Source of the DNA: a bacterium
GTDB taxonomy: Bacteria; UBP4; UBA4092; JAOAEQ01
Assembly: GCA_026416715.1 (NCBI GenBank)
Contig: JAOAEQ010000014.1
Span: 1 to 64,000 of the forward strand
Direction of reading: 5' to 3'
DNA: 64,000 nucleotides
Each line of letters begins with the position of its first letter. The stretch's first letter is position 1. The position numbers and the translations under genes are program-made. Below the pieces are notes generated by a model. That model searched no databases and had not been told where the DNA came from. It saw only the letters and a list, made by a program, of their open reading frames with translations. Shown piece by piece: positions 1-64,000 of the stretch.

Positions 1-227
1 GGGATAGCAGCACCCACAAAATCTTGTGACTCAGTTTTTAAAACGATTTTACCCTGCTCTATTTCCAAATTATTGCTTAGTAGTACTGCTTTCGCCAGCA
101 ATTCGCTGTCAAAGCTGTTATATAACGACCGTTGTTTGCTGAAATAGAGCAATAGACTAAAGCTCACAATAACGATAAACAACACAAGTAGAAACCAGCC
201 GATAAGTTTTAATCGTAACGAATGCAT
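1..227 (-). CDS. Sensor histidine kinase, N-terminal part (cut by window edge)
   Basis: Reading the minus strand from an ATG at 227 gives an open frame to the window edge. It begins MHSLRLKLIGWFLLVLFIVI, a short basic stretch followed by a strong membrane segment at about residues 8-29, then an extracytoplasmic region. Only 75 residues are visible, so no kinase motif can be seen. The call rests on position: its start lies four bases after the stop of an OmpR-type response regulator, the usual order for a two-component operon. Family expectation is a membrane sensor that phosphorylates that regulator. The signal sensed cannot be told. A different membrane protein is possible but less likely. 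Confidence 0.7.
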   Translation of the reverse strand, partial: MHSLRLKLIGWFLLVLFIVIVSFSLLLYFSKQRSLYNSFDSELLAKAVLLSNNLEIEQGKIVLKTESQDFVGAAI

Positions 228-231
228 AGGT

Positions 232-903
232 TTATTCGCCTTTCAGCATATATCCTTCTCCGCGGATGGTGATAATCATTTTGTTTGGGAAATCTTTATC
301 AATTTTATTCCTCAGATGGTTTATATAAACATCAATGATATTGCTGGTAGATTCATCTTGCCAGTCATAAAGATGTTCCCAAAGCTGGGTTCGACTGACA
401 ATCTCATTCTGATGATATGCAAGATATTCCAATACCGCATATTCTTTCGGTTGCAAGATAATCTCTTTTGTATTTCGCCATACCTGATGCGATCGGGTAT
501 TGAGTTTCAAGTCGCCGATAGTTAATATCGGTTCTTTCTTTTGATATTCCCGACGGAGAAGTGCACGAAGCCGGGCAAGTAGTTCATCATAATGAAATGG
601 TTTGGTTAAATAATCATCGGCTCCGGCGTCAAGTCCTCTAACCTTTTCATCTGGCGCATCCCGCGCGGTTAAAACGAGAATATGGGTTTGAATTTTTTGT
701 CGACGTAATCTTTGCAGCAATGTTATTCCATCAAGTTTTGGTAACATTAAATCTAAAATAATAATGTCGTAAGGATTATTTTCTGCAAGAAATAAACCTT
801 CTTCGCCGTCATAAGCGACATCGACCGCAAAGGTTTCTTCTTCTAGTCCCTTTTTCAGGCTTTTCACTAAAGCTTTATTATCTTCAATCAAGAGAATGCG
901 CAT
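232..903 (-). CDS. OmpR/PhoB-family response regulator
   Basis: A DNA-binding response regulator of 223 residues, the normal length for this family. The receiver domain (about 1-115) shows the acidic pair E7-D8, the phospho-acceptor D51 in ILDLMLP, T79 and K101 in the LTKPF motif. A winged-helix trans-activation domain (about 127-221) follows, ending in the typical RGEGYML. It should be phosphorylated by the kinase encoded immediately downstream and act as a dimer on promoters. It reads away from the PLP lyase gene, with about 230 bases between them. CusR, TctD and MprA-like regulators look alike at this level, so the regulon is unknown. Confidence 0.95.
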   Translation of the reverse strand: MRILLIEDNKALVKSLKKGLEEETFAVDVAYDGEEGLFLAENNPYDIIILDLMLPKLDGITLLQRLRRQKIQTHILVLTARDAPDEKVRGLDAGADDYLTKPFHYDELLARLRALLRREYQKKEPILTIGDLKLNTRSHQVWRNTKEIILQPKEYAVLEYLAYHQNEIVSRTQLWEHLYDWQDESTSNIIDVYINHLRNKIDKDFPNKMIITIRGEGYMLKGE

Positions 904-1002
904 AATAATATCAATTAGTTTACTATAAGTCAGATTAATTTTAGATTAATTAGGAATAAATTATTTCGTCTGAATTAATTCAATGCTTATCATAAAATAA
1001 AA

Positions 1003-1110
1003 CGATAGTTTTACGCTATCGAATAAACCAAAGGGAACCACGCTTGCTGAGATGTAGGATACAATAGTTAGTATCTAGACCACTGAACCGTTTGATATAA
1101 TAACCACAAT
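1003..1110 (+). promoter_or_regulatory. Candidate structured leader resembling a degenerate TPP riboswitch
   Basis: The leader of the PLP lyase gene holds a hairpin CGATAG/CTATCG (1004-1020), then GGGAACC, the string CTGAGAT (1047-1053), a 6-bp hairpin GGATAC/GTATCT (1057-1076), AGACC (1077-1081) and GAACC (1085-1089). That order (CTGAGAT, optional hairpin, AGACC, GAACC) is the order in the core of TPP riboswitches. The usual 3' block GCGTAGGGAA and a clear P3 stem are missing. It may be a divergent aptamer, a decayed one, or chance. Confidence 0.25.
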
Positions 1111-1135
1111 TAAAATGTTAACGGAGGAAGCCATT

Positions 1136-2272
1136 ATGCACTTTGAAACCATCGCAATCCATCGTGGGCAGGAACCGGACGCGAAAACCGGTGCTGTGGT
1201 CGTTCCGATATATCAGACATCAAACTTCCAACTTGATGCTATTGGAAAAGATAGAGGATATGAATATTCTCGAACCGGGAACCCAACGCGCACCGCGTTA
1301 GAAACGTCCATAGCGGCGTTAGAGAACGGAACGTATGGATTAGCGTTTGCTTCCGGTATGGCAGCGATTAATGCCGTGATTCAACTTCTGCTTCCTGATT
1401 CACATCTGATTGTCTGTAATGATTTGTATGGCGGAACCTATCGGCTGCTAGAGAAAGTTTATAAACCTTGGGGTATATCGGTAACCTATGCCGACGGAAA
1501 TGATATTGATTCGTTTGCTCGTTCGATTCAAAAGAATACGAAAATGATTTGGCTCGAAACTCCGACCAATCCATTATTGAAAATAATTGATATAACGGCA
1601 GTAGCTAAAATTGCTAAGGAACATAATCTGCTTATCGTCGTTGATAATACGTTCGCGAGTCCATATTTCCAGCGACCGCTAGAACTCGGTGCAGATATCG
1701 TTGTCCATAGTACTACCAAGTATTTAGGCGGACATAGCGATATTATTGGCGGAGCAGTGGTAACGTCTAATGAAGAAGTATATCACGCGCTCAAGTTTTA
1801 TCAGAATGCTGCCGGAGCGGTTCCGGGACCATTTGATTGCTGGTTAGTTCTCCGTGGCATCAAAACTTTAGCGGTTCGTATGCGTGAACATGAACAGAAC
1901 GCTCTATATCTTGCAAAGGTTCTAGCGCAGCATCCGAAAGTAGAACAAGTCTATTATCCTGGATTACCGAATTCTCCGGACTATGCAATTGCAAAGAAAC
2001 AAATGACCGGATTCGGCGGAATGATTAGTTTCGAAATTAAAGGTGGATATAACGCCGTAGAACAATTCGTTTCGAAGCTTAAAATTTTTATTCTCGCAGA
2101 AAGTCTCGGTGGAGTAGAATCGCTGGTTTGCTATCCGCCGAAAATGACCCACGGGTCTCTATCCCGACAAGAACGGCTGAAACGAGGGATCAAAGATAAT
2201 TTGATTCGGCTGTCGGTAGGTATAGAAAACAAGTTAGATTTAGAAGAAGATTTAATGCACGCGTTGGGTTAA
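1136..2272 (+). CDS. Cys/Met-metabolism PLP-dependent enzyme (cystathionine gamma-synthase/lyase type)
   Basis: A fold-type I PLP enzyme of 378 residues handling cystathionine, O-acyl-homoserine or a related sulfur amino acid. Visible signatures are YSRTGNPTR near the N-terminus, the PLP lysine K195 in STTKYLGGHSD and the C-terminal AESLGGVESL...MTH block. I chose the ATG at 1136 over the in-frame ATG at 1115 because GGAGG at 1123-1127 sits eight bases before it and the N-terminus then matches family starts. Gamma-synthase, gamma-lyase, beta-lyase and O-acetylhomoserine sulfhydrylase cannot be told apart here. It stands alone, with a structured leader that suggests RNA-level control. Confidence 0.92.
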   Translation: MHFETIAIHRGQEPDAKTGAVVVPIYQTSNFQLDAIGKDRGYEYSRTGNPTRTALETSIAALENGTYGLAFASGMAAINAVIQLLLPDSHLIVCNDLYGGTYRLLEKVYKPWGISVTYADGNDIDSFARSIQKNTKMIWLETPTNPLLKIIDITAVAKIAKEHNLLIVVDNTFASPYFQRPLELGADIVVHSTTKYLGGHSDIIGGAVVTSNEEVYHALKFYQNAAGAVPGPFDCWLVLRGIKTLAVRMREHEQNALYLAKVLAQHPKVEQVYYPGLPNSPDYAIAKKQMTGFGGMISFEIKGGYNAVEQFVSKLKIFILAESLGGVESLVCYPPKMTHGSLSRQERLKRGIKDNLIRLSVGIENKLDLEEDLMHALG

Positions 2273-2381
2273 TAGCGGAAAAATCCCTTTTCAAAAGAAT
2301 ACATGCAATCGGACTGTTTGTCAGTTAGTTGTGGTTATTTATTATTGCCCACTGACTCCTAAATTGTAGGTAGGAAATCCT

Positions 2382-3329
2382 ATGCAATTAGCAGTGATTG
2401 CGATTGGCGGGAATTCGTTGATTCGTGACCCCTCTCATCTCGAAGTGTCCGACCAGTATGCAGCGGTCTGTGAGACTGCTAGACATATTGCGGAATTAGC
2501 TGAACGGGGCTATAATCCTATTATCACCCACGGCAATGGTCCGCAAGTCGGCTGGATATTGCGTCGGTCGGAAATTGCGTATGAAGTAGCTGGTTTACAT
2601 CGGGTTCCGTTAGTAAGTTGTAATGCTGATACGCAAGGTGCGCTCGGATACCAGATACAGCAGGCGATGGATAATGAATTTCATAGACGAGGATTGCACA
2701 AGCTATCCGCTACGATTGTTACGCAAATAATTGTCGCTCAAGATGACCCAGCGTTCACTAACCCGACTAAACCGATTGGCGAGTTTTATACCGAAGAGCA
2801 AGCGAATAAAATCCGGGTCGAACATCCGGATTGGACTTTAATGAACGATGCTGGCCGAGGATACCGCAGAGTTGTTCCTTCTCCGGAACCATTGGAAATA
2901 GTTGAACTGGAACTTATTGAACGGCTCGCGCGTGATGGATATTGTGTTGTCTGTGTTGGCGGGGGTGGGATTCCTGTCGTTCGCGAGAGCGACGGGAACC
3001 TCAAAGGACTCGATGCGGTTATTGATAAAGACTACGCTTCGAGCTTATTAGCATCAAAACTCCATGCGGATTTATTTATTATTTCGACCTCAGTTCCGTT
3101 AGTCTATTTGAATTATGGTAAATCGAACCAACAAGCGTTAAATCGGGTTACCGTTGCTGAAATGAAACAATATATCAAAGAGAACCAGTTTGCGCCTGGT
3201 AGTATGCTTCCGAAAGTTCAGGCAGTAATTCGTTTCTTAGAACAGGGTGGTCGAGAAGCAATTATCACCAATCCTGAATCGTTAGCCGATGCCGTAGACG
3301 GAAAAGCCGGAACCCATATCGTTCCATAA
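2382..3329 (+). CDS. arcC: Carbamate kinase
   Basis: Carbamate kinase interconverts carbamoyl phosphate plus ADP with carbamate plus ATP, usually at the end of arginine deiminase or purine fermentation. The 315-residue protein has the amino-acid kinase start IAIGGNSLI, then THGNGPQVG, VVCVGGGGIPVV and the C-terminal GKAGTHIVP, all typical of this family, at the usual length. Neither arginine deiminase nor ornithine carbamoyltransferase lies nearby, so the source of carbamoyl phosphate is not shown. It follows the PLP lyase by about 110 bases and may have its own promoter. Cytoplasmic. Confidence 0.95.
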   Translation: MQLAVIAIGGNSLIRDPSHLEVSDQYAAVCETARHIAELAERGYNPIITHGNGPQVGWILRRSEIAYEVAGLHRVPLVSCNADTQGALGYQIQQAMDNEFHRRGLHKLSATIVTQIIVAQDDPAFTNPTKPIGEFYTEEQANKIRVEHPDWTLMNDAGRGYRRVVPSPEPLEIVELELIERLARDGYCVVCVGGGGIPVVRESDGNLKGLDAVIDKDYASSLLASKLHADLFIISTSVPLVYLNYGKSNQQALNRVTVAEMKQYIKENQFAPGSMLPKVQAVIRFLEQGGREAIITNPESLADAVDGKAGTHIVP

Positions 3330-3428
3330 CGATTATGCCAGATGAGCAAACGTAAATGTTAATCAATCTTAAATGTCCGCTCCGTCTACGTTGTTAATAT
3401 CAATGTTCATTTCACGGGGAAATTTAAA

Positions 3429-4082
3429 ATGCAGAAGAAAACAATAAATTTACTATTGTGGGTTATCCCTGTTTGCATGATAGGTATGATTGTTGTAGGA
3501 CTTGTTGGCATTTTTTATTATCTGACGCATCCGAAACCGATTATGAATTTTCATAAACCTACACCTTATACAATGTCTGAAGATGAAATAGCTGAATTTA
3601 AAAAAGTAGAAACTTTGATGGCATCCGATTCCACAAGGTATTGTGAAGCGGATTTTAATGGTGATGGAATTCTCGACCGCGCTTATGCAAACGGTTTGGA
3701 TACAGAAATTATATTCAGTATCGGAACCGATAAAGAAAAAAAAGCTCGTCGTATGCAACTTGGAACCTCTGGATTTACCTGCATTGCCTGCGCAGATATG
3801 AATCAGGATGGTAAAATCGACCTAATTCTTGGTGACCCCGGAGATAATAGAATTGATATTTTATATAACGATGGAAAGGGAAATTTTGCATTTAGTTTTA
3901 CATTGAGAAAACGCAGCGATAGAATAGGGTTAGGACATCAAGGGACGATATTTATTGTTAAAGATATTAACCAAGATAATTTACCTGATATTATATACAA
4001 GTCGTACTCTGATGATTATTATGCTTGCATAAACCGTGGTGCTACGGAAAAGCTTTCTATTTTAACTCCAAAACTGAAATAA
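3429..4082 (+). CDS. Membrane-anchored FG-GAP/VCBS-type repeat protein, function unknown
   Basis: A 217-residue protein with one N-terminal membrane anchor (about 8-32) and an exported body. Three calcium-loop-like motifs are spaced along the body: DFNGDGILDRAY, DMNQDGKIDLILGD and DINQDNLPDIIY. These match the DxNxDGxxD loops of FG-GAP/VCBS beta-propeller blades, though three blades are too few for a complete propeller. Such modules usually bind Ca2+ and ligands or partners outside the cell. No enzymatic motif is seen. It stands alone between carbamate kinase and a 500-base region without genes. The specific role is unknown. Confidence 0.7.
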   Translation: MQKKTINLLLWVIPVCMIGMIVVGLVGIFYYLTHPKPIMNFHKPTPYTMSEDEIAEFKKVETLMASDSTRYCEADFNGDGILDRAYANGLDTEIIFSIGTDKEKKARRMQLGTSGFTCIACADMNQDGKIDLILGDPGDNRIDILYNDGKGNFAFSFTLRKRSDRIGLGHQGTIFIVKDINQDNLPDIIYKSYSDDYYACINRGATEKLSILTPKLK

Positions 4083-4599
4083 AACCTGATAAATCAAAAT
4101 ATCCCCACCTCAGCTCAAAAGCTGGCTCGAAAAAGCAATGCTTGGCAAATCAATCCTATACATGATGAAATTTACTTGGAGTCTAACGGAGTCAAAATGA
4201 GTGCGTCCGAGGAGGAGAGTGGGTATTGCTTTGAGCAATTCCCACTCTCCTCCGCTTGTTATCCGAATTCTATATTTAAATACATAGTTGATAAATATAG
4301 AGCTATACATAAAATCGGTCGGTTTACAAGAAAATACGATTTTTTTGAATCCGATTATTTCCTTTTGCGTCTTTATATAGCCAACTGCGAATATTTTTGC
4401 ACACTTTTACATAAAAAATGTAACCAAAATGTGCCATTTTTTCATATTAGGTTGATAGGGTAACTGAGACTCTCTGCTCCTTACAACCATAACCCTAACA
4501 AAAACAACACTGGATGAAATAATACCGATTTAGTCCTGTTTTGGCATAAGTTATGCATTTTTTTTAATAAGGTTTTTATATAGAAAGTAGGTGGATTTT
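4083..4599. other. Long intergenic region
   Basis: About 500 bases without a convincing gene. It contains the long hairpin at 4211-4253 and an AT-rich stretch running to the next start codon. A possible 95-codon frame on the plus strand (4176-4463) has no ribosome binding site, runs through the hairpin and has a composition unlike the neighbours, so I do not count it as a gene. Confidence 0.7.
4211..4253. repeat. Long intergenic hairpin, GGAG...CTCC family, copy 1
   Basis: Arms GGAGGAGAGTGGG (4211-4223) and its exact complement (4241-4253), then one T/T mismatch, then ATTGC/GCAAT around a five-base loop. The total is 18 paired bases. There is no T-run on either side, so it does not look like an intrinsic terminator. 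It shares GGAG...CTCC ends with four other hairpins in this window. Confidence 0.8.
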
Positions 4600-4857
4600 A
4601 TGGCAAAAACTAAACCAACAACTTCTACTTCTTCTACTACCCCAGCTCGGAAAAAAGGACGAGCGTTTAAACGGAATAAGGTTATTCGGAAAGAGGAATT
4701 TATTCCGTATTCTGATTTAGCTGACGAAACGGAAAATGAAGAAGCGATTAACTGGTATCAGGATGAAGATGCGTATCGCCGAATTTCGTCTATCCGCCCG
4801 CAACGTGATTGGGATGAAGAAGATGGATTGAATATCTGGTGGAACTGGGGAAATTAA
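4600..4857 (+). CDS. Small charged protein of unknown function
   Basis: An 85-residue protein. The first third is Thr/Ser- and Lys/Arg-rich (ARKKGRAFKRNK) and looks disordered; the remainder is acidic and aromatic, ending in DGLNIWWNWGN. The ATG at 4600 is preferred to an upstream in-frame GTG at 4591, because AGGTGG at 4589-4594 is the ribosome binding site for it. A clear intrinsic terminator follows, which supports a real, separately transcribed gene. No known domain is recognised. A basic head and an acidic tryptophan-rich tail could suit a nucleic-acid or protein partner, but this is only inference. Confidence 0.7.
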   Translation: MAKTKPTTSTSSTTPARKKGRAFKRNKVIRKEEFIPYSDLADETENEEAINWYQDEDAYRRISSIRPQRDWDEEDGLNIWWNWGN

Positions 4858-4888
4858 CCGGTTCATTTTCTATTTCTTTACTGTCCGC

Positions 4889-4930
4889 AACCGGAGTTCT
4901 GGTCTTGAATCAGAACCTCCGGTTTTTTTA
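4889..4930 (+). terminator. Intrinsic terminator
   Basis: Arms AACCGGAGTTCTG (4889-4901) and CAGAACCTCCGGTT (4911-4924) with one bulged base, followed by a run of T. It closes the transcript of the small charged protein. Confidence 0.9.
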
Positions 4931-5040
4931 TTCCTTTTATTTCAAGCAGGTAGAGCACAGCTTTCTCCCGATAAAATAAAGGATAGAGCAAGCCTGTTTT
5001 AACCTTTGCACTTTGTAAGTTAACCCTCCTCTTGTCTGCG

Positions 5041-5049
5041 TGATATAAT
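5041..5049 (+). promoter_or_regulatory. Extended -10 promoter
   Basis: TGATATAAT, a perfect extended -10 element, lies about 45 bases before the flavoprotein start. The -35 region is poor, which is normal for extended -10 promoters. Confidence 0.5.
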
Positions 5050-5095
5050 ATTTTGTAACGATATCTAATTAGGATTTATCATAGGAGCAATGGAT

Positions 5096-6463
5096 ATGAA
5101 ATATATCACTGAAAAAAAGCGAAAGATACCGGTAGTTGAAGAAGTAGATGTTCTCATAGTCGGCGGAGGAACCGCTGGTGCAGTTGCAGGCATCGCTGCT
5201 GGTAGGATGAAAGTTAACACTTTGATTATCGAACAGTTTGGGTTCCTCGGCGGAACCCAAACTGGTGCGTTAGTCACCCCGATGATGCATAATCAAGTTA
5301 ACGGAGTTCAACTCAATCCTGGGATTGGGATGGAAATAATGGATCGGCTTAAACTAACCGGAGATACTGGCGGGGATAATAACGGCCGGTTTAATGCGGA
5401 AATGCTGAAATACGTCCTAGATGATTTCGTGACTGAAGCTAACGTTCAAGTTCGATTTCATACTTTTGCGTCAGATGCGATTGTTGAAAACGGCAAAATT
5501 AAAGGAGTAGTTGTTGAGAGCAAATCCGGTCGACAAGCGATTGTAGCGAAACAGGTGGTTGACTGTACTGGCGATGCGGATATTGCGGTTCGTGCCGGCG
5601 TTCCCTATTCTGCTGGGCGTGAAGAAGATGGGATGAATCAAGCGATGTCGCTTCGTTTTCATCTTGGGAATATTAATCTCGTTAAATTCTGTGAGTTTCT
5701 CAACAAAATTGCACCGGATAGAGCGTTCGAACAACAGCCGACCCATCTGCATACCGCATCTGTCTGGGGAACGAATTGGGCGTTAGTCCCCTATTTCGAA
5801 CGCGGGGTTCAAGAAGGAATCCTCGAACGGAGCGATGGCGATTATTTCCAGTTATTCTCGGTTCCAGGACGACCGAACGAACTTGCGTTCAACTGTCCGC
5901 GAATCAGCCAACGGGTTAAAGGATATGATGTAACTGATTTAACCTATGCACAAATTGAAGGACGTAAGAAAATCCGACGGTTGCTAGCGTTTATGAAGAA
6001 ATATTTTCCCGGATTTGAAAATGCCTATATCGTGTTCACGGCACCGATGGTTGGCGTTCGAGAAAGCCGGAGAATTAAAGGGGAATATTTGTTAACCATA
6101 GACGATATTGTTAACGCACGAAAATTCCCTGACCCGGTTGCGAGAAATAATTATCCGGTTGATATCCATAATCCGAAAGGGTCGGGTACGAAATTCCATT
6201 ATCAGCTGCAACCGAACCAGTATCATGAGGTGCCCTATCGCTGTCTTGTTCCGTTAAAAATCGATAATTTATTAGTTGCTGGACGATGTATTTCCGCAAC
6301 ATTTGAAGCGCAATCATCTATTCGGATTCAATCGAACTGCTATGCGTTCGGAGAAGCAGCCGGTATTGCCGCAGCACTCTGTGTGAAGAAAAGAACTACA
6401 CCTCGAACATTGGAATATAAATATCTGAAAAAGTATCTACCGAAACCAAACTTAAAGCCGTAG
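5096..6463 (+). CDS. FAD-dependent oxidoreductase (FAD_oxidored, PF12831 type)
   Basis: A 455-residue flavoprotein. The Rossmann FAD motif VLIVGGGTAGAVAGIAAGR lies near residues 20-38, LGGTQTGALVTPM follows, and the C-terminal LLVAGRCISATFEAQSSIR/GEAAGIAAAL is the second FAD contact typical of this family. Such proteins are often found with sugar-degrading gene sets, but their substrates are mostly unknown. I chose the ATG at 5096, not 5090, because AGGAG (5083-5087) sits only two bases before the latter. It reads in line with a second flavoprotein about 100 bases downstream. Cytoplasmic, no signal peptide. Confidence 0.88.
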   Translation: MKYITEKKRKIPVVEEVDVLIVGGGTAGAVAGIAAGRMKVNTLIIEQFGFLGGTQTGALVTPMMHNQVNGVQLNPGIGMEIMDRLKLTGDTGGDNNGRFNAEMLKYVLDDFVTEANVQVRFHTFASDAIVENGKIKGVVVESKSGRQAIVAKQVVDCTGDADIAVRAGVPYSAGREEDGMNQAMSLRFHLGNINLVKFCEFLNKIAPDRAFEQQPTHLHTASVWGTNWALVPYFERGVQEGILERSDGDYFQLFSVPGRPNELAFNCPRISQRVKGYDVTDLTYAQIEGRKKIRRLLAFMKKYFPGFENAYIVFTAPMVGVRESRRIKGEYLLTIDDIVNARKFPDPVARNNYPVDIHNPKGSGTKFHYQLQPNQYHEVPYRCLVPLKIDNLLVAGRCISATFEAQSSIRIQSNCYAFGEAAGIAAALCVKKRTTPRTLEYKYLKKYLPKPNLKP

Positions 6464-6571
6464 GAAACAGTGGTCAGTAGTCAGTAAACAGGATACGTAT
6501 CAAGAACATTGAATATTCAATATTCATTTTCAATTGAAAACTGCTCATTGAACATTTAGTATTGAGTTCAT

Positions 6572-7726
6572 ATGTTGTATGACGTAATCGTCGTCGGGCT
6601 TGGACCCGCAGGGGCAACTGCGTCCTATGCGCTGAGTCGAGCGGGACATAAGGTTCTGGCGTTTGATAAACAGCATTTGCCGAGATATAAACCCTGTGCC
6701 GGCGGATTATCATTAAAAATCGAAAAAGTCTTACCTTTCGCTGACTGGTATAATTTGATTGAAACCACCGTATATGACCTTATCCTGTCTTATAAAGAAG
6801 AGGATATTCAACGATTCCATTCCGAGCAACCGATTGCGTTTCTCATTGACCGGCGCAAATTTGATTATTATCTGGTTCAAAAAGCGCTTGACGCAGGAAC
6901 GGAAATCCATCCTGCAGAACCGATACGCACGGTTAGCGAAGATTCCGATAAAGTCGTAGTAACCACACCTATTCGCAGTTATCAAGCGCGATATTTAATC
7001 GGAGCTGATGGCGCTAAAAGCATCGTTGCCCGCAGTCTACCAGTGTTCCAAAAGAATAACCCGCAATATTGGATTGGATTAACCACGGAACTCGACTCGC
7101 AATATCTCCGGATGCAAGACCACCATGCAACGGAAGCAATTTATATCCATTTCGGAACCATCCCTCGAGGATACGGTTGGTCTTTCCCGAAAAAGACTCA
7201 ATGGAGTATTGGAATCGCTGGCGACCGTGATAAACTTAAACCTGCTCGAGCTTATTTTACTCAGTTTATTCAATCTCAGGTGGTGGTTAAAGATTTCAAA
7301 CCGGATAACACGTCTGTTCATCTCATTCCGCTCTATCAAGAAGATAATATTTCACGATGGAGTTCACGAACGATATTAGTCGGGGATGCCGCAGCGGTTG
7401 TTGACCCATTTCTCGGTGAAGGAATTTATTATGCGATACAAAGCGGACACCTCGCAGCGCAAACGCTCCATGCAATCTTATCTGGTCAATCCGAATCGTT
7501 AGCAGAATATGAAACCAGGGTGCGGAGTGAAATTGGAAAAGAACTGCGAATAGCGCAATGGATTGCAAACGCAGTATATCGGGTTCCTGCGTTAAGTTAT
7601 CATTTATTTAAATCGAATCCGACCTTTTTTGAGTTATATCGTTCCGTGCTTTCCGGACAAACAAGTTATTCGGATTTAGTATCAGCGATAAAAATTAAAG
7701 TAGAATCGCTGTTTCCTGGTATATAA
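6572..7726 (+). CDS. Geranylgeranyl-reductase-family FAD oxidoreductase
   Basis: A 384-residue flavoprotein of the geranylgeranyl reductase family. It shows the N-terminal VVGLGPAGATASYALSRAG, then LPRYKPCAGG (family PRxKxCxG motif), IGADGAKS and the C-terminal LVGDAAAVVDPFLGEGIYYA. Family members saturate isoprenoid side chains of quinones, lipids or chlorophyll, usually taking electrons from ferredoxin or NADPH. A small ferredoxin gene follows after 166 bases and is a credible electron donor. Here the substrate may be a menaquinone tail or polyprenol, which is inference. Its length is normal. Confidence 0.88.
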   Translation: MLYDVIVVGLGPAGATASYALSRAGHKVLAFDKQHLPRYKPCAGGLSLKIEKVLPFADWYNLIETTVYDLILSYKEEDIQRFHSEQPIAFLIDRRKFDYYLVQKALDAGTEIHPAEPIRTVSEDSDKVVVTTPIRSYQARYLIGADGAKSIVARSLPVFQKNNPQYWIGLTTELDSQYLRMQDHHATEAIYIHFGTIPRGYGWSFPKKTQWSIGIAGDRDKLKPARAYFTQFIQSQVVVKDFKPDNTSVHLIPLYQEDNISRWSSRTILVGDAAAVVDPFLGEGIYYAIQSGHLAAQTLHAILSGQSESLAEYETRVRSEIGKELRIAQWIANAVYRVPALSYHLFKSNPTFFELYRSVLSGQTSYSDLVSAIKIKVESLFPGI

Positions 7727-7736
7727 TATATAGGGT

Positions 7737-7754
7737 AAATTCGAATATCGCAAA
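7737..7754 (+). repeat. Dispersed AAATnCGAATATCG motif, copy 1
   Basis: AAATTCGAATATCGCAAA lies 10 bases after a stop codon. Similar strings occur at 30334 and 56322, also soon after stop codons. The origin is unknown. Confidence 0.35.
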
Positions 7755-7892
7755 CGATTATAGTCTTGACCACGTAGAAGAACGAAACAGTCGCAGAGAT
7801 TCACTTTATAAAATGAATCAACATAATCTGCGATTTTTGCGTGTTCTGCGGTTAGGTTTATACCGGATTTGATTTTGAAAGGAGGGTAGACA

Positions 7893-8078
7893 ATGGTCGT
7901 TAACATAGATGAATCTCAATGTACCGGATGTGGACTATGCGAACAGATTTGCGTAACAGTATTTGTAATGGGTGATGACGGATTAGCCCATGTGCTAAAA
8001 CAGCCGGATGCCAGTGAAGAAGCAGCGGTAAAAGACGCGGTTGCTAGCTGTCCAGTAACTTGTATTAGGTCGGAATAA
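7893..8078 (+). CDS. Ferredoxin, single [4Fe-4S] type
   Basis: A 61-residue ferredoxin with C10-x2-C13-x2-C16-x3-C20 and C53-P near the C-terminus. C10, C13, C16 and C53 should hold one [4Fe-4S] cluster; C20 and C57 could form a disulfide, as in Pyrococcus- and Desulfovibrio-type single-cluster ferredoxins. The ribosome binding site AAAGGAGGG is strong. It follows a geranylgeranyl-reductase-family gene and probably feeds it electrons, although that partnership is inferred from position. A terminator follows at 8111-8155. Confidence 0.95.
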   Translation: MVVNIDESQCTGCGLCEQICVTVFVMGDDGLAHVLKQPDASEEAAVKDAVASCPVTCIRSE

Positions 8079-8110
8079 CCGCTAGATAAAACTATTCCAA
8101 TAATTATAAT

Positions 8111-8155
8111 AAATGCTAGGAATAAATAATTTTATTTGTTTCTAGCATTTTCTTT
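8111..8155. terminator. Bidirectional intrinsic terminator
   Basis: Arms of 17 bases (8111-8127 and 8134-8150) pair with two G/T wobbles. T-rich sequence flanks them on both strands. It separates the convergent ferredoxin and TVP38-family genes. Confidence 0.85.
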
Positions 8156-8163
8156 TTATAACG

Positions 8164-8835
8164 CTATGATTGGAATAAAGTCCAGCCCTGTTTTCTTTTC
8201 TGATTTAGATAACTTAAAGCGACAATCAGGAAAAGAATCCAGAGTAGGATGGGAATCCAAAATTGCGGTGACTTGGGTGTGGTAATCGCTGCTGTAACTG
8301 CAACGAGAAATAAGGTCCCTGGAATTAAACCGAGCGCAGTGCCGAATGTGAAATCCCAGAATCGAATTTTGGATAATCCGGCAGCGAAATTTACCGCATA
8401 AAAAGACGGGATAATAACCGGGACAAGCCGTAATATCAGGATAACCCAAAATCCATGGGTTGCAACTTTCTCATCAAACTGTGTCATTCTACCGGGAATG
8501 AACCTGATTACTGCTTCTCTACCGAGTTTACGCGCTAATCCGAACGCAAACATCGCACTAAACGTCGCACCGAGTGTTGCATAAATCGTTCCCCAGAAGA
8601 TGCCGAATAATAACCCTGCAACGATAGTCAGGATGGTTCCGGGGAATAAGGTCAATGGTCGAATCGTGGAAATTAGCAGGAACATGATTGGCGACCAAAT
8701 ACCGAACGAAGCGATATATTTCTGGAGAGAGGTAACATTAAAATAGTTGCTTAATCCGGTCGCTCGGAATAAAATGACCAGCAGAACTAGTCCCAGAATT
8801 AGCAAAATAAGTTTCGTTATCGCTCGTTTATCCAT
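8164..8835 (-). CDS. TVP38/TMEM64 (VTT, DedA-like) family membrane protein
   Basis: A 223-residue inner-membrane protein with about six hydrophobic segments. The VTT-domain landmarks FLLISTIRPLTLFPGT, GLLFGIFWGTIYATLGA and RLVPVIIPSFYAVNFAAG match the family. Members are thought to be lipid scramblases or envelope-homeostasis proteins, but the substrate is unknown. The ATG at 8835 is preferred over the TTG three bases upstream. It converges on the ferredoxin gene and is separated from it by a terminator. No neighbour hints at a specific pathway. Confidence 0.92.
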   Translation of the reverse strand: MDKRAITKLILLILGLVLLVILFRATGLSNYFNVTSLQKYIASFGIWSPIMFLLISTIRPLTLFPGTILTIVAGLLFGIFWGTIYATLGATFSAMFAFGLARKLGREAVIRFIPGRMTQFDEKVATHGFWVILILRLVPVIIPSFYAVNFAAGLSKIRFWDFTFGTALGLIPGTLFLVAVTAAITTPKSPQFWIPILLWILFLIVALSYLNQKRKQGWTLFQS

Positions 8836-9008
8836 CAAAAATTAAACCTGATACAAATTTGACTGTAGCGTTCGTAAGGTTCGTGAAAAGACCACCTTGT
8901 TTTATAACATTTGAATTACCCGCTACAAACGCTGCATTCTCCACGGTAAGAACTATATCTTTGTGTCAATATTCGATATCCACTTCCAAAGCGTTAGCAA
9001 ATGCCAGG

Positions 9009-9434
9009 TTATAAATCGCAAATAACTTGAATTATCCATTCGTTATCCTTCTGTTCTATCAGCAACTGATGATAGGTTACCGCTTTAATTTCATCAAAAA
9101 TATAATGCTTTTCCGGATTAAACTTTTCTCCGTGCAGCGTTCCTAGAATTCGATTCGGCGCGGGTAACTCAAGCTGATATTCTTTCGGTATAAAAGTTTT
9201 CGCGTCGTGTAAATAGAGGAGATAATTCAAAAAGTGGACTACTAAATCTTCTCTAGTACCTGCGGAAATATCTATCGGGTGTGACTCGGCCGTTTCAACA
9301 TATTTCATATCATGGATTGCTGCAAACATTCCTTTCGCGACATTAACTAACGCTTCTAGGAAAGATTTTCCAAATCCGCGAATCCCAATATCCGCAGTAT
9401 GATCTATATATTCGTAGCATTTATTATCGGTCAT
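9009..9434 (-). CDS. Archease
   Basis: A 141-residue archease. YIDHTADIGIRGFG at the start, DLVVHFLNYLLYLHD in the middle and IKAVTYHQLLI near the end are the family landmarks, and the length is typical. In other organisms archease activates the RNA ligase RtcB, which seals 2',3'-cyclic-phosphate ends in tRNA splicing or RNA repair. RtcB is commonly adjacent but is not in this window. Alone and cytoplasmic, it reads away from the ceramidase-like gene. Function is taken from the family. Confidence 0.9.
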   Translation of the reverse strand: MTDNKCYEYIDHTADIGIRGFGKSFLEALVNVAKGMFAAIHDMKYVETAESHPIDISAGTREDLVVHFLNYLLYLHDAKTFIPKEYQLELPAPNRILGTLHGEKFNPEKHYIFDEIKAVTYHQLLIEQKDNEWIIQVICDL

Positions 9435-9608
9435 TATTCAATGGAAAAACGATGTAAACGGATCCAACCTGATTCAGACAAATGCTGAATACCTGTTTGC
9501 ATCCGAAATAAACCGTCTGCAACCATTTTTTTATAGACAAATATATATAAAATCAAGTATAATCTACGCTGGGGATTTAGTCAACTTCATTGATTGGGGA
9601 ACCGTTTG

Positions 9609-10892
9609 ATGGTACTCGCTGGGGTAGCAAAAACTGATATAACTCCGCCGGTCGGAATCGAATTAACGGGATATATCGGACGACAGCAACCGTCGGTGGG
9701 AATCCACGACCCGTTATTTGCGAAAGCAATTGTTCTTGCTGATGGAAACACCAAACTTGCTCTTGTTTCCTGCGATTTATTAGCACTCTCTCGCGAATCC
9801 GTAGCCGCTATTCGTCAGGCAGTAAATCACCAGAGCCAAATCCCTCTTCAGAATATCCTCATCGCCTGCACGCATACCCATTCCGGTCCAGCAACGGTAT
9901 TTTTACGAAACTGCGGTACTGTGGATAAAGATTGGCTTGCGAAACTCGAACAGCAGATTAGTAATACGATTATAGCCGCAGCAAACTCAATGGAACCAGT
10001 CAACCTCGGGTTCGGAATCGGGACAGCGGATATTAATCTCGACCGACGCACCAAAAAAGATACCACCTTAAAACCGAATATCGTAGATAAATCGCTCGGT
10101 GTGATTAAACTCGACCTGATTACTGGCGAACCGCTTGCGATTATTATAAATTATACCTGTCATCCAGTAGTGCTAGCGGAAAAAAACCGCTATATTAGTG
10201 CGGATTATCCCGGTGCAGTTTGCGATTATATCTCGTCACGATATCCGAATGAACCGCTGGTAGTATTCTTCAATGGCGCTTGTGGGAATATTAATCCGGT
10301 CATACGTGGCGGAACCTGGGACGATGTTTACCGATTAGGTGAAATTATCGGCAAGCGAGCAATTGAAGTGCTCGATTCGATATCAACGAATGATGCTATG
10401 GCATTCTCCGCAATAAGTCAGGATGCAGAATTAGAACTTAAAATTCCAACCATTGCCGGGCTGGAATATGAACTTGATATTTTCCGCGAAAAAGCTGCGC
10501 TTATCCCGCAAGCTGAGTCAATGAACCAGCGGGTTAATTCCGCAATGGTTAGTTGGGCGGAAGAAACACTCAATTTACTTAAACGAGGGAAAGTATCGCA
10601 AACTGTTCCGCTAGAAATCCAGGTGATTAAACTCGGTGAGTTGATTCTGGTAGGAATCGGCGCAGAAGTATTCTGCGAAATCGGGCTAAATATTAAAAAA
10701 GAGGCTGGAGCACCAACATTGATTATCGGATATGCGAACCATGTTGTCGGATATATTCCAACACGAAAAGCCTTCGATGAAGGTGGGTATGAAGTTGATA
10801 CAGCATATCGCTATTATGGCAATTTCATGTTAACTCGGGATGCACAACATACCGTCGAAACTACCACTCTCCATCTAATCAAATCAATCTAG
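9609..10892 (+). CDS. Neutral/alkaline ceramidase-like hydrolase (N-terminal-domain type)
   Basis: A 427-residue protein matching the N-terminal catalytic domain of neutral/alkaline non-lysosomal ceramidases: AKTDITPPVGIELTGY at the start, CTHTHSGPAT with the zinc histidines, NYTCHPVVL, ISADYPGAVCDYI and VFFNGACGNINP. Bacterial proteins of this shape are often linked to glycan or lipid degradation, and their substrates are rarely known. It has no obvious signal peptide, unlike classical secreted ceramidases, and lacks the C-terminal domain. I chose the ATG at 9609 with GGGGA 8 bases before it. Confidence 0.85.
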   Translation: MVLAGVAKTDITPPVGIELTGYIGRQQPSVGIHDPLFAKAIVLADGNTKLALVSCDLLALSRESVAAIRQAVNHQSQIPLQNILIACTHTHSGPATVFLRNCGTVDKDWLAKLEQQISNTIIAAANSMEPVNLGFGIGTADINLDRRTKKDTTLKPNIVDKSLGVIKLDLITGEPLAIIINYTCHPVVLAEKNRYISADYPGAVCDYISSRYPNEPLVVFFNGACGNINPVIRGGTWDDVYRLGEIIGKRAIEVLDSISTNDAMAFSAISQDAELELKIPTIAGLEYELDIFREKAALIPQAESMNQRVNSAMVSWAEETLNLLKRGKVSQTVPLEIQVIKLGELILVGIGAEVFCEIGLNIKKEAGAPTLIIGYANHVVGYIPTRKAFDEGGYEVDTAYRYYGNFMLTRDAQHTVETTTLHLIKSI

Positions 10893-10999
10893 TTTGATTT
10901 GCCTTCACTGTAGGAATAAACGCTAGTTTAATTTAGGAAAATTATCGCTGTCCATATTTTCCGGTTTAGAAAATATCATTTTTTCGCTTTATGCTTTAC

Positions 11000-11028
11000 T
11001 GGTCAAAATTGTTGTGATTATCTATAAT
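11000..11028 (+). promoter_or_regulatory. Sigma70-type promoter for hemL
   Basis: TGGTCA (11000-11005), a 17-base spacer and TATAAT (11023-11028). It lies about 65 bases upstream of the hemL start codon. Confidence 0.5.
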
Positions 11029-11094
11029 CGCATTGGAAAAACTTATATAATATTTTATATATATGTTTTATACTATTAAAAAGGAATATTTTTT

Positions 11095-12378
11095 ATGAAC
11101 CATACGAAATCAAACCAGCTTTTTGCCAATGCACAAAAGTATCTAGTTGGTGGAGTGAACAGTCCGGTTCGCGCATTTCGTGGAGTTGGAGGAACCCCCT
11201 TTTTTGTTACCCACGGGAAAGGTGCATATATCTGGGACGTAGATGGGAATAGGTATCTCGATTATGTCTGTTCTTGGGGCGCATTATTATTCGGTCATGC
11301 GCATCCATCAATCGTTACATCTGTTCAATCCGCAGTTGAAAAAGGAACAAGTTTTGGAATTCCAACTGCACAGGAGACTGAGTTGGTTCAACTGATTCGA
11401 AAAGCGTTTCCATCTATGGAAAAGATTCGATTGGTTAATTCTGGGACTGAAGCGACGATGAGTGCAATTCGAGTCGCTCGTGGGTTCACGAAACGAAATA
11501 TCATTATTAAATTTGACGGCTGCTATCATGGGCATGGAGATAGTCTACTGGTTCAAGCAGGGTCAGGCGCAATGACACTTGGTATTCCCGATTCTGCTGG
11601 CGTCCCTGCAGATTTTGCAAAACATACGATTTCATTACCCTATAACGATTTGAATGCGGTTAAAAAAGTGTTTCGTAAACTCGGGAAACAGATTGCTGGC
11701 ATTATCGTTGAACCAGTTTGCGGAAATATGGGAGTCGTGCTACCGCAAGAAGGTTTTCTGCCCGGATTAAGAGATTTATGCACGCAATATGATGCCGTAT
11801 TAATTTTTGATGAAGTGATGACCGGATTTCGGGTCGCGTATGGCGGCGCGCAATCGGTTTATAATATTAATCCGGATTTAACGACGTTAGGCAAGATTAT
11901 CGGCGGTGGTCTGCCAATCGGCGTGTATGGCGGAAGAAAAGAAATTATGGATCTCGTCGCCCCGCTTGGTCCGGTATATCAAGCAGGAACATTATCCGGC
12001 AACCCGATATCCGTCGCTGCAGGAATCGCTATGCTCAAACTCGCTGCACAGATGAAGGTATATCAACAGTTAGAAAAGCGAACGAAACTGTTATCTGCTG
12101 GAATTCAGGAAGCTGCAAAAAAAACCAGGGTACCGCTTTTTTCCGTTTCGATCGGGTCAATGTTCTGCGGTTTTTTCACTGAGCAACCTGTCTATGACTA
12201 TGCAACCGCCAAATTATCGGACACTAAACGGTATGCAAAATATTTCCATCTGATGCTCGAATCGGGAATCTATTTTGCGCCATCGCAGTTTGAAGCCGGA
12301 TTTGTTTCCGCAGCACATACCGAACAGGATATCGAGAAAACTATCCGAGCGAGTCATAAGGTATTCAAAAAACTTTAG
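11095..12378 (+). CDS. hemL: Glutamate-1-semialdehyde 2,1-aminomutase
   Basis: HemL converts glutamate-1-semialdehyde to 5-aminolevulinate, the committed precursor for tetrapyrroles made by the C5 route. The 427-residue protein shows NSGTEATMSAIRVARG, FDEVMTGFR with the cofactor aspartate, and the PLP lysine K267 in LGKIIGGGLPIGVYGG. The N-terminal GGVNSPVRAF is diagnostic. It is not clustered with other heme genes here, but a siroheme decarboxylase-type protein at 60.5 kb suggests that the precursor feeds an alternative heme route. It has its own promoter. Confidence 0.97.
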   Translation: MNHTKSNQLFANAQKYLVGGVNSPVRAFRGVGGTPFFVTHGKGAYIWDVDGNRYLDYVCSWGALLFGHAHPSIVTSVQSAVEKGTSFGIPTAQETELVQLIRKAFPSMEKIRLVNSGTEATMSAIRVARGFTKRNIIIKFDGCYHGHGDSLLVQAGSGAMTLGIPDSAGVPADFAKHTISLPYNDLNAVKKVFRKLGKQIAGIIVEPVCGNMGVVLPQEGFLPGLRDLCTQYDAVLIFDEVMTGFRVAYGGAQSVYNINPDLTTLGKIIGGGLPIGVYGGRKEIMDLVAPLGPVYQAGTLSGNPISVAAGIAMLKLAAQMKVYQQLEKRTKLLSAGIQEAAKKTRVPLFSVSIGSMFCGFFTEQPVYDYATAKLSDTKRYAKYFHLMLESGIYFAPSQFEAGFVSAAHTEQDIEKTIRASHKVFKKL

Positions 12379-12520
12379 TAGAGAAACGAATAACTCTTCG
12401 ACTTCGTCCAGCGTAAACGAAAGAACTGAATAAGGCAAGAATTAAAAAAGCATTTCTCGTAAAGAACGCCATGGTTTTATTTAACCATTTAATTTATTTA
12501 ACTATTTACCTAGCAATTTG

Positions 12521-12877
12521 CTATTTCCATCTCGTCTGTTTTGTATACGTCGCTCGCATTCTGCCGTATCGTTCCATCGCAGATAAGGTTCTGCCACATT
12601 GCGGACATATCGGGTCACGGCTAGTTACTTTCTTCTGGCAATACGGACATTCTTTGGTATAGTAGGAAGCTAAACGGTTAACGCGAGTATTTCCGCATTT
12701 GGGACATTGCAATTTTTGCGGATAGAATCGTTTATAGATAACCCACGGGATAATTAAACAGAAAAATAATACTACTTCCAGAAAAACCTTAAACCCTGAA
12801 CGAACCTGTTCCGCTTTCCCACGAAATTCACAGTTCGGACAGTAGATAAAACACTGTTTTTTTCGCTCTCTTCCCAT
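12521..12877 (-). CDS. Zinc-ribbon membrane protein, function unknown
   Basis: A 118-residue protein with four CPxC knuckles: CPNC near residue 13, CPKC, CPYC and CPQC in the C-terminal half. A hydrophobic segment (about residues 31-47) lies between the first knuckle and the rest. The knuckles probably form two zinc ribbons of the double-zinc-ribbon type facing the cytoplasm. It is the last gene of a minus-strand run after the TadA gene. No enzymatic motif is visible. It may be a small adaptor; its function is unknown. Confidence 0.75.
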   Translation of the reverse strand: MGRERKKQCFIYCPNCEFRGKAEQVRSGFKVFLEVVLFFCLIIPWVIYKRFYPQKLQCPKCGNTRVNRLASYYTKECPYCQKKVTSRDPICPQCGRTLSAMERYGRMRATYTKQTRWK

Positions 12878-12923
12878 TCTATCTAGACCAATTCAAAAAA
12901 GCATGAACCATGGTATTAACGTT

Positions 12924-13685
12924 CTACTCTTGGATAAATACCCAATCACCAATTGTTTCCGCAGTTCCGCCATACATATATTTCGGATAAAATTTTCTAG
13001 GCCAATAGACGAATCGGTCGAAATGATGACTGCCAAGCGGCGGCATTAACCGCAGTTCATATCCGCCGGTTTCAAATCGAACCCATTTATTTTTACTTTC
13101 TTCCCGAACAGGCTTTTGCATCATGCCGGAAACGTATTCTAGCTTTTCATATTCTAAAACCGGATATCCCACCATCGGGATAGTTGGAATCTGGTCAAGA
13201 TATTTCGGAACCAAATCCGTTATCGAACTCGGATATTTTCCGAATTCAGTATGATACTGCTCCAATGCAGTAATTATCGGTTGAACGAGTTTTGCGGTAG
13301 TAAGCAATCTCGTATTTCGTATCTGCACTACCAGCTTCCCTGCTCCATAACAAAAGATAAAATTCAGCAGTAACATCAACCCGACTGTCCGGAGCAAATT
13401 CCGCTGAAGTTTCTGGAACAACGAAACGATAAAAATAACTAGTCCTGTAGGACCGCCAAAAAGGATAATAAGACTTAATATCGGGAAAATAAAATAGGTT
13501 ACTAACGCGTTATAGAAAACCAATTCGAGCCAGCGATTATTTAAGAACGGCACGACTTGAATAAAAAAAACCAATATCGGCACAACTACTACCCATAGAA
13601 ACCCAAGGAGAATATATTGTACATATCTATTTTTCTTTTTAGATTTCTTCTTCGGAACGCTCTTGGTTTTAAGATATTTCAGCAT
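12924..13685 (-). CDS. Multi-span membrane protein with a pseudopilin-like tail segment
   Basis: A 253-residue protein with a very basic N-terminus (KKKSKKKNRY), three or four membrane segments within residues 25-130, then an exported C-terminal part. The segment EQYHTEFGKYPSSITDLVP resembles the conserved stretch of GspG/PilE-type pseudopilins, in which a young filament protein aligns with its secretion system. There the motif follows a single N-terminal helix; here it follows several. It lies between tadA and a zinc-ribbon gene on the minus strand. Function unknown. Confidence 0.7.
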   Translation of the reverse strand: MLKYLKTKSVPKKKSKKKNRYVQYILLGFLWVVVVPILVFFIQVVPFLNNRWLELVFYNALVTYFIFPILSLIILFGGPTGLVIFIVSLFQKLQRNLLRTVGLMLLLNFIFCYGAGKLVVQIRNTRLLTTAKLVQPIITALEQYHTEFGKYPSSITDLVPKYLDQIPTIPMVGYPVLEYEKLEYVSGMMQKPVREESKNKWVRFETGGYELRLMPPLGSHHFDRFVYWPRKFYPKYMYGGTAETIGDWVFIQE

Positions 13686-13695
13686 AGAGAATAAG

Positions 13696-13748
13696 TATTA
13701 GGAATCGAGGAAACTAAGAAAAACCACTGGTTTCTCGATTTTCTAATA
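13696..13748. repeat. Imperfect hairpin between tadA and the next gene
   Basis: Arms at 13696-13714 and 13730-13748 pair along 17 positions with small bulges (core AATCGAG/CTCGATT). It is not followed by a T-run, so it may slow or process the transcript rather than end it. Confidence 0.45.
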
Positions 13749-13751
13749 ACC

Positions 13752-14207
13752 TTACTTTTCTTTTCTCAATTTTTTAAAGAATTGTTGGAGTAATTCTCGG
13801 CATTCGGATTCCAAAATTCCGCTGGTTATTGCAATCCGATGGTTCAGGTGCGGATGATTGACGAGATTAACCACCGAGCCAGCAGCGCCGGATTTCGGGT
13901 CGCTGACTCCAAATATCAATCGTTCAATATGCGCAAGTACCATCGCCCCAGCGCACATCGGACAAGGCTCTTTCGTGACGTAAATCCATGCGCCATCTAA
14001 TCGTTTCTGATTCAGCTTCTGACACGCTTCCCGAATCGCAAGCAGTTCCGCATGGGCAGTAGCGTCGGTAGTAGTAATATTCGCATTATTCGCTCGGCTG
14101 ATTATCTGACCTTGATATACGACCACTGCGCCAACTGGCACTTCGTTTAATTCCGCTGCGGATTGCGCTAGTTCAATCGCTTCTCGCATATATTGTTCAT
14201 CAGTCAT
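13752..14207 (-). CDS. tadA: tRNA-specific adenosine deaminase
   Basis: TadA deaminates A34 to inosine in tRNA-Arg(ACG), allowing wobble decoding. The 151-residue protein has the deaminase zinc site H52 in HAE (E54 is the proton shuttle) and PCPMC with C82 and C85, plus GAVVV before it and ALGARYPKSGA-like GVSDPKSGAAGSV after it. The ATG at 14207 gives the normal family length; an open frame extends upstream but is not conserved. A divergent secreted protein starts 149 bases away. Confidence 0.95.
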   Translation of the reverse strand: MTDEQYMREAIELAQSAAELNEVPVGAVVVYQGQIISRANNANITTTDATAHAELLAIREACQKLNQKRLDGAWIYVTKEPCPMCAGAMVLAHIERLIFGVSDPKSGAAGSVVNLVNHPHLNHRIAITSGILESECRELLQQFFKKLRKEK

Positions 14208-14282
14208 AATGAACCCAAAATCAACTGGATTATTGCCGGTGTATCCGCATAATCGAACTCGTTTATTTTTACAAATATCCGT

Positions 14283-14311
14283 TTTGCAATCGTATTTATC
14301 TATGATATTAT
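14283..14311 (+). promoter_or_regulatory. Extended -10 promoter for the large secreted GHL10 protein
   Basis: TTTGCA (14283-14288), a 17-base spacer and TATTAT (14306-14311) preceded by TGA. The distance to the chosen ATG at 14356 is about 45 bases. Confidence 0.45.
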
Positions 14312-14355
14312 TATATAGAATAAAGGAGTCTATTGAAAACCGAAAGGATAACAAG

Positions 14356-17300
14356 ATGAAAGTAGCTATTATAACTAAAGTATCTGTTATAGTTTCCCTA
14401 TTATGTTTAATCACAATTGCAGGAGCAGATATTATTGTAGAAAGTGGTATCGGTGGGTTGAACCGTTCATATTATTACGAAGTAGGTAGCCGATGGTTTG
14501 ATAGTACGAGCAAAAGTACTGCTGAAGGATTAACCCCAGGTATTCTCTCACGGTTTGTTAACTTGCAAACGTATCCAAATGATAGGGATACTGCGGTATT
14601 TCGCCCATATATTAATACTGCGGGTAACTATCAAGTTTTTGTAAGTTGGAATCTTGGAAATGCATCTACTGTTCGGCATACTATCTATTATTCTGGCGGG
14701 ACAGCGATTCAAGATTTGTTACAGGATGGGTATGGTCAATCGACTCCTAGCAATGCAAATATCTGGATTCCGCTAGGAACTTACAATTTTGCTAGCGGTA
14801 CTAGCGGTCGAGTTGAAGTAACGAGCACGTACGTAAGCGGCCGTCCGGGACCGATTGGTAATTATCGGGTATATGCTGATGCGGTTAAATGGGTTTGGGC
14901 AGATGCACCCGTTACGCCAGTTGCAGCGTTTACCGGTACCCCGACGACTGGGCAAACTCCATTAACCGTTTCATTTACCGATAACTCGTTAAACAATCCG
15001 ACATCATGGTTTTGGGATTTTGGTGACGGAACTACGAGCACTGTTCAAAATCCACAACACACTTATTCAACAGTTTCAGCAATAACCTATTATACCGTTA
15101 AACTCATTGTTTCAAATTCTGCCGGAACGAGTACCACGATAAAAACGAATTATATCCGCGTTACCGCTCCGTCATCTCCGCCACCAATTGCAATCGATTC
15201 CGTCACGCGAACCGGGATTATTGTTGATAATTTAGATTCTGGATTTAGTTATTTCGGTGCATGGTCGCTAGCAACCGCATATGGACAATGGGCATCGAAC
15301 TATCGACTAGCGACTACGGTAAACAATAATCTTTCAAACGCAACCGCTCGATGGCGACCGACATTGCCTGATAGTAAAAAATATAATGTTTATGTTTGGT
15401 ATCCGGCGACGACAAACCGCGTTCTCGATGCGCGGTATCGCATCTATTATTCCGGTGGAAATGAAACATTTTATGTCAACCAGACAGTAAACTATGGCGG
15501 CTGGTTCTATTTAGGATGTTTCAGTTTCGCTTCCGGGACAACCGGATATGTTGAATTGACGAACGCAACGCGAACCTCTGCTGGTTCATACTGGGTCGGT
15601 GCAGATGCAGTTATGTTTGAAGCGATAACGACCATTATTGTTGATGATAGCTTGCATTATAATAACCAATTTAAAATAACTGGCAGTTGGTCGGTAAGCA
15701 CTTCACCGCAGTATTTCTACAGTACTACGGCGCGATATGTCAGCGCGGTTACGTCCGGATTAGCTACCAGAACTGCAATTTGGCGACCGCATCTTCCAGC
15801 AAATGGTATCTATCAGGTTGAAGTATGTTATCCATCAGAAATTCTCGGGCAAACCTTAGCGAAAGATGCGAAGTTTACTGTGTATCATAAGACTGGCTAC
15901 GAGCCGGTGATTGTGCCACAATATGCGCATGGGAAATTTCTCGGCGGACATTGGTTTGATTTAGGTGTATTTGCGTTTGATAGCGGAACAACGGGATATG
16001 TCGAGTTAACCAATCTCGCGCCGGAATCGAACGGTCGTGTCGTTGCAGCGGATGCGGTTCGGTTCACGACCTATTCTCCGTTACCGGCTAGGGAAGGCGG
16101 AGAATTCCGTGCATTCTGGGCACACGGAATTAATGTTATGGGTCTACGAAGTATTCAAGAAGTAACCGCAATGATTGATACCGCGCGAATGGCGAATTAT
16201 AATGCGATAATCGTCCACGGGCGGGTTGCCGGTGATGCTTATTACGATTCCGCATATGAACCGAAATCGTCTGCGTTAGGCGCAAATACGACGTTCGATG
16301 CGATATCGGCTTGTGTCGCCTATGCGCATGATACCTCCGGCGGAAAGCCGTATATCGAGGTACATCTCTGGATGAACCCCTATCGCGATTATCGAACCGA
16401 TATGCCGCCTACTGATACTACAATGCATCTATTTTATCTCCATCCGGAATGGATTGATCAGACGTATAGTGGAACGACTCTGGTAAATAATATGATGTTC
16501 ACTAATCCAGCTATACCGGATAATCAAGATTATCATATCAAAGTCTGGATGGATGCGATTCGGAATTACGACGTTGACGGAATTCATACCGATGATTATT
16601 TCTATCAAGGGAGTAGCTGGGGATATAATACGATAGCGATTAGTCGGTTCTCAACAGAATTTGGATATTATCCATCAACCAATGACGCAAATCATGGTAA
16701 CTGGCGCCGACAAGAAGTAACCAGTTTTGTCCGGCGTGTATATGCGGAATCATTAACTATCAAACCGCATATTAAATGGTCGAAATCGCCTGTCGCTTCT
16801 GGGAGTATGATTCCGTATACTTCGAGCGCAGCGTATGCGAGCGGTTTTTCCGATTGGATTGATTGGTTAAAAAACCATTATATCGATGCGTTCGTCCCAG
16901 AAGTATATACCGGATTCAATTCGACTTTTACGACCAACGTCTGGTTTTCAACTGATACGGCAAAAGCATATGGTCGGCATAACTACGTCGGGTTAGCCTG
17001 CTACTCGCAGACAACTGCAACGATTATGACCGAAATTAACTATTGCCAGAATTCAGCGAAATCTCATGGTACGGTCTGCTTTACCTATCATCAACAGACG
17101 CCTGCTCCAATAGATAATCCGGGGTTCTATTCAATCATAACCACGGTGGTGTTTGCAAAACCGACAACAACACCGGCGATGCCGTGGAAATCGAATCCAC
17201 CGGGTGGTATCTTAAAAGGGGTTGTTGGTTCCAATCTTGCACCATATAAATTCTATAGCGGGAAATCGTTATATAAAGCGCTGGTAACCTATACCGGTCC

Positions 17301-17529
17301 ATACGGTTCCGGGTCAACGTATACTGACGGTTGTGGGTATTATTGTATGTTTGATGTGCCGTATGGAGTTTATACAGTTACTGCATATCCACCGCCTGGG
17401 GTCGTTTTAGCACCGGTATCAGTTCCTAACGTTCAAATCATTCGTGGTGTACCGACGCGAGTCGATTTGTTTTTAGATACGGTACCGGTAGAACTCTCAG
17501 CATTTACTGCAGAAGCGGTGAAACCGTAA
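14356..17529 (+). CDS. Large secreted GHL10-family protein with golvesin-like and PKD domains
   Basis: A 1057-residue exported protein. A signal peptide covers about 1-25. Golvesin/Xly-like carbohydrate-binding modules fall at about 27-178, 287-425 and 429-572. A PKD domain (189-270, with WDFGDGTTS) lies between the first two. The glycosyl-hydrolase-like GHL10 TIM barrel (DUF187) spans about 580-932 (REGGEFRAFWAHG, VDGIHTDDYFY). A carboxypeptidase-regulatory-like domain (948-1045) and a short tail, PVELSAFTAEAVKP, follow. I chose the ATG at 14356 with AAAGGA seven bases before it; the frame upstream is not conserved. It probably binds and cuts a polysaccharide outside the cell; the substrate is not shown. 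A second GHL10 gene follows. Confidence 0.88.
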   Translation: MKVAIITKVSVIVSLLCLITIAGADIIVESGIGGLNRSYYYEVGSRWFDSTSKSTAEGLTPGILSRFVNLQTYPNDRDTAVFRPYINTAGNYQVFVSWNLGNASTVRHTIYYSGGTAIQDLLQDGYGQSTPSNANIWIPLGTYNFASGTSGRVEVTSTYVSGRPGPIGNYRVYADAVKWVWADAPVTPVAAFTGTPTTGQTPLTVSFTDNSLNNPTSWFWDFGDGTTSTVQNPQHTYSTVSAITYYTVKLIVSNSAGTSTTIKTNYIRVTAPSSPPPIAIDSVTRTGIIVDNLDSGFSYFGAWSLATAYGQWASNYRLATTVNNNLSNATARWRPTLPDSKKYNVYVWYPATTNRVLDARYRIYYSGGNETFYVNQTVNYGGWFYLGCFSFASGTTGYVELTNATRTSAGSYWVGADAVMFEAITTIIVDDSLHYNNQFKITGSWSVSTSPQYFYSTTARYVSAVTSGLATRTAIWRPHLPANGIYQVEVCYPSEILGQTLAKDAKFTVYHKTGYEPVIVPQYAHGKFLGGHWFDLGVFAFDSGTTGYVELTNLAPESNGRVVAADAVRFTTYSPLPAREGGEFRAFWAHGINVMGLRSIQEVTAMIDTARMANYNAIIVHGRVAGDAYYDSAYEPKSSALGANTTFDAISACVAYAHDTSGGKPYIEVHLWMNPYRDYRTDMPPTDTTMHLFYLHPEWIDQTYSGTTLVNNMMFTNPAIPDNQDYHIKVWMDAIRNYDVDGIHTDDYFYQGSSWGYNTIAISRFSTEFGYYPSTNDANHGNWRRQEVTSFVRRVYAESLTIKPHIKWSKSPVASGSMIPYTSSAAYASGFSDWIDWLKNHYIDAFVPEVYTGFNSTFTTNVWFSTDTAKAYGRHNYVGLACYSQTTATIMTEINYCQNSAKSHGTVCFTYHQQTPAPIDNPGFYSIITTVVFAKPTTTPAMPWKSNPPGGILKGVVGSNLAPYKFYSGKSLYKALVTYTGPYGSGSTYTDGCGYYCMFDVPYGVYTVTAYPPPGVVLAPVSVPNVQIIRGVPTRVDLFLDTVPVELSAFTAEAVKP

Positions 17530-17668
17530 TCTAATCAAAAGAAAAGGAACGGATGAACGAAAAAACAAACCGCAAAATGCGCGCAACAGAAAATGTAAAG
17601 GTTGCAAAGCGGTTAATCTAACCCATTTAACTTATTTAACCTAAATCTACCATAAGGAGAAAATCTCC

Positions 17669-18970
17669 ATGCAACGAAAATCCCGATTTACTCTGTTACT
17701 TTGTCTCGTCTGCTGGATTAGTCTTTCAATATGTTACGGTGAAACCACTCGAAGGGAGACACAAGAAGTGAAACCAATGAAGTCTGAACCGGTCGTTAAC
17801 CCTGAGCACGAAATCCGAGCGCTCTGGGTAACCCGGATGAATTATAAAACTGCAGATGATGTAAATAAAATTATTACCAACGCTTATAACTATAACTTCA
17901 ATCTAATTCTGTTTCAAGTTCGCGGTAATGCGACGGTATTCTATAAATCGAAATATGAGCCCTGGGCTTGGGAATTAACCAGCACTTCAACTTCGACTAC
18001 CAGCACTGCTGAAGCAGTTAAATCGCTGGGAAAAGATCCTGGCTGGGACCCGCTAGCGACTGCAATTGATACTGCGCATGCGCTCGGACTTGAACTTCAC
18101 GCATATATGAATACCTTCCCAGCGTGGAAAGAAACCGTTCCACCGCCGGAAAATGTCAATCAGCTCTGGAATACACACCGAGATTGGTTTATGCAGGATA
18201 GTGCTGGTAATGTTATGTGGCCGCAAGATTGGTGGTCGTATTGGTATACGTTCATAGACCCTGGGGTACCAGAAGTACAGGAATATTTAACCAATATTTA
18301 TCTGGAGGTTGTTCAGAACTATGATGTTGATGGAATCCATTATGATTATATCCGCTATCCTGGAGAAGTTGGAGATTGGTCATTCAATCCGATATCGGTT
18401 AAACGGTTCACTGAAACCTATGGTGACTCGCCGCATAAGTTACCAGCGTTATGGAATGAATGGAAACGAACGCAAATAACCGAATTAGTTCGGAGAATAT
18501 ATCGTGCAGTGAATCAGGTAAAACCTGGTCGGATAACTGTTTCTGGGTCAGTCGCAGGAACCTGGGATAACGGATATACTAAATATTTTCAAGACCGAAG
18601 AACCTGGCTTGCGCAAGGAATCATTGATATGACCAACCCGATGTGTTATGTTACCACCTATAGCATTTTTTCCGCTGAAGTAGATGAACATCTAAAAAAT
18701 TCGTTCGGTCGGTTTGTGTGTCCGGGTATAGGAGTCCATCGAACGATGACCCCAGACCAGTTACTCGAACAAGTTGAGTTGGTTCGGAAACTCGGTGCTC
18801 CGGGGATAACCTTTTTTGCCTATAATAATTTATTCCCAAAACACCAACCGAATAAACTAGCGCAAGCTCTATTGACCGGACCATTCTCCCGCAAAGCAGT
18901 TATACCTCCGATGCCATGGAAACAAACTACGCGTTCTATCAAATCCCAAGAAAGACAAGAGGGAAATTAA
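17669..18970 (+). CDS. Secreted GHL10-family glycosyl-hydrolase-like protein
   Basis: A 433-residue protein with a signal peptide (about 1-24, ending ICYG) and a single GHL10 (DUF187) barrel starting with EIRALWVTRMNYKT and including VDGIHYDYIRYPGEVGDW, the family metal/substrate strand. It resembles the barrel of the preceding gene, and both barrels end in a xxMPWK motif. The AAGGAG site lies 10 bases before the ATG. It is cotranscribed or closely neighbouring with the 1057-residue protein. Members are thought to act on bacterial or algal polysaccharides; the substrate is unknown here. Confidence 0.88.
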   Translation: MQRKSRFTLLLCLVCWISLSICYGETTRRETQEVKPMKSEPVVNPEHEIRALWVTRMNYKTADDVNKIITNAYNYNFNLILFQVRGNATVFYKSKYEPWAWELTSTSTSTTSTAEAVKSLGKDPGWDPLATAIDTAHALGLELHAYMNTFPAWKETVPPPENVNQLWNTHRDWFMQDSAGNVMWPQDWWSYWYTFIDPGVPEVQEYLTNIYLEVVQNYDVDGIHYDYIRYPGEVGDWSFNPISVKRFTETYGDSPHKLPALWNEWKRTQITELVRRIYRAVNQVKPGRITVSGSVAGTWDNGYTKYFQDRRTWLAQGIIDMTNPMCYVTTYSIFSAEVDEHLKNSFGRFVCPGIGVHRTMTPDQLLEQVELVRKLGAPGITFFAYNNLFPKHQPNKLAQALLTGPFSRKAVIPPMPWKQTTRSIKSQERQEGN

Positions 18971-19043
18971 ATTTTTCGGTTTATTTTGACTTTTCTACCT
19001 GATTTCAATACTGTTTAGGATAGTAATCTTCAAGGAAGCTATA

Positions 19044-19090
19044 CCGGAGATGAACAAGAGCGGCTTTAACCCGCTCTTGTTCATCTCCGG
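19044..19090. repeat. Long intergenic hairpin, GGAG...CTCC family, copy 2
   Basis: Two perfect 20-base arms (19044-19063 and 19071-19090, starting CCGGAGATGAACAAG) surround a seven-base loop. There is no T-run. It lies between the second GHL10 gene and the rhomboid gene. Confidence 0.85.
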
Positions 19091-19181
19091 TAACCAACCA
19101 AAAACAGAATGATTGACTTTCTCCAACCATTAAATGCAAGTAATTTGATATTAGGCATTTAACATTGGGTATTGATTTACT

Positions 19182-21422
19182 ATGATTATTCCGATTGGTG
19201 ATGATAATCCGCGCGAAAAGGTTCCGTATGTAACCTATAGTCTCATTGGAATTAATATTATTGTATATATCTATTTCGGCTGGATTCGCGGAAATTATGA
19301 AGAGTTTGTAACCCAATTCGGATTTATCCCAGCGCAATTTGATTTTTTAACCGTATTCACTTCGATGTTTCTCCATGGAGATATTTTCCATCTCGCTGGC
19401 AACATGCTGTATTTATGGATTTATGGCGATAATGTTGAAGCGAAATTCGGGAAAATCCGATTTCTCCTGTTTTATCTATCTTCCGGAGTTGTTGCACATG
19501 GATTGCAGACCGCGTTCTCCACCAACCTGCAGATACCGAACATCGGCGCTTCCGGCGCTATTGCCGGTGTACTCGGTGCATATCTCGTTCTATTTCCCCG
19601 GGCGAAAATCATATTCTGGTATTTCTTTATATTCTATTTTCGGATATATACCGGTCGATTCAAGGTTATCGCTTGGTTAGTGCTCGGATTCTGGTTTTTA
19701 CAGCAGATTATTTTCGGTTATTTCGGGTTATCCCAAACAACCGCACAAGAAGGCGGTGTAGCGTTTTTTGCGCATATCGGCGGATTCTTATGTGGAGTAG
19801 GCGTAATGCTTCTATTCCGCCAGACGTACCGGTTTCAGCGGAGTCGGTTATTGCGCCCGGTAATTGATGAACAGTTGAGATATCCGGTATCGTATACTTC
19901 TCAGCAGTGGAAAAATATTCGAAATTATCAGAAAACTATTAAAGAGGTGCTAATTCAACAGGGGACTGCAGTTGCGGTGCCGTTATATGAACAGATGCAG
20001 AGTCAGTATCCAAACACTGCGCTTGATTCTGAAAGTATGTTCCTCATCGCAGAATCGTATACCCGGAGAAGAGAATTCGATAAAGCGCTGGAAACCTATC
20101 AGAAAATTTTGCGGTTCGAACCGCATTCGGAGAAAGCGGATAATGCACTATGGGCTATGGCAGAGATATATCTCCAGCACTATCATCTGCCGGAAAAAGC
20201 TAACCAATGTCTGCAGATTATTGTTGATGGATATCCTTTATCCGAATGGTATGAACCTGCAAAACAAATTTTGGAACAGGAAGGAATAACGTTCGTAACG
20301 CATCGGGGAACACAAACCGTAACGAGACTCGGGTTTGCTGGTCGGCAGCTGCAGTTTACCGGACCAGTTCTAATCGGGTTGCTCTGTTCAGCTGGAACGT
20401 TGAGTTGGATGTCTGCAAGTCTCCCCCATAGAAGTGGTGGATTATTCATTGAAAAATCAGCGGGAACAATGATGACTGAAACTGAGCCGCCGGTTTGGTT
20501 GGATAATTTTGATACAAATAAACTAACCCGATGGAAAATAAAATATCCGGAAGATAATTTAGTTCGTTTATCGCAGGATAACGCGGTGAGTAAACCATAT
20601 AGTTTGCGATTTTCGCGCGAACAGCAACCGCAACAAGGGTTGATAAATCCGGCAGAAATCGTCTCCGAGACAATTCCGATTGAGTTCACCAAACCATACA
20701 CGCTATCATGCGCTATCTACTATACCGGAATGCTACTAGCACAAGAAATCGAGTTCGGCCATATTAAACTCGAAATCCAGATTATTCGGTTGCCGGTGGT
20801 CGGAACTTCAGCGAATGTTAGATATAGGTTCGGCACACAATATCGCTCGATTCAATTGAAAGATAAACCGTTTGCGCGATATTTTCCAGCGGAACAATGG
20901 AATCGGCTAGAGTTAACCGTTAACCAAGCGCAGAAAACGTTGACGATAACGATTAATGGAAACGAATGGGCGACGGTAGCGTTAGATGTCGCGAATCTAG
21001 ACCCGAAACCGAAAATCCGGGTTAGCGCCAGTTTGCCCGCACCGACAAACAATCTATCGGAAACGACGATTGTTTATCTCGATGACATCGCAGTGTACGG
21101 CAAAAAAATCGTTGAACCGAAAGCTGAAACGAAACAAATTTCACCAGAGCCGAAATTTAACGCTGAATTTCTGGAAATATATCAACTCGGATGGAGTCAA
21201 TATAAAAATGGGGAATATTATTCTGCAATAACGAGCTTCCAGAAAGCATTAGCATTAAATCCGCAGTCGCCAGAAGCGGTTAATGCGCTCGGATTAGCCT
21301 ATCGGCAAATCGGCGATGTAGAAAAAGCTAGAGAGCAATTTCAATTAGCGCTTATTCTCGACCCGAACTTCGTTCCCGCCAAACATAATCTGGAAACTCT
21401 ACCTGCTGAGACTACCAAATAA
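19182..21422 (+). CDS. Rhomboid intramembrane serine protease fused to TPR and lectin-like domains
   Basis: A 746-residue membrane protein. Residues 1-215 form a rhomboid core with the serine S124 in NIGASGAIAG, H198 in AFFAHIGG, and N74 and H70 in HLAGNML, giving a complete active site. TPR-like helices follow at about 245-365, one more membrane span at 389-414 (LQFTGPVLIGLLCSAGTLSW), a laminin-G/jelly-roll-like domain at about 430-641, and a TPR pair at 660-746. The TPRs probably gather clients and the jelly-roll may bind glycans; substrates are unknown. The rhomboid reads are strong. The later domains are inferred from pattern. Confidence 0.88.
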   Translation: MIIPIGDDNPREKVPYVTYSLIGINIIVYIYFGWIRGNYEEFVTQFGFIPAQFDFLTVFTSMFLHGDIFHLAGNMLYLWIYGDNVEAKFGKIRFLLFYLSSGVVAHGLQTAFSTNLQIPNIGASGAIAGVLGAYLVLFPRAKIIFWYFFIFYFRIYTGRFKVIAWLVLGFWFLQQIIFGYFGLSQTTAQEGGVAFFAHIGGFLCGVGVMLLFRQTYRFQRSRLLRPVIDEQLRYPVSYTSQQWKNIRNYQKTIKEVLIQQGTAVAVPLYEQMQSQYPNTALDSESMFLIAESYTRRREFDKALETYQKILRFEPHSEKADNALWAMAEIYLQHYHLPEKANQCLQIIVDGYPLSEWYEPAKQILEQEGITFVTHRGTQTVTRLGFAGRQLQFTGPVLIGLLCSAGTLSWMSASLPHRSGGLFIEKSAGTMMTETEPPVWLDNFDTNKLTRWKIKYPEDNLVRLSQDNAVSKPYSLRFSREQQPQQGLINPAEIVSETIPIEFTKPYTLSCAIYYTGMLLAQEIEFGHIKLEIQIIRLPVVGTSANVRYRFGTQYRSIQLKDKPFARYFPAEQWNRLELTVNQAQKTLTITINGNEWATVALDVANLDPKPKIRVSASLPAPTNNLSETTIVYLDDIAVYGKKIVEPKAETKQISPEPKFNAEFLEIYQLGWSQYKNGEYYSAITSFQKALALNPQSPEAVNALGLAYRQIGDVEKAREQFQLALILDPNFVPAKHNLETLPAETTK

Positions 21423-21476
21423 GTTCTATTAAGAAGTTAAAACCTCGGAAGAATCATCATGTGAAGAGCACAAAAC

Positions 21477-21554
21477 TTATCAAGGTTTGCTTGATAAAAC
21501 GAGCGAAGCAAGCTACCGCATTCCAAAGTAGGACAAGAAAACCTTGCTTTTGTC
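21477..21554. repeat. Overlapping inverted repeats after the rhomboid gene
   Basis: TTATCAAG/CTTGATAA (21477-21497) can fold as a short hairpin. The same CAAGGTTT (21481-21488) can instead pair with AAACCTTG (21539-21546), so two alternative structures are possible. The rest of the 220 bases after the rhomboid stop shows nothing further. Significance is uncertain. Confidence 0.3.
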
Positions 21555-21642
21555 TTAAAACATCACAATCTCATTTACGTCATTTGGTTATCCATCAGAA
21601 TACCAGTTAATTTTTCGCGAGAAGTACATACAATAGCAAAAT

Positions 21643-22164
21643 TCATTTCGCGCCAGCGAACTTTAAGAGTTGCACGATTTCAGTTAAAGCGCGATTCTCC
21701 GCACACTGTAATGCGGTGAGTCCATATCGGTCTCGAATATTCAAATCTGCACCGTGCGATATCAGTAAATCAACAGTTTCGATATTTCCGGATTTTGCCG
21801 CAAACATTAATGCTGTCTCATTGAAAATCGTGGTAGCGTTCACATCCGCACCGTGCTCAATTAACACTTTCGCTACTTCCGGATGTCGGAAATGCGCCGC
21901 AAATATCAGCGGAGTCCAGCCGAATGCTGCGGTTTTCGCATTCACATCCGCACCATGGTCAATGAGCAAATATGCGATACGCGGTCGTCCCTTTTTCGCC
22001 GCAAACATTAATGCAGTCCAGTTCCGTTTATTCCGTTCGTTCGGGTCTGCGCCTTGTGTTAATAAGGTTAGAACCTGGTCAATGTCTCCTTCATCGCATG
22101 CGCGCATTAAGGGAGTCAAATCATCTTCCAGCCCAATTTCTTCAATATCTATAGTATCAGCCAT
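21643..22164 (-). CDS. Ankyrin-repeat protein
   Basis: A 173-residue protein made of about four and a half ankyrin repeats (for example GADVNAKTAAFGWTPLIF and HGADVNATTIFNETALMFAA), with a short acidic N-terminus. No signal peptide or extra domain is present. Ankyrin repeats are protein-protein interaction scaffolds; the partner is unknown. It is closely similar to the next minus-strand gene, suggesting tandem duplication. It is the last gene of a minus-strand run that begins with the CHC2/GGDEF-like gene. Confidence 0.92.
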   Translation of the reverse strand: MADTIDIEEIGLEDDLTPLMRACDEGDIDQVLTLLTQGADPNERNKRNWTALMFAAKKGRPRIAYLLIDHGADVNAKTAAFGWTPLIFAAHFRHPEVAKVLIEHGADVNATTIFNETALMFAAKSGNIETVDLLISHGADLNIRDRYGLTALQCAENRALTEIVQLLKFAGAK

Positions 22165-22208
22165 AATTTTCCTGAAATCAATACTATTCGGATACAGTCT
22201 CTCCTTTG

Positions 22209-22865
22209 TTATTCTTTCGCCCCAGCAGATTTTAGTAAGTTGACGAGTTCCGAATAGTTCCTATTCTGTGCGAATTTCAATGCAGTCCATCCATATCGGT
22301 CTTTCGCATTCAGGTCAGCGTTTTTTCTGATGAGTAGTGATGCTATATCCAGCAACCCGTTACGAGCAGCAAACATTAACGCAGTTTCATTAAATATAGT
22401 TACGGCGTTAACGTTTGCTCCACTTTCTAGAAGAAGTTCAACTATTTCCTGATGCTGATAATACACCGCAAAAATTAATGCAGTCCATCCAAACGCGGTT
22501 GTCGCAATATTGGGGTTTGCCCCGTGGGATAATAATAATTTCGCTATTTCTATTCTTCCGAGCTTTGCAGCGAGCATTAACGCAGTCCAGTTCCGTTTAT
22601 CCACCGCATTAACATTAGCCTTATGTTCTAGCAGAAGTTCTACGATATCGGTTGTTCCATGTTTAACCGCAAAATGTAATGCTGGAACACCATCTGGTGA
22701 TGTTGTATTCGGGTCTATTCCGGCAGCGAGAAATAATGAAACAATCTTATCCTCTCCGGATTCAAGATATGAGAGAAAGGTTGCGGAACTGAACTCAATA
22801 TTCAGCCGTTTCAGTTCTTGACGTGCTGGTTCGGAAGATATATTCGACATAACATATCCCAGCAT
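22209..22865 (-). CDS. Ankyrin-repeat protein, paralogue of its neighbour
   Basis: A 218-residue protein with about five ankyrin repeats after a helical N-terminal segment. Repeats share long stretches with the neighbouring gene (NKRNWTALM..., AFGWTALIF, VTIFNETALMFAA), so the pair arose by duplication and has since diverged. It lies 16 bases after the CHC2/GGDEF-like gene stop, so it is probably in the same transcript. The 44-base gap to the second ankyrin gene suggests one operon. A regulatory protein partner is likely but not identified. Confidence 0.92.
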   Translation of the reverse strand: MLGYVMSNISSEPARQELKRLNIEFSSATFLSYLESGEDKIVSLFLAAGIDPNTTSPDGVPALHFAVKHGTTDIVELLLEHKANVNAVDKRNWTALMLAAKLGRIEIAKLLLSHGANPNIATTAFGWTALIFAVYYQHQEIVELLLESGANVNAVTIFNETALMFAARNGLLDIASLLIRKNADLNAKDRYGWTALKFAQNRNYSELVNLLKSAGAKE

Positions 22866-22881
22866 TTCAGGAATGTAAAGT

Positions 22882-23742
22882 TTAACTTGATTCCGCTAGT
22901 CGTAACGTCATCCGTCTCTTCTGAAGGGCTTCGGTAATCAATGATTTACTGGTTTTATGCGTTCGCCCTTTTTGTCCATCATACGTAGTTACACTATAAT
23001 TAAAGATGATATTTTCAATCGGCATCGTCTGTAAAGTTGAGAAACTGCCATTGGTCAATTGTTTTTTAATTTTTCGTAGAAGGATAGTAACACCTTTTTC
23101 GTCTGTATCCGGGAGAATCAATAGAATCAATTCATCAGAATATTGTGCAACAATATCAATCCCACGAACTATTTTCGGTAACCAATTCGCTATTTCAACA
23201 ATCAGCGTTTTTTTCGTCCAGTATTCTTGTGAAGGTAATCCAATGTTTTGAATATTGATTTCAAGGAGCACCAACGTTACCTTATTTTTTTGTCGTTCGG
23301 CACGGCGCATTTCCAAAGTAACAAGCCGATTGATTTGTTTCAAATCGGCTGGAAAATAATTTAATTCATCACTCGCGGTACTTATTCCCGATTCTTTCTG
23401 AACCCCAACGATTTCCGCTGCTTCTTTTTCAATCCCGAGTTTCGTTGCCCAAAATGTTACACTATCTATAAGGGGAATATTTTTACCAAGTGAATATAAC
23501 TCTAATAAGTTGCCACCCTTATATCCAGCACAAGGTACATACGAACATTTGAAATGCTTGCGGTCTAAATCTATTGCTAAACTTCGAACCACGGTATCTT
23601 TATGAATCGGACAGAACACGCGCATCAAATTCCCATTAAAGGTTGCCTGATGCTTCTGGTCAATCCCTAATGCAGATAGCACCTCTTGCGGGGTTAATAG
23701 ATTCAAGATGCGAGTAACTAAAATATCGAATTGCGTCGCCAT
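22882..23742 (-). CDS. DnaG-type zinc-finger protein fused to a degenerate GGDEF domain
   Basis: A 286-residue protein. The first 110 residues resemble the primase CHC2 zinc domain: C44-x2-H47 and C66-x4-C71, with FKCSYVPCAGYKGGNLLELY-like spacing. Residues 135-280 align with GGDEF-family folds (IDIVAQYSDELILLILPDTD), but the GGDEF signature is replaced by YSDEL at 201-205, so it should not make c-di-GMP. The pairing of a DNA/ssRNA-type zinc finger with a nucleotide-cyclase fold is unusual. It heads a run with two ankyrin genes. Its role is unknown. Confidence 0.75.
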   Translation of the reverse strand: MATQFDILVTRILNLLTPQEVLSALGIDQKHQATFNGNLMRVFCPIHKDTVVRSLAIDLDRKHFKCSYVPCAGYKGGNLLELYSLGKNIPLIDSVTFWATKLGIEKEAAEIVGVQKESGISTASDELNYFPADLKQINRLVTLEMRRAERQKNKVTLVLLEINIQNIGLPSQEYWTKKTLIVEIANWLPKIVRGIDIVAQYSDELILLILPDTDEKGVTILLRKIKKQLTNGSFSTLQTMPIENIIFNYSVTTYDGQKGRTHKTSKSLITEALQKRRMTLRLAESS

Positions 23743-24057
23743 AGTAGTATCTACTGCGAGTGTTTACGCTACGGACAAGTTTAGGTGTCAATGGCTATTA
23801 ATGTTATTTCTGTTTAAGTATACATTAGATAACAGACGATATGCAAGTCGAGAAAAGAAGAAATGAAATAATATATATTATCTCTTGACAAGAATGGGTT
23901 GCTAGCATAGGATAATTAGATAAAAATGAAGCTAAATTAATAGATTTTGATGTCGAAATAATCGAAAATTCAAGATATTTTAACGAATAAAAGACAAAAT
24001 AACGTAGCGTTTTGTTGGTTTTGGACTTCAAGTTTATTATTAGGTTACGTCATCATT
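23743..24057. other. Intergenic region, nothing recognised
   Basis: About 315 bases of AT-rich sequence between divergent genes. I see no gene, hairpin of note or clear promoter, though promoters for both neighbours should lie here. Confidence 0.5.
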
Positions 24058-24291
24058 ATGCCAATTTATGAATTTCAATGTTTAAAATGCCATAAAATAT
24101 TTGAACGGCTGATTTTATCTAAACACGATATAACTGAAGTTGTCTGCCCGAAATGTAAGAGTAACCAGACTCGCCGGCTACTATCTCGATTTGGGTTAGG
24201 CGGAAATTCGTCAGGAGAAAGCAAGGCGTCGGGAAGTAGTAGTGCTTCTTGTTCGACCTGTTCTGGAGGGGATTGTAGTTCTTGTAAATAA
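24058..24291 (+). CDS. FmdB-family zinc-ribbon protein
   Basis: A 77-residue FmdB/CxxC-type regulatory-family protein. MPIYEFQC and CHKIFE with C8-x2-C11 and C30-x2-C33 form a zinc ribbon. A Gly/Ser-rich tail with further cysteines (SCSTCSGGDCSSCK) is common in this family. FmdB family members were named for an expression regulator of formamidase, but most have no known role. It starts a run with two small membrane genes and may be cotranscribed with them. No strong ribosome binding site is seen. Confidence 0.9.
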   Translation: MPIYEFQCLKCHKIFERLILSKHDITEVVCPKCKSNQTRRLLSRFGLGGNSSGESKASGSSSASCSTCSGGDCSSCK

Positions 24292-24377
24292 CTTGACTCA
24301 TTCGTTGATTTAAGATTAAACGATCATAATCCTCAACTAAAGGTGAACTAAAAAGGTCAAAGCAAGGAGATAATGAT

Positions 24378-24617
24378 ATGATTTTTCAGGTAATTATTGC
24401 AATAATCATTTTTCTCATAGGATTTTATTGCGGGAAAATCTGGGTAACTAAACTTGCTGGGAAAACCATTTCGTTTTCGTTACGGAGTGCATTAACCGTA
24501 ATTTTTTTAATTTTAGTCGCTATCATAATAATTGGTAGCATAATTTTTTCATACCGGCCGCAGGCAGGCGAAGAACCAATTTCTACGCCTGAACAGGTCG
24601 CTCCGCCAGTAAAATAA
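24378..24617 (+). CDS. Small two-span membrane protein, unknown
   Basis: A 79-residue protein with two hydrophobic segments (about 2-21 and 36-56) and a short polar tail (GEEPISTPEQVAPPVK). The GCAAGGAG-type ribosome binding site before the ATG is good, and codon use fits neighbours. The next gene starts 12 bases after its stop, so the two are probably cotranscribed and may work together. No motif is recognised. Confidence 0.75.
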   Translation: MIFQVIIAIIIFLIGFYCGKIWVTKLAGKTISFSLRSALTVIFLILVAIIIIGSIIFSYRPQAGEEPISTPEQVAPPVK

Positions 24618-24629
24618 ATTACAATCGAT

Positions 24630-25952
24630 ATGGAACCAAACCAAAACAAAAAGGATACCTTGAATCAAAATAATCTTGCTGAACCGCAATCCGCTGCGGA
24701 ACCACTGGTTCGGTTTCGATTGCTACCGTTTTTTCAAGAGGTTCGACTCACCAGCCCGAATTTCGTTTTCGGATTAACCCTTATTTTTATTGCCCTGCTC
24801 TGGATAATCCTTTTCATCGCTCCCTTTACTAACCTCCAAATGATGACGCAGATGTTTGCGGCTTATGCCAGTGGGATGATAGTAACTTTTGTTCTGACTT
24901 TTTTCATGACGCTTCTTGCCGGCATATTAAATTCAAAATACTCGCCCCGAGTCGTAGATGTTTTGTTCTCGCAGTGGACGATTGGATATATGTTTTTATT
25001 CATTGTAAGCATAATTTATGCCCTGTTGAATATTAAAGGAAACGTTTCTGAATGGCATCTCCGTTTCGGATTTGGTTTACTTTCAACCTGTTTATTCCTC
25101 TTAATACCCTATATTGTTTTCGTTAAAGAATATCTAAAACCGGCACAATATTTAGATAAAATTAAACGATATGCTATGTTAAAAATCCAGCATATGTCCG
25201 CGGAAACCGAATCATTACCGGAGGAAATTAACCAAATAGATTATCTAGTGGTCAGCAGCCAGCGAGTAGATGATTATGATACTTTTGAAAAGGGATTGGA
25301 AAGTCTAGCGAATCTAATTGACTATTTACCGAATGAACAAACGAAACAGCATCTTATTCAGCGGTTTGAATCCATTGCCCGGTCGTTTATTACGAAACCG
25401 CATGCGCCGGTTATCGTTATCGGATATTTAGAAAAACTCGGGTTGAATGCAATCCAGTCATCTCGGTATGCTATCGTTCAACAGATCAATGAAGCGTTGA
25501 TTAACATCGGCGAAGATGCAACGAAGATACATGGTACTTTTGTGGTGAATAGGATTATTGCGATTTTCAACCGTTTTGGCAAAGAAATCTGTTATAAAAA
25601 AGATTGGACTACGGTCACCAAACAGCTATTCCGCAATCTCGGTAATCTTGGCGACCAGTGTTTGAAACGGAAATTACCCGCCAGTTGTGAAGCGATTGCA
25701 AAAAGTCTTGGCGAACTTGGCGAACTTGTCGGAAAATCATCTGATTTTGAAGATTTAACCTATGAAGTGGTAAATTTACTTAAATCGTTATCACATACCG
25801 CAAAATTAGCGGATTATGATGAAGTACGAAAAGCGATTGTTCTATCGTTAGGGAATATCGGCAAAGTTACGACCACACAGCCGGGATTAAAAGAATTAAC
25901 GAGTTATATTATTTCTGCTTGGGAACAAAGTTCTGAAGGATTGGAAATGTAG
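24630..25952 (+). CDS. Membrane protein with a helical soluble domain, unknown
   Basis: A 440-residue protein. Its first 40 residues are polar, then four to five hydrophobic segments (about 46-170) form a membrane domain, and a long alpha-helical cytoplasmic part (about 175-440) follows. The soluble part has no recognised motif; its leucine pattern suggests helical repeats of HEAT type, which I cannot confirm. It starts 12 bases after the small membrane protein, suggesting cotranscription. No enzyme signature is visible. Confidence 0.75.
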   Translation: MEPNQNKKDTLNQNNLAEPQSAAEPLVRFRLLPFFQEVRLTSPNFVFGLTLIFIALLWIILFIAPFTNLQMMTQMFAAYASGMIVTFVLTFFMTLLAGILNSKYSPRVVDVLFSQWTIGYMFLFIVSIIYALLNIKGNVSEWHLRFGFGLLSTCLFLLIPYIVFVKEYLKPAQYLDKIKRYAMLKIQHMSAETESLPEEINQIDYLVVSSQRVDDYDTFEKGLESLANLIDYLPNEQTKQHLIQRFESIARSFITKPHAPVIVIGYLEKLGLNAIQSSRYAIVQQINEALINIGEDATKIHGTFVVNRIIAIFNRFGKEICYKKDWTTVTKQLFRNLGNLGDQCLKRKLPASCEAIAKSLGELGELVGKSSDFEDLTYEVVNLLKSLSHTAKLADYDEVRKAIVLSLGNIGKVTTTQPGLKELTSYIISAWEQSSEGLEM

Positions 25953-26045
25953 ATGAAAAGAAGCAAGAAGTGAGATGTCAGAAGTTAGAAATTCATTTTG
26001 TTCTATCTTACATGTTACATCTAACATCTTGCATCTGCTTGATTA

Positions 26046-26861
26046 ATGTTGATACGACAACCGAGTGTTAGTGGTCATTTATATCCCGCAGACCCTGAGA
26101 AGTTAAAAGACCTGATTCAATCATTTCTACCCAAGAAAAAAGGGGCACAGGAACCAGTATTAGGTATTATTGTTCCGCATTCGGGATATAACTTTTGTGG
26201 AAACATTCTTGCCGCGACATATCAGCGGGTTGTTCTGCCGGAAACTATCATTATTTTAGGGCCAAACCATAGCCAACAGGGAGACCCGATGGCATTATTT
26301 GCTCGCGGGCTCTGGCAAACTCCACTTGGTGAGGTTGAAGTTGATACAAAACTAGCGCTGGAAATAAAACTGCATTCAAAAGATTTATTAGATGAACCGG
26401 AAGCGCATGAATCTGAACACGCGATCGAAGTCCAGCTGCCGATGTTACAATATTTCGCACAAAAAAAATTTAAGATTGTTCCGATTACAATAGCAACGTA
26501 TAAAGATGCTACGATTGGATTCGAGTTGGGGTTTGCGATTGCCCGCGCGATCAATACACTGAACAAACAAGTTACAATCATTGCGACTACCGATTTAACT
26601 CAAGACGAATCGCAGGAAATGGCAAATCGGAAAGACCAACGGATTATCAATGCGATTCTGCGTCTCGAACCGCAGGGGGTCGTTACCACGATCCGACGGT
26701 ATGGTGCAAAAGTTTGCGGAAGTGCTGCGGTGGTAGCAATGTTAACCGCAGTTAAAGAACTTGGCGCATCCCAAGCGGAATTAGTGCAATATGGTACTTC
26801 AGGCGATGCTACCGGTGACTATTCAAAAGTCTGGGGATTCGCTGGAATTTTAATTAAATGA
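26046..26861 (+). CDS. MEMO-family protein (AmmeMemoRadiSam system protein B)
   Basis: A 271-residue MEMO1-family protein. The start RQPSVSGHLYPADPEKL, IIVPHSGYNFCGNILAATY, ILGPNHSQQGDP, ESEHAIEVQLPMLQYF and ATTDLTQDES match the family throughout, and the length is normal. In bacteria this protein often travels with AMMECR1 and a radical SAM protein, and its molecular role is not settled; relatives fold like nonheme-iron dioxygenases. The partner genes are not in this window. A hairpin after the stop probably ends its transcript. Confidence 0.92.
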   Translation: MLIRQPSVSGHLYPADPEKLKDLIQSFLPKKKGAQEPVLGIIVPHSGYNFCGNILAATYQRVVLPETIIILGPNHSQQGDPMALFARGLWQTPLGEVEVDTKLALEIKLHSKDLLDEPEAHESEHAIEVQLPMLQYFAQKKFKIVPITIATYKDATIGFELGFAIARAINTLNKQVTIIATTDLTQDESQEMANRKDQRIINAILRLEPQGVVTTIRRYGAKVCGSAAVVAMLTAVKELGASQAELVQYGTSGDATGDYSKVWGFAGILIK

Positions 26862-26864
26862 ACG

Positions 26865-26928
26865 AAATCGGTGGTCTGAAGTTTACCTCACGATCAGACT
26901 GGATTAGACTGAGCAATTGCCGATTTTT
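26865..26928 (+). terminator. Probable terminator, two-tier hairpin
   Basis: The outer pair AAATCGG (26865-26871)/CCGATTT (26920-26926) encloses GTCTGA/TCAGAC (26874-26879, 26894-26899). A run of T follows the outer arm. The loop is long, so efficiency is uncertain. Confidence 0.5.
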
Positions 26929-26966
26929 CTGGTTTGGTTTTATTTTCATAAGGAGGAACTACGGAA

Positions 26967-27830
26967 ATGAAGACTATCAAAGTTAAAGCGCCGGTGAGAA
27001 TTGATTTTGCCGGCGGTTGGACAGATGTTCCGCCATATTGCGAAGAAGTCGGTGGAACTGTGGTTAACGCTACTATCGATAAATATGTTGAGGGAACCTT
27101 TATTATTGATGAACAAGACCGAATTAGTGTTCAATATCAGAGTGATATTCCGATATCTTCAGGGTTAGGAACCTCAGCAACCATGAATGTTGTCTGGTTG
27201 AAATTAGTCAAGAGTCAGGTTGAAAATTTTGCTATTGCAGAAAAATCGTTCTGGTTAGAGAAATTGCTCGGTATCGCGGGCGGTCGGCAAGACCAATATG
27301 CGTCAGCAATCGGTGGAATAAATTATATGATGTTTAATATGGATCAGACAACCGTTTTCCCGATTCAGGTTTCGCCTTCGTTTATTCAAGAAATGGAAGA
27401 TAATATGGTACTCTGTTATACCGGAAAAGCGCGATTATCCAGCAATATTATCACGGTGGTTATGAAAAATTTCAAAGAAGGTAACCGCGAAACAGTTACC
27501 GGTTTAACCCAAATCCGAACCGCAGCGCAATTGATGAAATCTGCATTAGAACAAGGAAACCTAAAAAAAGTAGCGGAACTGATTAATCAGAATTGGGATG
27601 GGCAGAAGAAACTCTCACCGGAAGTCTCAACTGAACAGATGGAATTATTATTCCGGTTAGCGTTTGCGCATGGCGCGATTGCTGGAAAAGCTTGCGGTGC
27701 AGGTGGCGGTGGTAGTCTCTTATTTATCGGCGATAAACAGAAAATTTCCGCTGCATTACAGGCGCACTGTCAAATTATTCCGTTCCATTTTGATTTCAAC
27801 GGACTGCAGATTCAAATCCAAGAAAAATAA
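26967..27830 (+). CDS. GHMP-family sugar kinase (fucokinase/heptose kinase-like)
   Basis: A 287-residue GHMP kinase. Motif 1 is APVRIDFAGGWTD, motif 2 PISSGLGTSATM (the ATP-binding glycine-serine loop) and motif 3 KACGAGGGGSLLFI. FAGGWTDVPPY is characteristic of kinases like D-glycero-D-manno-heptose-7-phosphate kinase and L-fucokinase. It is shorter than HddA-type proteins. The ribosome binding site AAGGAGG is strong. Two nucleotide-sugar genes (UDP-glucuronate decarboxylase and UDP-glucose dehydrogenase) follow, which fits a glycan precursor pathway. The actual sugar is unknown. Confidence 0.88.
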   Translation: MKTIKVKAPVRIDFAGGWTDVPPYCEEVGGTVVNATIDKYVEGTFIIDEQDRISVQYQSDIPISSGLGTSATMNVVWLKLVKSQVENFAIAEKSFWLEKLLGIAGGRQDQYASAIGGINYMMFNMDQTTVFPIQVSPSFIQEMEDNMVLCYTGKARLSSNIITVVMKNFKEGNRETVTGLTQIRTAAQLMKSALEQGNLKKVAELINQNWDGQKKLSPEVSTEQMELLFRLAFAHGAIAGKACGAGGGGSLLFIGDKQKISAALQAHCQIIPFHFDFNGLQIQIQEK

Positions 27831-27903
27831 AATAAAGGATAACGTACTCAGGATAACGTATGACCATTAGAACCTCATACGTAGTTCTTAGTACGAATAT
27901 ATA

Positions 27904-28845
27904 ATGCCTAGAACCGTTGTTACCGGCGGTGCCGGATTTATTGGGTCACATCTTTGTGACCGTTTAATTAAAGAAGGACATGAAGTTATCGCTATAGATA
28001 ACTTGATTACCGGAAACACTGATAATATTGCGCATTTACACAATCTACCGTTCAAGTTTATCAAACAAGATGTTACAGAATATATTTATATTGAAGGGAA
28101 AATAGATTATGTACTCCATTTTGCCTCACCAGCGAGCCCCATTGATTATCTTGAATATCCCATTCAGACGCTCAAAGTCGGGTCGCTAGGAACCCATAAA
28201 GCGCTCGGATTAGCGAAAGCGAAACAAGCGGTTTTTTTACTCGCATCAACCTCGGAATGTTACGGTGACCCCTTAGTTCATCCGCAGCCCGAAAGTTATT
28301 GGGGTAATGTTAACCCCATTGGACCTCGAGGTGTGTATGATGAAGCGAAACGGTTTGCCGAAGCAATGACAATGGCGTACCACCGGGTTCATAAGATGAA
28401 AACGCATATCGTTCGAATATTTAACACATACGGTCCACGTATGCGGATTCATGATGGTCGAGTTGTTCCGAATTTCATTTATCAAGCATTACATGGTCAA
28501 CCGCTGACAGTCTATGGCGATGGCAGCCAGACGCGCAGTTTCTGTTATATTTCGGATTTAATTGAAGGGATATATCGTCTCTTACAAACTGATTATGCTG
28601 AACCGGTTAATCTGGGAAACCCGAACGAAATGTCAATACTTGCGTTTGCGCAGAAAATCAATGCATTAATGGGCAATAAATGTTCTATCGAATTTAAGCC
28701 ATTGCCCGTCGATGACCCGAAACAACGGAAGCCAGATATTTCCTTAGCGAAGAAGTTGCTCGGTTGGGAACCGAAAGTTTCATTAGATGAAGGATTGAGA
28801 CTCACTATCCAATGGTTTCAAGATAAAAGCCGTTCAAATAGGTAA
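27904..28845 (+). CDS. UDP-glucuronate decarboxylase (UDP-xylose synthase)
   Basis: An SDR-family enzyme of 313 residues converting UDP-glucuronate to UDP-xylose with bound [19 protein letters not shown] binds [23 protein letters not shown] is a UXS signature, [15 protein letters not shown] carries the catalytic Glu, and Y145-x3-K149 is the active pair. [16 protein letters not shown] completes the family pattern. The next gene makes UDP-glucuronate, so the two form a UDP-xylose route from UDP-glucose. UDP-xylose would be used for envelope glycan or glycoprotein. The product could also be UDP-4-keto-pentose, less likely. Confidence 0.93.
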
Positions 28846-28904
28846 GGATTCGACTTTCCGCAATGCCTTATCCATATCGCAATTGCTCCTGAAAAATAAT
28901 AAAC

Positions 28905-28934
28905 TTGGTTCAATAGACTGTTTTTATTTATAAT
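28905..28934 (+). promoter_or_regulatory. Sigma70-type promoter upstream of ugd
   Basis: TTGGTT (28905-28910), an 18-base spacer and TATAAT (28929-28934). It gives ugd its own transcript about 85 bases upstream of the start. Confidence 0.45.
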
Positions 28935-29024
28935 ATTTGAATAAATCTAATAGATTAGATGAACTGGATGGTTCACCTACAATAATCAAGTTCTATATCT
29001 TATAGGTATAGGAGGGCATCTCGA

Positions 29025-30314
29025 ATGAAAGTATGTGTTATAGGAACTGGATATGTTGGATTGACAACCGGTGCAGTGTTTGCTGATTTAGGAAACGAAG
29101 TGGTTTGTGTCGATAATATTAAAGAGAAAATTGATATGTTGAATAAAGGGATTATGCCAATTTACGAACCTGGTCTCGAAGAAATGGTACATCGGAATAA
29201 AAAAGATGGTCGGTTGATTTTTACGACGGATATAGCGTTTGGGGTTAAACGGTCAGAAGTGATTTTTATCGCAGTAGGTACGCCGCCAAAACCTAATGGC
29301 GAAACCGATTTATCTCAGGTGGAAGCAGCAGCGATTAAGATAGCACAAAATCTTGATTCCTATAAAGTTATCGTTAATAAAAGCACGGTTCCGATTGGAA
29401 CTGGTGATTTTGTTCGGCAGATCATTGAGGCTAACCGAAAAAAGAATGTTGATTTCGATGTGGTTTCAAACCCTGAATTTCTCAAAGAAGGTTCCGCAAT
29501 TAATGATACGCTCAATCCTGACCGAATTGTTATTGGCGCACCGAGCCAGAATGTTGCGATGAAACTATTAGAACTCTATGCGCCGCTAGAACGGCCTATG
29601 CTGATTACCGACGTTTATTCAGCGGAAATGATTAAATATGCCAGCAACGCATTTCTAGCAACAAAAATCTCGTTTATTAATGCGATTGCGAACATCTGCG
29701 AAAAAGCGGGTGCGGATGTAACTGATGTGATTAAAGGAGTTGGTGCAGATTCACGTATCGGTCATGCGTTTCTTCAAGCTGGACTTGGTTATGGCGGTTC
29801 CTGTTTTCCAAAAGATGTCGAGTCGTTAATCCATACTTCCAGCAAGTTCGGGGAAGAGTTTAAGTTGCTCAAATCTGTTGTTGAAATAAATAAAATGCGG
29901 GTTCCTCGGTTTATCCAGCGGATGAAAAAAGAGTTGAAATCAATGAAAGGAAAAACTATTGCTATTCTTGGCCTTGCGTTTAAACCAAATACTGACGATT
30001 TGCGCGAAGCAAAATCGTTAGAAGTTATCCGTCTGTTACTCGATGAAGGAGCGAAAATTCAGGCGTATGATCCGATAGCAATTGAAAACTGTAAAAAAAT
30101 CTTTCCAAAACTAAAATATTGTAATAATGCGTATGATGCAGCGAAAAACGCTGATGCTTTAGTTATCGTTACCGAATGGAATGAATTTAAATTCTTGGCG
30201 CTCGACCGGTTGAAAGAAGTTATGAAACAACCGATTATCTTCGATGGACGGAACTTGCTTGACCCGAAGCGAGTGCGCGCTACCGGATTCAAGTACTTCG
30301 GAGTAGGACGATAA
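29025..30314 (+). CDS. ugd: UDP-glucose 6-dehydrogenase
   Basis: A 429-residue enzyme oxidising UDP-glucose to UDP-glucuronate in two NAD-dependent steps. VIGTGYVGLTTGAVFADLG binds NAD, KSTVPIGTG and EFLKEGSAI are family blocks, and C260 in YGGSCFPKD is the catalytic thiol that forms the thioester. Length is normal. It follows the UDP-glucuronate decarboxylase gene and shares a pathway with it. The GGAGGG site before the ATG is strong. SelD starts about 95 bases after the stop. Confidence 0.96.
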   Translation: MKVCVIGTGYVGLTTGAVFADLGNEVVCVDNIKEKIDMLNKGIMPIYEPGLEEMVHRNKKDGRLIFTTDIAFGVKRSEVIFIAVGTPPKPNGETDLSQVEAAAIKIAQNLDSYKVIVNKSTVPIGTGDFVRQIIEANRKKNVDFDVVSNPEFLKEGSAINDTLNPDRIVIGAPSQNVAMKLLELYAPLERPMLITDVYSAEMIKYASNAFLATKISFINAIANICEKAGADVTDVIKGVGADSRIGHAFLQAGLGYGGSCFPKDVESLIHTSSKFGEEFKLLKSVVEINKMRVPRFIQRMKKELKSMKGKTIAILGLAFKPNTDDLREAKSLEVIRLLLDEGAKIQAYDPIAIENCKKIFPKLKYCNNAYDAAKNADALVIVTEWNEFKFLALDRLKEVMKQPIIFDGRNLLDPKRVRATGFKYFGVGR

Positions 30315-30333
30315 TCATAAATATTTATTTTCG

Positions 30334-30351
30334 AAATGCGAATGTCGAAAC
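30334..30351 (+). repeat. Dispersed AAATnCGAATATCG motif, copy 2
   Basis: AAATGCGAATGTCGAAAC begins 20 bases after the ugd stop. It differs at a few bases from copies at 7737 and 56322. Confidence 0.35.
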
Positions 30352-30409
30352 AAAAAAGACAAACTGCAATAACAACAATCAGATTTACTATCACAATGCA
30401 ATAAAATGT

Positions 30410-31456
30410 ATGGGCAAGAAGATTCGATTAACCCAGTATGCCAGTTGTTCCGGCTGAGCAGCGAAAGCGAGCCAGAAGGCACTCGCGCAAGTTCTGCGCG
30501 AGCTTCCGAAAATAACCCATTCGAATCTGCTCCTTGGTATCGATGTACCGGACGATGCTGGGGTATTCCGATTGAATCCATCGACTACTATCGTTCAAAC
30601 CGTAGATTTCTTTACTCCGATAGTTGACGACCCCTATGATTTCGGACAGATAGCCGCAGCAAATTCTGTTAGCGATATTTACGCTATGGGCGGAACGCCG
30701 GTTACCGCATTAAACGTAGTTTGTTTTCCAACTGTAACACTGGGAACCAAAGTTCTCGCGGCGATACTTCGTGGTGGACTTGATAAACTTAACGAAGCGG
30801 GAGTAGTTATTGTCGGCGGACATACGGTAGAAGATGCGGAACCGAAATATGGAATGGCGGTAACGGGAATAGTTGACCCGAAAAGAGTTGTTACTATTGC
30901 AGGCGCAAAACCGGGTGACCAACTGATTCTAACTAAACCGCTAGGGATAGGCACGATAACGACTGCGCTGAAATTCGGGAAAGCGAATAAACAAGCGGTA
31001 GCGGAAGCGGTTGCTGTGATGAAACAACTCAATAAAACGGCGGCGCAGGTTATGACCCGACTCGGAGTTAATGCAGCAACCGATATAACCGGATTCGGAT
31101 TGCTCGGTCATGCGTATGAAATGGCTGAGTTAAGTAAAGTCAGTTTGGCTATCAATGCCTTGCGGGTTCCTATTCTAACCCCAGCAATTCCGCTAGCGAA
31201 AAAAGGGGTCTTTTCCGGCAGCGCATCGAAAACACTTAATTTCTTACAAGGAAAACTTGGGATTAGTCCTGAGATACCGCAGTATCTCATCAACTTACTT
31301 GCAGACGCCCAAACTTCCGGCGGACTCCTGATTTCTGTTCCGAAGAAGAAATCGCAGAAACTTTTATCCGCATTGCACAAGGCGGGAATACAAGAAGCAG
31401 TTACCATCGGAGAAGTTATTCCTTCTAGCAAAAATAAAATAATAATATTCAGCTAA
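30410..31456 (+). CDS. selD: Selenide, water dikinase; a selenoprotein with TGA-encoded Sec16
   Basis: SelD makes selenophosphate, the donor for selenocysteine and selenouridine. From the ATG at 30410 the reading frame passes a TGA at codon 16 and continues as SelD to 31456 (348 residues): TQYASCSG-U-AAK..., then DDAGVF, VQTVDFFTPIVDDP, FGQIAAANSVSDIYAMGG, VIVGGHTVEDAEPKYG and DAQTSGGLLIS. The Sec falls exactly on the catalytic Cys site (Cys17 and Lys20 in E. coli; U16 and K19 here). A hairpin follows 17 bases after the TGA. Reading from any start after the TGA would lose the active site. It lies after ugd, with no selA or selB nearby. Confidence 0.93.
30475..30506 (+). promoter_or_regulatory. 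SECIS-like hairpin after the SelD TGA
   Basis: The hairpin begins 18 bases after the TGA (30455-30457). It has CTCGCGCA/TGCGCGAG (30482-30489/30495-30502) closing loop AGTTC, and a lower GAAG/CTTC pair across a GCA bulge. The loop has G in its second position, and location and size match bacterial SECIS elements recognised by SelB. Confidence 0.75.
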
Positions 31457-31480
31457 TTTTACATCATTCATTACGAGATA

Positions 31481-31489
31481 TGATATACT
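31481..31489 (+). promoter_or_regulatory. Extended -10 promoter upstream of the sialidase-like gene
   Basis: TGATATACT lies about 40 bases before the start, with no good -35. Plausible only. Confidence 0.35.
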
Positions 31490-31528
31490 AGTCACTTTTT
31501 AGAGTTTAGATAAGGAGATGAAAATAAC

Positions 31529-32725
31529 GTGTTCGGCAAAAATGTATTGATATTCATACTATGTTGTGCAATTTATTCTGTATCCAATGGAGGCACGTCG
31601 GTTATGACACCGCAACAGCAATCACCAGGAAAAATCGTTCTTGAACTCCCGCCAACGTCTGGTAATCCGAGGAATAGTGAAGGAGCGTTCATCACGTTAC
31701 GGGATAATCGGATTCTATTTATATACAGTCATTTTACTGGGACGAGTAGTGCTGACCATGCTAGTTGTAGTTTAGCTCGATGTTATTCTACGGATAGCGG
31801 CGAAACCTGGTCAAAGCCGGAAATATTTTTAACGGCAGATGAAGAAAAGGCAATGAATATCATGAGCGTTAGCTTACTGCGGATGCAGAACGGAGATATT
31901 GGTTTATTTTACCTTATTCGAAAAGGATGGAATGATATGCGGTTATATCTTCGTCGATCTTCGGATGAAGGGCTAACGTGGAGTAATCCGATTTGTTGTA
32001 TTCCATCTTCAGGATATTTTGTTGTCAATAATGACCGGGTTATCCGATTACATTCTGGGAGACTGATTATTCCAGCGAATCTATTTCGGATGAAATATAC
32101 CCCAGCGACAAGTTGGCAATCTCTTGACCATCGGGGAATCGCGATATTTTTTATCTCTGACGATGATGGTAAAACCTGGTATGAATCTGATAATTATCAG
32201 GTATTAACCGACGGCCCAACCCAATCCGGACTCCAAGAAACCGGAATTATAGAATTACAGGACGGTACGTTATGGGCATGGGCGCGAACTGATTTAGGCA
32301 GACAATATCAGATGTTCTCGTATAACCATGGATTAACCTGGACAAAACCGGTCCCATCAATGTTCTGGTCACCCCTATCGCCCTTATCAATGAAACGCGA
32401 ACCGAATTCAGGTATTATCATAGCGGTCTGGAACCCCTATCCGATAGTTCATACCGGAAACTGGCCAGGACGAACCCCAGTCCGTGGTACCGATAGAAAT
32501 CCATTAGTCCTTTCATTCAGTAAAGATGATGGGAAAACTTGGAGTGATTATTTTATTTTAGAACAAGAAGAAAAATCTGGATATTGTTACACCGCTATGC
32601 ATTTCACCGCGGATTCTCTGCTTCTAGCATATTGCGCTGGAAATATTGACCAGGATCGCGGTATTCTAAATCGGTTACGTATTCGGAAGATACCGTTCAA
32701 AGAACTATTTACCCCACCGCAATAA
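31529..32725 (+). CDS. Secreted sialidase-like (BNR repeat) protein
   Basis: A 398-residue protein with a signal peptide (hydrophobic stretch at about 4-19) and several Asp-box repeats of sialidases: STDSGETW, SSDEGLTW, SDDDGKTW, SKDDGKTW. An RIP-like arginine site and a central EPNSGIIIAVWNPYPIV-like strand are consistent with a sialidase-family beta-propeller. Such proteins hydrolyse sialic acid or a related keto-sugar from glycans, or act on other glycans. The start is a GTG with AAGGAG ten bases upstream. It follows SelD in the same direction, apparently under its own promoter. Confidence 0.82.
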   Translation: MFGKNVLIFILCCAIYSVSNGGTSVMTPQQQSPGKIVLELPPTSGNPRNSEGAFITLRDNRILFIYSHFTGTSSADHASCSLARCYSTDSGETWSKPEIFLTADEEKAMNIMSVSLLRMQNGDIGLFYLIRKGWNDMRLYLRRSSDEGLTWSNPICCIPSSGYFVVNNDRVIRLHSGRLIIPANLFRMKYTPATSWQSLDHRGIAIFFISDDDGKTWYESDNYQVLTDGPTQSGLQETGIIELQDGTLWAWARTDLGRQYQMFSYNHGLTWTKPVPSMFWSPLSPLSMKREPNSGIIIAVWNPYPIVHTGNWPGRTPVRGTDRNPLVLSFSKDDGKTWSDYFILEQEEKSGYCYTAMHFTADSLLLAYCAGNIDQDRGILNRLRIRKIPFKELFTPPQ

Positions 32726-32845
32726 TTCAGTCCATCCAAACCATCATAAATACTATAGCATTCCATGCGGATAAGAAATACCTCTTCTGCGCCAATCACT
32801 TCTCTAGAAGCAAATCTTAGAGTAGGTTAACCAAAAATTGTTTCT

Positions 32846-32888
32846 GGAGAGACTACGAACGAGATAATATCTCGTTCGTAGTCTCTCC
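32846..32888. repeat. Long intergenic hairpin, GGAG...CTCC family, copy 3
   Basis: Two perfect 21-base arms (32846-32866 and 32868-32888, beginning GGAGAGACTACGAACGAG) with a single base between them. It sits between convergent genes (sialidase-like and gpsA). There is no T-run. Confidence 0.85.
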
Positions 32889-32985
32889 CAATTGGGTCGA
32901 GGGATATTTCGGAAAGAAATCGGGTAGAAATAAGAGTCAAGAAGCAAAGAAAAAACAATGTTGTAATAATTTTAAAGGAATAACA

Positions 32986-33993
32986 TTAGATATGTTCGAG
33001 CTCGGGTTTCGCATCCCGCATCATTAAATCGCTGACCGCTTGAATGGGTGGTTTATTCTGGTAGATAACGTGGTAAATTTGTTCGGTTATTGGCATTTCG
33101 ATATTAAGTTCTTGCATAAGTTTATATGCCGCTTGAGTGGTTCTGACTCCTTCAACGACCATACCGATTTCATTTAACGCCTGCTGAACCGATTCTTTTT
33201 TCGCAATTTTTTCGCCGAATGCTCGATTCCTTGAATGTCGACTGGTGCAAGTGACAACTAAATCTCCTAGACCGGTTAGCCCTGAGAAAGTCGATGGATT
33301 TGCACCAAGTTTGACGCCAAGCCGACTAATTTCCGCTAATCCACGGGTGATTAACGCTGCTTTCGTATTATCACCAAATCCGAGTCCGTCAGATATCCCT
33401 GCGCCGATAGCAATGATATTTTTCAGTGCACCGCCTATTTCAACACCAGTTAAGTCCGGATTGGTATATACCCGGAACCGTGGAGTGAACATCAGGCTCT
33501 GGACATATTCCATAGTGCTTTTATCAAATCCGGAAACGACCACCGTAGTTGGAATATCACGACTGACTTCTTCCGCATGGGATGGACCGGAGAGAACCGT
33601 TATTCGGGTATGATATTTCTCCGGGAGAACCTGCGTGATAACTTCCGACATCCGTAGATGCGTTTCCGCTTCAAGTCCTTTAGCGCAATTAACTATTGCT
33701 ATCTGGTTAGAAATATAGGGGACTAACTGCTGGCAGACCGAGCGAATGGTATGTGATGGTAACGCTAGGAGAATCGCTTGCGAACCTTTCACTGCTTCCG
33801 TAAGTTCGTTGGTTATCCGAACCGAGTTCGGAATTTTTATCCCCGGTAGGAACCGATAGTGTTCCCGATGCTGTACCAAATTCGTAAACGCATTCGGGTC
33901 GAATTCCCAGAGCGAAACTTGTTCTCCTTTATTCGCTAATAACCGGGCGAGGGTAATCCCCCAACTCCCAGCACCTAAAACCGCAATAGACAT
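32986..33993 (-). CDS. gpsA: Glycerol-3-phosphate dehydrogenase [NAD(P)+]
   Basis: GpsA reduces dihydroxyacetone phosphate to sn-glycerol-3-phosphate for phospholipid synthesis. The 335-residue protein begins MSIAVLGAGSWGITLA (NAD binding), includes GPSHAEEVSRD, the catalytic lysine K191 in GGALKNIIAIGAG and NTKAALITRGL. The ATG at 33993 gives the canonical start; an in-frame GTG at 34005 is less likely. Its gene ends at a region shared with a sialidase-like gene on the other strand. It is essential housekeeping and is not grouped with a pathway. Confidence 0.96.
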   Translation of the reverse strand: MSIAVLGAGSWGITLARLLANKGEQVSLWEFDPNAFTNLVQHREHYRFLPGIKIPNSVRITNELTEAVKGSQAILLALPSHTIRSVCQQLVPYISNQIAIVNCAKGLEAETHLRMSEVITQVLPEKYHTRITVLSGPSHAEEVSRDIPTTVVVSGFDKSTMEYVQSLMFTPRFRVYTNPDLTGVEIGGALKNIIAIGAGISDGLGFGDNTKAALITRGLAEISRLGVKLGANPSTFSGLTGLGDLVVTCTSRHSRNRAFGEKIAKKESVQQALNEIGMVVEGVRTTQAAYKLMQELNIEMPITEQIYHVIYQNKPPIQAVSDLMMRDAKPELEHI

Positions 33994-34082
33994 ACAATCA
34001 TTCACCGCAGCGTTCGCTGAGAAAAAATATTTATTTTCTGCGGTCTCAGCGCGCGCTCAGCAGTGAATTATAATACCATAAA

Positions 34083-34110
34083 AAAGGGCAGAATATAAAT
34101 TCTGCCCTTT
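34083..34110 (-). terminator. Intrinsic terminator after the DUF362 gene
   Basis: Arms AAAGGGCAGAAT (34083-34094)/ATTCTGCCCTTT (34099-34110) with an ATAA loop. T-run on the minus strand. Confidence 0.9.
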
Positions 34111-34125
34111 CATGAGCGAACCATA

Positions 34126-34203
34126 GGTAAGGTTATTCATCCTATCAACCAAAACTAAGTTAAGGAGGATAGGTCCGCCTTGGCTTAAGGGTTAAATCTT
34201 ACC
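34126..34203 (-). other. Structured 3' untranslated region of the DUF362 gene
   Basis: Nested pairs occur: GGTAAG (34126-34131)/CTTACC (34198-34203), CCTATC (34141-34146)/GATAGG (34168-34173) and CCTT/AAGG. The terminator at 34083-34110 follows. This could be a 3'-derived small RNA or just a stabilised tail. Confidence 0.3.
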
Positions 34204-34288
34204 TGTGAAATCGCCCAAATGTTAAACGGAAGAACGGAGTTACCTTAGAACTGAAGAACTAATACAGTATGGTAGTTTCGTTCTTTCG

Positions 34289-35227
34289 TTAGACTTTTAG
34301 AATATTGATTTTTTTCAAATCCGATTCGCCGAGCCCGAATTCAGTTGCGATTCTCAAATGCTCGAATTCGGTCGGTTGTCTGCCGAATAGCGTGGTGGCA
34401 TATGCATCCGCCGCTATCATATCCACGCTAGCGATAATCGTTTCTGTTAATTTAACATCAGCTGGATTTCCGCCTTGTGGTCCGTGGTTAGTGAGTATCC
34501 GATATGCATCGATAACTGTTAAATTCGGTTTCCGGACCGTATTCAGTTCCGCTATTTTCCGGTCGTAATTAGCATGGATTTCGCCACGGTTCCCGCCAAT
34601 AACCCCCATAATATTTTTCATTCCGAGCGTTAATCCTGCTAACCCATGATGTTTCGCTATGGGAACATTGATATAAACATCTGCATCCAGGAAATCCTGG
34701 TAGAACAGCCAGGATTTAACCAAATCTCCACGCGGAACGTTCACTGATTTATACTTTCGGTTATCCATAAAATAGATGTTTCCACCGGCGGATTTAACCG
34801 CTGCTTCGATTCCAGAATTACTATAACATCGGCGTGGATCATTGCAGGTGTTATCGAAAACCTGGACTTCTTTCGCGCCGGCTGATAAACAGAGTTCAAC
34901 TAGCGTTTTCACTACATCTGGATTAGTATTAGCGGCTTGTTCCGGACGTCGGTCCCAGCCAATATTCGGTTTCACCAGAACAATATCACCTTTTTTAACG
35001 AATTTTGCTATTCCACCAATTGCTGCTAACGCACGTCTAGTTAACGCCGCCGGCTCACCTTTCTGCGCTACTGCGATGATAGATTTTGCAGGAGAAGGAG
35101 TAGTTGCTGGAGATTGCCCCGCCTTGGCAGCGGTGAAAACGATGTTCGGGATACTTCCGACACCAGCAACTACTCCGGCGAAAAGAGCACCCTGTTTAAT
35201 AAACTCACGGCGACTAACTTTTTTCAT
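34289..35227 (-). CDS. DUF362-domain protein exported by Tat
   Basis: A 312-residue protein. The start has a twin-arginine signal SRREFIK (residues 5-11) with a hydrophobic stretch to about 32, so it is likely folded before export, as cofactor proteins are. The DUF362 body shows VLVKPNIGWDRRPEQAANT, VFDNTCND, PIAKHHGLAGLTLGMKNIMG and MIAADAYATTLFG. The family is often associated with iron-sulfur clusters, but function is unknown. Its gene overlaps the upstream DUF6599-like gene by 14 bases, which suggests coupled translation. Confidence 0.9.
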   Translation of the reverse strand: MKKVSRREFIKQGALFAGVVAGVGSIPNIVFTAAKAGQSPATTPSPAKSIIAVAQKGEPAALTRRALAAIGGIAKFVKKGDIVLVKPNIGWDRRPEQAANTNPDVVKTLVELCLSAGAKEVQVFDNTCNDPRRCYSNSGIEAAVKSAGGNIYFMDNRKYKSVNVPRGDLVKSWLFYQDFLDADVYINVPIAKHHGLAGLTLGMKNIMGVIGGNRGEIHANYDRKIAELNTVRKPNLTVIDAYRILTNHGPQGGNPADVKLTETIIASVDMIAADAYATTLFGRQPTEFEHLRIATEFGLGESDLKKINILKV

Positions 35228-36089
35228 TTCGGTTTGACTTATCTTCTTCCCCAGATTTAACCCGTTTATATATCTCGTCAGCTAACTTTACTTCATTATC
35301 TTTTTGGAAGTTCAAGAATAGGATGATATAATTATCGAACAACCCAAATCGAATCGGGTCAGTCTCCTTTTGAGTTAAGAACGCTTGTCTAACTTCATCT
35401 TGATTCTGATATTCGACGATAATCACTTTTCCAATAATCTTGTTGAATTCATATTCTGCATAAACCGCATTTGTTTTCTCGGTCAGTTTCAAATCAATGT
35501 ATTTATTTACCTCTGGACAAACATTATTCAAAATCAATTTCTCATGGAAATAAACTATACTGCTTGGAATCAATCCTTGTTTAGGAAGTATTTTAACTAA
35601 TCTCGGCTCCGAAGAAGTACTACTCGTCAGAAATTTTGCGATTTGTTTTCCAACTCTAATTAAATCAGTGGTCGATATTTTACTATCTAACCCTGCCGAT
35701 ATTCGAACATAATATTGCGCAACCCAGAAATCTAATAATCCCGGCGCGATAATCCCTTCGTTTCCGACATCGACGAATTCGTTACTTCCAAATCGGTTGA
35801 AACTATAAATTCCGAATGCATCATCGGGAGTGCTCATATCATAAATATCAACCGAAATAGTTTCTCTTTTGTTCTGTTCGAATTCATAAACCGTAACATC
35901 TTTCACGGCATAGGTATAATAGATTTCTGCAGCGCCGTTAATATGGTCGGTTAGTTTCTCTCGCGAATATACGACAGGTTTTTTCGTCTTAATCCAGCTC
36001 TGGAGCTTGATTTCAGCTGGTATCCCCGCAAAAGCGGATATAGTGATTATCAAGAACAATAGAGATAACAACCCAACCTTAAATTTCAT
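35214..36089 (-). CDS. Exported DUF6599-like protein
   Basis: A 291-residue protein with a Sec signal peptide (about 1-22). Blocks such as HINGAAEIYYTYAVKDVTVYE, DMSTPDDAFGIYSF and ISAGLDSKIS resemble a family (DUF6599) that I recall in association with DUF362 proteins. Its gene overlaps the DUF362 gene by 14 bases and precedes it, so the two are translationally coupled. The ATG at 36089 gives the signal peptide start; the GTG at 36107 is a less likely alternative. Function unknown; partners and the strong promoter at 36198-36227 suggest an exported two-gene system. Confidence 0.8.
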   Translation of the reverse strand: MKFKVGLLSLLFLIITISAFAGIPAEIKLQSWIKTKKPVVYSREKLTDHINGAAEIYYTYAVKDVTVYEFEQNKRETISVDIYDMSTPDDAFGIYSFNRFGSNEFVDVGNEGIIAPGLLDFWVAQYYVRISAGLDSKISTTDLIRVGKQIAKFLTSSTSSEPRLVKILPKQGLIPSSIVYFHEKLILNNVCPEVNKYIDLKLTEKTNAVYAEYEFNKIIGKVIIVEYQNQDEVRQAFLTQKETDPIRFGLFDNYIILFLNFQKDNEVKLADEIYKRVKSGEEDKSNRNEKS

Positions 36090-36197
36090 GATACGATTAA
36101 CTACCACCTCGGTTTGCTTTTATATTAATAAGGGGCTATAAAAAATCTAATTGGTTTCAGCAATTTTGGATTTTGGAGAGATAAATTAAGTATAAAC

Positions 36198-36227
36198 AGT
36201 ATACCACTCGAAGGTAGGGTTTGTCAA
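36198..36227 (-). promoter_or_regulatory. Sigma70 promoter for the DUF6599/DUF362 pair
   Basis: On the minus strand, TTGACA (36222-36227), an 18-base spacer, and TATACT (36198-36203). It is the best-matched promoter in this region. The start lies about 100 bases downstream. Confidence 0.7.
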
Positions 36228-36331
36228 AAGAAAACGGAATAATTTATAACTCTAATAATATCAATGGTTCTTATATGAAACCGAAGAATGGATTAATCCC
36301 TTTGCTGGTTAGTCATCCCGTTTCTTTGTTA

Positions 36332-37432
36332 TCAAGTTTTAGGATTGTTTTTTCTCCCTGCGGTTTCTAAAAAAACGATGATAATAAATATCGCGATCGC
36401 TTGTATGAGAATAAGAAGAGATTCGAACCAATTCAGACGGCGGAGCAACATCGCGCTGAATCCGATACATATCGTAACTAAATAAATCGTTAACACTGCT
36501 TGCCACTGAGTCATTCCAAGCGCAACGAGCCGATGTGAGAAATGGTTCTTATCCGCTTGATAGATGGGCAAATGCCGTTTCAGCCGGATTATCACTACTG
36601 ATATCGTATCGAAAATCGGAACGCTTAAAACTAACAGCGGCATTATCACCGGTAAAATCGTCTGAGCTTCGGAAGAATAATAACTGCTTAAAACCGTTAA
36701 CGTCGCTAATGCAAATCCGATAAACATACTTCCTGCATCGCCCATAAAGATTTTTGATGGATAGAAATTATACGGTAGAAATCCGGCAATCGCTCCACAT
36801 AAGGTTAATAAAATAACGGCAATAAAATAATGGTCAAATTGGATTGAAAATAAAGCGAAAATAAACGCGGAAATAGCTGCGACTCCTGCCGATAATCCAT
36901 CCATATTATCCAGCAGATTGAACGCATTGGTTATTCCCGTTAACCATAATATTGTCAATATTCCAGCGAAATAAACGTTCGGAATGAACAACTCGATGCG
37001 AACGCCGAATAGCACGACAATCAATCCAGCAATAATCTGCCCAATGAGCTTCTGCATCGCTGATAACCGTTTCATGTCATCAATCAATCCAAGAATGAAA
37101 ATAACCAAACTGCCGAGAAATATTCCGAACAATTTATGAAGAACCGATTTGATGTTTGATAGATATTGGGTAACATCTTGGGTCAGGAAATGAAGTGATT
37201 GAGTGGATGGAGTTAATGCAATAATTAGTCCGATTCCGATAACGAGATTGAATGCAAGAAAAATTGCTACTCCTCCAAGGTAAGGTTTTACTTCCGTATG
37301 GATTTTCCGTTCCGTATCCGGATAGTCAACAATATCAAGCTTAAATGCTAACCGTCGAACTAGTGGAGTGAAAGTAACCGATAGCAAAAAAGCTGTGATA
37401 AATACTATACCATAGATAAAAAACCAATTCAT
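36332..37432 (-). CDS. WecA/MraY-family undecaprenyl-phosphate glycosyl-1-phosphate transferase
   Basis: A 366-residue membrane enzyme of the polyprenyl-phosphate N-acetylhexosamine-1-phosphate transferase family, with about ten hydrophobic segments. Catalytic aspartates D118-D119 are in LGLIDDMKRL, the metal site D175/D178 is in NLLDNMDGLSAG, GDAGSMFIGF follows, and the HFSHRLVALGM block near the C-terminus is the WecA-type HxxR region. It loads sugar-1-phosphate onto undecaprenyl phosphate to start O-antigen, enterobacterial-common-antigen-like or wall-polymer synthesis. The ArgC gene lies upstream on the same strand. The exact sugar is unknown. Confidence 0.92.
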   Translation of the reverse strand: MNWFFIYGIVFITAFLLSVTFTPLVRRLAFKLDIVDYPDTERKIHTEVKPYLGGVAIFLAFNLVIGIGLIIALTPSTQSLHFLTQDVTQYLSNIKSVLHKLFGIFLGSLVIFILGLIDDMKRLSAMQKLIGQIIAGLIVVLFGVRIELFIPNVYFAGILTILWLTGITNAFNLLDNMDGLSAGVAAISAFIFALFSIQFDHYFIAVILLTLCGAIAGFLPYNFYPSKIFMGDAGSMFIGFALATLTVLSSYYSSEAQTILPVIMPLLVLSVPIFDTISVVIIRLKRHLPIYQADKNHFSHRLVALGMTQWQAVLTIYLVTICIGFSAMLLRRLNWFESLLILIQAIAIFIIIVFLETAGRKNNPKT

Positions 37433-37506
37433 AACTTTTTACCGCACGTACGCTCAACCTGCAGAGATATATTGATTCTCACCATCGAACTCTCCATTCT
37501 CTGCGG

Positions 37507-38538
37507 TTAAAGTAGTCCGGTGGTTTCTTTCAATCCGAACATAATGTTCATATTCTGAACCGCTTGTCCACCAGCGCCTTTTATGGTGTTATCTATTGCA
37601 GAGAAAATCAATATACTTCCGGTTCGTTGGTCTATTCCTAATCCAATATCACAGAAATTGGTATTAACCACATTAACTACTTGCGGGAATTCGCCTTGCG
37701 GGTATATGCGGATAAACGGTTTTCCCTTATAAAATTCAGTGTATAATGATACAATGCTATCAAGCTTAATCTTCTTTTTCGGTTTAACAAATATCGTACT
37801 CAGAATTCCTTTATCAATTGGGATAACGTGCGGAATGAAAGTTATTTTTACCGTCTGCTTGGAAATATTCGTTAATTCTTGTTCGATTTCAGGAGTATGC
37901 TGGTGGATAGCAACTTTATAAGGTCGAATATTACCGTATAAATCAAGGAACATATTAAATCCGGGCTTATACGTTCTCCCAGCGCCAGATATTCCGGAAT
38001 ATGCGGAGATATAGATTTGATTCGGTTGCACGAGATGATTCGCTACAACCGGCGCTAATCCTAAAATAATACTAGTCGCATAACAACCGGGATTAGCGAT
38101 TAGTCGCGCTTTTTTAATCCGGGATGCATTGAGTTCCGGCAGTCCGTAAACGGATTGTTTCAACAAATTCGGTTCTTCATGAGTATATTGATACCATTGC
38201 TTATATTCGCTTGGTTCTTTTAATCGAAAATCACTCCCAATATCAATAATTTTAAGTCTATTGGATTGACGCAACAGGTCAGCGCCATATTTCATTGAAC
38301 CACCAGCTGACCGGCAAATGAACACCACGTCTGATTGTGTCGCAATCGCAATCTTATCATATTCTTGCAACGGCAGCGAAACCAAACCTCGGAGAATAGG
38401 ATGAACTTGGTCAACTGTTTTCCCAGTACTGCTACTTGATTCCAAATAGGTTAATGTAACTTCCGGATGATGGAGCAGAATTTTAATCAATTCACCCGCA
38501 GTATAACTGGCTGCACCGATGATACTTGCTTTAATCAT
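37507..38538 (-). CDS. argC: N-acetyl-gamma-glutamyl-phosphate reductase
   Basis: ArgC reduces N-acetylglutamyl phosphate to the semialdehyde in arginine synthesis, using NADPH. The 343-residue protein has the start ASIIGAASYTAGELIKILL, and the catalytic C152 in ANPGCYATS. SGISGAGRTYKPGFN and HQHTPEIEQEL follow as in family members. No other arginine genes lie here. It shares its strand with the downstream WecA-like gene but has 74 bases between them, so cotranscription is possible. Confidence 0.96.
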   Translation of the reverse strand: MIKASIIGAASYTAGELIKILLHHPEVTLTYLESSSSTGKTVDQVHPILRGLVSLPLQEYDKIAIATQSDVVFICRSAGGSMKYGADLLRQSNRLKIIDIGSDFRLKEPSEYKQWYQYTHEEPNLLKQSVYGLPELNASRIKKARLIANPGCYATSIILGLAPVVANHLVQPNQIYISAYSGISGAGRTYKPGFNMFLDLYGNIRPYKVAIHQHTPEIEQELTNISKQTVKITFIPHVIPIDKGILSTIFVKPKKKIKLDSIVSLYTEFYKGKPFIRIYPQGEFPQVVNVVNTNFCDIGLGIDQRTGSILIFSAIDNTIKGAGGQAVQNMNIMFGLKETTGLL

Positions 38539-38912
38539 GTTGATAAACCTCTTAGAAAAGCTAGAATAATAACGGATATAATATCATAACAAATCATTGG
38601 ATTTCTATTCTCTTTTTTAAAAACAATAGAAAAAATTTGCGTTTGATATTTTAATTTTATAAGAAAACCAGTAAGATTGTATAAAAGATGTAAGTAGGGA
38701 ACGTTTCCTGCGTAAGTTGGCTATTTTGTGTGTCCAGAATATGGAGGCGTGGCAGCATTAGGAAATTTGGTATTTGAGCAACTGGTTATGCCGGTTCGTG
38801 AATAACCCCAAGTTTGGACTTAGAAACGACAGTGTTGATATACATCCTGTGGTTTTAACCTTGAATTAAGAAAAGAAAAACGCCTATTCTAAAATTTGGG
38901 TTAATCGTTAAG
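38539..38912. other. Intergenic region, nothing recognised
   Basis: A 374-base AT-rich stretch between the argC start and the DUF2961 gene end. I see no ribosome site followed by a long frame, no terminator and no clear promoter. One 28-codon frame was noticed (see rejected). Confidence 0.5.
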
Positions 38913-39995
38913 TTAATACGGTAGTTCTTTTCGGTTTTTCCCGCCAGGCCAGTTTTCCAATCCACCAAACGCATAGGGAAGCCGGTCTTCAAACCGTCCG
39001 ATTTCCGGTAACGGTTTCGTTCTCCCGATTTGATACCAATATGCGGTACTTGTCCAATCCCCTTGTCGGTCGTTCGCATGACCGTGTTCGATAGAAACTA
39101 GTAGTGACCGTTCAAAATATATTGGGTCTTCTATATGGAACCGATATTGAGAATGTTTGCCAGTATAATCCGCGTTTCCTTTAAAGTGGTATCCGAAATA
39201 AGGAGTACAATACGGCTGATGTAATCCATGGTAATTCCACGCACCACAAAAATAATCTTCAGTTCCAGTTCCATGTAGGTCTGGTGGCCATTTTTTACCG
39301 TCGATGAAAATCATATCGTCTCCTTCACCCCACCAGCCGGGTTCATTGGTATCAATATGTAAACAACAGCCGACATAATGCCCTTTTCCTTGCGTATCGA
39401 GAATAACATAATTATTTTTTCCAGTTGTATTTAAACGTTCGAGGTTCCCGCGAGCATTTTTCCCAATTTTTTCCGACTTCTTAACCACGAGTTGCCGACG
39501 CCAATGCGCATGGAATCGCGCAAGGTCTTCCGGCACGTCATCCCATTCCTGATAATCAATATAGAAATAGAGGAAACTATCTTTATCAGCATCATTCGTT
39601 ACGGTTATTTTCGCGCTCGTCGCATACGGCATCGGAAACCAGCAATTTAATCCCAGATAAAACGCTTGCAACGGGAGTGATTGGAAATACGTCGCTTTCC
39701 CATGACCGAGTCCGAAAAAATCACCGAGCGGCGATAACACTGATGGCGTTTTTTCTCCATCCCAAAACATCCGAAGTACTAACCCACGAAGATTATTATC
39801 CGCTTCTTTAGTCGTCATCCAAATATGACGAATACATCCTGGCCCATTCATTTCTCCAAGCACCACTGTTTTCCCAGCGGGAATAATCCAGTTATCCGCA
39901 TTTCCACCGGTTACATCATACGACGACCAGCGCCGTGACCGTATTCCGGTTTTTAATTTCGCTAAACTTGATAATGAAGTTAATCCAAAATCCAT
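38913..39995 (-). CDS. GH172 (DUF2961) family protein
   Basis: A 360-residue DUF2961 protein, the family now known as GH172, whose members cut or rearrange fructose- and arabinose-type furanosides. RSRRWSSYDVTGGNADNW opens the domain, IRHIWMTT, FFGLGHG and GTGTEDYFCGAWNYH follow; the Glu in GTEDYF is the expected catalytic region. No signal peptide is visible, so the substrate is likely an imported oligosaccharide. The next gene, divergent from it, is of the UroD family. The specific substrate is unknown. Confidence 0.88.
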   Translation of the reverse strand: MDFGLTSLSSLAKLKTGIRSRRWSSYDVTGGNADNWIIPAGKTVVLGEMNGPGCIRHIWMTTKEADNNLRGLVLRMFWDGEKTPSVLSPLGDFFGLGHGKATYFQSLPLQAFYLGLNCWFPMPYATSAKITVTNDADKDSFLYFYIDYQEWDDVPEDLARFHAHWRRQLVVKKSEKIGKNARGNLERLNTTGKNNYVILDTQGKGHYVGCCLHIDTNEPGWWGEGDDMIFIDGKKWPPDLHGTGTEDYFCGAWNYHGLHQPYCTPYFGYHFKGNADYTGKHSQYRFHIEDPIYFERSLLVSIEHGHANDRQGDWTSTAYWYQIGRTKPLPEIGRFEDRLPYAFGGLENWPGGKNRKELPY

Positions 39996-40156
39996 AAATA
40001 AATCCTTTCAATTCCAACGATATTTGCTAATTCCATCAATTGAGTAATATTGTATCCTATCAAAATCATATTGAGCAACTTCTATAAATTTTGAGATATA
40101 ATATATTGATTTTTCGATATTTAATTTTATATCTTATATTAGTCTTTATTTAAATT

Positions 40157-41314
40157 ATGTTAAAAATTGATTTTGCGGAACATAACGCTGAAGTGAAAAA
40201 AGTTTGGGAAGCTTACCGCGCACGAAAACCGATTCGGGTCCCGATGATTCTTGGTACGAACACCCGATATTATATTTTTAACCGTGAAATTAATCCGGAT
40301 AAAATGATAACTTTCCAGCGGTATATTGAGAATCCGGACGTTATGTTCGAGGCGCAATTACAGTTTCAATACTGGTCTCGCCATAATCTGATTCAAGACG
40401 CTGAACTTGGGCTCCCTTCAGACTCCTGGAAAATTTTTGTTGATTTCCAGAATTTTTATGAAGCGGCTTGGTTTGGTGCAGAAATACATTATTATGACGA
40501 CCAAGTGCCGGATACGCTCCCGATCCTGAACGACGATAATAAACGTATGCTGTTTGACCGCGGAATACCCAATCCCTTCACAGGCGGGATAATGAAAAAA
40601 ATTACTGAATATTGGGAGTATTTCAATGAAAAATGCAAAACCTACCGATTCCATGGTATTCCAGTTGAAAACTTAGCACCAAGCGGTGCACTCGGAACTG
40701 ACGGCATTCTTACCGTAGCAACTAACCTGCGCGGGTCAGGATTGTATCTCGATTTCTACGATGACCCGGAATATGCAAAACAACTGCTCGATTTTGTTAC
40801 CACAGCGATTATCGAACGGATTCGTGCGTGGCGGAAACGACTTGGGTATCCTGAACGAACACCAGGATTCGGGTACGCTGATGATTCGATTCAACTTATT
40901 TCAACCGAGTTGTTTGAAGAGTTTGTTCTCCCCTGCCATAAACGGTTGATTGATGAACTCTCTGAAGGGAAAGGACCGAACTCATGCCATCTATGCGGTG
41001 ATGTGATGCGGCATCTGCCGATTATGAAGGAGAAACTAAATGTAACCATGTTCGATGTCGGTTTCCCGATAGATTTCGGTTGGATTAGAAAAACTTTAGG
41101 CCCGGATGTTGAGATATCTGGCGGTCCACGAATCGATTTACTCTTACAAGAAACGCCGGAAACCGTTGAACAGGAAACCAAACGCATCCTTGAATCCGGT
41201 ATAATGGACGGGGGTCGGTTTATCCTACGCGAAGGAAATAATCTTGCTCCATTCACTCCGATAGAAAATATTCAAGCAATGTATTCCGCTTGTAAAAAAT
41301 ACGGACGATACTAA
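40157..41314 (+). CDS. Uroporphyrinogen decarboxylase (UroD)-family protein
   Basis: A 385-residue member of the UroD superfamily, in which relatives are uroporphyrinogen decarboxylases and corrinoid/cobalamin methyltransferases. Visible blocks are GSGLYLDFYDDPEYAKQLLDFV, FGYADDSIQLIST, GPNSCHLCGDVMRHLPIM and DVEISGGPRIDLLLQETPE. The length and the CHLCG strand are closer to methyltransferase-type members than to HemE. Next to a GH172 gene on the other strand, so it may belong to glycan or methyl metabolism. The actual reaction is unknown. Confidence 0.8.
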   Translation: MLKIDFAEHNAEVKKVWEAYRARKPIRVPMILGTNTRYYIFNREINPDKMITFQRYIENPDVMFEAQLQFQYWSRHNLIQDAELGLPSDSWKIFVDFQNFYEAAWFGAEIHYYDDQVPDTLPILNDDNKRMLFDRGIPNPFTGGIMKKITEYWEYFNEKCKTYRFHGIPVENLAPSGALGTDGILTVATNLRGSGLYLDFYDDPEYAKQLLDFVTTAIIERIRAWRKRLGYPERTPGFGYADDSIQLISTELFEEFVLPCHKRLIDELSEGKGPNSCHLCGDVMRHLPIMKEKLNVTMFDVGFPIDFGWIRKTLGPDVEISGGPRIDLLLQETPETVEQETKRILESGIMDGGRFILREGNNLAPFTPIENIQAMYSACKKYGRY

Positions 41315-41439
41315 ATTTTCCCTGTGGTTACTATGATAAACGAGTAAAGTATACTCTATGTATTTATGATAGAGATTTTTTTTGTACCATACATCTGGGC
41401 CATGATGACTTAACAGACCAAAATTTAAGAGGATAAAGC

Positions 41440-42492
41440 ATGCGAAAATTCACAAAGGTAAATATCATTATTTTTTTCATTGTTTTAAGTTCAATCGTTT
41501 ATGCGGAAAAATTTATTCCGGCAACAGATTCGCGGTTGCAGTATATCGGCCGGGTTATTTCAGAAAATAGTATCGTTCATTTAACCTGGCCGGGTTCAGA
41601 ATTGCACGCTCGGTTCACAGGAACCACGCTACAGTTGGTTCTTGCGGAGTCAACCCGAAACTCTCTCTGGGTAAAAATAGATAACCAGGATTGGCAAGCG
41701 TTTAATGTTCTATCAGATCAAACGGTTATCAATTTAACGCCGATAAAATTATCTCGTGGTACCCATACGTTTCGGGTGGTTAAAAAAACCGAATCCAGCT
41801 GGGGACGATTATCTATTAAAGGAATTCTGCTCGATGATACTGCGAAATTATTGCATCCACCGAAACGGAAGAAATATCGTATCGAGTGTATCGGAGATTC
41901 GATTACATCAGGATTTGCTGTGCATGGGAAATGGAGCGCAATCAACGATGACGCTCTAGCAACCTATGGTTTTCAAGCGGCAGAAGCAAGCGGCGCAGAA
42001 GTGTGGTTAACTGCACAATCTGGTATTGGTATCATTCGGAACTATAAAGCTACTGCTGAAGTCGGAACCATGCCGCTCCGTTATAGAAATCTCGAATTGT
42101 ATAATGATGCGGTAAAAGTTGATTTTACTAAATGGCAACCACATATTATCACGATCAATCTCGGTACGAACGATAACTCAGTTTCTGCGGATACTGCTAC
42201 ATTAGAAACGCGGTTTTTTGAATTTTTGACTGAACTGCGAACATTACATCCATCAAGTTGGATTCTCGTCCTACGTCCGTTCCATGGCTATTATGCGGAA
42301 AGTGAGAAAAAAGTAGTTGAACAGCGGAAACAAGCTGGAGATAAAAAAATTGCGTTTATTGATACCACTGGCTGGCTTGACCGAAAAACGGATTATACTG
42401 ACGGCACACATCCCAATCCAATCGGGCATCGGAAAGCAGCCGAGAAACTCATTCCGATTTTGAAATATTACCTTCACCGTAGAGAACACTGA
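41440..42492 (+). CDS. Secreted SGNH esterase with CE2-like N-terminal domain
   Basis: A 350-residue exported hydrolase. A signal peptide (about 1-22) precedes a jelly-roll domain (about 30-140, including VHLTWPGSELHARFTGT), typical of carbohydrate esterase family 2. The SGNH catalytic domain has the nucleophile S154 in IGDSITSGF, GTNDN, and the D/H pair in DGTHPNPIGHRKAAEKL. CE2 enzymes remove acetyl groups from xylan, glucomannan or similar sugars. The next gene is a secreted carbohydrate-binding protein. The ribosome site is GAGG (41429-41432). Confidence 0.92.
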   Translation: MRKFTKVNIIIFFIVLSSIVYAEKFIPATDSRLQYIGRVISENSIVHLTWPGSELHARFTGTTLQLVLAESTRNSLWVKIDNQDWQAFNVLSDQTVINLTPIKLSRGTHTFRVVKKTESSWGRLSIKGILLDDTAKLLHPPKRKKYRIECIGDSITSGFAVHGKWSAINDDALATYGFQAAEASGAEVWLTAQSGIGIIRNYKATAEVGTMPLRYRNLELYNDAVKVDFTKWQPHIITINLGTNDNSVSADTATLETRFFEFLTELRTLHPSSWILVLRPFHGYYAESEKKVVEQRKQAGDKKIAFIDTTGWLDRKTDYTDGTHPNPIGHRKAAEKLIPILKYYLHRREH

Positions 42493-42517
42493 GACCGCAG
42501 TGAAAAATCAAAGTAGC

Positions 42518-42546
42518 TTGACAAGGAGGTTAGATAGTGCTAATCT
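42518..42546 (+). promoter_or_regulatory. Possible promoter, perfect -35 and poor -10
   Basis: TTGACA (42518-42523), a 17-base spacer and TAATCT (42541-42546), about 40 bases before the next start. Confidence 0.35.
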
Positions 42547-42588
42547 GAATATTCTAAAAATAATATATTTAAAAGGAGGGAAAGCAGG

Positions 42589-44061
42589 ATGAAAAAGCAT
42601 TTAATGTATTTCATCATGAGTCTAAGTTTGGTTTTAGTTACTGCAGGATTGGCGTTAACTAACGGAGATTTCGAATCCGGATTAGCTAATTGGATCGATT
42701 ATTCTACTGGAAGTGGGCAGGCAACAGCAGATTATGGGACTGCGCGTACAGGCGATTTTTGTGCAAAGTTATTCATGGGTGGAATCTCAGGATATGCAGA
42801 GATTGCCCAAGCGGAATCGGCAGCGAATATAGGAGAAACCTGGAAAGTTGAAGGATGGTGTTATAAAACTGGCGGGACTTGTTATTTCGGCTGGTATGAT
42901 GGTCCTCAGATTTCGGTAACATCAGGGTCTTGGACGAAATATACCGATATGATTACTTTTAGTTCTGGAGCAACGAAAGAAGTTGATTTTTATCTCGGTG
43001 GAATGATTGGCGCTACTGCGTATTTGGATGATGTCGTAACTTCAAAAGTTATACCCGCGATAAATACGTATGGTTCATTTGATTCCTCAGGTGATTTAGC
43101 GTATTGGTTATTTGAAAAATATGGTGACGCTACCACAGCCGGAACGCTTAACTGGGTGGCAAATTACAATGGGCAAACAGGGGTAGCGCAGATGAGCCAG
43201 AACGCCGGTGAAAAAGCTAAAATCACGCAGGTATTCTCGGTTCCGAGCACGGGCTGGTATACTGCTTCAGCTAAAGTCGCTACTGATATTTCCGACCCGA
43301 CGAAACAGCAAAAGGTCTATATATACCTGCAGGAATTATCTGCGAGTACTGCAATTATCGCTGCTGGGAATACCATTATTCAGCCGGGTAAAGGCGGGTT
43401 TGGTGGTGCGGGGAACTGGCGGGAGATAAAAATCTCGTTTTATACTAATGCAACGTTTATGGGAGTGCAGGTAGTTGGAATAAATCCTGCGGGTTCTGGA
43501 GTGAGTGGAAATTTATATATTGATGATGTTTGGGTTACCCCAGGTGCACCGCAACCAAGCGGAACCGTGAGTTTAGTTAATGCTGAGTTTACGTCTAACA
43601 TCAATAACTGGCTATTAGAACCCTATGGAGATGCGGGAGGTGCGGGGCCAGGCGCTGGAACGTGGGGTTGGGTAGGTAGTCAGGCTGGACGAAATGGAAT
43701 TTTAGCCGGAGAACAATCAGCGGGACAAAAAGGGAAATTAACCCAGAATATAGATTTACCGCATGGAACTCATGATGCGCTATGTTCGTTATGGGTGTAT
43801 AGCGGTGCAACATCAATGAGTGATACCCAGAAAGTGTATCTGTATCTATATAGTCTTAACAGCAGTAATGGAACGACAGTCATTGAAAGCGGAAATGCAA
43901 TATTGCAACCCGGAAAATGGAACCAAGGGGGTTGGCGAGAGTTGAAGTTCGGGTATGCGCCGTATACAGGGTATAATGCGGTTCAGATAGTCGGGATTAA
44001 TCCTACTGGAAAACCGACCCAATATATTTATTTTGATAGCGTGTCCATACAGCAAGATTAG
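42589..44061 (+). CDS. Secreted protein with three carbohydrate-binding-like modules
   Basis: A 490-residue protein. A signal peptide (about 1-22) is followed by three jelly-roll-like CBM modules (about 23-155, 161-317 and 326-490). Modules two and three are paralogues: each has a W-L-x-[EK]-x-Y-G-D-A block, a GQK/EKAKx-TQ block and an ending with YIDDVWV or YFDSVSI. No catalytic domain is visible, so it is probably a polysaccharide-binding protein or a scaffolding protein. It has a strong AAGGAGGG site. It pairs with the upstream CE2-like gene. Confidence 0.82.
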   Translation: MKKHLMYFIMSLSLVLVTAGLALTNGDFESGLANWIDYSTGSGQATADYGTARTGDFCAKLFMGGISGYAEIAQAESAANIGETWKVEGWCYKTGGTCYFGWYDGPQISVTSGSWTKYTDMITFSSGATKEVDFYLGGMIGATAYLDDVVTSKVIPAINTYGSFDSSGDLAYWLFEKYGDATTAGTLNWVANYNGQTGVAQMSQNAGEKAKITQVFSVPSTGWYTASAKVATDISDPTKQQKVYIYLQELSASTAIIAAGNTIIQPGKGGFGGAGNWREIKISFYTNATFMGVQVVGINPAGSGVSGNLYIDDVWVTPGAPQPSGTVSLVNAEFTSNINNWLLEPYGDAGGAGPGAGTWGWVGSQAGRNGILAGEQSAGQKGKLTQNIDLPHGTHDALCSLWVYSGATSMSDTQKVYLYLYSLNSSNGTTVIESGNAILQPGKWNQGGWRELKFGYAPYTGYNAVQIVGINPTGKPTQYIYFDSVSIQQD

Positions 44062-44110
44062 AAAACTAAAAGCTAGAAGATAGGGGGACAGAATCGAGGT
44101 AATATAATAA

Positions 44111-44146
44111 AAAGCAAAGTCCGAATTTCGGATTTTGCTTTTTTTA
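44111..44146. terminator. Bidirectional intrinsic terminator
   Basis: Arms AAAGCAAAGTCCGAA (44111-44125)/TTCGGATTTTGCTTT (44127-44141) with a T-run after it. It separates two convergent genes. It shares the TCCGAA/TTCGGA core with the terminator at 57876. Confidence 0.9.
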
Positions 44147-46375
44147 TTTTTCTGCGGTAAAACAGGAAAACCTTACCGGCGTTTGATAAGAACTCAGGGT
44201 AGTAAACTCCGCCGGTTGTCGAGCGATATCCGAGAACCTGAGTTCATCTATTCTCGCTTGATAATACCGGTTTTGACCTGAAATAGCATCCGCACCGACT
44301 CGGAACGTCATCGAGTTTGTTCCCGGTGTTATAAGTGCTACGGTAGTGTCAGCTACCAGATTCGGGATGATGTACCCTAGTTTAGTCCAATATAATTGAA
44401 TCCGGTTCGTAGTGGTGTTGAGATATTGTACTACTGCAGCGATATGATACCAGGTATCCATTGACCAGACTAGCGGTGCGGTCTGAATCGAATTGGCAGG
44501 GGTTCCGGTTTCGAGTCGTATCGCACCATCGTGCATAACGCAAAGCATCCAACTAATTGTTCCAGCACTTCGCAATTCTGCTATCGTTTCATAATCATAG
44601 AAAATCCACGGTGAGGTTACCCAAGCTTCAATCGTAAATGTTGACCTTGAAGCGAAGGTATCTGAATTACTCCGGGAGAGATACCGGCTATCTCCGAATC
44701 CATCAAAACAATATCTTAAACTCGTTGCTGAAGTTATTCCTTTTAATACCGAGCCGGTAATCGTTCCATGACGATTATTCCCAGAAGAATCATAAGCGGT
44801 TGTTCCGGTCATTTCATTACAATGCCAGATGAGAATCGTTGCCGTATCAGCTTGATATTCATTCGCTAAACCAACTTGCATCGCTGGTTTCGGTGGTTTC
44901 GGAACGATTCCTACCGGTGTATCATATAGCGTCATACCACTTATTGTTGAATAATAGAGATATCCGCCTTGAAAATTCTGGCGTAATCCACCGGCGTAAG
45001 TATATGCGGTACTTGTTGGAAAACCGAGTAGAAACCGGTTAGTACTTTGGATATACGTCTGCAGAAAAGTTGAAGTAACTAGAAACGTTCCGGAAGTGCT
45101 CGACATAATCGCACAACGAAGTTGCGTGCCACCAGCGAACGTTTGCGCATAACCATAATCATACCAAAAAACATACGCAGTGCTTCCGATGCTGTTGATT
45201 GGCGAACCGAGATTCGGTTGGCCACCGTTTTGAGTGAACCATTGCAATATGCTGGTGTTGATATTCAAGTTCGGATCTCTACCTTCATAAGAGCAAAGCG
45301 TACTATAGTAACTCCATGCCGACTTCTTATTCCCACTGCTATCAAGGATTCCATAATACATCCCACCCGCAGGGTTATCTTCCAACTGGAACCAGATTGC
45401 TGTCTGCACAAACGGAGTATCGTTGAAGGTTAGATAACTTAAATTAACGTTTGTGGCTTGAACCGTGGTATCGACGTAGGAAGTCGTCCAGCCGACTTCG
45501 GTGATAACTATCTTTTTATTGGTGGTAATACCCTCATACGTCGTATATGCGCTATAAACCCAAGCGAGATAATTATGGAGTTGCGCAGCCGTTGTAGTAG
45601 TACCTTGGTCAATATAAATATGTTGACCGATTAGGTCAAGTGGATAAGTTCCGGTTAGGGTTTTGTATACCGTCCAATGATTATGATTTATTCCCATAGA
45701 ATAAACGTTGCGAAGATACGTTGCGCCAGCGTTATCCGCAGAATAAATATCACCAATCGCATGACCGAATAATCCACCGGATAAGATTGTTATATCATTC
45801 CATCCTTTAGCAAGTTTAACCGCACTGGATACGCTATATAACATAGCAGCGAAGTTTGAGGGATAAATATAAAACCCACCCCAATAATATCCACCAGCAG
45901 AACTATTCGTCCAACAGTTCGGTTCGTTCCATATTTCCCAAATTGCAACTTGGTTCCGATAGGTTGAAATGAGACTGGCTGCGGTTTCGGTATATGCTTG
46001 AATGTACGCATTGTTTCCATCACCGCCGGTATGTTCATAGTTATTCGCACACCAATCTGCTTGCGTCCAACTGCCGGGAACGCTCGAATAATCTATCAAC
46101 CCGATAACCTGAATTCCATACTTTTTCGCGGTTGCAAATACGGTGCTATATTTCGACAGTAATTCAGCATTCCAATTTGCATATCCAGCAAGCCGAAGTT
46201 CAACCCGTATCCAGCCTGCTCCAGCGGAAACGAACCGCTGCGCTTTTGTATCATTAAACAAGATATTCGGTGGAACGGAATTATCAATCACCCAGCCGTT
46301 ATCGCATCCATGCGGACCAGCTGCATAAACCGATACCGTGAATAAAAGTATGAATATTAAGGTATATTTTCTCAT
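44144..46375 (-). CDS. Secreted clan GH-A glycosidase with LGFP-like and LamG domains
   Basis: A 743-residue exported protein. A signal peptide covers about 1-19. The TIM-barrel domain (about 25-360) has the acid/base E151 in WEIWNEPN and the nucleophile E293 in IVITEVGW, the clan GH-A pair, so it is likely retaining. A region with an LGFP-like motif (LLGFPTSTAYTYAGG) at about 420-450 and a laminin-G-like domain at about 540-730 follow. The tail PVRFSCFTAEK resembles the tail of the 1057-residue protein. Family within GH-A is unclear (GH5, GH39 or GH44-like). It converges on the CBM protein. Confidence 0.85.
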   Translation of the reverse strand: MRKYTLIFILLFTVSVYAAGPHGCDNGWVIDNSVPPNILFNDTKAQRFVSAGAGWIRVELRLAGYANWNAELLSKYSTVFATAKKYGIQVIGLIDYSSVPGSWTQADWCANNYEHTGGDGNNAYIQAYTETAASLISTYRNQVAIWEIWNEPNCWTNSSAGGYYWGGFYIYPSNFAAMLYSVSSAVKLAKGWNDITILSGGLFGHAIGDIYSADNAGATYLRNVYSMGINHNHWTVYKTLTGTYPLDLIGQHIYIDQGTTTTAAQLHNYLAWVYSAYTTYEGITTNKKIVITEVGWTTSYVDTTVQATNVNLSYLTFNDTPFVQTAIWFQLEDNPAGGMYYGILDSSGNKKSAWSYYSTLCSYEGRDPNLNINTSILQWFTQNGGQPNLGSPINSIGSTAYVFWYDYGYAQTFAGGTQLRCAIMSSTSGTFLVTSTFLQTYIQSTNRFLLGFPTSTAYTYAGGLRQNFQGGYLYYSTISGMTLYDTPVGIVPKPPKPAMQVGLANEYQADTATILIWHCNEMTGTTAYDSSGNNRHGTITGSVLKGITSATSLRYCFDGFGDSRYLSRSNSDTFASRSTFTIEAWVTSPWIFYDYETIAELRSAGTISWMLCVMHDGAIRLETGTPANSIQTAPLVWSMDTWYHIAAVVQYLNTTTNRIQLYWTKLGYIIPNLVADTTVALITPGTNSMTFRVGADAISGQNRYYQARIDELRFSDIARQPAEFTTLSSYQTPVRFSCFTAEK

Positions 46376-46414
46376 GGTAAATAAATTCTATGAGCTCTAG
46401 GTTAATTTTTGATT

Positions 46415-46987
46415 TTAACTCTTGATGAGATGCAGGAATTCATCTCGGGTCGCTGGTGCATTCCGGAACGCACCAAGCATAGATGAGGTTAACATCACCG
46501 AATTCTGTTTCTCGACTCCGCGCATCATCATACATAAATGCCGCGCTTCAATCATTACGCCGACCCCGAGGGCATTAATCGAATCTTTAATCATATACGC
46601 TATCTGTTCAGTCAACCGTTCTTGTATCTGTAACCGCCGGGCATACATATCAACCAACCGAGCGAGTTTACTCACCCCCAACACCTTTCCCCGAGGAATA
46701 TAGCCGATATGACATTTGCCATAGAACGGAAGGAGATGATGTTCGCATAAACTATATATTTCGATATCTTTAACAATAATCATACTATCAGATTTCTGCG
46801 TAAACATCGCTTGGTTAATCAATTTCTGCGGGTCGCAGTGGTATCCGTGGGTTAAGAATTTATATGCTTCTGCGACCCGTTTTGGCGTTCTTATTAATCC
46901 TTCCCGGTCGGGGTCTTCTCCCAATTCAATGAGAATTTGTCGAACTAATTTAGCTATTTTCTCGGTGTCAACTGTTTTCGCGGTCAT
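46415..46987 (-). CDS. folE: GTP cyclohydrolase I
   Basis: FolE opens GTP to dihydroneopterin triphosphate, the first step of folate or tetrahydrobiopterin synthesis. The 190-residue protein has the zinc ligands C81, H84 ([18 protein letters not shown]) and C152 ([10 protein letters not shown]). Length is normal. Its gene overlaps the folK gene by 20 bases, showing coupled translation in an operon of folate genes on the minus strand. It is the last gene in the run. Confidence 0.97.
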
Positions 46988-47501
46988 GCCGTAAAATCTC
47001 CTTTCGTAAATTTAATGTATATTCAGTTAATAATTCCATAATATGCCCTGCCATGGGTGCAACGATATCTTTCAGGGCAACATTATATTTTGGAATAGTG
47101 AGTTCTGGATTTAACTCATATAACGGAATCGCAATAAACGGGCGGGTTAATATCTGCGGGTCAGGAATCGTCAGAGTCTCCGATTCGATAACCAAATCGT
47201 TATAGAGCAGTAAATCGAGGTCAATCGTTCGAGGCGCAAATTTATCGGCGACCCGTTCTCGTCCGAGTTCAGCTTCAATCTGACGGAGCACCTCTTGTTT
47301 CAATTCAAATGGCGGTATCTTGGTTTCGATCTCAATAACCAAATTATAATATTTCGGCTGATTCGGTCGGTTAAATGCTTCCGTTAAATAGACATTTGAG
47401 ATCTGCGTTATCTGAACTTGGATAAGCAGTAAACGAAGCGATTGCAGAATATTTTCTGCAGGATTAATATTCGACCCGATACCGATATACGCTTTCGGCA
47501 T
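46968..47501 (-). CDS. folK: 2-amino-4-hydroxy-6-hydroxymethyldihydropteridine pyrophosphokinase
   Basis: FolK transfers pyrophosphate from ATP to hydroxymethyldihydropterin. The 177-residue protein starts [15 protein letters not shown], a key signature, with [11 protein letters not shown] and [12 protein letters not shown] in the middle, the latter binding magnesium/ATP. Length is normal. Its gene lies 9 bases after the folB gene and overlaps folE. The order folB-folK-folE is an operon. A single protein, not a fusion as in some bacteria. Confidence 0.96.
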
Positions 47502-47510
47502 AAGTATATT

Positions 47511-47864
47511 CTATTTGCGTTTCCTGATAATTTCAACCCCAACGCTTCGGGCAAACCGTAACGCAGCCGGTTTATCAACTCGCACTTGTACCTGCTGAAC
47601 GAACGGATGTGCTAAACAGATGTTCGCAATAGATTCTGCTAATGCTTCAATAAGAAAATACTGTGAGGTTTCAACCTGAGCAACGATCTTCTTTTTAATC
47701 GCTCTATAATCAACGGTATCTTCAAATCTATCAGTTTTCCCTGCTTTCATCAAATCGGCATAGAGAACAATGTTGATAACCACATCCTGTTTTTCTCGCC
47801 GTTCTTCCGGATTAATGCCGATGATACAACGCACCGTTAAATCGCTGATAATAATTCGATCCAT
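47511..47864 (-). CDS. folB: Dihydroneopterin aldolase
   Basis: FolB cleaves dihydroneopterin to hydroxymethyldihydropterin plus glycolaldehyde. The 117-residue protein has DLTVRCIIGINPEERREKQDVVINI, with the family Glu and IGIxxxERxxxQ block, plus EALAESIANICLAHPFVQQVQVRVDKP. Length is normal. The folK gene starts 9 bases after its stop. It follows a hairpin region after the pteridine-reductase-type SDR gene. Confidence 0.95.
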   Translation of the reverse strand: MDRIIISDLTVRCIIGINPEERREKQDVVINIVLYADLMKAGKTDRFEDTVDYRAIKKKIVAQVETSQYFLIEALAESIANICLAHPFVQQVQVRVDKPAALRFARSVGVEIIRKRK

Positions 47865-47885
47865 ACCTAAATTTGCTGAAAAACT

Positions 47886-47954
47886 GAAGAACGCAAAAAC
47901 GACAGAATTAATTTCTTTAATACCATTCGGTGTTCTTTCGTTTTTCGGTTCTTC
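47886..47954. repeat. Inverted repeat between folB and the SDR gene
   Basis: Arms at 47886-47902 and 47938-47954 pair with two mismatches (GAAGAAC...AAAAACGA), enclosing a 35-base loop. It may end or attenuate transcription between SDR and folB. Confidence 0.45.
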
Positions 47955-47965
47955 CGTTATAACGT

Positions 47966-48697
47966 TTATTTTAGTAGATGTCTTCCGCCATCAACATTGA
48001 TGATTTGCCCGGTGATAAAATCGCTTTTCAGGAGATAGATAACCGCTTCAGCGACATCGGTCGGATTCCCGTATTTTTTTAACGGAACGGTCTTTTTCAA
48101 TTTATCCAAATAATTATAATCTTTTCCCGGCGGGGGAAGAATCAAACCAGGAGCGACTCCGTTAACCATTATATTCGGAGCAAATTCGAGCGCCATCATC
48201 CGAGTTAGAACCGCTAACGCATGTTTACTCACGATATAGGCAGTATGGTTAAAATCATAACTATTGATTCGAGTATCCAAGAGATTGATAATATGTCCTT
48301 TTTTAACCTGTTTCGCAAAGGAACGGCTTAACACCAGCGGGACCCAAGCGTTAACGTGGAGATGCTGAACGAAACTCGCATAGTCCACATCCTGGATAGT
48401 GTTCGGTAGAAAAATAGATGCACTGTTAATTAAGATATCGAATGAGCCGGTTAATTCGATTGCGCGAGATACCAGTTTCTCATAATCTTGCGGCTTTTCA
48501 AAATCTGCTTTCAGCAACCATACGTTCACACTCAGTGCCGTCAATTCTTTTTGCAGTCTTTTCGCTTCTGCTGCTGAATGCCGATAATGGATAACAATGT
48601 TTACTCCTTCTCCAGCAAGAGCTATAGCTATCTCGCGCCCGATTCGTTTCCCAGCTCCTGTAACCAGCGCTGTTTTACCAGATAACTTAGTACTCAT
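47966..48697 (-). CDS. SDR-family oxidoreductase, pteridine reductase (FolM/PTR1) type
   Basis: A 243-residue short-chain dehydrogenase. TGAGKRIGREIAIALAGEG and HYRHSAAE (the RHS motif that favours NADPH in pteridine reductases) precede SASIFLPNT, TAYIVSKHAL with the Y-x3-K catalytic pair, and VNGVAPGLILPP. Its placement before folB-folK-folE is consistent with reduction of dihydropterin or dihydrofolate, as by FolM or PTR1. Another SDR activity is possible. A hairpin lies after it. Confidence 0.85.
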   Translation of the reverse strand: MSTKLSGKTALVTGAGKRIGREIAIALAGEGVNIVIHYRHSAAEAKRLQKELTALSVNVWLLKADFEKPQDYEKLVSRAIELTGSFDILINSASIFLPNTIQDVDYASFVQHLHVNAWVPLVLSRSFAKQVKKGHIINLLDTRINSYDFNHTAYIVSKHALAVLTRMMALEFAPNIMVNGVAPGLILPPPGKDYNYLDKLKKTVPLKKYGNPTDVAEAVIYLLKSDFITGQIINVDGGRHLLK

Positions 48698-48805
48698 GAC
48701 TACTCCGTCAATAAGAACGGATGAAAATTTTCGTCGCTGATTCGTCGATTCGCCACTCCATCTATTTGAATTAGGGTTTACATTTGTGTCGGATATATGT
48801 TCATC

Positions 48806-50011
48806 TCATCGGATTAATCCTACAAGTTTTTCCGGAGTAACCCGTTCCGCTTTACGAATCAACTCGCGCGCTTGCTCGACTTTATCCCAGACATTGCATA
48901 GCATTACGCCACGAACAATATTGTCTTGTAAATAATATATTACGCCAGTATGATTGACTTCCTGCCAATCCGCGAAGGTTTCTAATGTTGAATTAATTTC
49001 ACCGACAGCTTCATATCCGAACTCAAACAAGTCGGAAAAGAAATACGGCATATAATCATACGATTCATTAGCGCCCGCCATGTTCCGCCCGGCATATTTT
49101 CCTTGGTTTAATGCATTATCCCAATGCTCAACTCGGAACAGCTGACCAAGCGCTTGATATGGGAATAGCGTATTATCTCCGGCAGCATAAATATCCTGAT
49201 TTGAAGTTTGCAAATATTCATTAACGAGAATTCCGTTCCCAGTTTTCAATCCTGCAGCAGCGGCTAATCCGGTTTCCGGAATGATACCAATTCCAATGAC
49301 AATCAAATCGGTTACTATCTGCTTTGCCGATTCGGTTTTTGTTATATATTGATTACCGAGCTTACTGATTGAAATCGGTTTATCTTCATTCAGGATTTTT
49401 ATCCCATGCTCGAGATAACGACTCTGAATTGCTTTTCCTAACGATTCGGGGAACACACGACTGACCGGATATGCCTCTGGAAATAGCATCGTTACTTCAA
49501 TTTGATTCATATTCAATGCAGCCGCAAGCTCTGTTCCAATAAACCCGCCACCAATGATTAACACTGACGGTTTTTGACTTATTCTCGTTTTCAATGTTAG
49601 ATAATCGTCAAGGGTACGAAAATAAATCAATCCATCTAAATTCCCTCCTTCAATAGGCAGCAGGCGCGGATTCCCACCGGTAGCTATCAGCAGTTTCTCA
49701 TAATGATATTCATTTTGTTTATTATCGAAAACTAGTTTCCGGATTGCATCAACTGCAACTGCTTTCGTGCCGAGCGTAAGTTTCACCCCAGATTCGGTAT
49801 AAAACTGATGATTATGTAAAAAGATATCCTCAACTTTCTTTTTCCCGAACCAAAGTTTTTTCGATAATGGCGGCCGGTCATACGGTAGCTGATTCTCATC
49901 ACTTAATAAAAGAATCGACCCGTTCGTATCTCGTTCGCGGATTCCCGCTATTGCAGATACTCCAGCTAATCCACCACCGATAATGATATATTGATAATGC
50001 TGAGTTATCAT
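48806..50011 (-). CDS. NAD(P)H-dependent FAD oxidoreductase (rubredoxin/ferredoxin reductase-like)
   Basis: A 401-residue flavoprotein with two Rossmann sites: YIIIGGGLAGVSAIAGIRE for FAD and VLIIGGGFIGTELAAALN for NAD(P)H. DRPPLSKKLW (a family motif) and YAAGDNTLFPYQ (FAD contact) agree with NADH:rubredoxin or putidaredoxin/ferredoxin reductases. It likely passes electrons to an iron-sulfur or rubredoxin partner not found next to it. It follows the folate run on the same strand but about 108 bases apart. Confidence 0.9.
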   Translation of the reverse strand: MITQHYQYIIIGGGLAGVSAIAGIRERDTNGSILLLSDENQLPYDRPPLSKKLWFGKKKVEDIFLHNHQFYTESGVKLTLGTKAVAVDAIRKLVFDNKQNEYHYEKLLIATGGNPRLLPIEGGNLDGLIYFRTLDDYLTLKTRISQKPSVLIIGGGFIGTELAAALNMNQIEVTMLFPEAYPVSRVFPESLGKAIQSRYLEHGIKILNEDKPISISKLGNQYITKTESAKQIVTDLIVIGIGIIPETGLAAAAGLKTGNGILVNEYLQTSNQDIYAAGDNTLFPYQALGQLFRVEHWDNALNQGKYAGRNMAGANESYDYMPYFFSDLFEFGYEAVGEINSTLETFADWQEVNHTGVIYYLQDNIVRGVMLCNVWDKVEQARELIRKAERVTPEKLVGLIR

Positions 50012-50370
50012 ATTATTTATACGTTAACCGCTAAGAAGATGTTTAACCCGTAAAATATTTCTTTTCGCCCTTTGCGAATTATTCTTACCATCTTTGTGCG
50101 GTTAAAGTTTTTAGTTTTGGATTTCTAGGTTCCGATTTATTTGCATAAATTATATGCTAAAGAGAAACCCTATTTCAAATTGAATCCGACAATTGAATAG
50201 CTTAAAGTCTTCCATTCATTCTCAACGCTTTCTCCATCGATAGCGAATAATGTTTATTGTATATTGAGGCAACAAATCACCATAAATTTTTTGTTTAATT
50301 ATCCGTAAGAAGAATATCCGCTGTTATGTTTTATTATATAATAAAAAATCAAGTTTATAACCCTATTGTT

Positions 50371-50399
50371 TTGACTTTGAGACGAAAATCGGCTATAAT
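50371..50399 (+). promoter_or_regulatory. Strong sigma70 promoter
   Basis: TTGACT (50371-50376), exactly 17 bases, and TATAAT (50394-50399). The best promoter on this strand; it drives the third GHL10-type gene and makes a leader of about 120 bases that includes hairpin copy 4. Confidence 0.75.
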
Positions 50400-50456
50400 G
50401 GATTTAACCCTAAATTTATCAGTTATTCAACTCTTTTAGAGAACGATTCTGTTATC

Positions 50457-50504
50457 GGAGTGGGAACGGAATTGTTCCGATCAATTCCGTTTCCGCTCCA
50501 CTCC
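50457..50504. repeat. Long hairpin, GGAG...CTCC family, copy 4, in a 5' leader
   Basis: 5' arm GGAGTGGGAACGGAATTG (50457-50474), loop TTCCGAT, 3' arm 50482-50504 ending CTCC. Pairing is perfect for 7 and 10 bases, separated by a small asymmetric bulge. It ends 21 bases before the start codon of the downstream gene. Confidence 0.75.
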
Positions 50505-50525
50505 ACTGTCGGAATAAAACTGTTT

Positions 50526-51662
50526 ATGAAAAGATATATGTTTCACTTGGTAACCGGTCTAATTTTATTGCTATCTCTATGGAACTGTGGATTTGGAAAA
50601 GATATCCCTATCGAAACCCGAGGGGTATGGGTAGATAAATCGGATGTGTATAAAGGAAAAGACTATTTAATCTCGATGTTTGATAACCTAACTGCAGCGA
50701 ATTTTAATACTGTTTACCTTCCGGTTCTCTATCGCGGATATGTCATTTACCCGAATAGCAAATATCTTCCGCAAGACCCAAAAGCAATTGAAATAGATAA
50801 AGATATCCTCCGTTGGATGATTGAACAGGCGCATCGACGCAGGTTGCTCGTTGAATCTTGGCCTGAATTTGGATTTTATGCGTATTGGACTAAAAATGCC
50901 GCTAACGATCCTTCCCGCGGGGTAATCTTGGATAAACATCCGGACTTAACCGCAATTGATATTACCGGACTTCCTTATCTGCATAATAAAGATTGGGGTG
51001 ATTTCTATTCTCTCTGTCCGAGCAATCCACGTTCGCAGCGGATTATGATTGAGCTGCTCTGCGAACCGATTCAACGATATGAATTCGATGGATTAAACCT
51101 TGACCGGATTCGATATCCGACGAAAGATTTCTGTTTCTGCGCATATTGTAAAAAGCAGTTTAGAAAAGAAACAGGAATTAACCTAACTAAAGAGAGTTTA
51201 GAGAACGAAGAAACATTAAGAACATTCTATACTTGGCGGAAAGAGCAGTTGAATAAATTTATGCAGAACCTTTCGAATAAAATTCGGAAAATGAAACCAG
51301 CTATCCTTATCACTGCAGATGTCTGGACTCCGAATGAAATTAATCCGAAAGGACAGGATTGGGGAACCTGGTTGAAAAAGGGATATATAGATATTGCGAT
51401 TCCGATGATGTATTGGAGTGACATCGAATCCGAATTAAATGCCTCATTGCAACTTTCAGCTAATCCTCGTCGAATTCTCGCTGGTATCAGTGCGGAGACC
51501 AATTCCTCGGAACAATTAGCCAACCAAATCGAACTCGCTCGGAACAAAAATTGCGGCGGAGTGGTTATCTGGTATCTCGGGAAACTCGAGGATAACCTTG
51601 CTTATCTAAAAACCACTGTTTTTCACGAACCAAGCCAACCTTTTATTCCTAAAAATGATTAG
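50526..51662 (+). CDS. Secreted GHL10-type glycosyl-hydrolase-like protein
   Basis: A 378-residue protein with a signal peptide (about 1-22). The family-10-like barrel starts IETRGVWVDKSDVYKG and includes YEFDGLNLDRIRYPTKDFC, comparable to VDGIHYDYIRYP in the other two GHL10 genes. A CFCAYCKKQF stretch with three Cys is unusual and could bind a metal. I chose the ATG at 50526 because it gives the signal peptide; an upstream GTG at 50460 lies in the hairpin. A strong promoter and a hairpin precede it. Substrate unknown. Confidence 0.85.
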   Translation: MKRYMFHLVTGLILLLSLWNCGFGKDIPIETRGVWVDKSDVYKGKDYLISMFDNLTAANFNTVYLPVLYRGYVIYPNSKYLPQDPKAIEIDKDILRWMIEQAHRRRLLVESWPEFGFYAYWTKNAANDPSRGVILDKHPDLTAIDITGLPYLHNKDWGDFYSLCPSNPRSQRIMIELLCEPIQRYEFDGLNLDRIRYPTKDFCFCAYCKKQFRKETGINLTKESLENEETLRTFYTWRKEQLNKFMQNLSNKIRKMKPAILITADVWTPNEINPKGQDWGTWLKKGYIDIAIPMMYWSDIESELNASLQLSANPRRILAGISAETNSSEQLANQIELARNKNCGGVVIWYLGKLEDNLAYLKTTVFHEPSQPFIPKND

Positions 51663-51687
51663 ACTATAACGGAATCCCGGCAAAAGA

Positions 51688-51723
51688 AATAGCCCTGGAA
51701 ATCAATTCATTCTCAGGGCTATT
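51688..51723. terminator. Hairpin terminator between convergent genes
   Basis: AATAGCCCTG (51688-51697)/CAGGGCTATT (51714-51723). A T-rich tail is found on the minus strand only, so the call is firmer for the minus-strand gene. Confidence 0.65.
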
Positions 51724-51779
51724 AGAATAGTCCATTACCGGCCGAAAAAATTAATTATTTTTATCCAGGTTCGTTTTTT

Positions 51780-52886
51780 CTACCTAATTCTTCGCTGTTG
51801 ACCCGGTGGTGCGTTTTTGCTAGTATCAACTCCGAATCCCTTTTTCCCTCGCTGGCTCATTTCGGTAGGTTGTGCTGGTATGCCTTCCGGTTGTTTCCTC
51901 TCGAACCCAGGTTGTTGACCAGGAAACTCTTTCCTTCCGAGAGTATTCCCTTCACCTTTAAACTCTTTTTCTTTCTTCTCAAATCCACGAACTTTCGGTC
52001 TTTCTTGGTTAAACGGTTCCGGCGGCGGTTCAGATTCATTCCCAGGCTGTTGTCCTGGCAATCCTTCTGTTTTCTTCTTTTCTAATCCCTTTTGTTGACC
52101 TGGGAATTCTAACCGCCCGAACGCTTTTCCTTCACCTTTAAACTCTTTCTCGTTCTTCTCAAATCCACGAACTTTCGGTTCTTGCTCGGTCAACGGTCCA
52201 GCGAATTTTACTGACTTGCCTTTACGGTGGGGAGATTTTATCTCATTCAACGCAAGTTTATGTTCTTTCGAAATATCTTCCCACCGTTTCCCTTTATTCC
52301 GGGCAACCAGAATATCGCCGACTGGTTTCCCAGACCGGCTAGCGATATTAACCGCCGCAACGATTTCTCCCGGACGATATCCTTTTCGATGAATATCATC
52401 TATCTGGTGATAAGGAATACCATAATAATCGGAAGTTGCATGCAATACCGCTACCGACCAAGCATCTTTCTCGCGAATCCATCGTGGAGCATCCGGCGGT
52501 AATCGCAGTTCTCTAACCACAATCGACCAATCCCGTCTAGTTTTGTATGCATTGATAATATACAGCGGTGGCCGACGACTATAATGCGATAAATAGAGGA
52601 TAAAAACCACTTCATCCGGCGAAAGGTCATAATCTCGATAATAGCCATAAATTATCGGATACCCGATACCGAAATACCCACAACCAAGATTCAAAACCAC
52701 ATCGGTATAAAACCTATCATAAACCACGACTGGCGGAGCATTATGTGGTGGTGGCGGCGGTGGCGGTGGCGGTGGCGGTGAACCTATTCGGATAGAAATC
52801 GATACATCATCCGCTGATACCATAACAGAAAATAAACCTAACAATAAACTTAACACCACTGGTAACCACATTAGTTTCTTATTCAT
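51780..52886 (-). CDS. Exported repeat protein with a poly-proline tract, unknown
   Basis: A 368-residue protein with a signal peptide (about 1-25). A tract of 11 prolines follows near residue 38, then a region with tyrosine/histidine-rich helical stretches (about 55-200), then two tandem copies of a charged low-complexity block (VRGFEK-x-EKEFKGEG...EFPGQQ). The C-terminal third is likely disordered. Tandem copies indicate recent duplication. No enzymatic motif is visible. Similar proteins occur in envelopes but I do not recognise a family. It precedes mscL on the same strand. Confidence 0.7.
   Translation of the reverse strand: MNKKLMWLPVVLSLLLGLFSVMVSADDVSISIRIGSPPPPPPPPPPPHNAPPVVVYDRFYTDVVLNLGCGYFGIGYPIIYGYYRDYDLSPDEVVFILYLSHYSRRPPLYIINAYKTRRDWSIVVRELRLPPDAPRWIREKDAWSVAVLHATSDYYGIPYHQIDDIHRKGYRPGEIVAAVNIASRSGKPVGDILVARNKGKRWEDISKEHKLALNEIKSPHRKGKSVKFAGPLTEQEPKVRGFEKNEKEFKGEGKAFGRLEFPGQQKGLEKKKTEGLPGQQPGNESEPPPEPFNQERPKVRGFEKKEKEFKGEGNTLGRKEFPGQQPGFERKQPEGIPAQPTEMSQRGKKGFGVDTSKNAPPGQQRRIR
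51886..52180 (-). repeat. Tandem repeat of about 115 bases inside the poly-proline gene
   Basis: Two copies, about 51886-52000 and 52063-52180, share long runs such as TTCACCTTTAAACTCTTT and AAATCCACGAACTTTCGG. A short GGCGGT-type microsatellite at 52746-52780 encodes the proline tract. Both are coding. Confidence 0.7.
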
Positions 52887-53085
52887 ATACTATTCCCTCC
52901 TTTTCACCTAAAACTATGGTAAATTACTTTACCAAACTTAAAATTGTATTATTCTATCGATTTAATTATACGCTATAATGTCATAGTGGGCAAATGTAAA
53001 TAAATCAGCCTATGATTTTTATCGATTCCAGCGATTATATTTTTAGAACAACAGCTACCGAAAACGGATTCGCGATACCTGACTA

Positions 53086-53397
53086 CTATTTTTTCGTGAC
53101 TTTTTCCTCTTTAAGAACATATTTCGCAAACAAAAATACAATTAGCGCAATAATCAATAAATCGATACATGCGCCAAATAAATGCCCGATTTTAATCTGC
53201 AAGTTTCCGTATCCGATAACGAAATTCTGCCAATCACCACTCGGGATAATCACCGCGATAATCGGCATAATTAAATCGGATACTAACGCGCCAACAAATT
53301 TCGTTACGGCACCGCCCATAACTACGGCAATCGCTAATCCGATAACGCCATATTGTTTAAGAAACTCTTTAAATTCTTGAAATAGTCCCATAATCAT
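53086..53397 (-). CDS. mscL: Large-conductance mechanosensitive channel
   Basis: MscL opens under membrane tension to release osmolytes. The 103-residue protein has the first helix GLFQEFKEFLKQYGVIGLAIAVVMGGA-type sequence, the periplasmic loop, and a second helix ending FLFAKYVLKEE. It is shorter than the E. coli protein, mostly at the C-terminus. No ribosome binding site is visible, and a terminator-like hairpin ends four bases before the start codon, which is unusual. A start at the second Met (53391) is possible. Confidence 0.9.
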   Translation of the reverse strand: MIMGLFQEFKEFLKQYGVIGLAIAVVMGGAVTKFVGALVSDLIMPIIAVIIPSGDWQNFVIGYGNLQIKIGHLFGACIDLLIIALIVFLFAKYVLKEEKVTKK

Positions 53398-53401
53398 GAT
53401 A

Positions 53402-53437
53402 AAAAAAGGGATTCAATTGAAATTGAATCCCTTTTTT
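53402..53437 (-). terminator. Intrinsic terminator, directly before mscL
   Basis: A stem of about 17 bases (AAAAAAGGGATTCAATT/AATTGAATCCCTTTTTT) with loop GA, followed by T on the minus strand. It ends the OmpA-family gene but abuts the mscL start. Confidence 0.85.
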
Positions 53438-53451
53438 ATTTCTCCTTAACT

Positions 53452-54132
53452 TTATGGATTAGCTAACTCGATTTCAACCCGCCGGTTTTGCGCCATACCT
53501 TCTTTCGTTGCATTTGACGCGACTGGTCTGGTTTCGCCAAATCCAACCGCTTGCATCGTACCTGCAGGAACACCTTTCTCTTCAAGATACTTTTTCACTG
53601 CATTCGCGCGCGCTTCAGATAATTTCTGGTTATATGCATCTGACGCGCGGGAATCCGTATGTCCGGAAATAATAATCGCAGGATACCCGTTTTCCGCTAA
53701 GATTTTTGCCGCTTTATCCAACTCTTTCTTACCTAACGGTTTGAGTTCTGATTTATCAGTATCAAAGAAGACACTCGGTAGAACGAATAATACTTTTCTC
53801 GTTTCTTTCGGCACTTCTTTATACACAATTTTTTCTACCGGAACTTCTTTAATCACTTCTTTTTCAACAATTTTTTCTACCGGAACCTCTTTAATAACTT
53901 CTTTAATTTCAACTTTTTCTGGACATTTTAAAACTTTACAGATTTCCGCATCGGTCATTCCAGCAATCCGGTTCCAATCCGCGCGGATATCCGCACATTT
54001 TTCCCACGGACATTTGCCAGTTGGTGCTTTCTGCAAGCTATTTTTAATCTTAGCAACATGCACCGAAGCGCAACCAAAGATAAAGATTGCGATACTAATC
54101 AAAGCTAATATTGCTAGGGTTCTTCTAACCAT
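53452..54132 (-). CDS. OmpA-family outer-membrane lipoprotein
   Basis: A 226-residue lipoprotein: hydrophobic signal (about 1-21) ending FIFGC. A linker with a repeated EVPVEKIV motif (about 72-108) forms a coiled rod. The OmpA-like peptidoglycan-binding domain (about 115-226) contains FDTDKSELK, GHTDSRASDAYNQKLSEAR with the DAP-contacting Asp and Arg, and NRRVEIEL. It tethers the outer membrane to peptidoglycan. A terminator follows, right before mscL. Confidence 0.93.
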   Translation of the reverse strand: MVRRTLAILALISIAIFIFGCASVHVAKIKNSLQKAPTGKCPWEKCADIRADWNRIAGMTDAEICKVLKCPEKVEIKEVIKEVPVEKIVEKEVIKEVPVEKIVYKEVPKETRKVLFVLPSVFFDTDKSELKPLGKKELDKAAKILAENGYPAIIISGHTDSRASDAYNQKLSEARANAVKKYLEEKGVPAGTMQAVGFGETRPVASNATKEGMAQNRRVEIELANP

Positions 54133-54210
54133 ATACTGATTCCCCTCCTCTCTCTATTTGAAATAAAATAATATTGCGTTAAGTATATCACATTTAATAT
54201 AAATCAACAA

Positions 54211-54393
54211 CTATTCCAGTACAAAAGATAATTTTCCAATTTGCCGATAGAATGCACTGAGAATCGCGAGCGCATTTAAATTTTTCGGGTGCGAATTGAG
54301 CCAGTGTCCAACCGCTTGTACGTTCCATAAATTACTACCTAATAAAAAGACAGGGTGCAAAAAGCAAAATTTTTGTACTTCGGTATTTCCTGC
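54211..54393 (-). pseudogene. Possible gene remnant
   Basis: The minus strand has an open frame of about 60 codons between a TAA (before 54393) and a TAG (54211-54213) with no start codon. Its sequence looks coherent: LWNVQAVGHWLNSHPKNLNA, then LAILSAFYRQIGKLSFVLE. It resembles the end of a TPR-type protein. It may be the surviving 3' end of a lost gene or chance. Confidence 0.3.
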
Positions 54394-54418
54394 TTAAAAC
54401 TTTGGAACTTATTATTTT

Positions 54419-55195
54419 TCATTTGTTCCATGGTCGAGTTGGAAATTTCCGAATTAGATATTCATATCGGTCAATTCGTTTCCCGGTTCTCTCGTCAAAC
54501 AACGGCGTACCACCAGCATAAACCGTATCTTTGGCATCACCGAACGGATTCAAATTATTCTTTTTTAACCATGCATCAATTCGTCTTTTTTCTTCAGGAG
54601 AAATTCGACCGGTTACTTCAGGAGGAGCAATCGGTTTTGCTCTCGCTACATCAATCGCCTGTTTGGAACCGACTGATGACCTCGGAAGTTTTACCGTAAC
54701 TTTTCGCATAACATCACCAACCTGAATTTTCTGAACAACATCCATTCCCTGTACCACCTGCCCGAAAATAGTATATTGTCCATCGAGCCAACTTGGCGTG
54801 CCTAAGCATATATAAAACTGACAGTCAGCGCTATTCGGATCCATTGCTCGCGCCATCGCAACTGTGCCCGGTTGATGTTTTAACGAGCTGAATTCTGCTG
54901 GAAGTTTAATTCCGGTTCCACCGGTACCGTTCCCCAGCGGGTCACCACCCTGAATAACAAATCCGGGAACAACCCGATGGAACGTTAATCCATCATAAAA
55001 CTTCTGCTGGATAAGTTCAGTAATTCGCGCAACGGTTTTCGGTGCAACGTCCGGAAACATTTCAAAAACAATGTTTCCTTTATCAGTTTCGATGGTTACC
55101 ATTGGTCTTTGTGTCTCCCTCTTGATATGATTTGGTGTCTCGGGATTCGTGGTTAAAACTGAAATAGCTAATAAACTAACTAAAACTAATTTCAT
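54419..55195 (-). CDS. Peptidyl-prolyl cis-trans isomerase, cyclophilin type, with a C-terminal extension
   Basis: A 258-residue protein. A short hydrophobic N-terminus (about 1-16) suggests export or membrane attachment. The cyclophilin domain (about 32-175) shows [21 protein letters not shown], containing the key Arg and Phe, and [15 protein letters not shown] positively charged tail of about 80 residues ([20 protein letters not shown]) follows and is unlike normal cyclophilins. It speeds proline isomerisation in protein folding. The gene is alone on the minus strand. TrxB lies divergent from it. Confidence 0.93.
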
Positions 55196-55337
55196 AATTT
55201 AAACCTCCCTAAACATATATTAATTCTATACTTTTACCATAGCGCAAACTGAAAAATTCTGCAAGCGAAATTCTAGTAACTTTATAGTGTAGTATGAGGT
55301 TCGAGTAAATTGCCTATCTGCAGTAATGTTTTCTTTT

Positions 55338-55365
55338 TTGTAAGCTATGGTAAAATTTATATAAT
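55338..55365 (+). promoter_or_regulatory. Sigma70-type promoter for trxB
   Basis: TTGTAA (55338-55343), a 16-base spacer and TATAAT (55360-55365). About 28 bases before the start, with GGAG in between. Confidence 0.5.
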
Positions 55366-55392
55366 AACCTAGCTATATGCGGAGAAATCTTT

Positions 55393-56310
55393 ATGGAAAA
55401 CATCTATGATGTAATTATCGTCGGTGGTGGTCCTGCCGGATTAACCGCTGGACTCTATGCATCTCGGTCGAAATTAAAAACTTTACTCCTAGAGCGATTC
55501 CTCCCCGGCGGTCAAGCGGCATTAACTGATTTTATTGAAAATTATCCCGGATTCCCTGATGGGATTAATGGCGTCGAGTTGATGCAGAAAATGGAAGCAC
55601 AAGCGGTTCGGTTTGGCTTGCAAATTAATACTGATGAGGTAACGAAAGTAGGGTTGGCTCCGGATAATCTTAAACTAGTATCAGCCAATGATACTGAGTA
55701 TCGCGCGAAATCCGTGATTATCGCTACCGGAGCCGAACCGAAAAAACTCGGAATTCCGGGAGAACTCGAATTCCGTGGAAAAGGGATTTCGTATTGTGCG
55801 ACTTGTGATGGTCCATTATTTAAAGGGAAAGATTTAGCGGTTATCGGCGGGGGTGATTCCGCAGTTGAAGAAGGTATCTATCTAACTCGATTTGCTAAAT
55901 CGGTTACGCTGATTCATCGGCGAGACCAGCTTCGAGCAACGAAAATTATTCAGGAACGAGCGTTTGCGACACCGAATTTGCGGTTTATCTGGAATTCAGT
56001 TCCGGTAGAATTCATCGGAACAACTGCGGTTGAAGGAGTTAAAATTAAAAATGTTAAATCAAACGAAGTTTCTATAATTCCGGTATCCGGGGTATTCATC
56101 TATATTGGGTTAGTTCCCCGCAGTGAAATGGTAAAAGACTTGGTTGCGTTAGATGAATCGGGAAGTATTATCACCGATACGACCATGGCAACTTCGGTTC
56201 CAGGAATTTTTGCGGCTGGTGATGTGCGTAAAACTATCCTTCGTCAAGTAGCGGTTGCTGTCGGGGATGGAGCGACTGCTGCTTATTCCGCAGAAAAATA
56301 TATTCAATAA
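55393..56310 (+). CDS. trxB: Thioredoxin reductase
   Basis: TrxB reduces thioredoxin with NADPH. The 305-residue protein has the FAD motif VIIVGGGPAGLTAGLYASRS, the redox pair C135-x2-C138 in ISYCATCDG, the NADPH motif VIGGGDSAVEEG, and FAAGDVRKTILRQV with the C-terminal FAD contact. Length is normal. A thioredoxin gene is not adjacent. The downstream GT-C gene starts about 50 bases after its stop, possibly in the same transcript. Confidence 0.96.
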   Translation: MENIYDVIIVGGGPAGLTAGLYASRSKLKTLLLERFLPGGQAALTDFIENYPGFPDGINGVELMQKMEAQAVRFGLQINTDEVTKVGLAPDNLKLVSANDTEYRAKSVIIATGAEPKKLGIPGELEFRGKGISYCATCDGPLFKGKDLAVIGGGDSAVEEGIYLTRFAKSVTLIHRRDQLRATKIIQERAFATPNLRFIWNSVPVEFIGTTAVEGVKIKNVKSNEVSIIPVSGVFIYIGLVPRSEMVKDLVALDESGSIITDTTMATSVPGIFAAGDVRKTILRQVAVAVGDGATAAYSAEKYIQ

Positions 56311-56321
56311 AAGCAATTCCG

Positions 56322-56339
56322 AAATCCGAATATCGAACC
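56322..56339 (+). repeat. Dispersed AAATnCGAATATCG motif, copy 3
   Basis: AAATCCGAATATCGAACC begins 11 bases after the trxB stop codon. Similar to the copies at 7737 and 30334. Confidence 0.35.
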
Positions 56340-56362
56340 AAAATTGATGTATTTTGTGAAGT

Positions 56363-57847
56363 ATGAGGTTAACTTCAAAAGTAGGTTTACGGAATCTTAT
56401 TATTATTCTCCTGCTTGGTGCTGGGCTCCGATTATATCATCTCGGGTATGAAGATTTATGGGTTGATGAAATTTATACAATTCAAACCGCATCGCTTCCG
56501 TGGTCTGCTAGTTCACTGTCAAACTTACATCCACGCGATTTTCTCCATTTCGTATTCGATTTCGTGATCATGCGTTTCTGGTTGAAACTTGGAACCGACC
56601 CAGGTACCGTTCGATTACTTTCCGCATTAGCGGGTATCGCCACGATCGGATTATTATTTGTTATCGGGAGAAAATTGTTTAACGACACCATTGGGCTACT
56701 CAGCGCTTTATTTCTCGCATTATCCTCATATCATATCTATTATTCACAGGAAGCTTGCGCTTATGCTCTGCAGGTTTTTCTTATTCTCGCAATGGTTTAT
56801 TACTTCATTCGTGGATTCGAAGAAAATAAAGTCTATCTATGGATTATATTTACTATCCTAACAGTTTTAGGAATTGCAGTTCGTGAGTTTACAATGTTAA
56901 CCTGGGTCGCACTAATGGGTTATGCTGGTATCTCAATTTTTTTTTGGCAGCGGAAACCGAACCGTATAGAGCTTTGGTTCGGTTCACAGCTATTGATTAT
57001 TCTTTTTTGCAGCTTCGGACTATGTCTCTTTCTGAATCAAGCGGGTGCAGTGTTTTATGGCGAATGGATATCAAAACCTACATTCGAAGATATTGGAGAA
57101 ACTTTTAACTACTTCAGTCTCGGCTGGCTGCAATGGGACATGCCAAATCTGGTGAGGAAAACCATTGTTCCAATATTCATTTTTCTATTCTTATATTCTC
57201 GATTCAACTTCAACAACTCTGAACCTAAAAAACTTCCTCTCGACCATAACCCTGGTTTAATGTTATGCTGGTACTTATTTATTATCCCACTTATCCTATT
57301 TTATCTGGTTTCTTTCAAAAAACCGATTTTTATACCGTATCGGTATGTAATCATTATTCTTCCTTTTTTCTATCTATTAATTGCATATAGCCTATCGAAA
57401 ATACCTAAAAAGTTTATTCGGTATTCGCTACTAGCTATTGTAGTTTTCGGAATGATATTTGGTACAATAGCTTATCATCAGGCAACGAAGAAAATCCCGT
57501 GGAGTAAAATCTCTGCCGAAATTGACCGGAACGCGCTCCCGACTGATATCGTCCTAATTTATGAAGAATATTGGAAACATGGGTTACTTTATTATCAGCG
57601 ATCGTCTATTCCAGTTTATCCGATTTATTTATGGAAAAATTTATCTGAACATTTCCAGGACTTAACAAAAGGGCATTCTCGCATCTGGTTGATTACAGTA
57701 GCATTCGGTGAGAAAGAAACGGTTGATGAAATCTATACCGAACTGAATACATTATACTCAAATCAACTACCGATACTATCTCTGCGAGTTAAACAGCCAG
57801 GCGGCGCTACCGTTAAACTAACGCAATTTTCAAATGATATTAAGTAG
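56363..57847 (+). CDS. GT-C-fold membrane glycosyltransferase (GT39/PMT-like)
   Basis: A 494-residue protein with about eleven membrane segments. The first extracytoplasmic loop has LYHLGYEDLWVDEIYT with the metal/lipid-linked sugar binding Asp-Glu typical of GT39-type enzymes, and YYSQEACAYAL also fits the class. Such enzymes transfer mannose or another sugar from a lipid carrier to protein or lipid on the outside. The acceptor is unknown. It is next to a divergent group of GT-C membrane genes. Confidence 0.85.
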   Translation: MRLTSKVGLRNLIIILLLGAGLRLYHLGYEDLWVDEIYTIQTASLPWSASSLSNLHPRDFLHFVFDFVIMRFWLKLGTDPGTVRLLSALAGIATIGLLFVIGRKLFNDTIGLLSALFLALSSYHIYYSQEACAYALQVFLILAMVYYFIRGFEENKVYLWIIFTILTVLGIAVREFTMLTWVALMGYAGISIFFWQRKPNRIELWFGSQLLIILFCSFGLCLFLNQAGAVFYGEWISKPTFEDIGETFNYFSLGWLQWDMPNLVRKTIVPIFIFLFLYSRFNFNNSEPKKLPLDHNPGLMLCWYLFIIPLILFYLVSFKKPIFIPYRYVIIILPFFYLLIAYSLSKIPKKFIRYSLLAIVVFGMIFGTIAYHQATKKIPWSKISAEIDRNALPTDIVLIYEEYWKHGLLYYQRSSIPVYPIYLWKNLSEHFQDLTKGHSRIWLITVAFGEKETVDEIYTELNTLYSNQLPILSLRVKQPGGATVKLTQFSNDIK

Positions 57848-57875
57848 TTTGCTGTTTGTTTGGGAAAGCTGGTTT

Positions 57876-57907
57876 AAACAAACTCCGAAGTTCGGATTTT
57901 GTTTTTT
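57876..57907 (+). terminator. Intrinsic terminator
   Basis: Arms AAACAAACTCCGAA (57876-57889)/TTCGGATTTTGTTT (57891-57904), one mismatch, then TTT. It ends the GT-C gene and resembles the terminator at 44111. Confidence 0.75.
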
Positions 57908-58019
57908 CCGCAATATCGCTGCTGTGATTACCTCTTGCTTAAGCGCGATGTAAACCGCTGTTTTTCATTCAAACATCGCCGTGCTGTCGTTATCTCTAAT
58001 GACTTCAAATCGTTCTGCT

Positions 58020-59441
58020 TCAGGTTTTCTGCACGCTAAACAACAAATAAAGTAATATGGCTACTTGGGGAACGATATGAATTAATATTCGGTCTAATGA
58101 GTGCGCAGGATGATACGTTACAAACGCAATACTGATAGTGTATATTCCGATAATCATTAACAGATATAACACCAGATATATCAACGTTGCGTTAATGTAG
58201 ATTTTTTTGATATCCTTTTGTGAAAAGCAATATACCATTAACAAAATGATAAACGCTACCCAAAAGATATTCCAATTCTTCCAATTAAGCATTTCCTGAC
58301 TTAATAACATAAGTAAAGTTGGTATTCGGGATAAACGAAGATATATTTCCGGATGTATTAGCCGATTCCACGTAATCAAATCATTCTGGATGTTGTGTTC
58401 TATCTTAAAGAGAAACCAAGGCAAATAGATAACAAGTGCAGGAACGAAATATGCCAAGAGAATTATTTTGATTCTACTTAGAAGATTACTTTCACCTATT
58501 CCCTTCTTTTTACCGCTAAGATAAACGCAAATAATACCAGTAATAAGAAATAGCGCTACTCCTTCATTTTTAGTCCACATCGCTAACCCGGCAAAAATCG
58601 CTGCATAAATCAACCATCCCATTTTTTCGGTTTGAAACCACCAATATACAAGAATAAAACTTGCAAAACCATAATATGCTAATGGTAAATCCGCTAAACC
58701 CAACGTACCGTGAATTACCATTTGGGGTATTGTAGCTAGAATAACCGTAAATAATAGTGGATAGTTCAAATTAAACTTTTCTTCTTTGCTAACAAAATAA
58801 TAGCAGAGAATTAATATTAAAAGATAATATAAAGGCGATAAAATTTTGACGAGCGATTCGTTCCATTCGTTTATCCATAATGCAAGCCAGGTTTCACTAA
58901 GTGGAATCAATAAGGGATAATCTGGATGCCCAAATTCTCGAGCAGTAAGCTGAAAATAAGATTTGGGAATAGTTTGTTCAGTATAAAATATCCTGCCTTT
59001 TAATCCCCAAATCGCCCAACTATCCCAATGGATAAACGGTGTAATAACCGTTTCACTAAAAACATAGATGATTTGAACAGCTAATAGGATAATGAGAATC
59101 CATGGAATCAAATTCTTTCTTTCGGTATGGAAAGCGCGAGGAATAAATTCTCGGATTTCAGAACTACATAGTTTATTATAGTTTCGATTCATTATCCCCA
59201 GGATAACGGCAAAAACGACTACCGAGATTGTTAACAGCGATAAATGCCAACGGCGAACGATTAACGTGAAGAGAAACATTATCCAACTAACCAATCCAAA
59301 CCCTAATCCAAATCCGAACCCGAATTTTAATAATTTTGGAATCGCAATGTTCGTTTTTCGTTCTAGTAACACCACTAATTGCCAGCCTAAAAATAATGGG
59401 AGTATTAAACTTATTGTCAACATTATTGCCGTGAAGATCAT
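58020..59441 (-). CDS. Multi-span membrane protein, GT-C glycosyltransferase-like
   Basis: A 473-residue protein with about twelve hydrophobic segments. HWDSWAIWGLKGRIFY and FGHPDYPLLIPLSE, with the early Asp pair in a first-loop-like position, resemble GT-C dolichyl-phosphate-sugar transferases. A glycine-phenylalanine run GFGFGLGFGL (about 41-50) is a helix-packing curiosity. It heads a two-gene set with the next exported-domain protein on the same strand and is convergent with the other GT-C gene. Its substrate is unknown. Confidence 0.7.
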   Translation of the reverse strand: MIFTAIMLTISLILPLFLGWQLVVLLERKTNIAIPKLLKFGFGFGLGFGLVSWIMFLFTLIVRRWHLSLLTISVVVFAVILGIMNRNYNKLCSSEIREFIPRAFHTERKNLIPWILIILLAVQIIYVFSETVITPFIHWDSWAIWGLKGRIFYTEQTIPKSYFQLTAREFGHPDYPLLIPLSETWLALWINEWNESLVKILSPLYYLLILILCYYFVSKEEKFNLNYPLLFTVILATIPQMVIHGTLGLADLPLAYYGFASFILVYWWFQTEKMGWLIYAAIFAGLAMWTKNEGVALFLITGIICVYLSGKKKGIGESNLLSRIKIILLAYFVPALVIYLPWFLFKIEHNIQNDLITWNRLIHPEIYLRLSRIPTLLMLLSQEMLNWKNWNIFWVAFIILLMVYCFSQKDIKKIYINATLIYLVLYLLMIIGIYTISIAFVTYHPAHSLDRILIHIVPQVAILLYLLFSVQKT

Positions 59442-59508
59442 TTTGGCTCACCATTTGACTATTCAACCGTAAACATTATCCCTGCTATTTTAGTGTGTTG
59501 CAGGCGTG

Positions 59509-60402
59509 TTATTCTTTATTAGGTATAAGAATAAAAGCATTCTTATTATAACTAGTTAATCTTGAATACCCAGTATAACCTTTAAAAACCTGATAACATA
59601 GGGTATATGGCTGCGGTTTCCCAAATCGAACTGCGACTTCTGCTGGGTTTCTGACCTTAGAATTTGCAAACATACGAATTTTTCCCTTGTTTGTGGTTAA
59701 TATATTGATTACAAAGGTATATTGAGTATTTGGTTTAACTTCAAGGTAGGGGTCTAAGACAAATGGGGTTCGAGGAGTACTTTGAGTATGTAAATTATTT
59801 TTAAGAATTGTTCGCAATAGGGTATCATTATGATAAATATCAAGCTTAATCCGGTCGTTATTCGTCCATGCATCATTGTCGATAAACAGGTTGATTTGCG
59901 ATACCGAGTTTGTTTTCGACCCGGAAATCCACGATTGCCTGATAGTCTCCTCGGCATAGACATAGATAACTCTATCCGGATTTTTTATCGAAAAGTCTAT
60001 CGGGTGAAACGCATATTCCCTTTTTGCAGCATTAGCACCCTCCGCGTGATAGACAATAAGATAATCCGGTTCTGGCGATAATTTCCTTGGATAAAGCAGA
60101 TAATAACCCAATCGTAATTGGTCTAGAGATCGATAGGTTTCCCAATTGATACTTTTATTCTCCGGAATAATCTGTTCACAAAATGCTACAAAATCCGGTA
60201 ACTCTGTCCCCAATACTTTTCTTGATTTATCGGAGGAAGTTAATCCGGCATACGCATGAATATGCGAAATATAGGATTGATACTGATGATGAAAACTGTG
60301 CAATAATCCTAGCAACCACGTGATGACCAAAATCCAACATAACTCTCTTTTGATTGTAGGTATACTCTTGGTTATTACCGTCAATTTATTTGATATAAAC
60401 AT
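59509..60402 (-). CDS. Membrane-anchored protein with a large external domain, unknown
   Basis: A 297-residue protein. One hydrophobic segment (about 21-38) anchors the exterior domain, which contains LGTELPDFVAFCEQIIP, RLGYYLLYPRKLSPEPDYL and FIDNDAWTNNDRIKLDIYH. I cannot assign a domain. It precedes the GT-C-like gene on the same strand with 67 bases between, and such anchored proteins often accompany GT-C membrane enzymes, so a shared glycan step is plausible. Confidence 0.7.
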   Translation of the reverse strand: MFISNKLTVITKSIPTIKRELCWILVITWLLGLLHSFHHQYQSYISHIHAYAGLTSSDKSRKVLGTELPDFVAFCEQIIPENKSINWETYRSLDQLRLGYYLLYPRKLSPEPDYLIVYHAEGANAAKREYAFHPIDFSIKNPDRVIYVYAEETIRQSWISGSKTNSVSQINLFIDNDAWTNNDRIKLDIYHNDTLLRTILKNNLHTQSTPRTPFVLDPYLEVKPNTQYTFVINILTTNKGKIRMFANSKVRNPAEVAVRFGKPQPYTLCYQVFKGYTGYSRLTSYNKNAFILIPNKE

Positions 60403-60549
60403 TTTTTTGCATGGTTTTTTTGTACCATAATTAATTTCTATGAATAAATTATATGCTATTTAAAGGCGGTTATCAAATGATTACATTGATGGTGTATTTT
60501 TGGATTTGCATAGAAAAATTAGGTGAGAAGAAACGAAGACGAATACTGC

Positions 60550-61023
60550 TTAAAAGTATTTCATACTTTGTTTTTTGAACTCGCGCATGCTATAGAGAAG
60601 CTGATAGTCGGTTATTCCGGTTTGTTGCGATATCCGGCGGACAACCCGCTCGCAATCTTTTTTCGTTTGCCCATGAACCATGGTATAAAGGTTATATTGC
60701 CAGTGCGGGTAGGTTACTCGTTCATAGCAATGACTTACTTCCGGGAATGATGCCATTATTTTACCGACCTGATTGACACGGCTTTTCGGAACCTTCCAGA
60801 TAACCATCGCATTCGCTTTAAATCCGATTTTACGATGATATACTATCGCACCAAACCGGCGAATTATCCCTTGTTTCAACCAGGTTCTGATTTTATTAAT
60901 CACCCAACGCTCGCTCACTCCTAGCTGAACCGCAATATCCTGAAACGGCGTTAATGAATTCGGAATATCCTGCTGAAGGATAGCGATGAGTTTCTTTTCG
61001 ATAGAAGTAAATTTTTTCGGCAT
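60550..61023 (-). CDS. Siroheme decarboxylase-type protein (AhbA/AhbB family, Lrp/AsnC-like fold)
   Basis: A 157-residue protein with an N-terminal winged-helix part (LGVSERWVINKIRTWLKQG) and an AsnC-like domain with CYERVTYPHWQYNLYTMVHG, a characteristic block of siroheme decarboxylases and the NirDL proteins. The enzyme makes didecarboxysiroheme, a heme precursor in anaerobic pathways. I chose the ATG at 61023; the GTG at 61038 is an alternative. A hexaheme cytochrome gene lies next to it. AhbA, AhbB and NirD/L cannot be told apart, and no second subunit is here. Confidence 0.85.
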   Translation of the reverse strand: MPKKFTSIEKKLIAILQQDIPNSLTPFQDIAVQLGVSERWVINKIRTWLKQGIIRRFGAIVYHRKIGFKANAMVIWKVPKSRVNQVGKIMASFPEVSHCYERVTYPHWQYNLYTMVHGQTKKDCERVVRRISQQTGITDYQLLYSMREFKKQSMKYF

Positions 61024-61135
61024 AACAATTCTGGTCACATATAAGTTGTTCGGGGCTTTGGTTCTTCCGTTCTTTCCTTAGATTGCTTTCGATAATGCCG
61101 GTTATTTTATTCCACGGTATAGTTCGTCGACGAAG

Positions 61136-61166
61136 TCTGCTGCCCGCATCGCTTGCGGGAATCAGA
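61136..61166. repeat. Hairpin between the cytochrome and siroheme decarboxylase genes
   Basis: CCCGC/GCGGG with TCTG/CAGA outside. No T-run, so it may be a processing or pausing hairpin. Confidence 0.4.
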
Positions 61167-61208
61167 TTTATAGGATATCAGATAATTCGACCAATTCGAG
61201 TTTGCCTT

Positions 61209-61718
61209 TCAGCGACGCCGGTTTTTCTTATCCCATCCAGGATGACAATCAGAACATTTCGGTGTTTCTTTTCCTTTCTGATGGCAGGCGATACAACATT
61301 CCATATTCGGAATGTGTGTTCTAGGTATTTTTTTACTCTGACTAATGTTCGGATGACATTGCTCGCAGGAAAGCTGATATTTTTGCGTATGGGTTTTATG
61401 CGAAAAAACAACGTTACGGTATATCTGCGGGATAACCGGGTTAACCTGGGGTCTCAGATGGGTATGACAGAGTAAACATTTCTCTGACGGTTTGGCAGTA
61501 TTGATCGAATGACAATTCGCGCAAATCGCCATTGTCGGGCGACCAGCTTTCGCTTCGGTAAACGTTTCCGGATGGCAAAATTCACAGGGTAAACCGCGGT
61601 CTCGATGTAATTGATGATTAAACTTTATATCGTTTACTAACTCCTTACACCCGCTTGCAACCAACAGCCAGCATGGTATGAACAATACCCAATATACATA
61701 CCTATTCCTGTTTTTCAT
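61209..61718 (-). CDS. Hexaheme c-type cytochrome lipoprotein (cytochrome c3 family)
   Basis: A 169-residue lipoprotein with lipobox LVASGC (C24) and six CxxCH heme sites (at C45, C66, C81, C118, C142 and C155). Extra histidines (for example NHQLH, FSHKTH) can serve as distal ligands. It is exported and anchored, and should carry electrons in an anaerobic respiratory chain; the partner enzyme is not visible. The siroheme decarboxylase-type gene lies next in the same direction, which fits heme supply. Similar small multiheme proteins occur beside metal, nitrite or sulfur reductases. Confidence 0.93.
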   Translation of the reverse strand: MKNRNRYVYWVLFIPCWLLVASGCKELVNDIKFNHQLHRDRGLPCEFCHPETFTEAKAGRPTMAICANCHSINTAKPSEKCLLCHTHLRPQVNPVIPQIYRNVVFSHKTHTQKYQLSCEQCHPNISQSKKIPRTHIPNMECCIACHQKGKETPKCSDCHPGWDKKNRRR

Positions 61719-61765
61719 ACGGTAAGACCGGATACTCTGTTATTTTTCCGGACTGCGCTTTCTTT

Positions 61766-61808
61766 AGAGATAGATGAGAATTGAACAGTTCAATTCTCAT
61801 CCATCTCC
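61766..61808. repeat. Long intergenic hairpin, GGAG...CTCC family, copy 5
   Basis: Two 21-base arms (61766-61786, 61788-61808) with one base between them and two A/C positions; on the minus strand those become G/T pairs, giving a full stem. It begins with GGAGATGGATGAGAATTG on that strand. Confidence 0.8.
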
Positions 61809-61855
61809 GTTAATACCTCACCAACAATCAACTTACACCGACATGTCTTTTAGTA

Positions 61856-61948
61856 TTATTTTTTATGTCCGTGACCGGCAGGAGCGCGACGTTTTGAAGC
61901 GCGTTTACATTTCCAGCGGAGTTTCCGTCTTTTTTTTCCGCGATTCAT
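61856..61948 (-). CDS. Very small basic protein
   Basis: An ATG at 61948 opens a 30-codon frame ending with TAA at 61856: MNRGKKRRKLRWKCKRA, then SKRRAPAGHGHKK. It holds 14 Lys/Arg among 30 residues. GAGG lies about 12 bases before the start codon. Extremely basic small ORFs like this often encode ribosome-associated proteins of the bTHX or AURKAIP1/COX24 type, but I do not recognise this one with certainty. It lies between hairpin copy 5 and mlaF. It is too short to be called by default. Confidence 0.5.
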   Translation of the reverse strand: MNRGKKRRKLRWKCKRASKRRAPAGHGHKK

Positions 61949-62101
61949 ATACTTCAGTCCTCGGTTAACTGTCTGAAATCCTAAGAAAACAATTTTCTTT
62001 TTAGGATATACAATTTTAGACTAAGGACTGTTATTTTCCTCCTTCCTTTTTTAATCTTTTCTCACATCAAAATCCTCATAACTTAGAAGATAAAAAGTAT
62101 T

Positions 62102-62851
62102 TTATCCGTTTTCAGTAATCGGACCTATCGCTTCACCAAAAACAAATTGTTTAACGATGGGATCTTTCGGATTTTCAAATTCTTTAACTGGCCCAATCGC
62201 TATAATTTTCCCACGATATAGCATTGCGATTCTATCCGCAATCTTAAATGCGCTTTTCATATCATGCGTGACAACAACAGAAGTTACTTTCAATCGTTCG
62301 TTCAATTCGATAATTAAATCGTTAATCATATCCGCATGAATCGGGTCAAGTCCGGTAGTTGGTTCATCGTATAGGATGATTTTCGGGTCGCGAGCTAACG
62401 CGCGCGCGAGTCCGACTCGTTTTTTCATCCCGCCACTCAATTCGCTTGGCATCATGGTTTCAATTCCGGATAAATGAACAAGTGCTAATTTTTCTTTGAC
62501 AATCTGGCTGATTTCCTCTTCTGATAAATTAGTATGCTCATAGAGCGCAAATCCAACATTTTCTTTAACATTGAGCGAATCGAATAATGCCGCGTATTGA
62601 AAGAGCATCCCAAATTTCGATCGCACCCGATTTAATTCCGTTGTTGACATATTGGTTATATTTTCATTTTCAATCAGCACTTCACCGGAATCAGGTTTCA
62701 TTAATCCAATCATATGCTTCAAGAGAACACTTTTCCCTTCACCGCTGCCGCCAATAATTACCATGGTTTCTTGCGGCGCAATTTCCAAATCTATCCCGCG
62801 AAGCACCTCTTTATTCCCTAACCGTTTATAGACATTTTTTAGTTTAATCAT
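62102..62851 (-). CDS. mlaF: ABC transporter ATP-binding protein, MlaF type
   Basis: The ATPase of a Mla-type phospholipid transporter. The 249-residue protein has Walker A GGSGEGKSVLLKHMIGL, signature LSGGMKKRVGLARALA and Walker B ILYDEPTTGLDP. KHMIGLMKPDSGEVLIE and FGMLFQYAALFDSLNV are typical of the MlaF subfamily. It follows mlaE by 38 bases in an operon. No mlaD follows within the 380 bases before the next gene. It works on the cytoplasmic face to move lipids between the inner and outer membranes. Confidence 0.93.
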   Translation of the reverse strand: MIKLKNVYKRLGNKEVLRGIDLEIAPQETMVIIGGSGEGKSVLLKHMIGLMKPDSGEVLIENENITNMSTTELNRVRSKFGMLFQYAALFDSLNVKENVGFALYEHTNLSEEEISQIVKEKLALVHLSGIETMMPSELSGGMKKRVGLARALARDPKIILYDEPTTGLDPIHADMINDLIIELNERLKVTSVVVTHDMKSAFKIADRIAMLYRGKIIAIGPVKEFENPKDPIVKQFVFGEAIGPITENG

Positions 62852-62889
62852 GTTAGTGTGGAATCACGCTTCCTATCATCTATGCAACC

Positions 62890-63687
62890 TTATTTCCACA
62901 GCGCTAAAATCCAAGTGGTTAAAAAATAATCGGATATTATGATTAAAATAATCGAACTAACTACGGCATTGCGGGTCGCCCGACCAACGCCTTCTGCACC
63001 GCCGCTCGTTTTGAATCCTTGATAACATCCGATAATCGCCACAATCCCAGCAAAAACCACGGTTTTAATCAACCCACTATATACATCGCGAAGCACTAGA
63101 AAATCCCGCGTGTTATTCAGATATAATTGCGGTGATATCCCGAGATTCGTTACCCCGACTAATAATCCGCCAAGAATTCCGATACTTAACGCTAAGATAG
63201 TTAATAATGGGACAGCAGCGATTGCGGCAACAAATCGTGGCACGACGAGATATTGCACTGGATCAGTGGCTAAGGTTTCAAGCGCATCAATCTGTTCGGT
63301 AACTTTCATCGTTCCTATTTCAGCGGCAATTGAAGCGCCAACCCGAGCAGCTATCGAAAAAGCAGTGAAGACTGGCGCGATTTCGCGCGCTAACGCTATT
63401 GCCGCAATTCCTCCAGCATATAGGGTCGCACCAAATTTAGCTAATTGATACCCGGTTTGAAGCACCATTATCATCCCGATAAATACTGCGGTTAATAATA
63501 CTATCGGTATAGATTCATACCCGATATAAAGCATCTGCCGAATAATATTATTCCATCGAAGTCGCGATTTATATATCCAAGAGATGGTCGAAAAAAATAA
63601 GAGCATCATCTCGCCAATTTGGCGAATCATTTTCATTTGTTTCTGACCGAGCGCTGATAGATATGAAAAAAGTTTTATGTTATTCAT
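62890..63687 (-). CDS. mlaE: ABC transporter permease, MlaE type
   Basis: The membrane subunit of a Mla-type lipid transporter. The 265-residue protein has an amphipathic start and about five membrane segments, with FSIAARVGASIAAEIGTMKVTEQIDALETLATDP and LVVPRFVAAIAAVPLLT, the MlaE signature. It partners with the following mlaF gene. The upstream gene is cut by the window edge. It probably supports outer-membrane lipid asymmetry and fits the Gram-negative envelope inferred. Confidence 0.93.
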   Translation of the reverse strand: MNNIKLFSYLSALGQKQMKMIRQIGEMMLLFFSTISWIYKSRLRWNNIIRQMLYIGYESIPIVLLTAVFIGMIMVLQTGYQLAKFGATLYAGGIAAIALAREIAPVFTAFSIAARVGASIAAEIGTMKVTEQIDALETLATDPVQYLVVPRFVAAIAAVPLLTILALSIGILGGLLVGVTNLGISPQLYLNNTRDFLVLRDVYSGLIKTVVFAGIVAIIGCYQGFKTSGGAEGVGRATRNAVVSSIILIIISDYFLTTWILALWK

Positions 63688-63695
63688 CCTGAAAA

Positions 63696-63823
63696 GTTAT
63701 GGTTAGGGTTACGGCTTAAAAGTATCGATGTATCAGGTTATGGTCGTTATGGTCACGGATTAAAATCCAAACCTAAACTTTTCTAAACGATACTATCACC
63801 TTAATCCTAACTCTAACTCTAAC
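63696..63823. repeat. Imperfect inverted repeat with GGTTAG-like hexamers
   Basis: A left arm (63696-63727) and a right arm (63788-63823) pair over about 25 positions with mismatches. The right arm repeats CTAACT, and the left arm GGTTAGGGTT. AGTATCG/CGATACT close the inner part. It resembles a telomere-like sequence but is too short for that. It may be a recombination scar or a structured leader. Confidence 0.35.
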
Positions 63824-63895
63824 ATTCAGTTACTTAGTTATTCCGTTTTGGGTGGGTTTGTATGGAATTGTTTATACGTTATGCATGGAACTGCC

Positions 63896-64000
63896 TTATA
63901 GTTCTTCCGTTGGAACATATGCATCTGCTGGAATCACATCATATCGTTTCGCTAAATTTTCAAACCGCGTATATTCTTCTAAGAATGCAAGTTTAACTGT
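63896..64000 (-). CDS. C-terminal end of an unidentified gene (cut by window edge)
   Basis: A minus-strand frame runs from the window edge to a TAA at 63896-63898. It reads LAFLEEYTRFENLAKRYDVI, then PADAYVPTEEL. I do not recognise a family. About 210 bases lie between its stop and mlaE, with the inverted repeat in them. Confidence 0.5.
   Translation of the reverse strand, partial: TVKLAFLEEYTRFENLAKRYDVIPADAYVPTEEL

Follow-up and report, generated by a model that had tools for sequence, protein, structure and literature searches.

A TPR-tailed rhomboid protease, probably fused to a membrane-anchored jelly-roll/TPR protein, in a bacterium of the UBP4 lineage

Within the 64,000-nucleotide stretch of bacterial DNA analyzed here (contig JAOAEQ010000014.1 of assembly GCA_026416715.1, hereafter the window), one open reading frame of 746 codons, running from ATG to stop with no internal stops, encodes a rhomboid core, a first TPR block (TPR1), an additional membrane span, a jelly-roll-like domain and a second TPR pair (TPR2) on a single chain (Table 1). 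We assign a probability of about one half to the reading that this protein is a TPR-tailed rhomboid protease whose chain has been fused, near residue 370, with a jelly-roll/TPR protein anchored in the membrane, the whole serving regulated cleavage or quality control. The architecture is that proposed by an initial annotation of the DNA, and the single frame and its Pfam matches confirm it; no stop or frame break separates the rhomboid and TPR parts in the sequence. Since significant relatives were found for both halves, chance was dismissed as an explanation. Rfam returned zero matches in the window at gathering scores.

Table 1. Positions in the window of the rhomboid/jelly-roll gene and of its parts.
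Feature	Window coordinates	Strand	Basis
Whole gene (rhomboid, TPR1, span 7, jelly roll, TPR2)	19182..21422	+	ORF, translation, Pfam
Rhomboid core, residues 55-212	19344..19817	+	Pfam PF01694
Catalytic serine S124	19551..19553	+	Motif; identical in 71/71 aligned rhomboids
Catalytic histidine H198	19773..19775	+	Motif; His in 70/71, one gap
First TPR block, residues 248-361	19923..20264	+	NCBIfam, YbgF-TPR-like, below that model's cut-off
Seventh hydrophobic span, residues 392-410	20355..20411	+	GES scale; 390-408 by Kyte-Doolittle
Jelly-roll-like beta domain, residues 433-645	20478..21116	+	HMMs, low-confidence model, structure comparison
Second TPR pair and capping helix, residues 661-738	21162..21395	+	Pfam; confident helices in whole-chain model

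The rhomboid core is unambiguous (E 1.2e-30, 107 bits against a Pfam cut-off of 22.6) and complete as first annotated, with S124 lying in a GASG motif (from residue 122) and H198 in FAHIGG (from residue 196). We aligned it with a set of 71 rhomboid frames, comprising distinct cores gathered from 123 loci by BLAST at E values up to 1e-12, a limit that leaves out weaker ones (L102 at least); H70 and N74, the conserved His and Asn of span 2, are as invariant across the set as the catalytic serine. Rhomboids are common, residues 1–230 matching 272 of 386 sampled genomes (E 0.001), and a single one was found in the genome that carries the window. Several TPR families also exceed their Pfam cut-offs in the protein, the best stretches being residues 284–316 and 667–729.

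The closest functional parallel is YqgP (GluP) of Bacillus subtilis, in which a TPR domain likewise follows the rhomboid core, and which cleaves MgtE as well as presenting it to FtsH (PMC7231995). That presentation of MgtE is independent of YqgP activity in the same account, and two TPR blocks on one chain would suit a protein acting mainly as an adaptor, pseudoprotease-like, that leaves the cutting of membrane proteins to another protease, to which it hands them; with the catalytic residues retained in what is the only rhomboid found in this genome, we regard such a role as very unlikely.

We next consider how the chain is disposed in the membrane. On the GES scale six spans precede residue 213 (17–35, 46–64, 94–112, 121–139, 163–181 and 194–212), the seventh follows the first TPR block, and a much weaker stretch (502–520) falls within the beta domain; the Kyte-Doolittle scale at 1.3 also gives six spans, in that it recovers the seventh together with five of the six core spans and misses 94–112. 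A further span between the TPRs and the jelly roll, as originally annotated, is thus located by hydrophobicity. The segment after span 6 carries 8 K/R against 2 D/E and that before span 7 carries 3 K/R against 0 D/E, a distribution of basic residues that is consistent with TPR1 lying inside. Combining these charges with the standard rhomboid topology, we infer a cytoplasmic location for the N-terminus and TPR1, and an external one, on the face to which rhomboid active sites open, for the jelly roll and TPR2. Both this genome and the one other genome of the phylum that was compared (G001) carry LpxK, which fits an outer membrane and hence a periplasm.

The two halves of the chain resemble proteins that are separate elsewhere, so that it has the appearance of a gene fusion, and it is probably, on comparison of sequences, a fusion of two proteins known individually. 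Residues 1–367 resemble stand-alone rhomboid-TPR proteins of 364–422 residues from genomes outside the phylum. Two of these, L111 in G126 (a 375-residue frame) and L106 in G263 (390 residues), align with residues 2–367 at ~35% identity and both end soon after; these proteins and others like them (L122 and L123 in the same two genomes among them) share the core and C-terminal TPR tail of the window protein but stop at about its residue 367, and lack span 7, the jelly roll and the second TPR pair. Among 19 rhomboid loci picked by hand for long open frames from the matches listed, 11 extend at least 80 residues beyond the core, and eight of the ten long-tailed relatives scanned have TPR matches (E up to 0.001), L096 and L109 being the exceptions; L122, which is the same gene as L111, has them too. 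TPR matches being present in these stand-alone relatives, the rhomboid-TPR combination is an established architecture.

A tree of the 71 cores joins the window protein to ten other long-tailed rhomboids (98/96), with an eleventh, L109, falling outside. We rejected a firm assignment of it to a rhomboid-TPR clade: upon removal of five long branches, four of them long-tailed, the window protein lies nearest to short rhomboids in no supported group, and because the grouping is lost in this way, common descent of the TPR tail is not established. As a separate observation, the rhomboid ORF at L107 (a 375-residue frame, - strand) has an N-terminus with paired CPxC-type, zinc-ribbon-like stretches.

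The counterpart of the second half is found in G001, where a separate 385-residue gene, P0002 (L060:3906-5063), matches residues 436–737 (E 3.6e-12) and aligns end to end with residues 370–746 at 28% identity. P0002 has the same order of parts, beginning with a hydrophobic span of its own and continuing through jelly roll and TPR pair, but no rhomboid is attached to it; the single rhomboid found in G001 is of the short type and lies on another contig. The P0002 frame, on the - strand, overlaps the start of the open frame for LpxK.

Detection of the jelly roll in other genomes depends on the query employed. Residues 371–663 (span 7 plus jelly roll) as a single query match two of 386 genomes (its own and G272) and nothing in G001 at E 0.001, and a two-row jelly-roll HMM likewise finds nothing in G001 at E 1; the jelly-roll parts of the two proteins nevertheless align pairwise at E 2e-7, and a three-row HMM (built from the window, G001 and G272 rows) matches five of 372 genomes, namely its own, G001, G272, G100 and G304. 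Leave-one-out HMMs score the jelly rolls of the window, G001, G272 and G100 at 63.7, 24.0, 108.9 and 70.4 bits, respectively, where the best of 1000 shuffles reached 6.6, 4.7, 4.7 and 4.6 bits. The four are likely homologous on these scores, G001 being the weakest case.

Elsewhere the domain sits in varied company. In G272 (L112:3777-6740) it is called CBM_4_9 by Pfam (26.6 against a cut-off of 25.9), within a 987-residue chain that also matches a C39-like peptidase below threshold and carries a sorting-type domain at its C-terminus; a scan of genome contigs returned one locus, L112 of Candidatus Eisenbacteria, which encodes this same protein, and of eight genomes searched from the phylum of G272 none besides G272 matched. 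The chain bearing it in G100 contains an HETGH motif and is seen as two matches at contig ends (L120:3-2138 and L119:3649-4572) that are nearly identical in their overlap, and for which Pfam gives no peptidase above cut-off and CBM_4_9 below it. G304 contributes two weak relatives, both of them small proteins whose genes adjoin a large one in the same orientation; from its sequence, we take that large gene to be glucuronidase-like. An ancient one-piece family was rejected, the frames read in G001, G272, G100 and G304 that match the jelly roll being non-rhomboid.

None of the 70 other rhomboids in the set matched this domain: a four-row jelly-roll HMM run against all 71 frames finds the window protein only, with a runner-up at E 2.7. 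Among the papers listed by a literature search, covered by title and abstract opening, no rhomboid-lectin fusion appeared, and the CBM_1 motif given for Rv1337 in Table 2 of PMC2989971 (E 0.17) is too weak to serve as a precedent.

An unbroken fusion frame is seen in one genome, and no second genome with the fusion appeared among those searched, which raises the question of whether the two halves came together by accident (through an error in sequencing or assembly, or through recent stop loss) and do not work together. The disposition of the parts in G001, as separate genes on different contigs with a short-type rhomboid, accords with this, as do the base composition of the linker (residues 368–430, GC 0.497 as against 0.416–0.440 in the other segments) and the presence of frame +1 stops at 20287, 20296 and 20320, such that a stop there could have been masked by a frameshift. 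We nonetheless hold an accidental join to be unlikely: no in-frame ATG, GTG or TTG occurs between the TTG at 20271 (residue 364) and that at 20379 (residue 400, inside span 7), so that in the simplest case an error must have hidden both a start and a stop. No ribosome-binding site is evident at the TTG at 20271, but the main start lacks one as well, and the argument from start codons is consequently not a strong one.

We then sought to define the fold of the jelly-roll region. When the whole chain was folded from its sequence alone, the model was poor (mean pLDDT 39.0), though with a confident second TPR pair; folding the jelly-roll region together with one relative gave an all-beta domain (mean pLDDT 44.9, pTM 0.50). 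Foldseek places a toxin receptor-binding domain first for this model (6hox, E 3.2e-5), followed mostly by galectins, and VIA-align superimposes the low-confidence model on galectins with Z scores of 11.9 (141 residues, 4.0 Å) and 11.6 (122 residues, 2.4 Å). A profile search of solved structures returned two chains only, the best at E 0.34. The jelly roll of the initial annotation is recovered here as an all-beta domain with galectin-like matches, at low confidence; assignment of residues 433–645 as a galectin-type jelly roll is supported by the modeling, and a jelly roll also by the related domains in other genomes, but not settled.

A related question is whether the domain is a true lectin, which would hold glycosylated substrates or envelope glycan beside the protease as initially suggested. 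Its likeness to galectins and CBM_4_9 is one of modeled fold, and 'lectin' as applied to such a model describes only its shape. Glycan binding does not follow from a jelly roll of this type: the fold does not reveal the ligand, the galectins listed are 5–11% identical to the domain, and CBM_4_9 matches occur in relatives (above cut-off in G272, below it in G100) and not in the window domain, for which residues 371–653 searched against Pfam at E 1 give no carbohydrate-binding module family. The nearest Pfam entry there is 3keto-disac_hyd (PF06439), sub-threshold at residues 441–599 with the whole chain as query (E 0.0017, 18.9 bits against a cut-off of 26.8) and still so with residues 371–653 (21.4 bits). 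Other relatives of the domain are on chains with peptidase-like features. The galectin matches, the CBM_4_9 calls, the presumed glucuronidase-like neighbor in G304 and a pair of glycosidase-like genes upstream of the window gene all speak for a lectin; weighing these against the foregoing, we consider it improbable that the domain is one.

The upstream pair comprises two consecutive GHL10 glycosidase-like genes (14209-17529 and 17669-18970, both +), the first of which also encodes three Golvesin_C stretches and a PKD domain. A BLAST search for GHL10 relatives near the other rhomboid loci retrieved gave copies of the GHL10 gene from the window itself and a single weak match, in L010, that falls beyond the GHL10 part; nothing in it connects the upstream pair with the rhomboid gene. 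In the DigH paper, a search for the words GHL10, DUF187 and YddW came back empty, and for that reason we claim no link to peptidoglycan. On the other side of the rhomboid gene, neighboring genes at 21643-22164 and 22209-22865 (-) encode ankyrin-repeat proteins and look like a tandem pair; they are followed at 22882-23742 (-) by a GGDEF-family protein just above cut-off that has a degenerate-looking GGDEF motif and a cysteine-rich N-terminus, presumably primase zinc-finger-like.

Under our preferred reading of the chain as a fused, TPR-tailed rhomboid protease, which would probably sit in the inner membrane, the predicted topology makes it plausible that recognition and cutting are joined on one chain. 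The outer module, jelly roll plus TPR2, would hold a partner or substrate (a protein, perhaps via a glycan) close to the mouth of the active site; the TPR arm on the inside would dock a cytoplasmic partner, and the rhomboid core would then cut the chosen membrane protein. By analogy with YqgP and GlpG, the chain may serve regulated cleavage or the quality control of membrane proteins. The parallel with YqgP has its limits: its TPRs are outside the cell, as we suggest for TPR2, and it has a cytosolic N-terminal domain binding Mn and Zn, where span 1 of the window protein is preceded by only 16 residues; the excerpted text of PMC7231995, moreover, describes for YqgP neither a jelly roll nor a cytoplasmic block like the one that TPR1 is predicted to be. 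One might also envisage a single-chain receptor-protease, whose jelly roll would sense a glycan or glycoprotein ligand of the envelope and, by way of span 7, govern cutting by the rhomboid core, with the cytoplasmic TPR arm relaying the result; we judge this quite improbable, and were it true, the same parts would work as two separate proteins in the sister genome.

GlpG and Rhom7 target and remove orphan membrane proteins (PMC7232013), and the substrates and partners of bacterial rhomboids are, according to PMC7231995 and PMC7232013, mostly unknown. If the fusion described here is real, the usual gene-fusion argument would predict that in the sister lineage the separate jelly-roll/TPR membrane protein and the rhomboid act together.
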